Assembly (NCBI RefSeq): GCF_000337195.1
Contig: NZ_AOID01000035.1
Location: 1 to 50,159, forward strand
From: Natrinema versiforme JCM 10478
GTDB taxonomy: Archaea > Halobacteriota > Halobacteria > Halobacteriales > Natrialbaceae
DNA: 50,159 nucleotides
Direction of reading: 5' to 3'
How positions within the stretch are numbered: position 1 is the stretch's first letter; the number at the start of each line of letters is the position of its first letter. A program made the position numbers and the translations under genes. Shown here piece after piece: positions 1 through 50,159 of this stretch. The notes under the pieces are model-generated. The model ran no database searches, was not told the origin of the DNA, and saw nothing but the letters and a program-made list of their open reading frames with translations.

Positions 1-699
1 GATCGTTAGGCCGATCGTCGCGAGGACGGCCACACCCAGATTGAAGCGCCCGCTTCGGTGCTCGAACGACGGGACGAGATCGTCGAGATCGAGATCGAAA
101 TCCGAATCGCGTGCCCGATCCACTCGTCCGTCCGGTTCGTCGCCGCCGTTCGTGGCCGTCGGTCCCGTCCCAGTCCCCGCATCCGGTTCGGCCTCCAGAC
201 CGACGGCCTCCTGTACCTCCTCCGCAAGTAGATACGTCGTTTCGGAACGCCGCTCGCGCCAGAAGATAGCCGTGAGCAGCGGGACGAACAGGGCGAGGAG
301 CGCGGTTCCCTCGAGCGGGCCGATCGTTCCGTCGAGCGACATCGCGAACGCCGGGACGGGGACGAGAACGAGCATGAGCAGATACAGCCGCGGAACGTCT
401 ATCCGAAACGGGACGAGGAGCCCCGCGAGCCCGACGGCAACGGCGAGGACGAACAGCGACTCCCCGAACACCGTTCCGAGCGCGAGGGCCGGGAGTTCGA
501 CGAACGCCGCGGCGATACCGAGGACGGCGTTCTCGAGGTCGACGCCGGCTAACACGACCGCGAGAAAGAAGCCGGAAACCCCGAGCGAGACGGCGCTCTG
601 GGCGACGGCCTCGATGAAGACCTCCACACACCAGATCACCAGCACGACGCCGACGAGAAACAGCCCGACGAGGGCGATCGGGGAGCTCGGAACGACCAT
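1..699 (-). CDS. CaCA-like Na+/Ca2+ exchanger family membrane protein, C-terminus cut by window edge
   Basis: An open minus-strand frame of 233 codons starts at ATG 699 and runs off the left edge without a stop, so the gene is partial. The first ~145 residues are strongly hydrophobic (about five membrane segments), followed by an acidic cytoplasmic-type loop (DLDLDDLVP near residues 200-208) and the start of another membrane segment. It resembles the next gene upstream (775-1878) over the first half: a membrane pair, a short F.VE.PR-type stretch ('IDVPRLYLL' against 'VEVPRDYLL'), then the loop. It is therefore a tandem paralogue of the same exchanger-like family. Canonical GTSLPE alpha-repeat motifs are not seen in the visible part. 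Ion specificity cannot be told. It lies 75 bp downstream of its paralogue and is probably co-transcribed with it. Confidence 0.72.
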   Translation of the reverse strand, partial: MVVPSSPIALVGLFLVGVVLVIWCVEVFIEAVAQSAVSLGVSGFFLAVVLAGVDLENAVLGIAAAFVELPALALGTVFGESLFVLAVAVGLAGLLVPFRIDVPRLYLLMLVLVPVPAFAMSLDGTIGPLEGTALLALFVPLLTAIFWRERRSETTYLLAEEVQEAVGLEAEPDAGTGTGPTATNGGDEPDGRVDRARDSDFDLDLDDLVPSFEHRSGRFNLGVAVLATIGLTI

Positions 700-774
700 G
701 TCCCCGCGTCTACACCGCTATGCTACTTATTAGCAAGCATTGGCGTTCTGGAAAGCGATCGAAGACGTATCCGT

Positions 775-1878
775 TCAGAGCGCTTCGGGAATCGGGATGC
801 CACCGAAGAAGAGGAGCGAGCACAGCCAGTAGGCGACGTAGAGGCCGACGAGCACGTAGCCGTGGCGGCGGCGAATCCGTCCGGTCGAGATGACCACTGC
901 GGCGACGGCCGTGAGGATGGCGACGGCGGGCAGGTGAAAGAACAGGACTTCGCGCGGAATCGTCACGTCGGCGACGTACGTGATGACCCCGACGTTGGCC
1001 GTCACCGAGAAGATGACGCTTCCGATGACGTGGCCGATGCCGATCTCCGGAATCCCGCGTCGGACCGGCTCGATCGTCAACAGCAGGTTCTCGACGGTCA
1101 ACACGAGCGTCAACACCGTCGCGCCGAAGACGGTCTCCTCGATCCCCCACGATTCGATGATCGCCTCCGAGCCCGTCTCGAGGAGCAGCGCGCCGGCCAT
1201 CACGCCGACCAGCGCGACGCCGGCGAACCCGAGCCAGAAGACGCCCTCGTAGCGTCGCTCGGCGACGTAGCGATCTTCGGGGATGTCCTCGAGGACGGTC
1301 CTGCTGTCGACGTCTTCGATGGCGAGTTCGTCGATGGGGACGCCGCCGTCGGCCTCGATTCGCTCCGCGATCTCCGAGTCCCTGAAGACGGGAACGTCGC
1401 GCTGTATCTCTCGGAGCACGATGTAGCCGAAGAGCGCGACGAAAACGCCGGTGAGAACGAGCCCGTGTCCCAGCGTGAGCGTCTCGACGATGACGAACGG
1501 AATCAAAAGCAGCGGAGCGATCGCGAGCAACAGCAGGTAGTCGCGGGGAACCTCGACCGGGAACGGGCTGTAGATCGCCGCGACGGCAAGCGTGATGCCG
1601 GTGATCGCGAGCGCGGTGCCGAGCGCGGTGCCGAGCGCGACCTGCTCGAGTTCGCCGGCACCGAACACGAGCGCGACGACGGTGTCGTCGAATTCGATCC
1701 CGGTGAAGACGATCGCCAGCGCGAATATCGAGACGCCGAGCCCCAGCGCCGCCCGCGTGAGATAGCTGATGAGTTTTTCGACGCTGTAGGTCAGGACGAT
1801 CGCACCGATGGCGAGGACGAGGTACGCGGCCCACAGCCCCTGTGCTTCGACGACGCTCTCGACGGCCGCTTCGATCAT
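775..1878 (-). CDS. Sodium/calcium exchanger (CaCA) family integral membrane protein
   Basis: The protein has 367 residues with about ten to eleven hydrophobic segments and a central hydrophilic loop (roughly residues 150-205), the usual two-half layout of CaCA exchangers. The second half carries an alpha-repeat-like stretch with GHVIGSVIFSVTANVGV, close to the family's G-N-x-x-G-S-N-I pattern. The family's GTSLPE motif is replaced in both halves (FTGIEFDD in the first, LTVENLLLTIE in the second), so transport chemistry may differ. I chose ATG 1878 rather than the longer frame to 2049, which would overlap the ArsR-type gene and add a basic, non-haloarchaeal N-terminus. A TATA-like stretch lies about 30 nt upstream (near 1905-1912). 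A second paralogue follows 75 bp downstream. Confidence 0.75.
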   Translation of the reverse strand: MIEAAVESVVEAQGLWAAYLVLAIGAIVLTYSVEKLISYLTRAALGLGVSIFALAIVFTGIEFDDTVVALVFGAGELEQVALGTALGTALAITGITLAVAAIYSPFPVEVPRDYLLLLAIAPLLLIPFVIVETLTLGHGLVLTGVFVALFGYIVLREIQRDVPVFRDSEIAERIEADGGVPIDELAIEDVDSRTVLEDIPEDRYVAERRYEGVFWLGFAGVALVGVMAGALLLETGSEAIIESWGIEETVFGATVLTLVLTVENLLLTIEPVRRGIPEIGIGHVIGSVIFSVTANVGVITYVADVTIPREVLFFHLPAVAILTAVAAVVISTGRIRRRHGYVLVGLYVAYWLCSLLFFGGIPIPEAL

Positions 1879-1996
1879 GTCCCCGATCCACGGTAGCTGT
1901 TCACATATAGCTAACAGGCCGGGAATGGATTTCCGTGGGAAATGTATACACGCTCGAGCGACCGGAACGCGGTTCCCCGTCGGTGGATGGCTCCGT

Positions 1997-2293
1997 TCAG
2001 TCGCTCGCGAGCCGATCCGTTCCGTCGATGTCGTCGGCCTGGAGAACAAACGTCCGTTCGGGCGGCGGGGTGATCCGTAACTCGACGCTGCGGACGAGTT
2101 CGTAGTACTTCTTGTTCCCGCGCCGGTAGTGTGCGACTAGTCCCGCCTCTTCTAGCGTCGAGAGGTGGTGGACGGCCGTCTTGCCGTCCATCCCGGTCGC
2201 CTCCGCGAGCTCCGAGACGTACATCGGCTCGCGCGAGAGTTCCCTGAGGATGGCGAGGCGCGTCCCGTTGCCCAACGCGTCGAGCAGGTCCAT
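1997..2293 (-). CDS. ArsR-type winged-helix transcriptional regulator
   Basis: This 98-residue DNA-binding protein opens with the ArsR/HTH_20-type pattern: 'LGNGTRLAILRELSREPMY' is helix 1-2, 'VSELAEATGMDGKTAVHHL' the helix-turn-helix with recognition helix, and 'LEEAGLVAHYRRGNKKYYEL' the beta wing (residues about 5-68). The rest is a short acidic tail. There are no cysteine pairs of the kind used by metal-sensing ArsR proteins, so the signal is unknown. It lies 118 bp upstream of the exchanger-like gene on the same strand, and by position it may control that gene or itself; this is inference. Length is typical of single-domain haloarchaeal members. Confidence 0.85.
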   Translation of the reverse strand: MDLLDALGNGTRLAILRELSREPMYVSELAEATGMDGKTAVHHLSTLEEAGLVAHYRRGNKKYYELVRSVELRITPPPERTFVLQADDIDGTDRLASD

Positions 2294-2399
2294 ACCGCTA
2301 GATATCGGGCGCTGTACACAAGAAGGGTTTCGGCGATCAGTCTAGATTCGCGGCTCGAGCCGGCCCCGAAGTCGACGTATCGAACGGCGTGAACGGGGC

Positions 2400-2405
2400 T
2401 TTATC
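2400..2405 (+). promoter_or_regulatory. TATA box for the amphi-Trp gene
   Basis: TTTATC lies about 27 nt before ATG 2430, the spacing that puts transcription start at or next to the start codon (leaderless mRNA). Confidence 0.5.
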
Positions 2406-2429
2406 TCCGTTGCCGTGTCACATAGTCCC

Positions 2430-2732
2430 ATGAGCGACCGCGTCGACTTCCCGGACGAGCGGACCAGCGACCGGCGGACGATCACGAGCGGGTTCTTCGA
2501 ACAGGAGGTGTACCTCTCCCGCGAGGAGACGGCGGCGTTCCTCCACGACCTCGCCGACCAACTCGAGGCCGGGACCTCGTTTACGATCTCCGCATCGGAG
2601 TGGGAGATCCCCTTCGACTACAGCGATCCCGTCGAAGTCGAGGTCGAGTTTTCCGAACAGCGCGAACGCGAACTCGAGATCGAACTCGAGTTCACGGAGC
2701 CGAGCGGGGGTGACGACCTGTCGGTTCGGTAG
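2430..2732 (+). CDS. amphi-Trp domain-containing small protein
   Basis: The protein has 100 residues. It carries the amphi-Trp pattern: an E-x-x-x-S-R-E-E-x-A-x-F-L-x-D-L-A-D-Q-L-E-A-G segment (residues about 27-49), then a W-x-I-P strand ('EWEIPFDYSD') and paired acidic beta strands ('VEVEVEFSEQ', 'ELEIELEF'). In many members the second strand ends in Trp (ELEIELEW); here it is Phe, so only one of the two signature tryptophans remains. The function of this family, common in haloarchaea, is not known. I chose ATG 2430 over GTG 2415 because the TATA box at 2400-2405 fits it and homologues begin at this point. Confidence 0.8.
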   Translation: MSDRVDFPDERTSDRRTITSGFFEQEVYLSREETAAFLHDLADQLEAGTSFTISASEWEIPFDYSDPVEVEVEFSEQRERELEIELEFTEPSGGDDLSVR

Positions 2733-2971
2733 TCCGTCTGGTACCACGACATTCCTCGCCCTCGATCGGTGAGTATCGGCCGTGAAGAGCCGTACCAGTG
2801 TTTTGGCGAGATCGTGAGTGTCCGTGGCGAACGCGACCGGACGATCGATCGTTCGTCGTCGATCTCGTCGGACGGTTCGTTTCCAGCTTCAGCGGACAAT
2901 CTTGGCCATCGTCCTCTTTCCGATCTCCGATTCCGTTGGTTATTATTACCGGCAACCGACCCTTCGAAAGC

Positions 2972-2979
2972 TATTAATA
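2972..2979 (+). promoter_or_regulatory. TATA box for the HalOD1 gene
   Basis: TATTAATA, preceded by a purine-rich BRE-like CGAAAG, is centred about 27 nt before ATG 3003, so the mRNA is probably leaderless. The 270-bp gap before it (2733-3002) shows no convincing gene. Confidence 0.65.
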
Positions 2980-3002
2980 CAGCGGTGTGGCGGTAGATAG
3001 CA

Positions 3003-3257
3003 ATGAATCAATCCCTCGCGGTCGATGCCGACGGGGTACACGAGCGGATCGTTACCGGAGTTGCGGCACTCGAGGGGGTCGATCCGCTCTCGCTCCCGCC
3101 GCTGTTCGACGCGGTCGATCCCGACGCACTCGCGGCTCTCTTCGCGACCACGGAGTCGGGCAGCCCCCGATCCGGCCACGTCGGCTTTACCTACGTCGGC
3201 CATCAGGTGACGATCGAGTTCGACGAGACCGATACGCCCGTCGTGACGATCGATTGA
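3003..3257 (+). CDS. HalOD1 output-domain protein
   Basis: This 84-residue protein matches the haloarchaeal HalOD1 output domain along its whole length: an N-terminal helix ('ERIVTGVAALEGVDPLSLPP'), the D-P-D-A-L-x-x-L-F segment ('VDPDALAALF', about residues 38-47), and a C-terminal beta pair with G-x-V-x-F-x-Y-x-G-x-x-V-T-I ('VGFTYVGHQVTIEF'). The domain is often fused to response regulators; here it stands alone. It probably acts in signalling, but no partner is encoded next to it. The start is supported by the TATA box at 2972-2979. Confidence 0.8.
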   Translation: MNQSLAVDADGVHERIVTGVAALEGVDPLSLPPLFDAVDPDALAALFATTESGSPRSGHVGFTYVGHQVTIEFDETDTPVVTID

Positions 3258-3383
3258 CGGCCCAACCGCCCGACCGGCCCGTCGGCCGTCGATCGGGAGC
3301 GGTCGCCAGTGGGGCGTTCAGCCGGGGCGGTCCGATTTCGTTCGAACGAAGACTAATGCTGGCTCGGCTGATACGTGTCGCCG

Positions 3384-4151
3384 ATGGCAGCACTCGAGCG
3401 GCTTCGCGCGTATCCGGTGAAGGGACTCGACGGGATCGATCTCGAGGCGACTCCAGTGCTCGAGGGCGGGACGATAGCCCACGACAGGGAGTTCGCCCTG
3501 TTCGACGCCGACGGCGACGTTCTCAACGGCAAACGGACCGACCGAGTACACGCTCTCGACACCGATTTCGATCCCGAGACGACCGTCCTCACGGTCGACC
3601 CGCCGGCGGGAGAGACGCGCCGGTTCGATCTCGACGCCGACCGCGAGACCGCCGCGGCGTGGTTCAGCGAGTTCTTCGACGAGGACCTCTCGCTCGAGCG
3701 AGACGCCTCGCTCGGCTTCGTCGACCGGCGCGAGATGGGACCCTCGGTGGTCAGTACGGCGACACTCGAGACCGTCGCGTCGTGGTTCGATGGGATGACC
3801 GTCGAGGGCGCGCGGCGGCGAATGCGGGCGAACATCGAAGTGTCCGGCGTCGCCCCCTTCTGGGAGGACCGGTTCGTCGGCGAAGACGCGCCGGCGTTCG
3901 AGATCGGCGGCGTTCGGCTCGAGGGGATCACGCCCTGTGGCCGCTGTGTCGTTCCCCAACGCGATCCCGATACTGGAGAGCCGATCGCGGAGTTCCGGGA
4001 CCGGTTCATCCAGCAGCGAGAGGAAACGTTCCCCGAGTGGGCCGACGCGGCCGCGTTCGATCACTACTACTCGCTGATGATTATCACGCGCGTCGCAGAA
4101 AGCGACCGCGGGAACACGCTCCGCGTCGGCGAGCCGGTCGAAGTCGTCTAA
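3384..4151 (+). CDS. MOSC domain molybdenum-cofactor oxidoreductase (YcbX/mARC-like)
   Basis: The 255-residue protein begins with the MOSC N-terminal beta-barrel domain ('LERLRAYPVKGLDGIDLEA', DREFAL near residue 34) and continues into a MOSC domain. The segment 'GITPCGRCVVPQRDPDTGE' (residues 181-199) matches the P-x-x-R-C-x-x-x-x-x-D-P-D-T-G motif of mARC and YcbX, in which the Cys after Arg (C188 here) binds molybdenum. 'RMRANIEVSGVAPFWED' matches the cofactor-phosphate binding region. By family it should be a reductase of N-hydroxylated compounds or S-oxides, or a sulfur-carrying MOSC protein; the substrate is unknown. It lacks a fused ferredoxin domain, so an external electron donor would be needed. 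ATG 3384 was preferred to GTG 3375 because the family's conserved part starts there. Confidence 0.85.
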   Translation: MAALERLRAYPVKGLDGIDLEATPVLEGGTIAHDREFALFDADGDVLNGKRTDRVHALDTDFDPETTVLTVDPPAGETRRFDLDADRETAAAWFSEFFDEDLSLERDASLGFVDRREMGPSVVSTATLETVASWFDGMTVEGARRRMRANIEVSGVAPFWEDRFVGEDAPAFEIGGVRLEGITPCGRCVVPQRDPDTGEPIAEFRDRFIQQREETFPEWADAAAFDHYYSLMIITRVAESDRGNTLRVGEPVEVV

Positions 4152-4162
4152 CGGCCCCGTTC

Positions 4163-4492
4163 TCAGTGGTCGATTCCGGGGCGCTGGAACGTCGTTTCGG
4201 CCGTTTCGTTTCCGCGGCGTGGCCCGTTCAACGCGTCCTCGAGTTCCGGTGCGGCGAGTACCTCGTTTCGCTCGGGTTCGTCCGGCCGGCGGAAGTAGTA
4301 GGTGTCCGCACAGCCGGCGACCAGTTCGGAAAGCGGTCGCTCCTCGTCGTGGACGACCGAGACGAGGTCACCCGTCACCGCGATCAGCGCGGCGTCGTCG
4401 GGTTTGTAGAGCGCGTCCCGGAGTTCGCTGACGGTACTGTCGGCCGGTAGCTCGAGGGTAACGCCGTCGACGGTCGTCCATCGCGTTTCCAT
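4163..4492 (-). CDS. Conserved haloarchaeal protein of unknown function, possible beta-grasp fold
   Basis: The protein has 109 residues and no family I recognise with certainty. The N-terminal 75 residues read like a ubiquitin-like/beta-grasp sequence: strand 'WTTVDGVTLELP', turn 'ADSTVSELRDALY', then 'AALIAVTGDLVSVVHDEERP', 'LSELV' and 'DTYYFRRP'. It lacks the C-terminal Gly-Gly of MoaD, ThiS or SAMP proteins and instead has an acidic, probably flexible tail of about 35 residues. It converges on the MOSC gene with an 11-bp gap, so the two ends are close but not co-transcribed. A TATA-like GTATAGAAC about 35 nt upstream (near 4525-4532) supports ATG 4492. Confidence 0.6.
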   Translation of the reverse strand: METRWTTVDGVTLELPADSTVSELRDALYKPDDAALIAVTGDLVSVVHDEERPLSELVAGCADTYYFRRPDEPERNEVLAAPELEDALNGPRRGNETAETTFQRPGIDH

Positions 4493-4663
4493 ATCCCGGG
4501 CTTCGGCCCTGGCGTTCTATACGGTTGTGCCCGCAGACACAGGCCGGCCGCCGGCCCTGATCTGAATAGCGGTCGCTCGCGGCCTTCGTCCCGACGCCGT
4601 CCCGGCGATTACCGCCCGCGGGGCCAGTGCGATAAAGTGGGTTCGCTTGATTGACCAGACGTG

Positions 4664-5461
4664 ATGACCGATCGAAAGGGGGACGCGATCGAGACGCTCG
4701 AGTACGTGGCGCGCTCGCCGAGCCGCGTGCGGATCCTCGAGACGCTGTCCGCGGAGGGTGCCGTTTCCAGAGACGCGTTGCGAGCCGAGGTCGACGTCGT
4801 GCGAACGACGCTACAACGGAACCTCACGGGGTTGATCGAACGAGGGCTGATCCGCGAGCGCGATCGGCGCTACGAACTCACGTCGGCCGGCTCGCTCGCG
4901 ACGGGCGGGCTTTCGACGGCGATCGAGCGGATCGACGCCGCGGAGCGCTTGCGACCGGTGCTCGAGCGGATTCCACCGGCCGAACTCGCCTTCGATCTCG
5001 AGCGGCTGGTCGACGCGACGGTCGTCGAAGCCACCACGGCGAATCCCTACGGCCCGGTTGAGCACCACGCGGCGAGCCTCGCGGACGCGAGACACGCCAG
5101 ACTGGCGTTGCCGGCGGCCGGAGCCGAGCCGATCAAACGGACGCGGGAGGCCGTCGAAGCGGGTGCGGTCTTCGAACTGATCGTCACGGAATCGGTCGCG
5201 GAGACGCTGCGGACGGAGCCGTCGATCGCGGATTCGTTCGCGACGATCGCTGCGTCCGACTCCGTTTCCGTCTCCGTCGTCGAGCGGGGGATTCCGTTCT
5301 ATCTGGGCGTCATCGACGACGCCGTCCAGATCGGCGTGGACGACGACACCGGGCTTCCGACGGCGCTCCTCGAGTCGACCGATGCGCGGGTTCGGGAGTG
5401 GGCGATCGATCGGTTCGACTCCCTCGCAACACAGGCTAGGGCGATCGATTTCGAGGAATAG
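4664..5461 (+). CDS. HTH transcriptional regulator with FilR1-like (DUF1724) C-terminal domain
   Basis: The 265-residue protein has a winged-helix N-terminus ('SPSRVRILETLSAEGAVSRD', recognition helix 'RTTLQRNLTGLIERGLIRER', wing 'YELTSAG', residues about 14-75). A C-terminal sensor-like domain follows, matching the FilR1 middle-domain proteins of archaea ('ELIVTESVAETL', 'SVSVVERGIPFYLGVID', 'VQIGVDDDTGLPTALLES'). Members are one-component regulators of largely unknown targets. ATG 4664 directly follows an in-frame GTG 4661; a leaderless start is likely (GATAAAG near 4631-4637). No operon partner follows: the next 370 bp hold inverted repeats that may be terminators or operators. Confidence 0.8.
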   Translation: MTDRKGDAIETLEYVARSPSRVRILETLSAEGAVSRDALRAEVDVVRTTLQRNLTGLIERGLIRERDRRYELTSAGSLATGGLSTAIERIDAAERLRPVLERIPPAELAFDLERLVDATVVEATTANPYGPVEHHAASLADARHARLALPAAGAEPIKRTREAVEAGAVFELIVTESVAETLRTEPSIADSFATIAASDSVSVSVVERGIPFYLGVIDDAVQIGVDDDTGLPTALLESTDARVREWAIDRFDSLATQARAIDFEE

Positions 5462-5833
5462 CCGTCCGGCGGGCGGGTCGCCCTCGCAGGGTGACGCGTC
5501 GAGCCGACGCGTGCACGCCGTGCACATGCTGTGCGGGGTACACTGATACGGCCTCGCATCGGACAGTACCGATGCGGTAGGTGGTGATTCGCGCGGCGCT
5601 GACGGTCAACGGATGGGGGGAGCATTCGTCGACGGGCCGCGACGCCGACCGCACGACACCGACGCCGGTTCCGGCCTGCCCCGGGACCGCTTTTCGCCTT
5701 CGAGTGGCTCGGCCTCGAGATGTATCTCCGTTCCGCGGGCGTTTGATACAGTTACGAGCACATATCTCCGTCTTTAGGCGCGGGAGGAGGTCAATCAGGA
5801 AACGCTTAGGATGTCGCGTCCGGAACGCAGCAT
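5462..5833. other. Intergenic region with two inverted repeats
   Basis: No convincing gene is seen here; the open frames have arginine/serine-rich shadow composition. Two perfect inverted repeats occur: ACGCGTC (494-500 of the 5 kb block, i.e. 5494-5500) with GACGCGT 5506-5512, and CGCATCGG 5555-5562 with CCGATGCG 5569-5576. Either could be a terminator hairpin or a regulator operator. The downstream DUF5795-like gene has a weak TATA-like GCTTAGGA near 5800-5808. Confidence 0.5.
5555..5576. repeat. Perfect 8-bp inverted repeat
   Basis: CGCATCGG and CCGATGCG are separated by ACAGTA. It lies about 95 bp after the FilR1-like regulator gene. It could form a hairpin or bind a dimeric regulator; there is no T-tract after it, which argues against a simple terminator. 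Confidence 0.55.
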
Positions 5834-6061
5834 GTGAGCGAGAACCGAGTCGTTCAGGGGCGAATGGTCACAGCCGAAAAACTCGCGGAACTGGTCGAGG
5901 GCGACTCCGTGATGGAAGTCGATTCGATCGTCGAGGCCGACGAGGAGTGTCCGGACTGTGGCGGGAACGTACTGAAAGTGGTGTACATGCCGTCGGTTAC
6001 CGAACTCGTGACCGGCTGGAAGTGCCAAGACTGCGACTGGAGCGAGGACGATCGGGACTGA
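5834..6061 (+). CDS. DUF5795-like small zinc-ribbon protein
   Basis: The 75-residue protein has an N-terminal segment 'ENRVVQGRMVTAEKLAELVE' and a zinc ribbon made of C-P-D-C (residues 39-42) and C-Q-D-C (residues 64-67), with 'YMPSVTELVTGWKC' between. This agrees with a small family conserved across haloarchaea (DUF5795, from memory). Function is unknown; a role in nucleic-acid binding is only a guess. Translation must begin at GTG 5834, because the ATG two bases earlier (5832) is in another frame and hits TGA at once. Confidence 0.75.
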   Translation: MSENRVVQGRMVTAEKLAELVEGDSVMEVDSIVEADEECPDCGGNVLKVVYMPSVTELVTGWKCQDCDWSEDDRD

Positions 6062-6151
6062 GCCCGTGACTGCGCGGTTGACGGCCACTGCGGCCATCGA
6101 CACGTTTCGGCTCCGATAGCTATCGTCTCGTCTCGAAAACCAGGTCGGTCG

Positions 6152-6388
6152 TTACTGATCAGTAGTTGCGAGTCCCGAGACCGGGGACGCGCCCGCGACG
6201 ATCGCCCCGGTCGAGAGAATCGCGGCCGAGAGGGCGACGAAGTCCCCGCTCGGCGAGTAGCCAGCCAGTCCCGCGCCCGTCTGCACGATGAACATGGTAA
6301 CGAAGAAACTGAGGACGGCGAAGACGAGCATGACCAAGGCCGTGATGATACTTGCGGCTAAGACGCCGAAGGAATCGAGTACACTCAT
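6152..6388 (-). CDS. Small membrane protein of unknown function
   Basis: The protein has 78 residues with two predicted membrane helices: about residues 8-37 ('LAASIITALVMLVFAVLSFF') and 49-70 ('DFVALSAAILSTGAIVAG'). The hydrophilic 'GLAGYSPSGD' lies between. It is of a type found across haloarchaea without known function. ATG 6388 is supported by an AT-rich promoter: the minus-strand sequence ATATTTATTCGG (about 6415-6425) lies 27-37 nt upstream. It is followed and preceded by genes on the same strand (UbiA upstream), but the 105-bp spacing and own promoter suggest separate transcription. Confidence 0.7.
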   Translation of the reverse strand: MSVLDSFGVLAASIITALVMLVFAVLSFFVTMFIVQTGAGLAGYSPSGDFVALSAAILSTGAIVAGASPVSGLATTDQ

Positions 6389-6493
6389 CGTCTTTTTTGA
6401 GAATTATGGCAACCGAATAAATATTCGGAAGGGGATATCGGGTCGGCCGAGTTACCCGCGACTCGAGCGTGGTCGTTTCGACCGGCCGGGAAG

Positions 6494-7366
6494 TCACCAC
6501 ACCAGCCACTCGAGGGCGACCACGAGGGCGGCGAGGAAGACGTGTTCGCCGTCGACGACGAAGCCGTAGTACAGCGGGCCGCGGTCGGGGGTCGCGAAGG
6601 GGATGTACGCACAGACGTAGGCGTTCATCGCGAGTACGACGAGGAACTCGTCCGGGAGCACGCCGGCACCGACGAGGGCGATGACCGCCGCGGCGACGGC
6701 GACGGTCGAACACAGCGACAGGAGTCTGGTCCACCGCGGCCCGAACAGGTTGGGGACCGTCGGAATCCCTTCCGCGCGGTCGCCCTCGATGTCCTTGATA
6801 TCGAAGATCGCCGCGGCGATGGTGATCATCGTCGTGATGTAGGCAAAGAGGAACAGGATCTCGAGGGAGTACAACCGGCCGTAGTAGTAGCCGACGCCGA
6901 GCGGGATCGCGCCCCACGCGAGGCCGACGACGAGGTTCTTCACGAGGAAGACCCGTTTGACGCCGCCGACGGAGTACAGGAGGACGACGGCGAGCGGGAG
7001 GAGCATGTACGCCGCGCCGGGCAGGCCGAGCGCGACGGCGACGCCGATCGCGGCGACGTAGAGTCCGATCCCGAGCGCGAGCCAGAGTCGGCCATAGCGT
7101 TTCGTAAACGCCGCGCGCCGCGGGACGTTTTGCTCGTCTTCCTCGAGGTCGGTAAACCGGTTGACCGTGTAGACGAACATCGTCGCCGCGAAGACGATAA
7201 ACAGCGGCAGGGCCTCGAGGGGGAGCGCCGCGAGCACCACGGTCGTGACGACGACGCTGACCGTGGCCAGCGAGATGAAGAGGTTGCTGTGAACGAGCAA
7301 TCGGAGGGCGGCTTTCACCGATGACACCCAACCCGAGGATCGGTGCGTTGCGGTGGGGTTCGTCAC
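6494..7366 (-). CDS. UbiA family prenyltransferase
   Basis: An integral membrane prenyltransferase of about 290 residues with eight to nine hydrophobic segments. The two Asp-rich prenyl-diphosphate/Mg2+ motifs are both present: 'NRFTDLEED' (residues 69-77, N-x-x-x-D type) and 'DIKDIEGD' (residues 189-196, D-x-x-D-x-x-x-D type). Substrates of haloarchaeal UbiA members include glycerol-lipid, menaquinone and carotenoid precursors; which one applies here cannot be told. The start is uncertain: GTG 7366 is favoured, GTG 7327 is possible, and the open frame back to 7639 adds a basic, unlikely N-terminus. No ATG is near. It is divergent from sucC across a 387-bp region. Confidence 0.85.
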   Translation of the reverse strand: MTNPTATHRSSGWVSSVKAALRLLVHSNLFISLATVSVVVTTVVLAALPLEALPLFIVFAATMFVYTVNRFTDLEEDEQNVPRRAAFTKRYGRLWLALGIGLYVAAIGVAVALGLPGAAYMLLPLAVVLLYSVGGVKRVFLVKNLVVGLAWGAIPLGVGYYYGRLYSLEILFLFAYITTMITIAAAIFDIKDIEGDRAEGIPTVPNLFGPRWTRLLSLCSTVAVAAAVIALVGAGVLPDEFLVVLAMNAYVCAYIPFATPDRGPLYYGFVVDGEHVFLAALVVALEWLVW

Positions 7367-7753
7367 AGCGGGTGCGCCTCGTGGCAGTAGTAGGGAGAGG
7401 CGACGTTTGAATGCTGTGTCGGACGGTTCCAATCGCCTCGGACTCGAGACCGAACGGGGCACGGGAGAAACTGAAAAACGGATGCCACATTCCGACCGAA
7501 ATCCGGGCTGTGAGCCGGACAGCCGGATTTCGATCCACTGGAAAATCGATGACTCATCGCGACGATTCGGGCTCGAGTTCGGACGTGCGGGTAGGTCACA
7601 CCCACCTTCGCTTGAAAACCCACAGAAAGACGGTGACACGGAAAACGGTACGCTGGTGACGAACCCGGTCGAGTCGATACACGTCGATGGATATCACGTG
7701 ACGAGCGGAAACTGGCAGGATTTAAGCAAGGGCGGAACGGCCGTTCACATGGC
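7367..7753. other. Divergent intergenic region between the UbiA gene and sucC
   Basis: No gene is supported: open frames on both strands are Arg/Ser-rich shadows. The sucC promoter is at the right end. I see no repeats of note. Confidence 0.5.
7721..7726 (+). promoter_or_regulatory. TATA-like box for sucCD
   Basis: TTTAAG after a purine-rich GGCAGGA lies about 30 nt before ATG 7754, consistent with a leaderless or very short-leader sucCD transcript. An ATG at 7749 is followed at once by TGA in its own frame. Confidence 0.5.
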
Positions 7754-8905
7754 ATGAAATTACACGAGTATCAGGCGAAGAGCGTCTTCGCCGATGCCGG
7801 GATTCCGACGCCGGCTTCGGAGCTCGCCTCCGACGTCGACGGCGTCGTCACCGCGGCCGAGGAGATCGGGTATCCAGTAGCGGTGAAAGCGCAGGTACAG
7901 GTCGGCGGCCGGGGGAAGGCCGGCGGAATTAAACTCGTCGAGGACGAGGACGAGGCCCGCGAGGCCGCCGAGTCCATTCTCGGGATGGATCTGAAGGGGT
8001 ATCACGTCGACCGCGTGCTCGTCGAGGAAGCGGTCGACTTCGTCAACGAACTCTACGTGGGGATCACGATGGACCGCGGCGAGGGCAAACCCGTCGCGAT
8101 GGTCTCGACCAAGGGCGGGGTCAACATCGAGGAGGTCGCCGAGGAAGATCCCGATGCGATCGCCCGCGAACACATCGATCCCGCCTTCGGGATGCATCCG
8201 TACCAGGCCCGGAAGGCCGTCTACGACGCCGGCGTCGATCAATCGATCGCGCGCGACGTCTCGAGTGTTCTCACCACGCTCTACGAGCTCTGGGACGAGA
8301 AAGACGGTGCCGACGCCGAGATCAACCCGCTGATGGTCACCAGCGATAACGAGGTCATCGCGGCCGACGCCGTAATGAACATCGACGAGGACGCGTTGTT
8401 CCGCCAGCCCGAACTCGCCGAGATGGAAGAGGAGGCGGCCGGCGGCGACGAACTCGAGCAGAAGGCCGACGAGTACGGCTTCGACTACGTCCGTCTCGAC
8501 GGCAACGTCGGCATCATCGGCAACGGTGCCGGACTCGTGATGACGACGCTGGACCTGGTCGACCACTACGGCGGCCAGCCCGCGAACTTCCTCGACGTCG
8601 GCGGCGGCGCGAAGGCCGCCCGCATCGCGAACGCGCTCGATATGGTGTTCTCGGACGACAACGTCGATTCGGTCGTCTTCAACATCTTCGGCGGGATCAC
8701 CCGCGGCGACGAGGTCGCCCGCGGTATCAACGAGGCGCTCGAGCAGTTCGACGAGATCCCAAAGCCGGTCGTCGTCCGACTGGCCGGGACCAACTGGGAG
8801 GAAGGCATGGAGATTCTGAACGAGGACCTCGTGACGGTCGAACAGACCCTCGAGGACGCGGTTCAGCGTGCCGTCGAATACGCTGACGAGGTGAACGAAC
8901 AATGA
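7754..8905 (+). CDS. sucC: Succinate-CoA ligase (ADP-forming) subunit beta
   Basis: The 383-residue protein is full length for SucC and opens with the signature '[18 protein letters not shown]'. An ATP-grasp domain follows ([17 protein letters not shown] near residues 41-57). The C-terminal CoA-ligase domain holds '[15 protein letters not shown]' and '[10 protein letters not shown]', and '[18 protein letters not shown]' lies near the end. It works with SucD in the citric-acid cycle, making ATP from succinyl-CoA (or the reverse). It is co-transcribed with sucD, whose ATG overlaps its stop by 4 bp. Nothing is odd in length or composition. Confidence 0.97.
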
Positions 8906-9774
8906 GCGTACTAGTCGACGACGACACGCGCGTCGTGGTACAGGGCATCACCGGCGGGGAAGGGAAGTTCCACGCCGAACAGATGATGGAGTACGGCACC
9001 AACGTCGTCGCCGGTGCGGTCCCCGGCAAGGGCGGGCAGGAAGTCAGCGGCGTGCCGGTCTACGACACGGTCCACGAGGCCGTCGACGAGGAGAACGCCG
9101 ACACCTCGGTCATCTTCGTCCCGCCGGCGTTTGCCGGCGACGCGGTCTTCGAATCGCTCGACTCCGATCTCGACCTCGCGGTCGCGATCACGGAGGGCAT
9201 TCCGACCCAGGATATGGCGCGGGTCAACAAGCGCCTCTCCGAGACCGACACCCGACTCATCGGCCCGAACTGTCCCGGTCTCATCACGCCCGGCGAGGCC
9301 AAACTCGGCATCCTCCCCGGGAACATCTTCTCGGAGGGGAACGTCGGTCTGGTCTCCCGCTCGGGCACCCTGACCTACCAGGTCGTCGACAGCCTGACCA
9401 ACCGTGGTATCGGCCAGACGACCGCCATCGGGATCGGCGGCGACCCGATCATCGGCACCGACTTCGTCGACGCCCTCGAGCTGTTCGAGGACGACCCCGA
9501 CACCGACGCCATCGTCATGTGCGGCGAGATCGGCGGCGAAGACGAGGAGGAAGCGGCCGCGTTCATCGACGACTACGTCGACACGCCGGTCGCCGGCTTC
9601 ATCGCCGGCCGCACCGCGCCCCCGGGCAAGCGGATGGGCCACGCCGGTGCGATCGTCTCCGGCTCCGGTACCGGGACCGCCGAGAGCAAGATCTCGGCGC
9701 TCAACGACGCCGGCGTTCCGGTCGGTGACACCCCCGAAGAAGTCGCCAACCACATCGAAGAGTTCCTCTCGTAA
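8902..9774 (+). CDS. sucD: Succinate-CoA ligase subunit alpha
   Basis: The 290-residue protein has an N-terminal CoA-binding Rossmann domain ('[20 protein letters not shown]', then '[11 protein letters not shown]'). The ligase domain holds the phosphorylated histidine in '[13 protein letters not shown]' (H247). '[19 protein letters not shown]' and '[12 protein letters not shown]' are standard SucD motifs. It forms the catalytic heteromer with SucC. The ATGA overlap with sucC implies translational coupling. A hairpin followed by T-tracts comes right after the stop. Confidence 0.97.
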
Positions 9775-9796
9775 CGCTTCGACCTCGCGACCGCCT

Positions 9797-9840
9797 CGGC
9801 CCGTGACCGCTTCGCGGGCCGGCCGTTTTGCGGTCTTTTG
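9797..9840 (+). terminator. Probable terminator after sucCD
   Basis: A 7-bp stem, CGGCCCG 9797-9803 with CGGGCCG 9815-9821, is followed by TTTT at 9825-9828 and TTTT at 9836-9839. The T-rich tract is the part usually needed for archaeal termination. Confidence 0.6.
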
Positions 9841-9966
9841 TATTCGGCTCGGTCGACACGCCCCCTCCTTGAGCCACGGAGCCGTCGCTCTGCACTGTGG
9901 CTCGCAACGCGAACCCGTCGTATTCGCGCAGTAAGATCACAGGGAAGCCACACATCACTCGCCCGT

Positions 9967-10122
9967 ATGCCGGTCTGGCTCGAGTGTGCGAACTGCGGGG
10001 ACGAACACAGCGTTCCGGAGCGAGCCGCCGATCCGGAAACGGGTGGCACACAGTGTCCCGAGTGCGGCGGGAAATCGTACGTGGTTCGACGGACGGGACT
10101 CGCGTGGCACCCCGATCCGTGA
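9967..10122 (+). CDS. Small zinc-ribbon protein
   Basis: A 51-residue protein with two cysteine pairs, 'ECANCGDEH' and '[12 protein letters not shown]', spaced as in a rubredoxin-type zinc ribbon, ending 'LAWHPDP'. Function is unknown. The longer open frame back to 9838 is Arg-rich and in the sucD terminator, so ATG 9967 is taken as the start. Small lone zinc ribbons are abundant in haloarchaea. Confidence 0.7.
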
Positions 10123-10249
10123 CCGCTCTCGAGGTCGATCGAAGCGAGAGAGAAAACCCGGGAGAATATCGGGCGAAACCGGCGCGATTCGACGTGGTTC
10201 CCCAGCGCGCGATCACCGCTTGCTCGACGGGAACGGTCGACCGAGCGGG

Positions 10250-11281
10250 TCAGAACAACCCGCCGAGCGACGACCGAAGTCGACCGAGCGGCCCCGACGA
10301 CTCGTCATCGTCAGCCGTCGCGTCCGCATCGCCGTCGGCCACGTCCTCGGCTTGGTCGGGGTTGGCCTCCGTATCGGTTTCGCCGTCGTCGCCACCGTCG
10401 ACCGCTGCGTCTTCGGCTGCGGGGGGTTCCGAGGCGGTCTCGAGGGCCGCGTCGTCGTCCGCGGTATCGTCTTCTAGATCGTCGCCTTCGCCATCCGCTG
10501 CCGTCTCAGTACTCGAGTCGGGGTCCGTCTCCGGGGCGATAGCTGCATCCTCCATCGTGGTCGCATCTTCCACAGCCTCTTCCGTCGCATCGGCTGGGTC
10601 GGACTCGAGACCGTCGCCTGACTCGCTCTCGACATCGGACTCGCTTTCGGACGGCTCGTCACCAGTTTCGGCATCGCTCGCGGTCGTCTCACCGTTGTCG
10701 TCCCAGAGCGGGGCGTCGGTCCCCGTCTCGCCGTCGGTGGCGCTGGGTGCGTCGGTAGCGGCCACCTCGTCAGCGTCGGGGTCGTCCTCGTCGGCCGATG
10801 GGTTCTCGTCGGCCGATTCTGTGCCGCCCTCCGTTGCGGCCGGATCGCCGGTCTCGTCGCCCTGCGAGTCGTCGGACGCGTCCGGGTCGATCCAGAGGAA
10901 TTCTTGGTCTTTCGTGCGCCCGGTGAGGAGCAGATCCGTCAGTTCGTCGTCGTCGGCCAGCAACTCGTCGTCGACGGGCGTCTCCGGCTCGGGGTCCGGC
11001 TCGTCCGCGCTCGCGATGATATCGTCCGGACTCTCGTCTTCGAGCACGTCGTCGGCACCCCCATCGTCGGCCGCGTCCGCGCGGAGTTGATCGAAGATGT
11101 CGGCGGCCGTCCTGTCCTCGACGCCGTCGCTCCCGTCGTCGGCTCGGTCCCCGTCTGCCGGTTCGGACCGGCGCTCGTCCCCCGAATCGACGCCGGTCTC
11201 GACATCCCCGAACAGGTCGTCGACGCTCGAGCCCACCTCGAGTGCCCCGTCGCCCGGATTGTCTGTTGTACTATCTGTCAT
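10250..11281 (-). CDS. Highly acidic low-complexity protein of unknown function
   Basis: The 343-residue protein is mostly Asp, Glu, Ala, Ser and Thr and is likely disordered. Three short non-repetitive islands stand out: '[14 protein letters not shown]' (about residues 17-30), '[13 protein letters not shown]' (58-70) and '[20 protein letters not shown]' (about 113-132). The last 12 residues ('[12 protein letters not shown]') form a possible amphipathic helix, set off from the acidic body. The islands suggest binding motifs on a flexible tether. No catalytic domain is visible. It faces the dehalogenase gene in tandem but with a 256-bp gap, so it probably has its own promoter; an AT-rich AAAATTAAAG lies about 36-45 nt upstream of ATG 11281. 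Confidence 0.65.
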
Positions 11282-11537
11282 GAAGGTCCTTCTGTGCTAG
11301 TGGATTATCACGCGACTTTAATTTTTGGAATTTTCTCAGTCACGATAGATGAAAGAAGTGACGTATTAGTGTACTGGCCGTCAGACGGGATCGATGACAT
11401 CGAAAGTTGACAAGTGACTAGTGACTGGGGCAGTTAGGTGCCGATACGGACAATCTAGGGTTTCGATAGGATGGGGTCCCGCTGGTCGGCACAGACTGAG
11501 GTGGAAACATCGCGTCGTCGGCGTCGATCTCGTCCGC

Positions 11538-12449
11538 TTAGCGGGTCAGTGGCGTTCGATCGACGAAGTCGACGATGTGCTCGGCGATTTCCTCGCCGGC
11601 GTCTTCCTGTAGGAAGTGGGCGGCGTCGTCGATCCAGATATCGGGCTGCTCGCTCGCGGTCGGGATGTGGTGTCGGAGCGGATCGCGGTCGTGTGATGTG
11701 ATCGGATCTTCCCGCCCGAACAGGACGAACGCCGGTTTCTCCCACTCGCCGAGGCGATCCTGGGTTTCCGACAGCAGGTCCGCACCGGGATCGTCCGGCG
11801 ACTGCGGGACGAGGCCGGGGAACGTCCGCGCAGCGGCCATGTATCGCTCGTCAGGGAACGGGGCGCGGTAGGCGTCGACCACTGCCTCGGAGAGGTCCCG
11901 GTAGCAGCCGTTCCGGACGAGTCTGCCGATGTCGAGATCGTCGGCGGTCGCCACCATCTCGGCGAACTCGTGCCATCGATCGCTCATCGCTTGGGTGCCG
12001 TCCGGCACGCCGGTGTTCATCGGCACGAGGCGCGCGAACCGCTCGGGTTCGTGGGTTGCGAGCGGGAGTCCGAGAACGCCGCCCCAGTCCTGACAGACGA
12101 GCGTGATATTCGTCAGCTCGAGTTTCTCGACAAAGGTCTTCAGCGCGTCGTAGTGCATCTCGACGGAGTACGCGTCGCGGTCCTCGTACCGATCGGAGCG
12201 ACCGCAGCCGATCAGGTCGGGGACGACGACGCGGCCCCGTTCGGCCAGGGTGGGCATCATCTTCCGATAGAGAAACGACCACGTCGGCTCGCCGTGGAGA
12301 CAGAGGAACGTCTCTTCGGCATCGCCGCTGCCCTCGCTACCGCCCGTTTCCACGTACGCCATGTCTAAATCACCGACATCGACGTACTGCGGCTCGTAGT
12401 CGAAGTTCGGCACGTCGGTGAACCGTTCCTCTGAGATACTGACGACCAT
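11538..12449 (-). CDS. Haloalkane dehalogenase-like alpha/beta hydrolase
   Basis: The 303-residue protein has the alpha/beta-hydrolase fold with haloalkane dehalogenase signatures. 'LHGEPTWSFLYRKM' (residues 51-64) is the oxyanion-region motif with E54 and W57, and 'VCQDWGGVLGLPLA' holds an Asp nucleophile D121 followed by the halide-binding Trp W122. D248 ('GREDPI') is a candidate acid and H278 ('DDAAHFLQED') the base. An Asp nucleophile in QDWGG rather than Ser points to dehalogenase or epoxide-hydrolase type chemistry. The physiological substrate is unknown. ATG 12449 is preferred over GTG 12464. It diverges from the biotin cluster. Confidence 0.85.
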   Translation of the reverse strand: MVVSISEERFTDVPNFDYEPQYVDVGDLDMAYVETGGSEGSGDAEETFLCLHGEPTWSFLYRKMMPTLAERGRVVVPDLIGCGRSDRYEDRDAYSVEMHYDALKTFVEKLELTNITLVCQDWGGVLGLPLATHEPERFARLVPMNTGVPDGTQAMSDRWHEFAEMVATADDLDIGRLVRNGCYRDLSEAVVDAYRAPFPDERYMAAARTFPGLVPQSPDDPGADLLSETQDRLGEWEKPAFVLFGREDPITSHDRDPLRHHIPTASEQPDIWIDDAAHFLQEDAGEEIAEHIVDFVDRTPLTR

Positions 12450-12661
12450 ACGCCACGACACCACATACCACTATTCAAAGGTTCGGGAACCGAGATGAAT
12501 TCGCCCACCGTTTCCGGTCGGAGCGATCGAAACGCAGGGACATGGCCGGGTCCCCTACTCACGTCGAGACGCTATTTCGGCCGTATCGGATAGTTTCAGA
12601 TACCGGCTGTGCGTACTGGCGGTCCTCGAGAACCGTCCACTGGGGTGACCATCCAAAAACA

Positions 12662-12668
12662 TTATATT
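12662..12668 (+). promoter_or_regulatory. Promoter of the biotin cluster
   Basis: TTATATT, preceded by an A-rich BRE-like CCAAAAACA (12653-12661), is centred about 26 nt before ATG 12691. This is the best promoter match in the window and predicts a leaderless bioB mRNA. I saw no clear BirA-type operator palindrome around it. Confidence 0.7.
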
Positions 12669-12690
12669 CTCGTTAACCACTTCTAGAGAT

Positions 12691-13797
12691 ATGGTTTACG
12701 AGATTGGCAACGAGACGGTCGACGACGCGCTCGAGCGGGTGCTGGCGGGCGAGCGACTCGATCGCACCGACGGGCTCGCGCTGCTGGCCCAACCGGTCGA
12801 CGCGCTCGCCGAGGCCGGCGCGGCCGTGCGCGATCGCTTCGGCGACGGTACGGTCGACGCCTGCTCGATCGTCAACGCGAAGGCGGGCAACTGCGCCGAA
12901 GATTGCGGCTTCTGCGCGCAGTCGGTTCACTTCGACACCGGCATCGATACCTACGGCTTCCTCGGCCCCGAGAAAATCCTCGAGGCCGCGAAACGCGCCG
13001 AACGCGACGGTGCCCAGCGCTTCGGCATCGTCGTCGCCGAGAAGGGCGTCTCGAAGGAGCGCCGACCCGACGAGTGGGCGGAAGTGCTCGAGTCGATCCG
13101 CCTCGTCCGCGACGAGTGCGATCTCGAGGTCGACGCCTCCCTCGGAATTTTGACCGAGGAGGAGGCCGCGATCCTCGCCGAGGAGGGGATCAACCACTAC
13201 AATCACAACATCGAGACCTCGCCGAACTACTTCCCCGAAATCGTCGAGAGCCACAGGTTCGAAGACCGGGTCCGGACCCTCGAGGTCGCCAAGGAGGCCG
13301 GCATGGACCTCTGTGCGGGCGTCATCCTCGGGATGGGCGAGACGCCGACAGATCGGGTCGAGGCCGCGATCGCGCTGCAGGACATCGGGATCTCCTCGCT
13401 GCCGGTCAACGTCCTCAACCCGGTTGCGGGGACGCCGCTGGCCGAGCAGGGGGTCGACATCAGCACGGAGGAAATCGTCAAGACGGTCGCGGTGTACAAG
13501 CTGCTTCACCCCGAGTCGCGGGTCCGCCTGACCGGCGGCCGCGAAGTCAACCTCGAGCCCGACGAGCAGCACCTGCCGCTCGAGGCCGGCGCTGACGGGC
13601 TCCTTACCGGCGACTATCTGACAACCGAGGGCCAATCGCCCGGCGAGGACTTAGAGATCATCGAACGGGCCGGCCTCGAGCCCAATCGGGACACCAACGA
13701 GTTCGATCCCGAGGTGGTTAAGGCCCGCCACGACGGGGCTGGGGAATCGTCGACCGACGAAACGGTGAGTACGGGCGCGGAACCGAGCGACGACTGA
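12691..13797 (+). CDS. bioB: Biotin synthase
   Basis: A 368-residue radical-SAM enzyme that inserts sulfur into dethiobiotin. The 4Fe-4S radical-SAM motif C-x3-C-x2-C is present as 'NCAEDCGFCAQS' (C68, C72, C75). 'YNHNIETSPNYF', 'GVILGMGET' and 'LPVNVLNPVAGTPL' are further BioB family motifs; the Arg-containing 'RLTGGREVNL' near the C-terminal part matches the site near the auxiliary [2Fe-2S] cluster. A Ser/Thr/Glu-rich tail of about 25 residues extends past the core. It is first in the cluster, 27 bp before the dehydrogenase gene. Confidence 0.96.
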   Translation: MVYEIGNETVDDALERVLAGERLDRTDGLALLAQPVDALAEAGAAVRDRFGDGTVDACSIVNAKAGNCAEDCGFCAQSVHFDTGIDTYGFLGPEKILEAAKRAERDGAQRFGIVVAEKGVSKERRPDEWAEVLESIRLVRDECDLEVDASLGILTEEEAAILAEEGINHYNHNIETSPNYFPEIVESHRFEDRVRTLEVAKEAGMDLCAGVILGMGETPTDRVEAAIALQDIGISSLPVNVLNPVAGTPLAEQGVDISTEEIVKTVAVYKLLHPESRVRLTGGREVNLEPDEQHLPLEAGADGLLTGDYLTTEGQSPGEDLEIIERAGLEPNRDTNEFDPEVVKARHDGAGESSTDETVSTGAEPSDD

Positions 13798-13824
13798 GAC
13801 GGCGGATTCAACACATCGACAGCT

Positions 13825-14886
13825 ATGGACGAAATCACGTTTGCGGTACTCGGAACCGGCGGTATCGGCCGACGAGCACTCGAAGTGAGCCAGCACAAGG
13901 ACGCGCTGACCCCCGTCGCGGCGTGTGACCGCCACGGCGTCGCCGTCGACTTCGACGGCCTCGACGTGGACGAGCTACTGGCGGCGACGGAGGGCAATAT
14001 CGATAACGAGGTCGCGACGGACGGTGGGTCTGGCGGGACGACCGCCGCCGAAGGCGGCGTCAAACAACACGGCCAGCAGCGGGGCGTCGTCGCCTCGAGT
14101 CAGGCCCGCCCGAGCGCGGACCCGATTCAGGAGATCATCGACCGCGGCGACGGGATCGACGCGGTCCTACTGGCCCTGCCGAACTACGAGCACGACTTCA
14201 TCCCGCGGACCGCCGACCGTTTCGTCGATGGCGACTACGCGGGCGTGTTGGTCGACGTGCTCAAGCGCTCGCGCGTGATCAGCATGCTCGACGACCGCAG
14301 CGAGGACTTCGAGGAAGCCGGGATCACGTTCATCTGCGGCGCGGGCGCGACCCCCGGGCTGCTGACCGGCGCGGCCGCACTCGCCGCGCAGTCGTTCGTC
14401 GAGGTCACCGATGTCGACATCCACTGGGGCGTCGGGCTCAAATCGGGCTACGAGGACAACCGTGGCACCGTCCGCGAGGACATCGCGCACCTCCCCGGGT
14501 ACGACATCGAGACCGCCCGCGACCTCTCCGAGGCCGAGATCGAGTCGATCATCGACGACCACGACGGTGTCATCGAGTTCGAGGATATGGAACACGCCGA
14601 CGACGTTCTCCTCGAGCGGGCGGGCGTCTGCGACGCCGAAGATGTCACGGTCGGCGGGATCCTCGACGTTCGCAACGACGAGAAACCGACGACGACCACG
14701 GTCCGTGTGACCGGCCGGACCTTCGACGGCGAGACGGCGACGAACACGTTCGAACTCGGCGACGAGACGAGCATGGAGGCGAACGTCAACGGCCCCGCGC
14801 TTGGCTATCTCGAGACCGGTGTCCGGCGGAACCGCGCCGGCGAGTACGGCGTCTTCGGCCCGGTGGACCTGCTGCCCGGCTTCTGA
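13825..14886 (+). CDS. bioU: Probable BioU, 7,8-diaminopelargonate-forming dehydrogenase
   Basis: A 353-residue saccharopine-dehydrogenase-like oxidoreductase. The N-terminus is a Rossmann NAD(P) site ('FAVLGTGGIGRRALEVS', G10, G12, G13, G15), and 'ICGAGATPGLLTGAAALA' (residues 170-187) starts the catalytic part. Residues about 55-98 are a glycine/glutamine-rich insertion. It sits between bioB and bioF-bioD, and no bioA is present. In Synechocystis the bioA-independent step is done by BioU, which reacts 8-amino-7-oxononanoate with its own lysine. That makes this gene the obvious stand-in here. Only five lysines occur: K25, K80, K147, K206, K287; K147 ('VDVLKRSR') and K206 ('VGLKSG') lie in conserved-looking positions. 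Whether it is a self-consuming or a true catalyst cannot be told without alignment. Confidence 0.68.
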   Translation: MDEITFAVLGTGGIGRRALEVSQHKDALTPVAACDRHGVAVDFDGLDVDELLAATEGNIDNEVATDGGSGGTTAAEGGVKQHGQQRGVVASSQARPSADPIQEIIDRGDGIDAVLLALPNYEHDFIPRTADRFVDGDYAGVLVDVLKRSRVISMLDDRSEDFEEAGITFICGAGATPGLLTGAAALAAQSFVEVTDVDIHWGVGLKSGYEDNRGTVREDIAHLPGYDIETARDLSEAEIESIIDDHDGVIEFEDMEHADDVLLERAGVCDAEDVTVGGILDVRNDEKPTTTTVRVTGRTFDGETATNTFELGDETSMEANVNGPALGYLETGVRRNRAGEYGVFGPVDLLPGF

Positions 14887-15055
14887 GCGTCGGCCCGGCA
14901 TTTTCCGACTACTCTCGAGCACATATGATACCGATACTCCAGCCGCCACAGCGACTCAACCGTCCCGAGCCGGCTGCTCCGGCCGTGTCGAGTCGAACCA
15001 ATCGACCGATTAGAACCGTGAGAGTCAAACCGTGGCGTTGAGTTCCCTTACCCGA

Positions 15056-16279
15056 ATGGCCGACCGCGGGTTCGACCTCGAGGGACGACTCGACACCCTC
15101 AAGGACCACGACTTGAAACGTGCCCTCTCGCCCGTCGACCGAGTTGCGGAGCGGGGCTACTTCGCCGAGCCCTCGGGCGGTGAGCTACCCGTCCTCGAGT
15201 CGGCGGAGGCGCTCGTCTTCGCCTCGAACAACTACCTCGGGCTGACGGACGATCAGCGAATTCAGGACGCGGCCCGACAGGCCGCCGCGACCGTCGGCAC
15301 CGGGGCCGGAGCGAGCCGGCTCGTCACCGGCGACACGATGGTCCACCGAGACCTCGAGCGACTGCTCGCCGAGGTCAAGGGGACCGAGCGCGCGCTGACC
15401 TTCTCCTCGGGCTACGCCGCGAACGTCGGGACGATCACCGCCCTCGAGCCGGACGTCGTCTTCTCCGACGAGTTGAATCACGCGAGCATCGTCGACGGCT
15501 GCCGGCTCGCGGACGCCGACACCGTCGTCTACGACCACTGCGACGCCGCGAGCCTGCGATCGGCCCTCGAGGAGCGGGCCGACGCAGCCGCGCGGGCGGG
15601 CCGAGACCCGACCGACGAGTCGTGGCTGATCGTCACCGACTCGGTATTCAGCATGGACGGCACCGTCGCGCCGCTCGAGGAAATCTGCGACGCCGCCGAG
15701 GCCGTTGGCGCGTGGGTGATGGTCGACGAGGCCCACGCGACGGGCCTCTACGCGGACGGCGGCGGCGTCGTGCAGGCCGAGGGGCTCGAGGACAGGATCC
15801 AGATCCAAATGGGAACGCTCTCGAAGGCGCTGGCGAGTCAGGGCGGCTACGTTGCCGGCAGCGCGGATCTAATCGAGTGCATGGTAAACGACGCGCGCTC
15901 CTTCGTCTTCTCGACTGGCCTCGCGCCGCCGGCCGCCGCGGCCGCGAGCGAAGCACTCCACGTCGCCCGACACGGCGACGCTCGAGAGCGCCTCTGGGAG
16001 AACGTCGCCCACCTCCGCGACGGCCTCGAGACCATGGGGTTCGACGTCTGGGGCGACTCCCAAATCCTCCCGCTGGTCGTCGGCGACCGGGAAGACGCGA
16101 TGGCCCTCGCCGACGGCATTCGGGAGCGCGACGTCGTCGCGCCGGCGATCCGGCCGCCGACGGTACCCGAAGGGACCAGCCGGCTCCGCGTCGCTCCGAT
16201 AGCGACCCACGACGAGAACGACATCATCGACTGCCTTGAGGCGTTCCGCGCCGCGGGCGAGGAAGTGGGGCTACTGTGA
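15056..16279 (+). CDS. bioF: 8-amino-7-oxononanoate synthase
   Basis: A 407-residue alpha-oxoamine synthase that condenses pimeloyl-CoA (or ACP) with alanine. 'NNYLGLTDD' (residues 58-66) and 'GTGAGASRLVTG' are family hallmarks. 'MVDEAHATGLYADGG' carries the PLP-binding Asp/His pair (D224, H227), and the Schiff-base lysine is K257 in 'GTLSKALASQGGY'. ATG 15056 is preferred to GTG 15032 because homologues start with a short lead before 'GRLDTLK'. A 169-bp gap separates it from the dehydrogenase gene, so a second promoter is possible. Its stop overlaps the GTG of bioD by 4 bp. Confidence 0.94.
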   Translation: MADRGFDLEGRLDTLKDHDLKRALSPVDRVAERGYFAEPSGGELPVLESAEALVFASNNYLGLTDDQRIQDAARQAAATVGTGAGASRLVTGDTMVHRDLERLLAEVKGTERALTFSSGYAANVGTITALEPDVVFSDELNHASIVDGCRLADADTVVYDHCDAASLRSALEERADAAARAGRDPTDESWLIVTDSVFSMDGTVAPLEEICDAAEAVGAWVMVDEAHATGLYADGGGVVQAEGLEDRIQIQMGTLSKALASQGGYVAGSADLIECMVNDARSFVFSTGLAPPAAAAASEALHVARHGDARERLWENVAHLRDGLETMGFDVWGDSQILPLVVGDREDAMALADGIRERDVVAPAIRPPTVPEGTSRLRVAPIATHDENDIIDCLEAFRAAGEEVGLL

Positions 16280-17028
16280 CCGGGACCCGACCAATCGCCG
16301 TCGTCGGCACCGGAACGGGCGTCGGCAAGACGGTCGTGACGGCCGGACTCACGCGACTGCTCCGCGAGGCCGGCCACGACGCGCGGGCGATCAAACCGGC
16401 CCAGACCGGCCACCCGCCCGACGACGTCGACGACTTACAGTCGTCGGCTCGACGAGCGTCGCTCGTCGGTGATGCCGGATTCGTCGCCGCGGCCTGTGAC
16501 GATCCCACGGCCGCGACCTGCCCGCGCTATCTCGAGCCGGCGCTCGCACCCCGCGTCGCCGCCGAGGTCGCGGGCGAGGACCTCTCGTACGAGACGATCC
16601 GCGAGGCTTGCGAGCGCGAAATCGAGGCGACACCGGTCCCGATCGTCGAGGGAATCGGCGGCCTCCGGGTGCCGCTGGCCGGCGACCGCGAGGTCATCGA
16701 CCTCGTCGCCGACCTCGAGGCCGCGGCGGTCGTCGTCACGCGCTCGGGGCTGGGCACGCTCAATCACACCGCGCTCTCGGTCGACGCGCTCGAGGCCCGC
16801 GGGATCGATATCTGCGGGATCCTCGTCAACGAGTACGCCGGCGAGACGGTGGCCGAACGGACCAACCCCGACGAACTCGAGCGGATGACTGGCTATCCCG
16901 TCGAGACGGTCCCGCCGGTAGACGACGATATGCCTGCCGAAGAACCCGACCCGCGTCCCCTCGCTGCCGGCGTCAGCGGTGCGCTCTCCGCTGAATTTCT
17001 GGCGTCGCTTCCGGTAGCCGGTCTCTAA
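16276..17028 (+). CDS. bioD: Dethiobiotin synthase
   Basis: The 250-residue P-loop protein has Walker A 'GTGTGVGKT' (residues 11-19, K18) and 'AIKPAQTGH' for substrate binding. 'PIVEGIGGLRVPLAGD' is the loop that binds diaminopelargonate. 'GLGTLNHTALSVDALEARG' and 'GILVNEY' complete the BioD fold. It closes the ureido ring with ATP and CO2. If the cluster uses BioU, it may receive a diaminopelargonate carbamate, as reported for cyanobacteria. The start is GTG 16276, overlapping the bioF stop by 4 bp (GTGA), so the two are translationally coupled. Confidence 0.93.
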   Translation: MTGTRPIAVVGTGTGVGKTVVTAGLTRLLREAGHDARAIKPAQTGHPPDDVDDLQSSARRASLVGDAGFVAAACDDPTAATCPRYLEPALAPRVAAEVAGEDLSYETIREACEREIEATPVPIVEGIGGLRVPLAGDREVIDLVADLEAAAVVVTRSGLGTLNHTALSVDALEARGIDICGILVNEYAGETVAERTNPDELERMTGYPVETVPPVDDDMPAEEPDPRPLAAGVSGALSAEFLASLPVAGL

Positions 17029-17040
17029 AGTGTGTCGCGG

Positions 17041-17241
17041 TCAGTCGGCCGACGGTGCCGGGAGCTCGTCGTCGGCCGCCGCCCGTTCGTGTTCGGACGA
17101 CAGATCGGTCACCGCCGCGTCGAGTTCGACCAGTCGGGCGACGACCTCGGATTTCCGGTGTTCGACCTCGAGGTGGACGCGAAGGTCGTTCCGGTCGTCG
17201 TACGACTCGGTACAAAGCGGGCAGCTACGGGAGTCTGTCAT
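17041..17241 (-). CDS. Small C2H2-type zinc-finger protein
   Basis: The 66-residue protein carries one classical C2H2 finger, C-x2-C-x12-H-x4-H ('CPLCTESYDDRNDLRVHLEV' then EH). A helical, charged C-terminal part follows. Such one-finger proteins are common in haloarchaea and may bind DNA or proteins; no target is known. ATG 17241 is preferred to GTG 17268 because a TATA-like CACTATTACG (about 17280-17290) would place transcription start near 17255-17260. It converges with bioD, whose stop is 12 bp away. Confidence 0.72.
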   Translation of the reverse strand: MTDSRSCPLCTESYDDRNDLRVHLEVEHRKSEVVARLVELDAAVTDLSSEHERAAADDELPAPSAD

Positions 17242-17398
17242 TCGGTCGGTCACCACGAGATGGCACACCGTTCATCGACGTAATAGTGTCGTCAGTCGAT
17301 GAATTGATATGTTCGATGGAAACGAATCGAAGTTAGCAATCTCCGTCACGTCCCCGGCATCCACCCAGCGGCGTCGGCGAACGGCGACCTCGGGAGGC

Positions 17399-18913
17399 TC
17401 AGAAGAAATCGTCTAACCCCGACTGGTCCTCGTCCGGGTCCTCGGCTGCGGGCGCGTCGCCCGACCGCTCGCCGTCGCTTCCGTCCTCGGCCGCCGTCCC
17501 TGCAAGCGCCTGTTGGCCGCTCGAGTCGCCGGCGGCGTCGCCGTCAGCGTTCCCGTCGGCCCCCGTTTCGGCGGCGTCCGCGTCGTCCTTGCTCGAGCCC
17601 TCGGCCTCGAAGAAGGCGTTGCCCGAGTGTTCGACCGCTTCCTCGGCTTTGCGTTCCGCGGCATCCTCGACGATCGACTGGACCTTGTTGGTGTCTTTAC
17701 CGCTGCCGGTGACGAAAGAGACCTCCGACTCGTCGAGGTCGTACGCCGCGGCCATCCGGACGGTCAGGTCGCGGTTCTTGCAGTGGTGGGTCATCGCCGA
17801 GAGGAACGGCATGAGTTCACGCCGTGCCGTCGCGACGCTCGTCCCCTCCCGTTCGGCGATGCGCTCGGCGATCGAATCGCGGGTGTTCCGAGTCCCCTTG
17901 GTCCGGCCGAGTTTCGACCAGTAGCTCGGCGGGCCGTAGCGAGTCCAGCCGCCCTTATCGCCCCGTCTCGAGGCGGCGACGCCGGCGGTCATGTTGTCCG
18001 TCGCGTAGCGCCAGTAGGAGTAGTCCTGGGTCGCCCGCACCCGACCCAGCCAGCGGTCGGCGTTCGCGAGGAACCCGTAGGCGTCGGCGAGTTCCGCCCC
18101 CTGGTAGTCTTTCGGGACGTTGTCTTCGATCCAGTTGAGTAGGTCGTCTGGCGTCTCGTCGACATCGTAGGAGGCCCGCAGCGCCCCTTCGGCGTCTTTC
18201 TCCTTGATGAGTTCGTCGAGGAAATCGAAGATGCCCTCTGTGGTATCACGTTGACCAGTCACCACGTCGTCGACGGTCAAGCGTTCGGTCTCCTCGGCGA
18301 CGGCCTGCAGGTCGTTGACCGCCGAACGTAGGTCGCCGCTCGTCGATTCGGCGATCTTCTCGAGTGCGTCCTCCTCGAACTCGACGCCCTCGCGGCGGCA
18401 GATGTCTCGCAGGACGGGAACGATCGACCGCTTCGAGACGTCGCGGAACTCGATCGTCTCACAGGAGTTGCGCAGCGACTTGCTCATGTCGTAGAACTCG
18501 TTTGCCACGAGGACGATCGGCTGGTTCGCGTCCTTGACGACGCGGGTGACCTCCCGCGAGCCGCCGTAGTCGGCGTTGCCGTGGAAGTTGTCCGCCTCGT
18601 CCAAGATGACGAGCCGGCGGCCCGCCTCGCCGCCGGTGAGCGTGCCGCTCTTTGCGGCCTCCCCGGCGACCTTCTCGATGACGTCGGCCCCGCGGCTGTC
18701 GCTGGCGTTTAACTCCATGACCGGCCAGCCCATGTCCGCGGCCAGCGCGTGGGCGGCGGAGGTCTTCCCGATGCCGGGACTGCCGTGGACGATCACCGAC
18801 TTCCGGTGCTCGTCCCAGCTCTCGGCCCACTCCTCGAGTTTGTCGCGGGCCTTGTTGTTTCCGCGCACCTCCGACAGCGTCGTCGGGCGGTACTTCTCGG
18901 TCCAGTCAGTCAT
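17399..18913 (-). CDS. rfcL: Replication factor C large subunit
   Basis: A 504-residue clamp-loader ATPase. The opening 'MTDWTEKYRPTTLSEVRGNN' is diagnostic for archaeal RfcL. Walker A is 'GSPGIGKT' (residues 44-51), Walker B 'LVILDEAD' (101-108), and sensor 1 'IVLVANEFYDMSKSLRNSCE'. Alpha-helical collar domains follow. The last ~75 residues are acidic and low in complexity and end in 'QSGLDDFF' (497-504), a PCNA-interacting Q-x-x-L-x-x-F-F box. It loads the sliding clamp with the small RFC subunit(s), which are not in this window. A TATA-like CACTAAACG about 27 nt upstream supports the start. Confidence 0.96.
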   Translation of the reverse strand: MTDWTEKYRPTTLSEVRGNNKARDKLEEWAESWDEHRKSVIVHGSPGIGKTSAAHALAADMGWPVMELNASDSRGADVIEKVAGEAAKSGTLTGGEAGRRLVILDEADNFHGNADYGGSREVTRVVKDANQPIVLVANEFYDMSKSLRNSCETIEFRDVSKRSIVPVLRDICRREGVEFEEDALEKIAESTSGDLRSAVNDLQAVAEETERLTVDDVVTGQRDTTEGIFDFLDELIKEKDAEGALRASYDVDETPDDLLNWIEDNVPKDYQGAELADAYGFLANADRWLGRVRATQDYSYWRYATDNMTAGVAASRRGDKGGWTRYGPPSYWSKLGRTKGTRNTRDSIAERIAEREGTSVATARRELMPFLSAMTHHCKNRDLTVRMAAAYDLDESEVSFVTGSGKDTNKVQSIVEDAAERKAEEAVEHSGNAFFEAEGSSKDDADAAETGADGNADGDAAGDSSGQQALAGTAAEDGSDGERSGDAPAAEDPDEDQSGLDDFF

Positions 18914-19094
18914 TGGCTACTGATAGGCGTGAGTCGCGTTTAGTGGTTGCGGAGCACTACTCCTCGCCGACGGTCTTCAGGTCGAGACGAGGCGTCGTCT
19001 CCGCGTACGCATCGTCGCTCGAGGCAGGGATCGAACGGCGATCGCGGAACCGGCCAGAAACGCTCCGAGACGCGATCCCAGAAGCGACATGACC

Positions 19095-20060
19095 TCAGTT
19101 CGTCCCGTAAACGAGTACGGTGCGCTCGGCCGCATCGTCGTCCGATTCGATGCGGATTGGGAACTCCTGATCGGCGTCGACCGGCGGCGTTCTGTACCCC
19201 GTCGTGAGGCCCGTCTGCTCTCCGGCCTCGAGGGTCACGGAGTGCTCTTCGACCCGCTCCGCGCTGTGGCCGACGATCAACGCGAGGTCCTGCGTGCCGG
19301 CGGCTCCGCCGGTGTTCTCGACCGTCGCGCTCACCTCGAGGAAGTCGCCGGCGTCGACCGGGGTAGTGGTCTCGAGGGCCGTCACCGAAAACGTCGCGGT
19401 CCCGCCGTCGCTTCCGTCACCGGTCTCGTCGGGTTCGATCTCGCTCAGACACTCCTGTGCGTTCGGGTTTCCGTGTGTGGTGCCGCCCGTCCGATAATCC
19501 ATCTCCTCGGTTGCGAGTCCGGAAATGACGGTGCCGTCACTACCGTACGCTGGGATCTCGACGGTGATTTCGCCGTCGCCCTCGCGTACGGCGGCGTCGC
19601 TGCCGATTTCGAATACCACCGTTCCCGAAAACGGCGCGTCGACGTCCTCGCCGAAGACGAACCCGTCCTCGAGCATGGTGTTACCGTACAGTCCGTCGTC
19701 GTAGAAGCCCGTACTCGCGAAGGCGACATCGCCGGCTTCGAACGTCCCCGTGAGCTCCGCCCGGGTACAGGACGGAAACGAGACGGTCTGCTCCGAGTTC
19801 CCGCTCTCGGTGTCGGTGTCGTCGTCTTCCGCGGCGTCGTCGGACCCTCCTTCGGACTCGTTGGCGTTCGAATCGCCTTCCGACTTGGACCCATTGCTGG
19901 TCAAGGAGTTCGCGTCACTGAACGACTCGTCCGTGGTCTCGCCCGTTTCGTTCCCCGATTCCGGCTCGGCCTCGGCGTCCGAATCGTCAAACTCCGCGTT
20001 GAGACAGCCCGCGAGGCCGAGTCCGGCGCTCGAGACGCCGATAAAGGTCCGTCGTTGCAT
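19095..20060 (-). CDS. Tat-exported lipoprotein with CARDB-like C-terminal domain
   Basis: The 321-residue secreted protein starts with a twin-arginine lipoprotein signal: 'MQRRTFIGVSSAGLGLAGCL', with R3-R4 and a lipobox LAGC ending at C19, the expected anchor to the membrane outside. Residues ~22-90 are an acidic Ser/Asp/Glu linker, as in many haloarchaeal surface proteins. The C-terminal ~120 residues ('FLEVSATVENTGGAAGTQDL', 'SVTLEAGEQTGLTTGY') look like a CARDB/immunoglobulin-like beta domain. Ligand and role are unknown. ATG 20060 is preferred; a TATA-like CTTTATG lies about 27 nt upstream (near 20083-20090). Confidence 0.75.
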   Translation of the reverse strand: MQRRTFIGVSSAGLGLAGCLNAEFDDSDAEAEPESGNETGETTDESFSDANSLTSNGSKSEGDSNANESEGGSDDAAEDDDTDTESGNSEQTVSFPSCTRAELTGTFEAGDVAFASTGFYDDGLYGNTMLEDGFVFGEDVDAPFSGTVVFEIGSDAAVREGDGEITVEIPAYGSDGTVISGLATEEMDYRTGGTTHGNPNAQECLSEIEPDETGDGSDGGTATFSVTALETTTPVDAGDFLEVSATVENTGGAAGTQDLALIVGHSAERVEEHSVTLEAGEQTGLTTGYRTPPVDADQEFPIRIESDDDAAERTVLVYGTN

Positions 20061-20246
20061 AGCCGGAGGAAGCACAGCTCACCGCATAAAGATGTCGCAG
20101 ATGTGTTATGTCTGATTACAGTCATGGTCTCGTGAGTGACCGTCCGCAGTAGTGGACCGTCGGCTTGAGCGGGAATGACCCGCGAGATGATATTCCACGG
20201 AGAAACGCTCGTCCTCGGTGCGAGTCGTGTCGTCCTGCGCGGCGGC

Positions 20247-21596
20247 TCAGTCGGTCGACTCCTCGGCCTCGGGGGCGACCTCGCTTACGGTCACGCTCGA
20301 GACCCGCGTTCCCTCAACGTCTTCGACGGTTACCTCGTAGCCGTCGGCCTCGATCGCGTCGCCGACTTCGGGGGCGCGGCCGAGGCGGCTCAACACGAGG
20401 CCACCGATGGTACCGAACGCGTCACCCTCGAGTTCCGTTCCGAGGAGTTGGTTGACGTCCTCGAGCGGGACGCCGCCGTCCATGGTATAGCTGCCGTCGG
20501 GGAGTTCGTCGACCGAGGGCTCCATCTCGGCGACGTCGAACTCGTCTTGGATCTCGCCGACGACCTCCTCGATAACGTCCTCGATGGTCAGCATGCCCTC
20601 GAAGGCACCCCACTCGTCGATGACGACGGCCAACTGGACGTTCCGGCGGCGGAACTCCGCGAGGACCTCGTCGATCCGGCGGGTCTCGGGGACGATGAGC
20701 GCCTCTCGAGCGAGGTTGCGGGCGGTCGGTTCGGCGTCCGCACCCTCCCTATCAGCGGCTTCGATGGCCTGAAGCACGTCTTTGGCGTGGACGAAGCCGA
20801 TGACGGGTTCGTCGGCCTCCTCGTCGACCACGGGGAACCGGGTGTAGTTCCCGCTGGCGGCAACCCCGCGGAGTTCCGAGAGTGGCATATCCGCGCGGAC
20901 GGTGACGACGTCGGGCCGGGGGATCATCACCTCGCGGGCGACCGTGTCGCCGAGTTCGAACACCGCTTCGACCATCTCGACCTCGTCCGCGTCGACAGCG
21001 CCCTGTTCGCCCGACTGAGCGACGATCCGCAGGATCTCCTCCTCGCTGTGGCTCTCGTCGCGTTCGGAGGCCGGCGCGACACCGATCAGGCGCGTAAAGA
21101 AGTTCGCCGTGCCGTTGAACACGATGATTCCCGGGATGAAGATGTAATAGAAGAACTTCATCGGCGCGGCGACCAGCAGGGCGATCCGCTCGGCGTCGGC
21201 GATGGCCAGCGTCTTCGGCGCGAGTTCCCCGAAGACGACGTGGAGGAACGTGATGATGCTGAACCCGATCGCGATCGAGACGAGATGCAGCGTTCCGGCC
21301 GGCAGGATCGGCCCCAGTACCGGCTCGAGCAGCGAGGCGATCGCGGGCTCGCCGACCCACCCGAGTCCCAGCGAGGCGAGCGTGATGCCCAGTTGGGTCG
21401 TCGCGAGATAGTCGTCGAGGTTTTCCTCTGCCTCCTGGACCAGTTTGGCCGAGGACCGCCCCTCCGCGACGAGTTCCTCGATCTGGGTCGGTCGGATCCG
21501 AACGTAGGCGAACTCCGCGGCGACGAAGAAGCCGTTCAGGAAGACCAGCAAGAGGGCAAAGAGGAGCCGTCCGACGGAGAAGGCGAGGTCTACCAT
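20247..21596 (-). CDS. CNNM/CorC-type transporter-associated protein with CBS pair
   Basis: The 449-residue protein has an N-terminal CNNM (DUF21) membrane domain of about four helices ('LLVFLNGFFVAAEFAYVRIR', 'TTQLGITLASLGLGWVGEPA', 'VVFGELAPKTLAIADAERIA'). A tandem CBS domain follows ('VMIPRPDVVTVRADMPL' to 'VIDEWGAFEGMLTIEDVIEE', residues about 215-345). It ends in a CorC_HlyC domain ('GTELEGDAFGTIGGLVLSRL'). This is the layout of proteins linked to Mg2+/Co2+ efflux and ion homeostasis; older annotation calls it hemolysin. ATG 21596 is preferred to GTG 21605. The upstream 356 bp are shared with the divergent cinA-like gene. Confidence 0.88.
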   Translation of the reverse strand: MVDLAFSVGRLLFALLLVFLNGFFVAAEFAYVRIRPTQIEELVAEGRSSAKLVQEAEENLDDYLATTQLGITLASLGLGWVGEPAIASLLEPVLGPILPAGTLHLVSIAIGFSIITFLHVVFGELAPKTLAIADAERIALLVAAPMKFFYYIFIPGIIVFNGTANFFTRLIGVAPASERDESHSEEEILRIVAQSGEQGAVDADEVEMVEAVFELGDTVAREVMIPRPDVVTVRADMPLSELRGVAASGNYTRFPVVDEEADEPVIGFVHAKDVLQAIEAADREGADAEPTARNLAREALIVPETRRIDEVLAEFRRRNVQLAVVIDEWGAFEGMLTIEDVIEEVVGEIQDEFDVAEMEPSVDELPDGSYTMDGGVPLEDVNQLLGTELEGDAFGTIGGLVLSRLGRAPEVGDAIEADGYEVTVEDVEGTRVSSVTVSEVAPEAEESTD

Positions 21597-21952
21597 CGCC
21601 GCCACCCTGCCGATCGCGCGCGATCCGGCACTGCCGGCACCGCACCGGTACCGTTCAGTGACTGACTCTCCAACCGACGGATCGACGCGTCCAGTCCGAA
21701 TCCGAGCGGGCGGGCGCGACTCGAGAGACGAGCGGCGCTGCAGAGCCCGCTACCGGTGACGACGTTCATACCGTCACTTGGCACACGACTTACAAAACCG
21801 TGGCGCTGGCGATCGGCAAGCGGCGGCGTCGATCGGCACGCTCGAGTCGGCCAGGGCTGTCCCTCGAGGTCAGCCGAGAAAGAGAGACGAGTCCGGGCGC
21901 GACGGTCGGCGCGTTCCAGAGCCGATAACTGCCCGGGAGTCCAAGGCCGACT
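21597..21952. other. Divergent intergenic region
   Basis: It holds no supported gene. A minus-strand frame at 21590-21769 is Arg/Ser-rich and unlikely to be real. A TATA-like CGATAACTG near 21924-21930, 27 nt before ATG 21953, fits the plus-strand gene. Confidence 0.45.
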
Positions 21953-22714
21953 ATGAACGTCGCGATCGTCACCGTCGGCGACGAGATACTCGCGGGATCG
22001 ACGACCAACACCAACGCGTCGTGGCTGGCCGAGCGGATCACCGAGCGCGGCGGCACGGTCGGGCGGATCCTGACGATCCCCGACGACCGCGCACTCATCG
22101 CGGACTACGTCGCCCGCTGGCGCGACGAGTTCGACGCCGTGATCGTCACCGGCGGCATCGGCGGCACGCCCGACGACGTGACCGTCGAAGCCGTCGCCGA
22201 CGGTCTCGAGCGCGATCACGTCGTCCACGGCGAGATCCGGGAGCGACTGGTCGAGAAGGCGGCCGCGTTCCGCGACGAGAACCCCGAGATGGTCGAGGAG
22301 TACGACCTCCAACTCGACATCGACGCGGCGGCCTCGATCCCCGAGGGAGCGACGCCGATCGTCACCGACGAGGGGTGGGCTCCCGGCTGCATCGTCGAGA
22401 ACGTCTACGTCTTCGCCGGCATCCCCGACGAGATGCAGGCGATGTTCGAGGCCGTCGCCGACGAGTTCCAGGGGGCATCGACCGCGGAAACGCTGTACAC
22501 GCCAGCACCCGAGGGATCGCTCCACGAGGTCCTCGAGGGTGTCACCGAGCGGTTTGACGTCGCCGTCGGGAGCTACCCCCGGAGCGAGAATCGGCCGGGC
22601 CGAATCCGCGTCTCGAGCACCGATCCCGAGACGGTCGAGGCCGCGATCGCGTGGCTCCGCGAGCGTGTCGAGACGACGGACCCGCCGTCCTCGAGCGACG
22701 AGTCGTCCGCGTAA
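21953..22714 (+). CDS. CinA N-terminal (MoCF) domain protein
   Basis: The 253-residue protein has the molybdopterin-binding-like domain of CinA: 'VAIVTVGDEILAGSTTNTNA', 'VIVTGGIGGTPDDVTVEAVA' and 'GIPDEMQAMFEAV'. The C-terminal nicotinamide-mononucleotide deamidase domain of full-length CinA (about 400 residues) is absent, as in COG1058 proteins of archaea. Members have been linked to ADP-ribose or FAD pyrophosphatase activity, but this one's substrate is not known. A Ser-rich tail ends the protein. It is monocistronic as far as seen; the next gene converges from the right. Confidence 0.85.
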   Translation: MNVAIVTVGDEILAGSTTNTNASWLAERITERGGTVGRILTIPDDRALIADYVARWRDEFDAVIVTGGIGGTPDDVTVEAVADGLERDHVVHGEIRERLVEKAAAFRDENPEMVEEYDLQLDIDAAASIPEGATPIVTDEGWAPGCIVENVYVFAGIPDEMQAMFEAVADEFQGASTAETLYTPAPEGSLHEVLEGVTERFDVAVGSYPRSENRPGRIRVSSTDPETVEAAIAWLRERVETTDPPSSSDESSA

Positions 22715-22753
22715 GCTATCCGCTCGTCCGCGGCGATACTGAGCATCGCCAGT

Positions 22754-23446
22754 TCACCAGCGCTCCTCGGCGATGCGGACGACGACCGCAGTGAACCCGG
22801 CGAGGGTGAGGACGAACCGTTCGCCGGTCGCCGCGATGGGGAAGATCCGCTCGACGGCCGTCGCCGGCTCGCCGCGGGTGGGGTCGAACCCGGTTCTGTA
22901 GTGGGTGTTTTCGGTGGTTCCGCGGGCCGTCGACTCGGCGAGGGCTCCGGCGTCGAGTTCGACGAAGGTCTGGACGAGCCCGCGCTGATCGGTCACGAGC
23001 AACGAACCGGACAGGTCGTAAAACCGGTCGTGGAGCGGCCAGAAGAGATTGACGCCGTTGAAGAAGGCGTCGAACAGGATGTGGGCGAACAGCACCGCCG
23101 CGACCCCCGTCCACGCGACGCGGCGGCCGTAGGTCCCCCACCGTTCTTCGACGCTCGAGCGATCGCGGACCGTGCCGTCCCACAGCAGGACTGCGGCGGG
23201 GACGAGGACGATCCAGACGTTGTGCAACGCCGCGCGGTGGGTGCCGAGAACGACGATGCCGATCAGCGTATCCAGATCGAGGAGAGCGGCACAGCCCATG
23301 ACGACCAGAATCGCTCGGGTGTCGAACTCGTCGCCGAGCAATGCGACCCCGAGCAACCCTGCGAACGCGACGTGGACGACGGTCGATGGCACGTTCCGCC
23401 GACTCGAACCGCGGGGGCTTGATTGTTGGGGCGCTGTCGCCGACAC
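22754..23446 (-). CDS. Membrane-bound metal-dependent hydrolase (YdjM/DUF457-like)
   Basis: The 230-residue membrane protein has an N-terminal 'STVVHVAFAGLLGVALLG', then 'GCAALLDLDTLIGIVVLGTH' with its Asp and His. 'FAHILFDAFFNGVNLFWPLH' supplies a second His-Asp region, matching the LexA-binding/metal-dependent hydrolase (YdjM) group. About four to five membrane segments are seen. Role and substrate are unknown. It starts at GTG 23446, 22 bp after the stop of the interrupted ubiB, and is very likely in the same operon. No in-frame ATG lies near the N-terminus. Confidence 0.72.
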   Translation of the reverse strand: MSATAPQQSSPRGSSRRNVPSTVVHVAFAGLLGVALLGDEFDTRAILVVMGCAALLDLDTLIGIVVLGTHRAALHNVWIVLVPAAVLLWDGTVRDRSSVEERWGTYGRRVAWTGVAAVLFAHILFDAFFNGVNLFWPLHDRFYDLSGSLLVTDQRGLVQTFVELDAGALAESTARGTTENTHYRTGFDPTRGEPATAVERIFPIAATGERFVLTLAGFTAVVVRIAEERW

Positions 23447-23468
23447 CGGCGTCGTGGCCGACGGGTCG

Positions 23469-25036
23469 CTACCCCGTTTGCCGGTGGCGAACGTACTGTC
23501 CGAGAAAGACGACCGCCAGCACGGCGCTTCCGACCTCGAGCGGCGCTGCGTGGAACGTCAGGACGGCGCTTGCGAGCACCAGGGAGCCGGCGAGGACGGC
23601 GTACCCGACGGCCGGATCGCCACCGTCGCTCGGTTCGACCGGATCGGTCTTGACGACGAGTTCGCCGCGCTCAAGTTGGCCGAAGACGGAATCGAACCGC
23701 GCCGGGGCCCGCGCCAGGACGGGGGCCGACTCGCGGAGATCGGTCCGGACGTCGGCGAGCAGCGCGTCGATCTCGCTCTCGATGAACCCGTGGTCGACGA
23801 GGAACGACCGCGTGACCGCGATGAAGTCGAACTCGGGATCGAGGCTCCGACAGACGCCCTCGCCGACGGTTCCGACCCGGACGAGCAACATGACGTTCGG
23901 CGGGATCCGGAACGGGAACTCCTGGAGCGTCGAGAACAGTTCGGTAATGATCTGCCGCCACGTGATCTCCGACCGCCCCTCGAGGTTCTCGATCACCAGT
24001 TTGAGGACCTGCTTGACCGCGGCGCGGTCGACCGATCGGTCCAATACCTCGAGCGCGATCAGCGCGTTCAGCAGGCCGTCGATATCGCGGCGCACGAGGT
24101 GTCGGTAGAGCCTCGTGATATCGGTCTGTTCCTGCTCCGTGAGTCGCCGACTCATGCCGTAGTCGTAGACGACGAGTCGGCCGTCCGCCGTCACCGCGAG
24201 GTTGCCGGGGTGTGGATCGGCGTGAAACACGCCGTCAACCAACCCCATCTTCAGATACGTTCGAGCGATCAGCGTGGCCATCTCGGTCCGGTCTCGTCCG
24301 GCCTCTGCGAGCGCGTCTTCGTCGGTGATCTTCGTTCCCTCGACGTACTCCATCGCGACGACCCGCTCGGAGCAGAGGTCGTCGTAGGTCGCCGGAATTC
24401 GGACCCGGTCGTCGTCGGCGAAGTTGTCCGCGATCGTCCGCATGATCTCGGCCTCGCGTGCGAAGTCCAGTTCCTCGAGGACGATCGCCTCGAAGTCGTC
24501 GGCGACGTTCTCGATCGAGTAGCGCTGGTCCTCGTCGGCGACGGCCCGGAGCAGCGGGACGAGCCCCCTGACGACGCGGAGGTCCCGCTCGATCATCGGC
24601 TCGAGGCCCGGTCGCCGAACTTTCAGCGCGATCCGCTCACCCTCGTACGCGACGGTGTAGACGAACGCCAGTGACCCCCCGGCGACCGGCTCGAGCGTCT
24701 CGAGATCGATGTCGTCGCCGAGTTCCGCTTCGACGACGGTCAGCGGATCACCGCCGGCGTCTTGGGGATCTCGTCTTGCAGCGTCGCGAACGCCTCGACG
24801 TAGATCGGCGGCACGAGGTCGGGGCGGGTCGACAGCACCTGTCCGATCTTGATAAATGCCGGCCCCAGGTCGATCATCGTTTCGGTCACCTGCCGGGCGC
24901 GCTTCCGGTGAGTGTCCTCGGAGACACGTCTCGGTGATCCGAACAGGAGGAACCGCCGACGGTCCCGGAGAACGGCGACCGCGAGCGGGAGGAACCGAAC
25001 GAGGACCTGCAGGTAGCGGAGATAGTACCCTCTCAT
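23469..25036 (-). pseudogene. UbiB/ABC1 (AarF) family atypical kinase, interrupted by a frameshift
   Basis: The family reads in two frames. Frame A starts at ATG 25036 ('MRGYYLRYLQVLVRF') and contains the UbiB 'K-x-G-Q' motif ('AFIKIGQVLSTRPDL'), ending at a stop 24740 just after 'LQDEIPKTP'. Frame B continues in the region with 'DPLTVVEAELGDD', then 'GGSLAFVYTVAYEG', 'LKVRRPG', 'GVFHADPHPGNLAV', 'VVYDYGMSRRL' and a C-terminal membrane pair. One missing base between 24751 and 24767 explains it: either a C from a CCCC run (24764-24767) or a G from the GG at 24751-24752 (as read on the minus strand). Adding one base gives 1569 bp, 522 residues, full length for the family. The kinase region is otherwise intact, so a sequencing error or a recent loss is likely. 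Confidence 0.9.
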
Positions 25037-25224
25037 TCGCTCGTTGGCAGGGCGTCAATCGGTCGACAGTTCATACCCGGTCTTCGAACACCGGCCACAA
25101 ATACGTCCGTGGTCGTTCCCGGTATCGTGCGGCCGGTCGATCGGTCCCGATCTCGAGGCCGCGAACGGTCGGCCGCCGCGGTCGTCTCCGGTAGCTACTT
25201 GGCCCGACCGGGCGACCCTCGGGT

Positions 25225-25935
25225 ATGAGCGGACGCGGACCGAAACGGGAACTCGCAGAGAAGATCGCCGGGGAGATCACGCTGAGCGACGACCCCGGTG
25301 CCACGCTGCGCAAGTGGCGCACCGACTTCGACGTCTCACAGACCGATCTCGCGGCCGAGCTCGAGGTCTCGTCGTCGGTGATTTCGGACTACGAGAGCGG
25401 CCGCCGGGAGAGTCCGGGGATCGGCGTCGTCGGCCGCCTCGTCGAGGGACTGCTCGCGATCGACGAGCGCCGCGGCGGCGAGCGTATCCGACAGTACGGC
25501 CGCGTCCTCTCGGCGGGCTTCGACAGCGACGTCGTCTACGACCTGCGGGAGTACGCCACCTCGCTGCCCCTCGAGCAACTCCACGACGATCTCGAGGCGA
25601 CCGAAGTGGCCGGCGGCGGCACCCAACAGGTCAGCGGCCACACGGTCATCGACAGTATCGAGGCGATCACGCGCCTCTCGACGGAGGAGTTCTTCCGACT
25701 CTACGGCCAGAGCACGAACCGCGTGCTCGTGTTCACCAACGTCACCCGCGGCGAGGGCGTCGGCATCGCGCTCCGAATGGTCAACCCGACGCCGAACGCC
25801 GTGATCCTCCACGGGCTCGAGGAGGAGAACCTCTGGGATCACGCGGGGGAACTCGCGCGCATCGACGGCTACTCGCTTGCGGTCACGTCGGCACCGCTCG
25901 ACGACGTTCTCGAGCACCTCGTCACCCTCGAGTAG
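25225..25935 (+). CDS. COG1709-type HTH (XRE) transcriptional regulator
   Basis: The 236-residue protein has an XRE helix-turn-helix at about residues 28-75 ('LRKWRTDFDVSQTDLAAEL' then 'SSSVISDYESGRRESPGIGV'). Its larger C-terminal domain has 'DSIEAITRLSTEEFFRLYGQ', 'VLVFTNVTRGEGVGIALRMV' and 'VILHGLEEENLWDHAGELAR'. This matches the archaeal COG1709 regulator group, whose targets are mostly unknown. It is divergent from ubiB across 188 bp. A TATA-like AGCTACTTG near 25191-25198 supports ATG 25225 with a short or absent leader. Confidence 0.85.
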   Translation: MSGRGPKRELAEKIAGEITLSDDPGATLRKWRTDFDVSQTDLAAELEVSSSVISDYESGRRESPGIGVVGRLVEGLLAIDERRGGERIRQYGRVLSAGFDSDVVYDLREYATSLPLEQLHDDLEATEVAGGGTQQVSGHTVIDSIEAITRLSTEEFFRLYGQSTNRVLVFTNVTRGEGVGIALRMVNPTPNAVILHGLEEENLWDHAGELARIDGYSLAVTSAPLDDVLEHLVTLE

Positions 25936-26322
25936 CGCCGTCCCGCGGTCAGCGGTGAGAGATGAGAGCGGTGAGCGACCCCGCGTCGCTCGACACTATT
26001 GGACAATCGTTCGGTTCATATTTCTCCTTTCGACGGAACGGATTTTCGATCCGATATTGATGGGAACGTAGCTCATATCGAACGGAAACCCGTGGGGTTT
26101 ATTTCGTTGTCGCCGTATTTCCCTCGTAAGCGGGTATCCGGCTTCTGGATACCGCCTCGCATCTCTCTGGCTTCGGGCCCCTCGAGCAGTGCGTCGTCCA
26201 CGGATCTGACGATCTGGTGATCCGACGATCACACTCGAGCGAGAGACGAGACGGACTCCGGCGCTGGTCGCGTGCTCCCCGACCCGGGTGAGTCGCGGCC
26301 TCGCTACACCATATTCAGATCA
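25936..26322. other. Intergenic region, AT-richer, with a short hairpin
   Basis: The 387 bp hold no supported gene; the frame 25999-26220 lacks haloarchaeal composition. A 6-bp inverted repeat AAACCC 26086-26091 / GGGTTT 26095-26100 with a 3-nt loop is followed by TATTT, and could be a terminator for the upstream regulator or a promoter element. Local GC is below that of the genes. Confidence 0.45.
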
Positions 26323-28530
26323 ATGACAAAAGACCTCGAACGAGACCTCGGACTGCCGTCGGTGATGGCGATCAGTATCGGTGCGATGATCGGGAGCGGG
26401 ATCTTCATCCTGCCGGCGTTAGCGATCAAAATCGCCGGCCCGGGCGTCGTCGTCGCGTACTTGCTCGCGGGGCTGCTCGTGGTTCCCGCCGCGTTGAGCA
26501 AGTCCGAAATGGCGACGGCGATGCCCGAAGCCGGCGGCACGTACATCTTCATCGAACGCGGGATGGGGCCGATACTGGGGACCGTCGCGGGCGTCGGCAC
26601 GTGGTTCTCACTCGCGTTCAAGGGCGCGCTGGCGCTCGTCGGCGGCGTTCCCTACCTCGTGCTCCTGTTCGATCTGCCGGTCAAACCCGTCGCGCTCACC
26701 CTCGCAGTGGTCCTCATCGCCGTCAACGTCTTCGGAGCCAAACAGACCGGCCAGTTGCAGGTCGCGATCGTCGTCGTCATGCTGGCCGCGCTGGCGTGGT
26801 TCGTCGGCGGCGGGGCGCCGGGAATCGACCCCGGCCAGTTCGACGGCTCGTTTGACGACGGCATCGGCGGCTTGCTCGCCGCCACCGGCCTCGTCTTCGT
26901 CTCCTACGCGGGCGTCACCAAGGTCGCGAGCGTCGCCGAGGAGATCGAAGACCCCGGCCGAAACATCCCGCTGGGCATCCTCGGCTCGCTGACGTTCACC
27001 ACGGTCCTGTACGTCCTCATCGTCGCGGTGATGGTCGGCATCTCGCCGCTCGAGTCCCTTGCAGATTCGGAGACGCCGATGGCGATCGCCGCCGAGGGGG
27101 CACTCGCCCAACCCGGCGTCATCGCCGTGGTGCTCGCGGCGATCCTCGCGCTCGTCAGCACTGCCAACGCCGGCATCCTCTCCTCGTCGCGGTACCCCTT
27201 CGCGATGAGCCGCGATAATCTCGCGCCGCCCCGTTTTGCGACCGTCAGCGATCGGTTCGGCACGCCGATCACCGCCATCACGCTCACCGGTGGCGTCATG
27301 CTCGTCCTGATCGCGTTCGTCCCTATTCTCGAGATCGCCAAACTCGCGAGCGCGTTCCAGATCCTCGTGTTCATCCTGATCAACGTGGCCCTGATCGCGT
27401 TCCGCCACGCCGACGTCGAGGAGTACGAGCCGAGCTTCGAGTCGCCGCTGTACCCGGCGATGCAGCTCTTCGGCATCGCGAGCGGCTTCGTCTTGCTCAC
27501 CCAGATGGGGACCGTCGCCCTCGCGGGCGCGGCCGTCATCACCGCGGGCAGCATCGGCTGGTACTGGGTCTACGCGCGTCCGCGGATCGACCGCGCCGGG
27601 ATCGCCGTCGACACGGTCCGCCGAACGACCGGCCGCTCGGCCGTCGACCGAACCGAAGACGCGCTCGAGTCGAATACCGCGAACGTCCTCGTCGCGCTGA
27701 CCGAAGGGACCGGCGAAGCCCGCGAGCGGCAACTGATCCGCATCGCCGCGGACGTCGCGCGCGAACGCGGCGGCGGGGTCACGGTCATCCAGTTCGACGA
27801 GGTGCCCGACCAGGTGTCGCTGGGCTACGCCTCCGAGACGCAGTCGCCGGCGGACCTCGAGTTCGAGGAACAGACCGGAGAGCTGTGCGAGGAGTTCGAT
27901 GTCCCGATCACCTACGGGGAAATCGTGAGCCACGACACGAAACACGCGATCGTCAACTTCGCGGCCCACGAGGGGGTCGACGCGCTGTTGATGGAGCGCC
28001 AGCCCGGCGGGCTCCGCCACCAGTTCATCGGGAGTCCGATCGAGTGGGTCCTCCATCGCGCCCCCTGTGACGTCGTTCTCGTCGAGGACCGCGACTTCGA
28101 TGCCGTCGGGGAGGTCACGGTACTCACCGATCGGAGCCCGTTCGATCCGTCGAAGGTCAGGATCGCCGACGCGCTCGCCACCGAGCTAGACGCGACGGTC
28201 CGGCTCGTGTACGCGATCGAGTCGTCGGCTTCGACCGATCTCAGACGGACGATCGAGGACTATCAGGACGAACTCGTCGACCTCTGTTCCGCGCCGGTCA
28301 CGACCGAAATCGTCGAGACTGACGGCTCGGTCGAGGGACTGATCACGGTCGCTCAGACCGCCGAGTTCCTCGTCATCGGCCGCGACGGCGGCCGGCTGCA
28401 GACCGTCCTCGGGAACGACCTCGCGGACCGGCTCATCGACGCGACCGAGTCGCCCGCACTCGGCGTGCACGCACACGACACCCACCGACCGGGGCTGCTC
28501 GGCCGGATCGTCGAACGGTTCGTCTTCTGA
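26323..28530 (+). CDS. APC-family amino-acid permease fused to two UspA domains
   Basis: A 735-residue fusion. Residues 1-430 are an APC permease of about 12 membrane helices, with the helix-1 signature 'SIGAMIGSGIFILPALAIKI' and 'MPEAGGTYIFIERGMG'. The C-terminal ~290 residues hold two universal-stress (UspA) domains. The first runs from 'NTANVLVALTEGTGEARE' to 'GSPIEWVLHRAPCDVVLVED', with a degenerate nucleotide loop; the second from 'GEVTVLTDRSPFDPSKVRIA' to 'ESPALGVHAHD'. Permeases with cytosolic UspA tails are common in haloarchaea, and the tail presumably senses nucleotide and gates transport. Substrate is unknown. ATG 26323 is chosen; the frame extends to 26272 without support. Confidence 0.88.
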   Translation: MTKDLERDLGLPSVMAISIGAMIGSGIFILPALAIKIAGPGVVVAYLLAGLLVVPAALSKSEMATAMPEAGGTYIFIERGMGPILGTVAGVGTWFSLAFKGALALVGGVPYLVLLFDLPVKPVALTLAVVLIAVNVFGAKQTGQLQVAIVVVMLAALAWFVGGGAPGIDPGQFDGSFDDGIGGLLAATGLVFVSYAGVTKVASVAEEIEDPGRNIPLGILGSLTFTTVLYVLIVAVMVGISPLESLADSETPMAIAAEGALAQPGVIAVVLAAILALVSTANAGILSSSRYPFAMSRDNLAPPRFATVSDRFGTPITAITLTGGVMLVLIAFVPILEIAKLASAFQILVFILINVALIAFRHADVEEYEPSFESPLYPAMQLFGIASGFVLLTQMGTVALAGAAVITAGSIGWYWVYARPRIDRAGIAVDTVRRTTGRSAVDRTEDALESNTANVLVALTEGTGEARERQLIRIAADVARERGGGVTVIQFDEVPDQVSLGYASETQSPADLEFEEQTGELCEEFDVPITYGEIVSHDTKHAIVNFAAHEGVDALLMERQPGGLRHQFIGSPIEWVLHRAPCDVVLVEDRDFDAVGEVTVLTDRSPFDPSKVRIADALATELDATVRLVYAIESSASTDLRRTIEDYQDELVDLCSAPVTTEIVETDGSVEGLITVAQTAEFLVIGRDGGRLQTVLGNDLADRLIDATESPALGVHAHDTHRPGLLGRIVERFVF

Positions 28531-28691
28531 CCGTAGTCGGTCGGTTCGGCTCGGGCCGGCTCCACTCGTTTCTGACGGCTCGAGTCGCTATCGAGCGCAG
28601 AGAGAGAGGGAGAAGAGGAGAACGAACGAGTGAGCGAGAGAACGACCGCTGCCGAGGTACGACGCCTGACTCGCGGCGAAAACGAGCCGAT

Positions 28692-29075
28692 TCAGGCGAT
28701 CTGGTCTTCGTACTCGTCGGCCGAGAGGAGCGCCTCGAGGTCGTCGAGGTCGTCGGCCTCGATCTCGAGCATCCAGCCCTCGCCGAAGGGATCCTCGTTG
28801 ACGAGTTCGGGGGCGTCGAACAGGTCGTCGTTGATCGCGACGACCTCGCCGCCGACGGGCGCGTAGAGATCGGAGACGGCCTTGATCGATTCGACGACGC
28901 CGAACTCCGCCTCTTGGGCGAGTTCGTCGCCCTCGTCGGGGGGTTCGACGAAGACCACGTCGCCGAGTTCGTCCTGTGCGAAGTCGGAGATACCCACGCG
29001 GACGACGCCGTCGGTCTCGAGTGCCCACTCGTGCGATTCCAGGTACCGTCTATCGTCGGGAACGTCGAAGCTCAT
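28692..29075 (-). CDS. gcvH: Glycine cleavage system H protein
   Basis: A 127-residue lipoyl carrier. '[20 protein letters not shown]' opens the hammerhead fold and the lipoylated lysine is K65 in '[20 protein letters not shown]'. '[13 protein letters not shown]' closes it. It shuttles the aminomethyl group between the P, T and L proteins. Its ATG overlaps the gcvT stop by 4 bp (ATGA), so the pair is coupled. The P-protein genes lie 11 kb away on the other strand. The 161 bp after its stop are purine-rich with no gene. Confidence 0.96.
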
Positions 29076-30169
29076 TGTACTGTGTCGATGAAGGGTGTGG
29101 TTTCAACTCTTGCTTTTTTCGACTGGCCGCGGACGACGACCTGCAGGGTGGTCCCCGGCTCCGCGTACTCGACCGGCACGTAGCCGAGGCCGATCGGTTT
29201 CTCGAGGGTCGGGCTCATCGTGCCGCTGGTGACGGTGCCGATGACCCGGCTCTCGGTGGTCGTGATATCGTAGCCGTGGCGCGGCACCCCGCGGTCGATC
29301 AACTGGAAGCCGACGAGTCGCTCCTCGACGCCGCTTTCCTCGATCGCAGCCAGCGCGTCCCGGCCCACGAACTCGGTATCGAGGGCCACGGTGAAACCGA
29401 TACCGGCCTCGTAGGGCGTCCGTGGGTTCGACTCAGTATCGAACTCCTGGCCGGCGAGCAACAAGCCGGCCTCGATGCGGAGCGTGTCGCGAGCCCCGAG
29501 CCCGCAGGGCTGGCAGTCGATCGCCGTCCAGATCTCCTCGGCGGCCGCCCACGGGACGATCAGTTCGAAGCCGTCCTCGCCGGTGTAGCCCGTCCGAGCC
29601 GTCCAGCAGTCGACGTCCTCGATCGTCGCGTACTGGGCCTCGAACCGGTCGAGATCGGTGACCGATTCCTCGGCGACGCCCTCGAGCAGGTCGGCCGCGT
29701 TCGGTCCCTGCACGGCGAACATCGCGTACTCGTCGGTCCGGTTGTCGACGGTCGCCTCGAGGTCCCAGTCGTTGCGGTAGCTGAGCCACCGTTCGTGGGT
29801 CGCCTCGTCGGTGCCGGCGTTCGGGACGAAGAGGTAGATCGGATGGGACTCGTCGGGCAGCCGATAGACGACGGTGTCGTCGATGATGAGCCCGTCCTCG
29901 TCGGTGATGGCGGCGTACTGGGAGTCGCCGACCGCCAGCCGGGACACGTCGTTCGACGTCAGCCGTTGCATCAACGCCGTCGCGTCCGGGCCGGTGACGT
30001 GAATCTGACCCATATGTGAGACGTCGAAGACCCCGACATCCTCACGGACGGCCGCGTGCTCGGTCCGAATCGAATCGAACTCGACCGGCATGTCCCAGCC
30101 GCCAAACTCCGTAAACTTCGCCCCGCGATCGTCGTGTATCCCACGTAACGGCGGCGTCTGAAGCGGCAT
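29072..30169 (-). CDS. gcvT: Glycine cleavage system aminomethyltransferase (T protein)
   Basis: A 365-residue tetrahydrofolate-dependent enzyme of usual length. '[20 protein letters not shown]' and '[20 protein letters not shown]' are N-terminal GcvT motifs; '[12 protein letters not shown]' and '[14 protein letters not shown]' (catalytic Asp region and Arg) follow. '[20 protein letters not shown]' and 'IGLGYVP' mark the C-terminal beta-barrel. ATG 30169 is chosen because the family starts with 'LRGIHDD'; the open frame to 30430 adds an unlikely Arg-rich leader over the divergent promoter. A TATA-like CATTACTAC lies about 27 nt upstream. Confidence 0.95.
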
Positions 30170-30405
30170 ATCCGGAACGTCATTCGCGGAGTAGTAATGT
30201 CTTTTCGTCGTTCGAGCACGCTCGGCCGTTCGAGGCGGGCGCTCGAGGCGGTGAAGGATGTGGAGTCGGTGAGGGAAGGAACCAACGGCCGTCGTCGAAA
30301 CCGATCGCCCGCAGGCGGCGTAACTGATTCCAATTACAACGCGAGAAGCTACCGTCTCCGGTTGCCGAAAACATATGGCTGAAAATAACGTAGCCGGGAA
30401 ACAGT

Positions 30406-31887
30406 ATGAGTGCCCCGACGCTCGAGCCACAGGCCGACTGGAACCAGTTGTACATCGACGGCGAGTGGCGCGAGGCCACCGGCGGCGAAACCATCCCGGT
30501 CGAGAACCCGGCGAAACAGGAAGTGTTTACCGACGTACCCGCCGGGACCGAGGCGGACGTCGACGCCGCCTACGAGGCGGCCGAGGCCGCACAGTCGGAC
30601 TGGGCGGCAACGCCTCGAGAAGAGCGAAACGAGATCGTCCAGAATCTGCTCGAGGAACTCAACGCGAACTTCGAAGAGATTGCCGGCCTGCTCGCGACCG
30701 AGGCGGGCACCCCCGGCTACCGCGCGATGGGCGAGTTCGCCACCGCGACCGGCGACGTGGAGATGGCACTGGAGTTAGAACCGCCGGAAGAGGAGGTCCG
30801 GCCGTCCTCGTCGATCGACGACAAGGACAACCACATCGTCCACGAACCGGTCGGCGTCGTCGGCGTCATCTCGCCGTGGAACTTCCCGCTGCATCTCTCC
30901 CTGCGAGCGCTCGCACCCGCGATCGCGCTGGGCAACACCGTCGTCTTGAAGCCGGCGACGGACACGCCGATCACCGGCGGGCTGCTCATCGCGACGCTCT
31001 GTGAGGCTGCGGGCGTCCCCGACGGCGTCGTCAACGTCGTCACCGGCCGCGGCTCGGCCATCGGCGACCGGATCGCCGGCCACCCGATCCCGCGGGTCGT
31101 CTCCTTTACCGGCTCGACGCCCGTCGGCAAGGGCGTCGCCGAGACGGCCGGCAAGAACCTCGCGCTGCCCGCCCTCGAGCTGGGGGGCAACGCGCCCTTT
31201 ATCGTCACCGACGAGGCAGACCTCGAGCGGGCCGCCCGCGCCGGCGCGTTCGGCACCTTCTTCCATCAGGGGCAAGTCTGTATCTCGATCAACCGCCATC
31301 TGGTCCACGAGGACCTCTACGACGAGTACGTCGACCTGCTCGTCGATCACGCCGAGTCGCTCGTCATCGGCGACCCCTCCGAAAACGAGGATGTCACCTT
31401 CGGGCCGGTCCAGAACGAAACCCAGCGCGACGATCTGGTCGAGTTCATCGAGGGCTCGCTCGAGGACGGCGCGACCCTCGAGACCGGCGGCGAAGCCGAC
31501 GGCCTCTTCGTCGAGCCGACGGTCCTCTCGGACGTGACCAACGACATGCCGACGGCCTGTAACGAACACTTCGGCCCCGTGGCACCCGTAATCCCGTTCT
31601 CGGACGACGACGAGGCCATCGAGTTGGCAAACGACACTGAGTACGGCCTCTCGGCGGCGGTCTTCTGCGAGGACGAGGAGCGCGCTCGATCCCTCGCCGA
31701 CCGCGTCGAGGCGGGTATGGTCCACATCAACGACCAGCCGATCAACGAGGACCACAACGCGCCCTTCGGCGGCGTCAAACAGTCCGGCCTCGGCCGGTAT
31801 CACGGCGAGTGGATCACTCGAGAACTCACCGAGCCCAAGTGGATCTCCGTGCAGGGAGAAGAGCGCGATTACTTCATTTTCGAGTGA
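30406..31887 (+). CDS. NAD(P)-dependent aldehyde dehydrogenase
   Basis: A 493-residue member of the aldehyde dehydrogenase superfamily. The Asn of 'ISPWNFPLHLSLRALAPAIA' is N159, the general base E258 is in 'LELGGNAPF', and the catalytic cysteine is C292 in 'FFHQGQVCISINR'. 'VVSFTGSTPVGKGVAE' binds NAD(P). 'NEHFGPVAPVIPFSDDDEA' and the final 'FGGVKQSGLGRYHGEW' are standard. The substrate cannot be deduced; members of this subgroup act on benzaldehyde-like or succinate-semialdehyde-type compounds. ACATATGG (30371-30378) about 30 nt upstream is the likely TATA box. It diverges from gcvT. Confidence 0.92.
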   Translation: MSAPTLEPQADWNQLYIDGEWREATGGETIPVENPAKQEVFTDVPAGTEADVDAAYEAAEAAQSDWAATPREERNEIVQNLLEELNANFEEIAGLLATEAGTPGYRAMGEFATATGDVEMALELEPPEEEVRPSSSIDDKDNHIVHEPVGVVGVISPWNFPLHLSLRALAPAIALGNTVVLKPATDTPITGGLLIATLCEAAGVPDGVVNVVTGRGSAIGDRIAGHPIPRVVSFTGSTPVGKGVAETAGKNLALPALELGGNAPFIVTDEADLERAARAGAFGTFFHQGQVCISINRHLVHEDLYDEYVDLLVDHAESLVIGDPSENEDVTFGPVQNETQRDDLVEFIEGSLEDGATLETGGEADGLFVEPTVLSDVTNDMPTACNEHFGPVAPVIPFSDDDEAIELANDTEYGLSAAVFCEDEERARSLADRVEAGMVHINDQPINEDHNAPFGGVKQSGLGRYHGEWITRELTEPKWISVQGEERDYFIFE

Positions 31888-31920
31888 TGCGGTGAGCGGC
31901 CGGCTGCGCCGCCGTCAGCG

Positions 31921-33558
31921 CTACCGTCCCCGTTCCTCGAGTCCCAACGTGTACTCGCCGCTACCGGCAGTCGCGTAGACGTAGAACCGGAACGTCTCGT
32001 CACCCTCGAGCGAGAGCGTCATCGATTCGATCGCATCCGTTCCCGTCAACGACTCGTCGTAGCTCCACTGGTCCGGTTTGCTGCCGTCGGTGGTCACGTA
32101 GAGGTCGACGTCGCCGTCGGCGGGCCCGTCGATCGAGATCGTGATCGCGCAGGGATCCGTGGTGTTCAACCCGTAGCTGTACCGATCGCTCTCGCCCCAC
32201 CAGCCGCTGCCGTCGAGGGTGCCGCTCGCGCTCGCGGTGACGGTCTCGTCGCCGCACTCGCCGCCGGACTCGTCTTCGCTTGCGCCGTCGCTGTCGTCCG
32301 AAAACGGATTGGTTTCGACCGCTGCGGCCGCGTCGACGCGGCCGTGACCCTGTTCGTTCTCGTTGAGGCCGACATCGGTCGCGGTCGCCCGCAGGTGCTC
32401 GCGGAGTTCCGCCCGCGAGAGGTCGGGATGGGCCGAGAGCGCGAGGCCCGCCACGCCCGAGACCACCGGCGCTGCCATCGACGTCCCCGACATCCGTGCG
32501 TAGTCGTTCCCGGTCACGCTCGAGACGAGCCGGGTGCCGGGCGCGGCGAGTTCGACCGCCGAACCGGTGTTCGAAAAAGAGGCGATCGAATCGCCGTCCT
32601 CGAGCGCGGCGACGGCGACGACGGTGTCCTCCGCCGCGGGCGAGAAGACGCGGTCACTGCCGTCGTTACCGGCCGCACCGACAAGGAAGACGCCGCGGTC
32701 GGCCGCGTACTCGCAGGCCGCGGTCAGCGTGTCGTATGCGCCGTCGACGCCCAGCGAGAGGTTGACGATGTCGGCTCCGGCGTCAGCAGACCACTGAATC
32801 GCGTCGGCGATGTCCGAGAGCGATCCCACGCCGTTCTCGTCGAGCGCGCGGGCCGAGAGCAGCGAGCAGTCGCTGATGCCCGCGTGGCCGGTGCCATCGT
32901 CGGTCCCGCCCGCAGCGACGCCGCCGACGTGGGTGCCGTGGTCCGCTCCCTGGGCCGGGTACGGATCGCCGTCGCCGTCGATGAAGTCCTCGCCGACTCG
33001 GTCGTCGACGCACGCCTCGAGCGCGGGGTGGTCGTACTGAATCCCCTGATCGACGACGGAGATGACCACGTCGTCGCTGCCGCGGGTGGTCTCCCAGGCA
33101 GTCTCGCAGCCGATCTGCTGGGGGGCGTGTTGGCGGCCGTAGTAGGGATCGTCGGGCTCGAGGAGCGACTCGACGGTCGCGTTCGGCTCCGCGTACTCGA
33201 CGGCCGGCGAGTCGGTGATCGCGTCGATGAACGCCTCGCGAGCGTGCTCGGGTGCGTCCGTCGGGAACTCCACGACGGCGTAGCGAATCGTCTCGTTCGT
33301 GTGCACGACATCAGCGTTGCCCGGAACGGCGGTGCGGGCCTCCGCCGCCACGTCCGTCGCCGACGGGGAGACGCCGACCAGGATTTCGTCTTTCTTCGGC
33401 CCCGGATCGCGGCCGGGCGTCGCACTCGCGACGCCGCTCGAGCCGAGCAGGCCGCCGACGGCGATCGAGCCAGCGCCGGTCAGAATCGTTCGGCGGTCGT
33501 AGGTTCGGTCGGGGGTGTCATCGGGGGGACCGTTCTGTCTCATAGGGACGACAGTCAT
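31921..33558 (-). CDS. Tat-exported subtilisin-like serine protease (halolysin type)
   Basis: A 545-residue secreted protease. The N-terminus has a Tat signal ('YDRRTILTGAGSIAVGGLLG'), then a propeptide inhibitor-like domain (residues ~58-130). The S8 catalytic domain has D170 ('SVVDQGIQYDHP'), H207 ('DHGTHVGG'), oxyanion N298 ('GAAGNDG') and nucleophile S360 ('MSGTSMAAPVVSG'). An acidic linker leads to a C-terminal PPC-like beta domain ('VDLYVTTDG', 'FRFYVYATAGSGEYTLGL'), which is usually removed. It likely degrades extracellular protein. Both ATG 33558 and ATG 33543 are possible; a CGATAAGAG box near 33582-33590 favours 33558 with a leaderless mRNA. Confidence 0.94.
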   Translation of the reverse strand: MTVVPMRQNGPPDDTPDRTYDRRTILTGAGSIAVGGLLGSSGVASATPGRDPGPKKDEILVGVSPSATDVAAEARTAVPGNADVVHTNETIRYAVVEFPTDAPEHAREAFIDAITDSPAVEYAEPNATVESLLEPDDPYYGRQHAPQQIGCETAWETTRGSDDVVISVVDQGIQYDHPALEACVDDRVGEDFIDGDGDPYPAQGADHGTHVGGVAAGGTDDGTGHAGISDCSLLSARALDENGVGSLSDIADAIQWSADAGADIVNLSLGVDGAYDTLTAACEYAADRGVFLVGAAGNDGSDRVFSPAAEDTVVAVAALEDGDSIASFSNTGSAVELAAPGTRLVSSVTGNDYARMSGTSMAAPVVSGVAGLALSAHPDLSRAELREHLRATATDVGLNENEQGHGRVDAAAAVETNPFSDDSDGASEDESGGECGDETVTASASGTLDGSGWWGESDRYSYGLNTTDPCAITISIDGPADGDVDLYVTTDGSKPDQWSYDESLTGTDAIESMTLSLEGDETFRFYVYATAGSGEYTLGLEERGR

Positions 33559-33816
33559 CTGGACCTGAAATTAGTAAACTCTTATCGAACTCAGAATTGT
33601 TTCATTGGACAAATATCGACTTGATCTAGTTAGAATCGAAGAAGAACCGCACTTATACTGAGGACATGTGGAGGGCGGTGCTGAAAGGGCGATACGAGCG
33701 CCGAGAAACCGCCGCGGCGTTTTCGGGTCGCTGACCGGAACCGGGATTGGCTCGGCGCGGCTCGCCCACCGTCGCGTTTCGTCACATCTATCTCGCGGCC
33801 ACGGGAATTCCGTGGT

Positions 33817-34287
33817 ATGTTCGACCGCGTTCGCGCCCGTCTCGCCCAGTCAGGCGATCCACAGCACGACGCCGAGCCGGCGGTGGGCCTGTTCGTCGAC
33901 GGGCCGAACGTCTTCCGCGACGAGTTCAACGTCGACCTCGACGATCTCCGCGACGCGGCCCGCGAACTCGGACGGGTCGGCGTCATCCGCGTCTACCTCG
34001 ACGAACACGCCACGCCCGGCCTGATACAGGCCGCCGAGGCCCGCGGCTTCGAGGTGATCGTCACCAGCGGCGACGTCGACGTGAAACTCGCCGTCGACGC
34101 GACCGCGCTGGCCGGCGACGGTACCGTCGACCGGCTCGCGATCGCCTCGCGGGATACCGACTTCAAGCCCGTCCTCGAGTACGCGGGCACCGTCGGCGTG
34201 GAAACGATCGCGATCGCGCCGGGGTCACACGGCCGCTCGGACGCGCTGCAGAACGCGGCCGACGACGCGATCACGCTCGAGCCGTGA
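33817..34287 (+). CDS. NYN-domain (LabA/DUF88-like) putative RNase
   Basis: The 156-residue protein is a single NYN domain of the PIN-like nuclease fold. Conserved acidic residues are visible: D28 in 'GLFVDGPNVF', D86/D88/D94 in 'SGDVDVKLAVDA', and D113/D115 in 'ASRDTDFKPV'. These would bind a metal ion for RNA cleavage. The target RNA is unknown. It is divergent from the protease gene and convergent with the small gene behind NhaC. No antitoxin-like partner is adjacent, so a toxin-antitoxin role is not supported. Confidence 0.87.
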   Translation: MFDRVRARLAQSGDPQHDAEPAVGLFVDGPNVFRDEFNVDLDDLRDAARELGRVGVIRVYLDEHATPGLIQAAEARGFEVIVTSGDVDVKLAVDATALAGDGTVDRLAIASRDTDFKPVLEYAGTVGVETIAIAPGSHGRSDALQNAADDAITLEP

Positions 34288-34335
34288 GCCGGCCCTGAAT
34301 CGCTGAAAACGAGGGATATCCGATTCGACGGAGCG

Positions 34336-34608
34336 CTACCTGTCGTAAGAGCTCTCGCCGACGACCTCGACGAACTCGCCGCGACCGCTGGCGGCGGCCT
34401 CGTCGAACTCCGTGACGCGGACTCGAACCTGCTTCTCGATGCAGTCCGGCCCGGCACCCTCGACGATCAGTTCGGTATCGCCGATATAGGCCCGGCCCGA
34501 CGTGCCGTTCGATTCCGCGATGAAGACGTCGACCTCGCTGCCCTGCTCGAGGGCGGGCCGGGACGTGCGGAAGCGCCAGCCCTTGAAGTACTTGCCGAGG
34601 AGGCTCAT
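34336..34608 (-). CDS. Small conserved haloarchaeal protein coupled to NhaC (TRAM/OB-like)
   Basis: The 90-residue protein begins 'MSLLGKYFKGWRFRTSRPAL' and has a beta-rich core, 'VDVFIAESNGTSGRAYIGDT', 'ELIVEGAGPDCIEKQVRVRV' and 'TEFDEAAASGRGEFVEV'. The pattern of short strands with a G-x-A-x-I-G-D-T turn and E-K-Q-V-R-V-R-V-T resembles a TRAM/OB-like barrel, as in small haloarchaeal RNA-binding proteins. Family name is uncertain (possibly DUF7513). Its ATG overlaps the NhaC stop by 4 bp, so it is translated with the antiporter; a functional link is possible but not shown. Confidence 0.7.
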   Translation of the reverse strand: MSLLGKYFKGWRFRTSRPALEQGSEVDVFIAESNGTSGRAYIGDTELIVEGAGPDCIEKQVRVRVTEFDEAAASGRGEFVEVVGESSYDR

Positions 34609-36176
34609 ACGCGAGCCACCTCCTCGGTTTCGCGGTCGGTCACGTACTCGCGGCCGAAGCCGGTCAGCGCGGCGATGATAAAGACGGCAACCAACAGCCA
34701 GCCCTGAAAGACGTACGGGACGACGTCGATCGGCGTGACGATCATCGACTGCTCGAACCACTCGTAGTCGCCGGGCAGTTGCTGCATCGCGCCGTAGGCG
34801 GCGAGGACCCCGCCCGACCACGGGAAGATGTAGCCCATGGCGGCGGTCTGGCCGTCCAAGATGTTCGCCCGGCGGTAGCCGTTCAGGTTGAACCGCTCGC
34901 CGATCTTCGAGATGTAGGGGCCGATCGCGACCTCGGCGGCGGTGTTGATCGTGATGATCGCGTTGATCAGCGCCGCGGTGCCGACCATCGTGAGTTCGGC
35001 GTTGCGCACGTTCGTCGCGAGGTTCTCGATGGACCACTCGAGCAGCACCTCGAAGGCCCCGCCGCGGATCATGATCTGGGCCGCACCGATGATCAGGAGG
35101 ACGAGGATCGAGAGTTCGAGGAATCCAGCCACGCCGCTCATCAGACTCCCGGTGACACCGACCGCGTCGGCGTCCTCGACGATCGTGAGGATCGGCAGGG
35201 ACTCGAGCGGTTGAGCCAGCGGCGCGTCCTCGGGCGCGTTGAACATGACGATATCGCCGAGACTCGCCAGGCCGAAGACGAGGTTGAAGACGATCGCGAT
35301 GACGATCCCCCACGAGATCGCCTCGACGATGTGGCGACCGGCGACGGCCGCGCCGATCACGGCCAGCATCGAGATCACGTGGACGAGGCCGATAGCCTCG
35401 CTACTCTCGAGGAAGATCGCTTGGGCCTCTGCACCGACTTCGAGGCCGCCCATCATCCCGCCGGCGACGACGTAGCCGACGAAGGCGATGACGGCGGCGA
35501 CGATGACGTACTTGAACCGGGAGGCGACGACGCCCCCGATGTCGGCGTCCTGCGTGACGGCGCTGACGATCGTCGTGTCGCTGACGGGCGCGAGGTTGTC
35601 GCCGAAGATCGCTCCCGAGAGGATCGCTCCGAACAGCAAGACGGGGTTCGCGCCGAGCAAGACGCCGGCCGGGAAGAACAGGCCGACGAATGCGACGCTC
35701 GAGCCATACCCCGTCCCGATTCCGGTCGTGAAGACGGCGGCGAGGATGAACGTGATCGCTGGGAACAGCGCTGCACCGACGCCGGCGGCGTCGGCCAGCC
35801 AGACGAGGCCGCCGACGAAGCCGCCGTCCTGCAGGAGCTGGGCGAACATGCCGGCCCAGATCCACGCCACGATCGCCGTCACCGCGACGGGCTGGGTCAT
35901 CCCCTCGAAGATCGTGTTGGCGTAGTCCTTCCAGTCACCCCGGGCGAAGAACATCCCGACAATGAGTCCGACCAGGATACCCACGATGAGGCCCCCGGTA
36001 TCGCCGATCCGCCAGAGGGCGGTCTGGACGATGGCCCAGACGATGAAGAAGGCGATCGGGAACGCGCTCATCCCGCGGCCGCCGTAGAACTCGACGGTCG
36101 GCCCGCCCTCGGTTTCGCCGCCGATGAACTGGTCGGCCGCCCCCTCGTCGGACGGCGACTCTCCGTTCGCACTCAT
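34605..36176 (-). CDS. nhaC: NhaC-family Na+/H+ antiporter
   Basis: A 523-residue membrane protein with about 11-12 helices. 'GTGYGSSVAFVGLFFPAGVL' and 'GAILSGAIFGDNLAPVSDTT' are the characteristic NhaC region, and the N-terminus has a short acidic cytosolic extension. It exports Na+ in exchange for protons, or a related exchange (some members exchange malate and lactate). Upstream is AT-rich: a TATA-like TTATTATG near 36219-36228 gives a 5' leader of about 20-30 nt. In that leader a 5-codon frame (ATG 36190) ends at a TGA overlapping the ATG at 36176. The last 4 bp overlap the small partner gene. Confidence 0.9.
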   Translation of the reverse strand: MSANGESPSDEGAADQFIGGETEGGPTVEFYGGRGMSAFPIAFFIVWAIVQTALWRIGDTGGLIVGILVGLIVGMFFARGDWKDYANTIFEGMTQPVAVTAIVAWIWAGMFAQLLQDGGFVGGLVWLADAAGVGAALFPAITFILAAVFTTGIGTGYGSSVAFVGLFFPAGVLLGANPVLLFGAILSGAIFGDNLAPVSDTTIVSAVTQDADIGGVVASRFKYVIVAAVIAFVGYVVAGGMMGGLEVGAEAQAIFLESSEAIGLVHVISMLAVIGAAVAGRHIVEAISWGIVIAIVFNLVFGLASLGDIVMFNAPEDAPLAQPLESLPILTIVEDADAVGVTGSLMSGVAGFLELSILVLLIIGAAQIMIRGGAFEVLLEWSIENLATNVRNAELTMVGTAALINAIITINTAAEVAIGPYISKIGERFNLNGYRRANILDGQTAAMGYIFPWSGGVLAAYGAMQQLPGDYEWFEQSMIVTPIDVVPYVFQGWLLVAVFIIAALTGFGREYVTDRETEEVARV

Positions 36177-36428
36177 ACTCGATCACTCATACTGTGACAC
36201 ATTCTCACTATTTGGATGGGTCATAATAACTATTGTTGACAGATTTGTCCAATTCGATCGTCGATCGGTATCAATCCTTTACTCAGTACGGCCGAAGGTT
36301 GTGATTTACCTATCGAATTCCGATCGGATCTCGGCCGATCCTCGATCGGTTTTCCGCACCCGCTTGCGATCGGCGCTCTCCGTGCCGAAGTCGGTGACCT
36401 TTCCAGCGCGGACCGCCCAGTAGCGGCT

Positions 36429-37280
36429 ATGATCGACGAGACGCCGGTCTTGGACGACCACCTCCACCTCGATCCGGACCATCACCGCGGTATCGACGCC
36501 GTTCGGGACTTCGCTCGGCTGGGCGGGACCCACCTGCTCGTGGTGAACAAACCCTCCTGGCACCTCGGCGTCGAGGCCGAGTCCGGCGAGGACTTCCGCG
36601 AGGTCTTCGAACGCACCATCGACATCGTCGACGAAGCCTCGAGCGAACTCGAGGGCCGCGCGTGGCCCGTCTTGGGAGTCCATCCGGGACTCGTTTCGCG
36701 GCTGGTCGACGACCGCGACTTCGCCCCCGAGGAGGCTCGAGACCTCATGCAAGCGGGGATCGATGTCGCCGCCGAATACGTCGCTGCGGGCGAGGCGCTG
36801 GCGCTGAAATCCGGCCGGCCACACTACGAGGTCGACGACGCGGTCTGGGACGCCTCGAACGCAGTCATGCGCCGCGCGTTCGAACACGGGGCCGACCTCG
36901 AGTGTGCCGTCCAGTTGCACGCCGAAGCCAGCGAGGACATGACCGCGGTCGCAACGTGGGCCGAGGAGGCCGGCATGCCCGCCCACAAAGTCGTCAAACA
37001 CTACGCGAGCGGCCGGCTCGAGGGGCCGACGCCGAGCGTCATGTGCGACAAGGAGCGGCTCGAGACCGCCGTCGAGCGCGGCGAGCTGTTCCTGATGGAG
37101 ACCGACTACATCGACGACCCCGATCGGCCGGGCGCAGTGCTCGGTCCGAAGACGGTCCCCCGGCGGGTCCGGTGGCTCCTCGAGAACGGCCACGACGAGG
37201 CGGTCCGGAACGCCCACGTCGAGACGCCGAAGCGAGTGTACGGGATCGATACGGAGGCGACGCTCGATCGAACGGAGTAA
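36429..37280 (+). CDS. TatD-family metal-dependent hydrolase (COG1099-like)
   Basis: A 283-residue amidohydrolase-fold protein. The metal-binding 'LDDHLHLDPDHHRG' (H11, H13) is at the N-terminus. 'AWPVLGVHPGLVSRLVDD', 'ALKSGRPHYEV', 'AVQLHAEASEDM' and 'HKVVKHYASGRL' supply the further His residues; 'FLMETDYIDDPDRPGA' carries the final Asp. This matches the archaeal COG1099 branch of TatD. Bacterial TatD proteins are DNases; the archaeal branch's substrate is unknown. No strong TATA box is seen before ATG 36429. Confidence 0.82.
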   Translation: MIDETPVLDDHLHLDPDHHRGIDAVRDFARLGGTHLLVVNKPSWHLGVEAESGEDFREVFERTIDIVDEASSELEGRAWPVLGVHPGLVSRLVDDRDFAPEEARDLMQAGIDVAAEYVAAGEALALKSGRPHYEVDDAVWDASNAVMRRAFEHGADLECAVQLHAEASEDMTAVATWAEEAGMPAHKVVKHYASGRLEGPTPSVMCDKERLETAVERGELFLMETDYIDDPDRPGAVLGPKTVPRRVRWLLENGHDEAVRNAHVETPKRVYGIDTEATLDRTE

Positions 37281-37449
37281 CCACTGATTACGTTTGCTCG
37301 AGTGCGGACAGCAACGACGCTCAAGTGTACAGGAGAGTCGATAGAGTGGCTGTACGCTCCCTTGACTGGTTCTTCCGCCTCGGTTAAACATTCACTCGAG
37401 CCGTCCAGTGTAGAGAAAGGCATTTCAAGCGGCCGGTGTAGGTGTCTGT

Positions 37450-38028
37450 ATGAGCAATCCCCCGACCGAGTTCTACTCGGAGGAACGCTGGCAGAACTGG
37501 ATCGATCGCATCAAAGACGAAGACATCGATCCGGAGGACGAAGACTCGGCTCGACTCCTGCTCAACCTGCAGGACGACACGGCGATCGCGATCGCCAAGA
37601 TCGTCGCCGCCTACGACGACGGGGAACTCGGCGAGGAGGAAACGCTCGAGGAGATCAACGATGTCCGCGAGATCGTCCTGAGCGAGGTCGACATCGAGGA
37701 CGAGGAGAAACTGATCCTCGTCGACGGCGTCCAGACGAGTCTGGTCTGTGTCTTCTTCGCGGCCGAGGAGTACGTCGCCAACGGCCCGGCCGAGGAGGGC
37801 ACCGTCGGCGACTACCTCAGCGCGGCGGCCGACGCCGAAGCCGAGGAGGACTTAGACGCCGCGCTCGGCTACGCGGCGCAGGCGGGGACGCTGATCATCG
37901 ACGAGCAGGAACTCGACATGACCGTTGCCGAGGACCTCGACTACGGCCTCGTGACGGAGTGGATCAACGGCCTCGACAGCCTCCAGAGCGCGATGAGCGA
38001 CCCCGAGGTCGTCGAGGAAGACGAATAG
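37450..38028 (+). CDS. DUF2150 family archaeal protein
   Basis: The 192-residue, strongly acidic protein matches DUF2150: 'FYSEERWQNWIDRIKDEDID' at the N-terminus, 'DSARLLLNLQDDTAIAIAKI', and helical 'LILVDGVQTSLVCVFFAAEE'. It is likely an all-helical cytosolic protein. Function is unknown. A GCATTTCAAG stretch about 20-28 nt upstream supports ATG 37450 as a leaderless start. The gaps on both sides (169 and 236 bp) suggest a single-gene transcript. Confidence 0.85.
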   Translation: MSNPPTEFYSEERWQNWIDRIKDEDIDPEDEDSARLLLNLQDDTAIAIAKIVAAYDDGELGEEETLEEINDVREIVLSEVDIEDEEKLILVDGVQTSLVCVFFAAEEYVANGPAEEGTVGDYLSAAADAEAEEDLDAALGYAAQAGTLIIDEQELDMTVAEDLDYGLVTEWINGLDSLQSAMSDPEVVEEDE

Positions 38029-38264
38029 CCGCGTTCGCGGTTGCGGGTTCGCGTATTCTCAAGGCACTGTAGCTGGCACCTGAGTAGCCGCGGGTGAGCC
38101 GCCACGACCGACGGCCGCATAGGCTCCTGCCTGGATCAGCGAAACGGCATGGGACGGTCTCGTCGGTTTGCGGAGCAGCAGTGACTCGAGTGGCGACCGT
38201 TTTATCGACAACCGTCGAAACACCGAACGACAATACCTTGTATCGTCACCTGTATTGACCAGAC

Positions 38265-39602
38265 ATGACTGCAGTCGGTATCGACGCCGTCGAAATTTGG
38301 ACCGGGAACCTCAAACTCGACCTCCCCGGTACGTTCGCCCCGGAGAAGGGCGAAGACCCGGAAAAGTACACGAAGGGACTCGGCCTCAACGCCAGTTCGT
38401 TCCCCGACAGTTACGAGGACATCGTCACGATGGGCGCAAACGCCGCCCATCGGTTGATGGAACGCAAGGGCCTCGAGCCCGACGATATCGGCCGTATCGA
38501 CGTCGCGACCGAGAGCGCGTTCGACAACTCCAAGCCGGTTTCGACGTACGTCGCTGGCTGTCTCGAGCAGGTCTACGAGTCGGACTTCCACCACGCGAAC
38601 AAGGGCGAACGGAAGTTCGCCTGTATCGCGGGGACCCAGAGCTTAGACGACGCGTACAACTGGATCCGCGCGGGCCGCAATCGCGGCCGCTCGGCGCTGG
38701 TCATCGCGACCGACACCGCACTGTACGCCCGCGGTGACGACGGCGAGGCGACCCAGGGTGCCGGTGCCGTCGCGATGCTGATCAGCGAGGACCCGAACCT
38801 GGTCGAACTCTCCGCCGAACAGGGTTACGGCTCGGCCGACGAGACGGACTTCCTCAAGCCCAACCAGCAGTTTCCGAGCGTCGACGGCAAACGCTCCGTG
38901 CAGGTCTACCTCGCGCGGATGCGCGAAGCCCTCGAGGACTACGAGAGCGTCGCGGGCGAGGTCCATCCCGACGACCTCGTCTTCGCTCCGTTCCACACGC
39001 CGTTCCCGGGCATGGTCCGGAAGGCCGCCCTGCTCGCCTACCGCCACATCACCCGCAACACGGAGTTCGAGGACGAACTGGCGGAAGAGATCGGTCGCCA
39101 ACCCCGCCCCGAGGCGTTCGACTCGGACGAGGAGTACCGCGACGCCCTCCGGGAGTATATGGACCTCCTCAAGGACACCGAGCAGTACGCCGAGTGGTAC
39201 GACACGACGATCGACCCGACGCTGACGATCGCTCGGGAGGTCGGCAACTGGTACACCGGCTCCGTCCACGTCGCCCGCGCGAGCGCGCTCAAACACGCCC
39301 TCGAGCAGGACCGCGAGATGACCGGCGAGCAACTGCTCGTCGGCTCCTACGGCAGCGGCGCGCAGGCCGAGATCCACTCCGAGACGGTTCGGGAGGGCTG
39401 GGCCGAGGAGATCGAGGCCCTGAACGTCGACGAACAGCTCGCCGAGCGCTACGAGATGTCGTGGGACGACTACGAGGAGATCCACGACGCCCACAACCAC
39501 GAGATGGATGTCGATGTCGAGGAGTTCACGACGCCGAGCGAGGAGTTCGTCTTCGACGGCTGGGGCCGCATGGGCGAGCGGAAGTATCGATACGTCGAGT
39601 AG
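38265..39602 (+). CDS. hmgB: Hydroxymethylglutaryl-CoA synthase
   Basis: A 445-residue thiolase-fold enzyme joining acetyl-CoA and acetoacetyl-CoA to HMG-CoA, the entry to the mevalonate pathway for archaeal isoprenoid lipids. Catalytic residues are E83 ('VATESAFDNSK'), C120 ('FACIAGTQSLDDA') and H244 ('APFHTPFPGMV'). 'GNWYTGSVHVARASALKHAL' and 'QLLVGSYGSGAQAEIHSETV' complete the motifs. The acidic C-terminus ends 'MGERKYRYVE'. The last 35 bp and the following T-rich tract are repeated 99 bp further on. A CGTTTTATCG box near 38196-38205 and a CAATACCTTG near 38230 are promoter candidates. Confidence 0.95.
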   Translation: MTAVGIDAVEIWTGNLKLDLPGTFAPEKGEDPEKYTKGLGLNASSFPDSYEDIVTMGANAAHRLMERKGLEPDDIGRIDVATESAFDNSKPVSTYVAGCLEQVYESDFHHANKGERKFACIAGTQSLDDAYNWIRAGRNRGRSALVIATDTALYARGDDGEATQGAGAVAMLISEDPNLVELSAEQGYGSADETDFLKPNQQFPSVDGKRSVQVYLARMREALEDYESVAGEVHPDDLVFAPFHTPFPGMVRKAALLAYRHITRNTEFEDELAEEIGRQPRPEAFDSDEEYRDALREYMDLLKDTEQYAEWYDTTIDPTLTIAREVGNWYTGSVHVARASALKHALEQDREMTGEQLLVGSYGSGAQAEIHSETVREGWAEEIEALNVDEQLAERYEMSWDDYEEIHDAHNHEMDVDVEEFTTPSEEFVFDGWGRMGERKYRYVE

Positions 39603-39637
39603 CGGTTTTTTAGCGTAGATTTTTGCGAGCGAGCGCG
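39568..39637 (+). repeat. Copy 1 of a tandem duplication of the hmgB 3' end
   Basis: It runs from the last eleven codons of hmgB through the stop and T-rich tract to GCGAGCGAGCGCG. It pairs with copy 2 at 39667-39735, offset 99 bp. TTTTTT at 39605-39610 and TTTTT near 39620-39624 likely terminate hmgB transcription. Confidence 0.85.
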
Positions 39638-39666
39638 AAAGCGCGAGCGAGGAAAAAGGTACGTCG

Positions 39667-39735
39667 GCATGGACGAGCGGAAGTACCGGTACGTGGAGTA
39701 GCGGTTTTTGGTGGGGATTTTTGCGAGCGAGCGCG
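39667..39735 (+). repeat. Copy 2 of the hmgB 3' end duplication (orphan tail)
   Basis: This copy encodes 'MDERKYRYVE' plus a stop, against 'MGERKYRYVE' in the gene. Of the four base differences in the coding part, three are silent (TAT/TAC, CGA/CGG, GTC/GTG) and one changes Gly to Asp. The T-rich tract and the GCGAGCGAGCGCG end are also repeated. Silent divergence points to an origin in a functioning homologue. Confidence 0.85.
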
Positions 39736-39851
39736 CCTGCATGAGCGCGTGAACTGTCTCTGAGACCCGTCTCTCGAGCTCCCGCCAGGACCGATCTCGC
39801 AGCGGGAATCGTTGCAGTGGACTAATCTATCGGGACGTTGCAGCCGGACGT

Positions 39852-40958
39852 ATGGCAGATCGCCCCGAGCCGCCGGCATGGGCCGTCGAACAACCCGTCC
39901 TGACCGCGCTCGCGCTGGTCGCTGTCTTCCTCGGGCTGCTCATCATCCTGCCGTACCTGCAGTACGTCCTCTTCGGGGTCGTCCTCGCGTACATCCTGTT
40001 GCCGCTCCAGCAGCGTCTCGAGCGGTACGTCCGGCCGATGATCGCGGCCTCGATCACGATCGTGGTCGCGGTGATTGCCATCTTACTCCCGATCGTCTAC
40101 ATCCTCAGCGTCGCGCTCCGCCAGACGAGCCAGCTCGTGACCGCGGTCCGGAACGGGGATGTCGACCTCGAGATGATCGAGTCGATGGTCGCCGAAACGG
40201 GGTACAACGTCGATTTGACGGCTCTTTACGAATCGTATCAGGGCACGATTACGGGCGGGGTACAGGGGCTGGCAACCGGTGCGCTGGACGTCGTCGGCGG
40301 GCTGCCGGGGATCGCGATCGGGCTGACGATCACGCTGTTCGTCTGTTTCGCACTGTTGCGCGACGGCGACCGGCTGGTCGACTGGCTGTATCGGGTCGTC
40401 CCGATCGACGACGATGTCCAGCGGGAACTGTTCGAGGAACTGGACCGGCTCATGCAGGCGTCGGTCATCAGCAACGTCCTCGTCGCGGCGATTCAGGCCG
40501 TGATGCTGGGCGCTGGGCTCGCGATACTGGGGATCCCCGCAGTCGTGTTGCTCACCGTCCTCACGTTCCTGCTCACGCTTCTACCACTCGTCGGCGCGTT
40601 CGGCGTCTGGCTCCCCGTTTCGATCTATCTCCTTGCGACGGGACGAACCGTCGCCGCGGCCGCGCTCGCGGTCTACGGCCTCCTTGTCACCCTCTCGGAT
40701 ACTTATCTCCGGCCCGCGCTCATCGGCCGGACCGGCGCGATCAACTCCGCGATCATCGTCGTGGGCATCTTCGGCGGGCTCCTCACGTTCGGCGCGGTCG
40801 GCCTGTTCATCGGCCCCGTCGTCCTCGGCGGCTCGAAGGTCGTCCTCGACATCTTCGCTCGAGAGCGGACCGGCGGATCGGCGGCCGAGACGGGGTCGGA
40901 GCCCCCTACCGAGGACGCAGCCGCCGGGTCCGGAGCGACGGCCGACGGCGACGGCTGA
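39852..40958 (+). CDS. AI-2E family (PerM/TqsA-like) transporter
   Basis: A 368-residue membrane protein of the AI-2E/PerM superfamily. Helices 1-3 lie at residues ~15-90 ('IILPYLQYVLFGVVLAYILL'), then a soluble segment to ~150. 'IAIGLTITLFVCFALLRDGD' follows, and the C-terminal helix bundle contains 'LTLLPLVGAFGVWLPVSIYL' and 'DTYLRPALIGRTGAINSAII', the family's conserved core. Members have been tied to quorum-signal export, Na+/H+ exchange and permease functions; the substrate here is unknown. The tail is Ala/Gly/Glu-rich. ACTAATCTATCG near 39820-39830 supports ATG 39852. Confidence 0.87.
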   Translation: MADRPEPPAWAVEQPVLTALALVAVFLGLLIILPYLQYVLFGVVLAYILLPLQQRLERYVRPMIAASITIVVAVIAILLPIVYILSVALRQTSQLVTAVRNGDVDLEMIESMVAETGYNVDLTALYESYQGTITGGVQGLATGALDVVGGLPGIAIGLTITLFVCFALLRDGDRLVDWLYRVVPIDDDVQRELFEELDRLMQASVISNVLVAAIQAVMLGAGLAILGIPAVVLLTVLTFLLTLLPLVGAFGVWLPVSIYLLATGRTVAAAALAVYGLLVTLSDTYLRPALIGRTGAINSAIIVVGIFGGLLTFGAVGLFIGPVVLGGSKVVLDIFARERTGGSAAETGSEPPTEDAAAGSGATADGDG

Positions 40959-40977
40959 TGGCCCGTTCGCCGATCGA

Positions 40978-41684
40978 TCAGTCGCCTTTCCAGTCGCCCG
41001 ACTCGACCCCGTGTATCTCGCCTTTCGCCTCCCGCTCGTTCGGCCACAGCCCGATCGCGAACACGGCCGCGAAGAACAGGGCGAGGGCGGCCGCGACGAG
41101 CGCGCCGTGGATACCCGGCAGTTCGGCGGCCTCAGTCCACTGCTGTTCCGGGGTGAACAGCGTGACCTTGAACCCCAGCCGACGCCGGCCACCGCGAAGA
41201 GGAGGCCATAAACCCGACGGATTCGGCGTGAGAGCGCCTCCCGAGTCGAGACCTTGAACGTGGGGTATCGGAGGTCGTCGCTCAACTCCTCGCGCCAGGC
41301 CGAGTGTTCGACCCCGGTCGGCTCCAAGGCGTTCGCGAACACGTTTTCCTGAACGAACCGGACGCGGGCGCGCCAGTGGTCGTAAAACCGGTAGCGTCGC
41401 ACCTCGAAGAACAGGAAGATCGACAGGACGAAGATCCCGATCAGGAGCAGGAAGGCGGGCATGTTCCGACTCGAGAAGACGAGCGAGAGCACGGCGGCGA
41501 GCAGCGTGATCGCCCAGTCGGTCGTTCGGTCGATCCGGTCCTGTGCGCTGTTGGCCTGACTGACCTCGCCGCGGTAGAAGTGCGGCAGGACGTCGAGCAG
41601 GAATTCGGATTCGTTCGCGACCGCCGCGCCGATCTCCTGGTCGTCGCGGTCGAGCGGACCGTCCCCGTCGTCGCTGTCGGTCAT
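40978..41684 (-). pseudogene. DUF2270 membrane protein, interrupted by a frameshift
   Basis: The DUF2270 family reads in two frames. From ATG 41684, frame A covers '[20 protein letters not shown]', the membrane helices and 'RRIRRVYGLLFAVAGVGW'. Then frame B takes over with 'GFKVTLFTPEQQWTEAAELP' and the last helix, ending at TGA 40978-40980. The break is in a GGGG run (minus strand; 41173-41176): one extra G gives W-G-F (TGG GGG TTC). The restored gene is 708 bp, 235 residues, normal for the family. Function of DUF2270 is unknown. The rest is undamaged, so the change is recent or a sequencing error. Confidence 0.9.
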
Positions 41685-41898
41685 GGGACCCCTCGACATC
41701 ACCGCCGGGTATAGTCGCGCGTGTGGCGACTGCAGGGGTCGGAACCGCGACCGTGGCTGTGGCTACCGGTCGGTCACGCCAAACGGGTGCGTTCATTACC
41801 CCCTACCCGCTAGAGGCCAGTATCGTGTCTCGGATCGAACGCTGCGATCGGCGCGGGTGGGGCGCGAACGGTTCGATCGATCGAGACCACGCTTAGTC

Positions 41899-43236
41899 AT
41901 GCACGGATCACACGCCACGGGGAGCCCGTACGCTCCCCACACGGAGGAGGACCGCACGGCGATGCTCGAGGCGGTCGACGCGGACACTGTCGAGGACCTC
42001 TTCGACATTCCCGCCGACGTCCGGTTCGAGGACGGTTTCGATATCGACGCGCGAACGGAGCGGGAGACGCGGCGGCTGGTTCGCTCGGTGCTCGGTCGCA
42101 ACGACGACCTGACCGAACTGCTCGGGCGCGGCCACTACGGCTACTACATCCCGTCGCTGGTCGACCATCTCGCGGACCGCTCGGAGTTTCTCACGTCTTA
42201 CACGCAGTACCAACCCGAGATCTCGCAGGGGTTCCTGCAGGCCCTGTTCGAGTACCAATCGCTGCTGGTCGAACTGACCGGCCTCGAGGTCGCGAACTGC
42301 TCGATGTACGACGCGGCGACGGCACTCGGCGAGGCCGCGACGCTGGCCGACCGCATCCGCGACACCACTGGCCACCGCGTGCTTGTCCCCGAACGCCTGC
42401 GCGCGGAACGGCAAAGCACCCTCGAGAACTACGTCGCCGGCACCGACCTCGCCGTCGAGACCTATCCGGTCGAGGACGGCAACGTCGATCTCGCGGCGCT
42501 CGAGGAAACGATCGACGAGGAGGTCGTCATGCTCTACGCCGAGAACCCCACGGTACGCGGGACGATCGAGGAGCACCTCGATGCGGTCGGCGACCTCGCC
42601 AACGACAACGACGCGCTCTTCGTCCTCGGCTCGGACCCGATCGCGCTCTCCGTGTTGCAGCGTCCTGCCGATGTCGGTGCCGATGTCGTCATCGGCGACG
42701 CGAGCGTGCTCGGCCTCCCGACGAGCTACGGGATGGGGCTAGGCCTGTTCGCGACGCGAGAGGACTACCTTCGGCAGGTTCCCGGCCGACTGGTCGGGGC
42801 CAGCGAGGACGCGACCGACCGCCGGGCGTTCACGCTCACCCTGCAGACCCGCGAACAGCACATCCGCCGGGAACGGGCGACGAGTAACATCTGTACGAAT
42901 CAGGCGTGGGTCGCGCTCCGGACTGCGATGCACGCCGCCGTCCTCGGCCCGAGCGGCATGGTCGACCTCGCGGAGCGCGACGTGCGGCGAGCGCGGGACC
43001 TCGCGGCCCGCCTCGACGGCATCGTCGGCGTGAAAGCGCCGGTCCACGATCGGCACCACCTCCGGGAGTTCGTCGCCCGCGTCGACCAGCCCGCGACGGC
43101 CGTCGCCGAGGACCTCGAGCGACGCGGCTTCGCGGTCCACGTCCTCGGGGACCACGAGATTCAAGTCTGCGTCGCCGGCGTCTCCGACGACCGAATCGAT
43201 CGATTCGCCGAGGCCTTCGCGGAGGTGGCGCGATGA
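41899..43236 (+). CDS. gcvPA: Glycine dehydrogenase (decarboxylating) subunit 1
   Basis: The 445-residue N-terminal half of the P protein, encoded separately as in archaea and many bacteria. '[19 protein letters not shown]' is the standard opening; '[20 protein letters not shown]' with '[20 protein letters not shown]' is strongly conserved. '[20 protein letters not shown]' and '[19 protein letters not shown]' follow. It lacks the PLP lysine, which is on GcvPB. ATG 41899 is chosen by homology; the frame to 41683 overlaps the divergent DUF2270 start. Its TGA overlaps the gcvPB ATG by 4 bp. Confidence 0.95.
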
Positions 43237-44753
43237 GCGACGACCGACCCGTCGGCGAGGCGAATTCGCGCTACGATCAGGCCAGATACATCGAGAACGG
43301 CGAGTACGAACCGCTGCTCTCGGCAAAGGATCTGACGCGAGTCGAGATCGGCGGCGGTAGCGGTGACGGTGGCGACGAGAGCGATGGCACCGGCAGCGAC
43401 GCCTCGCCGCTCCCCGACGACCTCACCCGCGACTCCCTCGAGCTTCCGGAACTCTCCGAACCCGAACTGGCCCGCCACTACACGCGGCTCTCCCAGATGA
43501 TCTACGGGATCGACAGCGGGCCGTACCCGCTGGGATCGTGTACGATGAAGTACAACCCGAAGTTCACCGAGGACGTGGCGGCGCTGCCCTCGGCCGCCGT
43601 CCACCCCGACCGGTCCGAGGGATCAGTTCAGGGCACTCTCGAGTTGCTGTACCGGCTGCAGGACTATCTGGGTCGGATCGGTGGGATGGACGCGGTGACG
43701 CTCCAGCCGCCCGCCGGCGCGGCCGGCGAGTTCGTCGGCATCCGCGTCGCCGCGGCCTACCACGAGCACAACGGCGAGGGCCACCGCGACGAGGTCATCG
43801 TCCCCGAGAGCGCCCACGGGACCAACTTTGCCAGCGCCGCGTTGGGCGGCTACGACGTCGTCTCCCTACCAAGCGACGACGAGGGGCGGGTCGATCTCGA
43901 GGCACTCGAGGCCGCCCTCAGCGAGAATACCGCGGCGCTCATGCTGACCAACCCGAACACGCTCGGCCTGTTCGAGCGCGACATCACCGAGATCGCCGAG
44001 ATGGTCCACGACGTCGGCGGCTTGCTCTACTACGACGGCGCGAACCTGAACGCCCTGCTCGGCCGCGCTCGGCCGGGCGATATGGGCTTCGACGTGATGC
44101 ACTACAACGTCCACAAGACGTTCGCGACGCCCCACGGCGGCGGCGGGCCGGGCGCGGGGCCGGTCGGCGTCGTCGACGACCTCGCCCCGTTCCTGCCCAC
44201 GCCTCGAGTCAGGGAGCGCGACGAAGGATCGAAGTCCAGCGATCCAGTCTACGAACGCTTCGAGCCCGAACACACCATCGGCAAGGTCCACGGATTCGAC
44301 GGCAACTGGCTGGTGCTGGTCAAGGCCTTCGCCTACATTGCGCGCCTCGGCGACGAGGGGCTGGCGGACGCGAGCGCCTCCGCGGTGCTCAACGCGAACT
44401 ACCTCGCCGAGCAGGTCGAGTACGACGTGCCGTACGGCCCGTTCCACCACGAGTTCGTCGCCAGCGCCGGCGGGCAGGACGCGGCCGACGTGGCAAAGCG
44501 GATGCTCGATTACGGGGTCCATCCGCCCACGACCAAGTGGCCCGAGATCGTCCCCGAGGCGCTGATGACCGAACCCACCGAGGTCGAGAGCAAGGCCACG
44601 CTCGACCGGCTCGCCGCCGCGTTCAACGCCGTCGCCGGCGAGGAGACGGAAACGCTCGAGCACGCGCCCGAACGGACCACCGCACGCCGGATCGATCAGA
44701 CGAGCGCCGCGCGGACCCCGCAGCTGTCGTGGCAAGCACTCGAGGACGAGTGA
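43233..44753 (+). CDS. gcvPB: Glycine dehydrogenase (decarboxylating) subunit 2
   Basis: The 506-residue C-terminal half of the P protein holds the PLP site: '[20 protein letters not shown]' with K295. '[14 protein letters not shown]' and '[20 protein letters not shown]' are the other hallmarks. An acidic Gly/Ser-rich insertion at residues ~40-60 is typical of haloarchaea. Together with GcvPA it decarboxylates glycine and passes the aminomethyl group to GcvH. The coupled ATGA start and the 15-bp gap to the next gene make this a probable three-gene transcript. Confidence 0.95.
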
Positions 44754-44768
44754 CCGATCTGTCGTGAG

Positions 44769-45800
44769 ATGACAACCGAGTCGTCGTTCCGCGCGGACTA
44801 CTGCGAGTCCGCCGCCGAGGAATACGCGATCGAACAGACCGTTGGAAACCGATTCTTGCGGGAGTACACCGACCTGACGCCGATGGCGGGCCCGAAAGCG
44901 GCCGCGATCGACGCGCTGGCCGAACGGGACGGTGCGGAGTCGTATCTCCTCGTCGAATGCAAGCGGAAGTACTCCTTTCGGGGGATCGGGCAGCTACTGC
45001 TGTACGACTACCTGTTTCGCCGCGACCGTGCGGCCGTCCGTCGCGCGTTCGCGGAGCGGGAGCGACCGTGGGACTCGAAACGCGCCGTCAGCGGCTTCGA
45101 AGCCCACGTTGCGGCGGACGGCGGCGATCGCCACCGGTATTATCCGAAGCCGGAAATCGCGACGGTGGATCGCCGACTCGTTCTCGGCGACCGCCCGTCC
45201 CACGGCTCGCTGCTCGTCGCCGCCTGCGATACTGACATCGATGTCTGCTGTGAGTCGTCCGATTGGTGGCCGATGACCGGCGAGGCGTTCGATCGAACGG
45301 TCGACCCAACCCCGGATATTGAGGCCTGTCTGTCCGAACTCAAGGGACGGCCAAAACTCGAGACGCCCGCCGAGGAAATCGTCGCGTGGAAGTTTCTAAC
45401 CGGTCCGCACGCACCGCCGGCGGTGAGAGCGAGCGAACGGGTTCGAGAGGTTCCCGTCGGAACGCGAATCTTCGGCGACGAAGCGGGGCGGTATCGCGCG
45501 GACCTCGTCGTGTATATCCCGGCTCGACGGACGTTTTACGTCGTCGAAGTGAAGTCCGAACCGGACGTGAGCGGCTTTCAGACGGCGCTCGGGCAGGCGG
45601 TTAGCTACGCGGCGCTGTTCAGACACGACTGGGGTCTCCCCGTCGATCGGGTCGTTCCCGTCGTCGCGATGGACACCGCGCCGGTACTAGCGAAAGCGTA
45701 CCGCGACGATCGGTACGGGACCTACAATGAGATGGTAGAACGCGCCGCGGAGACGACCGACGAAGCGGCGATCTGGTTCGAACGCTCGCTCGCGGTGTAA
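44769..45800 (+). CDS. Uncharacterised protein with two tandem PD-(D/E)XK-like cores
   Basis: I do not recognise a named family for this 343-residue protein. It contains two similar segments. The first has D48, then 'SYLLVECKRKYSFRGIGQLL' with E63 and K65, ending 'LLLYDYLFRRD'. The second has D245 ('RYRADLVVYIPARRTFYVVE'), E260 and K262, then 'QTALGQAVSYAALFRHD'. In both, D to E is 15 residues and E-x-K follows, with a later G-x-x-Q/G-Q and Y-x-x-L-F-R-x-D. That is the restriction-endonuclease-like PD-(D/E)XK pattern, seen twice, so an internal duplication is likely. Two Cys (C160, C161) and a Trp pair lie between. It starts 15 bp after gcvPB and may be co-transcribed. Substrate and role are unknown. 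Confidence 0.75.
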   Translation: MTTESSFRADYCESAAEEYAIEQTVGNRFLREYTDLTPMAGPKAAAIDALAERDGAESYLLVECKRKYSFRGIGQLLLYDYLFRRDRAAVRRAFAERERPWDSKRAVSGFEAHVAADGGDRHRYYPKPEIATVDRRLVLGDRPSHGSLLVAACDTDIDVCCESSDWWPMTGEAFDRTVDPTPDIEACLSELKGRPKLETPAEEIVAWKFLTGPHAPPAVRASERVREVPVGTRIFGDEAGRYRADLVVYIPARRTFYVVEVKSEPDVSGFQTALGQAVSYAALFRHDWGLPVDRVVPVVAMDTAPVLAKAYRDDRYGTYNEMVERAAETTDEAAIWFERSLAV

Positions 45801-45907
45801 CGGACACGCGACCGCTCACCCCTTGTTAGAATTCCGTACTCGAGCCGAGTTTGCGGTGGGGAAAATGGAGTCTGTCGGACGGCGAGAAAACCGGACGGGA
45901 CGACGCG

Positions 45908-46084
45908 CTACGCGGTGCTCGAGTCGACGGCGGTGCCGTTGTCACCGATGCGGACGAAGCCGTAGTCACAGTCCGGGCAGTGCCATTTGACCTTCTCGCC
46001 GAGGTGAAGCGTCGTGCTGGCTGCGCGGTAGAACGTCTTCTCGTCCCCGCAGTTGGGACACTCGTGGTCGAGTTCCAGAGCCAT
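45908..46084 (-). CDS. Small zinc-ribbon protein (DUF7838-like)
   Basis: The 58-residue protein has two cysteine pairs, 'ECPNCGDEKTFYRAASTTLH' and 'VKWHCPDCDYGFVRIGD', forming a zinc beta-ribbon. It is widespread among haloarchaea without known function; family name is from memory. ATG 46084 is preferred over the long frame to 46402. A GTTAAACTCG box about 27 nt upstream (near 46104-46114) fits a leaderless start. It is divergent from the cobalamin gene. Confidence 0.75.
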   Translation of the reverse strand: MALELDHECPNCGDEKTFYRAASTTLHLGEKVKWHCPDCDYGFVRIGDNGTAVDSSTA

Positions 46085-46210
46085 ACCCGACGGTAGTGAG
46101 CGAAGCGAGTTTAACGTACTGATTCCGCGGGCCGACTCGGGACCGCCAGACGCGGCTCGGGCCGCTCGAGCGACAGGGAAGTTAAGTGGAATCCCGCCGT
46201 CGGTTCGGTC

Positions 46211-46744
46211 ATGTCGATTTACACCGGCCGCGGCGACGACGGGGAGACGGATCTCCGGGACATGACCCGCGTCTCGAAGTCGAGCACCCGGATCGAGGCC
46301 TACGGGACCGTCGACGAACTCAACGCTCTGATCGGGACAGTTCGGTCGACCGGGTACGACGACATCGATGACCGTCTGTCCGAAACCCAGAACCACCTCC
46401 ACGTCGTGCAGGCGGACTTCGCGAATCCCGATCCCGACGAGGGCGACCCCGAAATCCGTTCAACCCACGTCGAGACTATCGAGGACTGGATCGACGAGTA
46501 CGACGAGGAACTCGAGCCGCTGACCTCGTTTATCCTGCCGACCGGCAGCGACGACGGGGCGGCGTTACACCACGCCCGCACCGTCTGTCGGCGCGCCGAG
46601 CGGCGGGCGGTCGCCTTGGCGACCGACGAGCAGATCAACGAGGACGCAGTCCAGTATCTTAATCGCCTGTCGGATGGGCTGTTCACGTTCGCCCGCGTTG
46701 TCAACGCCCGCGACGGCGAACCGGAGGAAGCGCCCGACTACTAG
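46211..46744 (+). CDS. ATP:cob(I)alamin adenosyltransferase (PduO type)
   Basis: A 177-residue four-helix-bundle enzyme making adenosylcobalamin. 'MSIYTGRGDDGETDL' is the ATP-binding start, 'SSTRIEAYGTVDELNALIG' the conserved first helix, and 'RTVCRRAERRAV' and 'QYLNRLSDGLFTFARVVN' close the PduO signature. It would supply cofactor for B12-dependent enzymes not seen in the window. AGTTAAGTGG near 46178-46187, about 27 nt before ATG 46211, is the probable TATA box. Confidence 0.93.
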   Translation: MSIYTGRGDDGETDLRDMTRVSKSSTRIEAYGTVDELNALIGTVRSTGYDDIDDRLSETQNHLHVVQADFANPDPDEGDPEIRSTHVETIEDWIDEYDEELEPLTSFILPTGSDDGAALHHARTVCRRAERRAVALATDEQINEDAVQYLNRLSDGLFTFARVVNARDGEPEEAPDY

Positions 46745-46812
46745 CGCTAGAATCTCGGAAGCGACTGCTGGATCGTCTCGTCGGAGAGTCGAAGCCGAGC
46801 GGACGAGAAGGA

Positions 46813-47007
46813 CTACGCGGTCTCGACCGACTGCGGCACCTCGAGCGCGACGAGTTCGTGTCCCGTCGCTCGCCGGTGGTCGGCTCCGATCCGCGTCGCC
46901 TCCTCGCGGCCGTCGGCCGTCCGTTCGTACGAACAGCTGTCACAGTCCACGAGGAACCGCTTCGTCGCTTCGCGAGTGGGGACCGCTGCTGTCTCTTTCG
47001 TTGCCAT
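46813..47007 (-). CDS. Small zinc-finger-like protein
   Basis: The 64-residue protein has a C-x2-C pair ('VDCDSCSYERTADG') and a downstream H-x5-H ('GADHRRATGHELVALEV'), giving a single C2H2-like finger of the kind repeated in many haloarchaeal proteins. The T-G-H-E-V-type motif after the finger is typical. Function is unknown. ATG 47007 lies 105 bp after the stop of the deaminase homologue on the same strand; co-transcription is possible. Confidence 0.65.
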   Translation of the reverse strand: MATKETAAVPTREATKRFLVDCDSCSYERTADGREEATRIGADHRRATGHELVALEVPQSVETA

Positions 47008-47111
47008 ACTCTCTTCGTCGGCCAGCGACTGCTTGAACTGTCCGCCAAAAGACGTTGGAACTCGCCGTCGAACGGTATCGAACAGACCCCTCGGAACCGG
47101 CGTGTCGGCGC

Positions 47112-48878
47112 TCACTTCGGCGGGTTTGCTAGTTCGAGGCCCACGATCGACCGCCCGAGCACGTTCGCGTAGCCCGAGGCCGTGAGCTTCAGCGCGGGAA
47201 CGCCGGGGAACGTGAGCGTCTGGAGGGTCAACAGCGGCCGCTCGATGCCGACGCCGCTCTCTCGAAGCGCGTCCTCGAGCGCGCCGAACTTCGTTGCGAA
47301 CGTTTCGGGAGACAGTTCCGCCGCGGTCGCGGCGATCGGCATCGCGAGGTCGGCGACGACCTCGCCGTCGCGGGCGACCACGAAGCCGCCGCCCATCGAC
47401 GCGACGCGACCTGCGGCGACGACGGCGTCGTCGGTGTCCGCCGCGACGGTCACCAGCCCAGTTGTTTCCCACGTACCGGTCGTGGCGACGGCACCCGACT
47501 CGAGGCCGTAGCCGGTGAGGAAGCCGGTAAAGCCCCGATCCTCGGTAGCTGGATCGCGGTCGAGTAGCGTCGCGGTGAGGACATCGTGTTCGGGGTCGGG
47601 CCCGAGCCGCTGGTCCGAGGCGTCTCCGCCGGCATCGATTCCAGCGTCGGCCGTCGTTTCGGTCGTGACGAGCCCCCGATCGACCGCCATCGCACGGACG
47701 GTGCCGTTCGGAGCCGCCTCGAGCGGCGCGGTAAAGCGCTCGCGCTCGAGATCGACCGAAACGGTGTCGTAGACGTAGTTGGGGTACGGGTCGGTTCTGG
47801 CTTCGACGACGGGGTCGCCGTCTACCACGACGCGATCGCCCTCCGAGAGGACCGTTTCGACGGCCATCGTCTCGAGGTCCTCGACGACGAGCAGATCGGC
47901 GACGGCTCCGGGTGCGACGACGCCCCGATCCGCGAGCCCGAAGTGGGCGGCGGTGTTCCGGGACGCGGCGTCGATCGCGTCCGCCGGGCGGATTCCGGCC
48001 TCGATCAGCCGCCGGACGATCTCGGCCATGCCGAACCCCTCGAGCAGGTCCCCGGGCCAGACGCCGTCAGTCGAAAGCGAGACGCTCCGCGGGTCGAGGT
48101 CCGGGTAGGCGTCGATGAGCGCGTCGAGGTCGTCACGGATCGAGCCGCAGCGGCCGACCACGTGGACGCCGTTCTCGGCGCGCTCGCGAACGCCGTCGGC
48201 CGAAATGGCCTCGTGGTCGTTGTCCACGACGGTCGCGAACGCGCGCAGCGAGTCGCCTCGACAGCCAGCTCCGTGGCCGACGATCGGGACGCCGGCGTCG
48301 CGTGCGCGCTCGTAGAGGCGCTCGATCGGCGCGTCCCGGCCGACGACGTGGATCCAGTCGATCTCGCCGATGCCGACGACCCGCTCGCGATCGAGCAGGG
48401 CCGAGAGCGCCTCGAGTTCGGCGGCGGTACCGGTCGCCGGCCCGAACGTATCGATGAAGGCCTGGGGCAGGAGGGTGAGATATGTCGTGATCGGGCAGTC
48501 GGCGGTCCGCTCGAGGAACGTGTCGACGCCGCGGCTGCCGAACAGCAACCCCAGCCCGGAGCTTTCGGTGACGACCGCGGTCGTGCCGGTCGCGAGCAGG
48601 TCAGGAACCGCGCGGTCGAAAATCAGCTGGATGTCCCCGTGCGTGTGGGCATCGATCAACCCCGGGAGGACGACGCGGTCGGTTGCGGAGACGACCGTCG
48701 TTTCCGGCCCGGTGACGGAGTCGGCGTCCCCGAGCAGCGCGGCGATTCTGTCGCCGACGACGGCGACGTCGCGCTCGAGGAATTCCCGGCGGTTCGAGCA
48801 GTAGACGCGGCCCCCCTCGACGACCAGATCGGCGGTCGCCCCCTCGCGCTCGAGGGCGACCGACTGAAACTCGTTCAT
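47112..48878 (-). CDS. Adenine deaminase family amidohydrolase
   Basis: A 588-residue metal-dependent amidohydrolase with the full adenine-deaminase layout. The N-terminal composite domain leads to 'VVLPGLIDAHTHGDIQL' (H78, H80). 'PIVGHGAGCRGDSLRAFA' and 'SVSLSTDGVWPGDLLEGFGM' (with the catalytic Asp region) lie in the barrel. The C-terminal domain has 'GFLTGYGLESGAVATTGTWE' and 'MPIAATAAELSPET'. The usual 'H-V-H-I-E-S-S' metal motif of bacterial adenine deaminases is H-T-H-G-D here, so specificity may differ; adenine deamination is likely but unproven. It is divergent from the frameshifted small gene across 150 bp. Confidence 0.85.
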   Translation of the reverse strand: MNEFQSVALEREGATADLVVEGGRVYCSNRREFLERDVAVVGDRIAALLGDADSVTGPETTVVSATDRVVLPGLIDAHTHGDIQLIFDRAVPDLLATGTTAVVTESSGLGLLFGSRGVDTFLERTADCPITTYLTLLPQAFIDTFGPATGTAAELEALSALLDRERVVGIGEIDWIHVVGRDAPIERLYERARDAGVPIVGHGAGCRGDSLRAFATVVDNDHEAISADGVRERAENGVHVVGRCGSIRDDLDALIDAYPDLDPRSVSLSTDGVWPGDLLEGFGMAEIVRRLIEAGIRPADAIDAASRNTAAHFGLADRGVVAPGAVADLLVVEDLETMAVETVLSEGDRVVVDGDPVVEARTDPYPNYVYDTVSVDLERERFTAPLEAAPNGTVRAMAVDRGLVTTETTADAGIDAGGDASDQRLGPDPEHDVLTATLLDRDPATEDRGFTGFLTGYGLESGAVATTGTWETTGLVTVAADTDDAVVAAGRVASMGGGFVVARDGEVVADLAMPIAATAAELSPETFATKFGALEDALRESGVGIERPLLTLQTLTFPGVPALKLTASGYANVLGRSIVGLELANPPK

Positions 48879-49028
48879 GGACGGTCATTCTCGTGCAGGA
48901 TCCTATGTGAATCGGTCACTCGAGAGCGGTCGCGGTCGCCCGTAGTGTCCGTTCGGGTCGGATTCTCGAATTCTGTTGCCGACAAAAGAACTATATCCTC
49001 GCTTGGCACCTCTACGGGAGAGGATCAC

Positions 49029-49306
49029 ATGAAAAGCACTTCGACGACAGCCGCTACTACCTCTCCCGCGCCGCCGAACACGCCCGCCTCGGCCGTACCG
49101 AGTCCCTCGAGCCACTCGCAGATCGCGTCCGAACGCTCCTCGGTCAGGAGACCGATCCGGAGCCAGAATCCGGGCGCTTCGATGGCGTCCGCCAAGACGT
49201 GAGCGCACTCGAGCGCCGCGCCGAGACGCGGGCCCGCGGGGCGCTCGGATACGTTCGTAGTCGGGTGGCAAGGGATCGGTTGCTCGAGGCCGACAGCGAT
49301 CGGTGA
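49029..49306 (+). pseudogene. Small helical haloarchaeal protein (DUF7553-like), frameshifted at codons 2-3
   Basis: From 49034 one frame encodes 'KHFDDSRYYLSRAAEHARLG', then 'ESLEPLADRVRTLLG' and 'DVSALERRAETRARGALGYV', ending at TGA 49304-49306. The sequence is a helical, charged protein of a type common in haloarchaea. No start codon exists in this frame. ATG 49029 is one frame off: ATGAAAAGCAC is observed, while ATG AAA AAG CAC TTC needs one more A (five instead of four). The restored gene is 279 bp, 92 residues. An upstream CTATATC (48991-48997) gives a promoter. Ordinary start-to-stop searches will miss it. Confidence 0.78.
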
Positions 49307-49314
49307 AAGGAAGT

Positions 49315-49320
49315 CTTAAG
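49315..49320 (+). promoter_or_regulatory. TATA box of the tRNA-Val gene
   Basis: CTTAAG is centred about 29 nt before the tRNA 5' end, fitting a very short 5' leader. Confidence 0.55.
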
Positions 49321-49346
49321 TCGACCGCACGGGAATCACCTCGTGC

Positions 49347-49421
49347 GGGTTGGTGATCTAGTCCGGTTATGATACCTCCTTCACACGGAGGAAGTCGGCA
49401 GTTCGAATCTGCCCCAACCCA
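49347..49421 (+). tRNA. trnV: tRNA-Val (anticodon CAC)
   Basis: A 75-nt cloverleaf, with no CCA encoded. Acceptor GGGTTGG 49347-49353 pairs with CCAACCC 49414-49420, and the discriminator is A421 (49421). The anticodon stem is CCTCC 49375-49379 / GGAGG 49387-49391, with loop TTCACAC giving anticodon CAC at 49382-49384, which reads GTG. The T arm is GGCAG/CTGCC with loop TTCGAAT. The D arm is short. It has no intron in the anticodon region. Confidence 0.93.
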
Positions 49422-50144
49422 TCAAATTATTGACGGAGTCGAGTGAACGTTTTCCCCGTCCTCACGGACTCTACTGGTGTATTCGCTGGAAACCTGTCGG
49501 TAACCTCGGCTACCAATCCAACAAGGTTCTTGTTGGCCCCAGTGCAGTGCCACAATCTCGCCCAAAGTATGAGATGATTGATAATAAATCCACTCTCCTC
49601 ATGAATCTGTGGAGCACGATATCCGTAGGGATTAAGCTTGACTCTCCGACGATATCCAACCCATTCAATTATAATATATTCTCCTAATATTTATCCATCA
49701 CCTGGCGTGGTGGATCTGATTACAGAAGCCGAGACTCAAAACACTTGCACTCCGCAGTACATTTGTGGCGGCGATGACGAATGGTTACCCTTCTGAGCCC
49801 TGTGTGATGACGGCACTGGCCGAACCGCTACACCTTCAGAAGTAGTGCGTTCTCTCCTGAGTTGCAACATTGATTCTCTATTGTAGATGCGCTTGGTACT
49901 ACCTATCTTTGAAGCCAAGGTTCGTAGCCCTTAAGTATAGACCAGTGATTACGGTTTAGTACGAAGAAGATGAGGATTCCACCCCTGCGGTCCGCCGTAC
50001 AGATGGGATCTGATGTTAGCCTTGGTAGTTCGGTGACGCCCGCTCGGTCGTCGAGTCGGAGTCATCGAACGTGGACCATTATGTGTGAGTGTGTACCAAC
50101 ATTCACCGCCAACAGACCCTCCCCAACGGGGGAGATCATATAGC
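49422..50144 (+). promoter_or_regulatory. rRNA operon promoter and leader region
   Basis: The 723 bp between tRNA-Val and 16S rRNA hold no supported gene and are clearly richer in A+T than the rest of the window. Seen in it are an 8-bp hairpin (CCAACAAG 49518-49525 / CTTGTTGG 49529-49536), an AT tract at 49663-49694, and a second stem at 49695-49713. There is also a strong TATA box at 49930-49939. A 6-bp stem, CTCCCC 50119-50124 / GGGGAG 50129-50134, sits ten bases before 16S. Haloarchaeal rRNA operons usually have several promoters and a long leader with processing stems, which fits. Confidence 0.75.
49930..49939 (+). promoter_or_regulatory. Main rRNA promoter TATA box
   Basis: CTTAAGTATA in the context TTCGTAGCC-CTTAAGTA matches the TTCGA..CCCTTAAGTA core of haloarchaeal rRNA promoters. 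Transcription would start about 49957-49962, some 185 nt before the 16S gene. Confidence 0.7.
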
Positions 50145-50159
50145 ATTCCGGTTGATCCT
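50145..50159 (+). rRNA. rrs: 16S ribosomal RNA, first 15 nt (cut by window edge)
   Basis: ATTCCGGTTGATCCT is the invariant 5' start of archaeal 16S rRNA; the gene continues past the right edge. Confidence 0.9.

Follow-up and report, generated by a model that had tools for sequence, protein, structure and literature searches.

The window, the whole stretch of 50,159 nucleotides of Natrinema versiforme JCM 10478 (contig NZ_AOID01000035.1) analysed here, contains behind gcvPB an intact open reading frame with an ATG start, which encodes a 343-residue protein, hereafter X, comprising two putative PD-(D/E)XK cores, a middle region and a C-terminal tail (Table 1; G, L and C numbers are our handles for genomes, loci and contigs).

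Table 1. Features of the X locus, with positions in the window and the basis of each assignment
Feature	Position	Strand	Remarks
gcvPB (glycine decarboxylase subunit 2)	43233..44753	+	Flanks the insertion on the left; outside the system
X coding sequence	44769..45800	+	343-residue protein with two PD-(D/E)XK cores; starts 15 bases past the gcvPB stop
Core 1, residues 1-97	44769..45059	+	Profile match to core 2; residue invariance
Core 1, D48 to E63-x-K65	44910..44963	+	Candidate metal-binding site; conservation
Core 1 QxxxY, Q75-Y79	44991..45005	+	Motif conservation
Middle region, residues 98-197	45060..45359	+	Weaker conservation; conserved W101 and E111
Core 2, residues 200-300	45366..45668	+	AlphaFold2 topology; structural matches; HSDR_N_2 below cut-off; Cas4 4IC1 by profile
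Core 2, D245 to E260-x-K262	45501..45554	+	Candidate metal-binding site; conservation
Core 2 QxxxY, Q276-Y280	45594..45608	+	Motif conservation
C-terminal tail with YR-x-DRY (residues 311-316)	45669..45797	+	Conservation
58-residue zinc-ribbon protein	45908..46084	-	Right border of the insertion, convergent

The gcvPB gene is present in all 29 genomes of the genus, and X is absent from this locus in the other 28, as judged by DNA comparison and a profile search. The conserved block of the sister genomes resumes at about position 45901-45909 of the window, and in the nearest sister, G335 (gcvPB 92% identical), the distance from where the gcvPB match ends to the zinc-ribbon block is about 160 bases. 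The X gene of the window is thus a gain, in an intergenic spot that is variable and flanked by convergent genes. The original prediction placed it behind the gcvP genes, which is right as to position, but the adjacency is an accident of insertion and functionally uninformative, because sister genomes have an empty site. One of them, G443, encodes a different X (31% identical) elsewhere in its genome, its own gcvPB locus being X-free. The interval equivalent to window positions 44754-45907 varies strongly in length and content among the genus genomes, and several sisters do not show the downstream block within the 1.5 kb examined, so that other cargo may sit there.

The catalytic set D...(D/E)-x-K is present in both core 1 (D48, E63, K65) and core 2 (D245, E260, K262), at the positions originally predicted, and in both segments D-x14-E-x-K is followed by GQ and by Y-x-x-L-F-R-x-D (residues 79-86 and 280-287). 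The landmarks of core 1 are E4, E22, G26, D48, E63-x-K65, GQ 74-75, QxxxY 75-79 and RDR 85-87, all of which are invariant in six X proteins except G26, which is alanine in G443, while those of core 2 are E202, E227, G231, D245, E260-x-K262, GQ 275-276, QxxxY 276-280 and F284. The lack of helicase and target-recognition domains, noted before, agrees with the length of the protein and with a sub-cut-off HSDR_N_2 hit as its sole Pfam match.

The predicted internal duplication is borne out by a profile-profile alignment (HHalign; five, then six sequences) of residues 3-94 with residues 201-295 (E 1e-7, score 51.5), where the best of 200 column shuffles scores 22.7 and none reaches the observed score. 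This alignment pairs D48/D245, E63/E260, K65/K262, GQ 74-75/275-276 and Y79/Y280, and adds E22/E227 and G26/G231 to the correspondences listed earlier. The evidence for duplication is this profile match. The identical D-to-E spacing noted earlier is true of the window protein but peculiar to it, as the other five X proteins have D-x12-E in core 2; taken alone, it says nothing for a duplication. Residues Q75-xxx-Y79 and Q276-xxx-Y280 are QxxxY motifs of the RecB/HsdR type, which had been recognised only in part, as "G-x-x-Q or G-Q" followed by Y. RecB-like nucleases share this motif, which also occurs in HsdR and has an auxiliary role in second-strand cleavage; mutation of QxxxY in HsdR delays that step (PMC4454674). 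PD-(D/E)XK nucleases with QxxxY are a known kind. Two copies of the strict motif (hydrophobic-D...hh-E-h-K...QxxxY) are present in each of the six X proteins but in none of about 1015 other open reading frames of at least 200 residues from the studied loci.

Relatives of X were searched for by protein in 392 genomes of the order, by profile in 391 genomes of the class, in 125 genomes of the family and in a plasmid collection. X is rare and patchy, being found in 4 of the 391 haloarchaeal genomes (Natrinema versiforme and three besides) and in 2 of the 125 of the family, where the search added the X of G443 in the same genus. There are six distinct full-length X proteins, the other five of which are 31-32% identical to the window protein. 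Most copies are plasmid-borne, namely on Halobacterium salinarum PHS1 (intact) and pNRC100 (cut) and on two Halostella plasmids, one of which is common to Salinibaculum, and transposases, an integrase and fragments of restriction genes lie near the plasmid copies. The copy on pNRC100 of strain NRC-1 is interrupted by ISH8C (L010:6001-6681). Further matches with E values of 1e-2 to 1e-4 in sister genomes (L005, L006) and in the genome of the window itself (L002) were rejected, being short and partial, two with internal stops, and in unrelated frames. Searches of phages and viral contigs gave no relative of either X or Y (the partner described below). Neither a viral counterpart nor a complete defence system of known type lies beside X.

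A survey of gene neighbours in other haloarchaea, proposed with the original prediction, brought out a partner, hereafter Y, which lies within 0.65 kb of X in all five other copies. Y comprises about 180-192 residues with the consensus P..TTLFFWGA.A.GT ... W ... LW..H.VY.P and has no significant match in Pfam, NCBIfam, PADLOC or PDB. In G355 the two genes overlap by 4 bases (ATGA). In one Halostella copy Y lies 106 bases upstream of X, in the other 112 bases away and divergent, and in G443 about 0.5 kb downstream, while PHS1 carries an IS-broken remnant of Y about 0.65 kb downstream of X. The genome of the window has no match for Y. On a Halostella plasmid a PDDEXK_4 nuclease gene (L015:5962-7143) stands directly upstream of the Y-X pair, giving three restriction-endonuclease-like cores in a row.

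Y is found in 13 of the 392 genomes. Among 18 Y places that were read, five are beside X, four are directly beside other D...E-x-K...QxxxY proteins and one is near a helicase-restriction endonuclease (MTES_1575), while the remaining places have no adjoining nuclease of the PD-(D/E)XK fold. HsdR_N-like genes, among them Halar_0120 and all above the HSDR_N_2 cut-off, adjoin Y in DL31, G112 and G033, which is far above chance since the four genomes tested hold 0-2 HSDR_N_2 genes each, it being understood that the closely related arrangements of DL31 and G112 together count little more than one. A second two-core family is represented by WP_197535912 (P0003) on H. salinarum PHS2 (L092:3850-5546), which contains two D...E-x-K...QxxxY cores and is encoded divergently to the Y gene WP_231851045, thus sharing with X both the two cores per chain and the adjoining Y. 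Core 2 of P0003 resembles the sce7726 family, and homology of P0003 to X was rejected, as nothing is detectable beyond the core type (hhalign E 0.16). The pNRC200 copy of P0003 (L094) is cut by ISH8E, and a homologue on Natrialba magadii pNMAG02 has no Y nearby. In three genomes a zinc-ribbon gene of 96-98 residues, Z, precedes Y and overlaps its start (L125:7936-8226, L118:4814-5107 and L119:4803-5099), and PHS1 retains a remnant of Z (L009:7671-7766). Plasmid pNATPE01 of N. pellirubrum carries a Y split by ISNpe2 (L093:3619-5327), and G154 has the same split Y; disruption of the X/Y module by IS elements is thus repeated (ISH8C in X, ISNpe2 in Y).

The constant company of Y and X in the five other copies, down to the ATGA overlap in G355, and the mostly plasmid-borne state of both genes would suit a plasmid toxin-antitoxin or addiction pair, where X damages the DNA of its own host and Y restrains it. 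Such a pair appears unlikely, as the genome of the window lives with an intact catalytic X and no Y, the two genes are variously co-directional, divergent and convergent, and Y occurs without X in several genomes.

As to the two cores themselves, D48, E63, K65, Q75, Y79, D245, E260, K262, Q276 and Y280 show zero variation in the six full-length X proteins, and a comparison of the X genes of G443 and PHS1, which are 70% identical, gives a dN/dS of 0.22 for core 1, 0.32 for the middle region and 0.23 for core 2. Both cores are under purifying selection of similar constraint. The suggestion of a scaffold with one dead site finds no support in these results, since both residue sets are invariant and both halves are constrained. 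Degenerate forms of X do exist, as exemplified by a remote relative in G299 (20% identical), which has lost E63, K65, Y79, K262, Q276 and Y280; the loss hits both cores together, and this is the only relative with such loss. In G299 this gene and the next one, which has the same orientation and encodes a CHAT-domain protein, lie at L056:5547-8905. This caspase-like neighbour was considered as a link to suicide defence and rejected, as the CHAT family occurs in 364 of the 392 haloarchaeal genomes and the neighbourhood therefore says little.

An AlphaFold2 model of X built on three sequences has a mean pLDDT of 58.6. Core 2 is modelled with the elements H200-211, E223-229, E243-250, E255-261, H267-288 and E295-300 (pLDDT about 57-81), an alpha-beta-beta-beta-alpha-beta topology in the order of the PD-(D/E)XK fold, while residues 1-59 of core 1 reach a pLDDT of about 23-42 and fare no better when modelled alone. 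Superposition of the core 2 model (VIA-align 2) yields NucS 2vld (Z 7.9), EndoMS 5gke (7.8) and HsdR 3h1t (7.1), followed by AddAB (5.8), Hjc (5.5) and SduA (5.3), and also MGME1, RecE and Cas4; each Z is below 8 and modest alone, and the upper rows are nearly all of the PD-(D/E)XK superfamily. The core 2 profile matches Cas4 4IC1 (E 9.4e-4), and the only Pfam match of full-length X is HSDR_N_2 (PF13588; E 8.7e-4, residues 240-290), whose 19.8 bits lie below the gathering score of 25. Core 1 alone matches only NucS_C (PF01939; E 0.23), with 11.9 bits against a gathering score of 24, and no NucS_C match to core 2 was reported. A Foldseek search of the full model against the PDB returned only metallo-beta-lactamases (E 0.5-2), which were discarded as meaningless, since low confidence affects half of the model. 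Of the two restriction-endonuclease-like folds originally predicted, the second is hence supported by topology and structural superposition, and for this core the topology also bears on the refuting condition given with that prediction (D, E and K of a segment apart in the fold), while the assignment of core 1 as a nuclease core would follow from its homology to core 2 and its invariant residues.

This unevenness might indicate that X has a single cutting core, probably core 2, with core 1 as a DNA-binding or regulatory domain that keeps metal- or DNA-binding residues, as known families and folds match core 2 only and core 1 gives no match above noise. This is considered quite unlikely, for the five motif residues of core 1 are invariant in six diverged proteins and core 1 is constrained as strongly as core 2.

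X shares features with several known nucleases and differs from each. NucS/EndoMS (PF01939) aligns best with the core 2 model, over 95-97 residues, and has the RecB-like core in common with it, but contains one core per chain together with an N-terminal DNA-binding and dimerisation domain, where X has two cores. The N-terminal nuclease of HsdR has D-E-K and QxxxY as in X, but Type I HsdR contains an SF2 helicase and has HsdM/HsdS partners, which X does not, and no hsdM or hsdS gene lies beside X in the window. Cas4 and RecB-family exonucleases (4IC1, AddA, RecE, MGME1; fold Z 4-6) have E-x-K and QxxxY like X, while X possesses two cores and neither a helicase nor the conserved cysteine cluster of Cas4. 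Chains of Shedu SduA are among the fold matches of core 2 (Z 5.3). PADLOC-DB 2.0.0 gives no match for X, Y or P0003, and X homologues yield only LmuA (E 0.01-0.02). In the XisH-XisI pair (PF08814) a PD-(D/E)XK-like protein also comes with a small companion, but XisH is a single small core as opposed to the two of X, and Y matches neither XisI nor any Pfam family.

The likeness to NucS and EndoMS, the best structural matches of core 2, together with the weak NucS_C match of core 1 and the fact that no NucS was found in the genome of the window, raises the possibility that X serves the host chromosome in repair, as a nuclease of the NucS/Hjc kind. We regard this as very unlikely, since X is so rare and patchy, and 28 of the 29 genus genomes have their own NucS. 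The NucS/EndoMS gene of G335 is at L129:3897-4238, and in the genome of the window contig C51 begins exactly where the flank resumes, about 0.55 kb beyond NucS, the missing 4.8 kb being an assembly gap or a deletion. Replacement of NucS by X was rejected, as the apparent loss coincides with a contig end. X might instead take part in the transposition, excision or integration of mobile elements, as do TnsA and, for the cyanobacterial fdxN element, XisH: three of the six core 2 sequences match XisH weakly (best E 7.5e-4), and transposases, integrases and recombinases lie near several X copies. We consider this most improbable, as the matches are below cut-off, no integrase neighbour is common to the copies, and no repeats were recognised by eye at the window insertion.

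We favour, at somewhat better than even confidence, X as a two-site DNA nuclease of the RecB/HsdR-type PD-(D/E)XK kind, a fused dimer that destroys incoming or competing DNA. Duplication of an ancestral core gave the two cores of the chain, each of which may bind a divalent metal through D and E, use K, and cut one DNA strand. The chain would then act as a covalently fused dimer making double-strand breaks, by analogy with NucS/EndoMS and its two subunits; NucS acts as a dimer and makes double-strand breaks (PMC11109965). Since neither a helicase nor a recognisable target domain is part of X, recognition would have to depend on its middle region or C-terminal tail, on DNA structure or on Y. 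The target may be foreign or competing DNA such as plasmids and viruses, and, with lesser confidence, Y may recognise it or control X. The original prediction left the choice between DNA repair and defence; control of foreign DNA fits the rare, patchy and largely plasmid-borne distribution better than repair does, a defence role being inferred from distribution and nuclease type only. The X of the window either functions independently of Y or is being lost, the former being favoured by its intact frame and complete active sites. As this copy has no Y, it may do something other than the X-Y pairs do.

A wider reading, held tentatively and at less than even confidence, is that these genes form a modular system of haloarchaeal mobile elements, where Y (sometimes preceded by Z) is an adaptor or sensor providing recognition or control, and is combined with interchangeable RecB/HsdR-type nucleases, either single-core HsdR_N-like proteins or two unrelated two-core fused-dimer families including X, the X of the window having been freed of Y. 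That one partner gene recurs beside different nucleases suggests such a mobile DNA-control system of haloarchaea.

Most PD-(D/E)XK nucleases contain a single active site per chain, so that cutting both strands takes dimerisation or another, strand-specific partner. Neither a stand-alone protein with two complete cores nor a partner common to unrelated nucleases was found in Pfam, NCBIfam, PADLOC or the partial literature collection searched, which also yielded no paper on X or Y. With two complete sites kept in one small chain and nothing else attached, the X family lends itself well to asking whether double-strand cleavage by a single molecule is what a fused dimer gains. The plasmids of H. 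salinarum R1 carry both two-core types, one with an intact Y and one with an IS-broken Y, which makes the idea directly testable.
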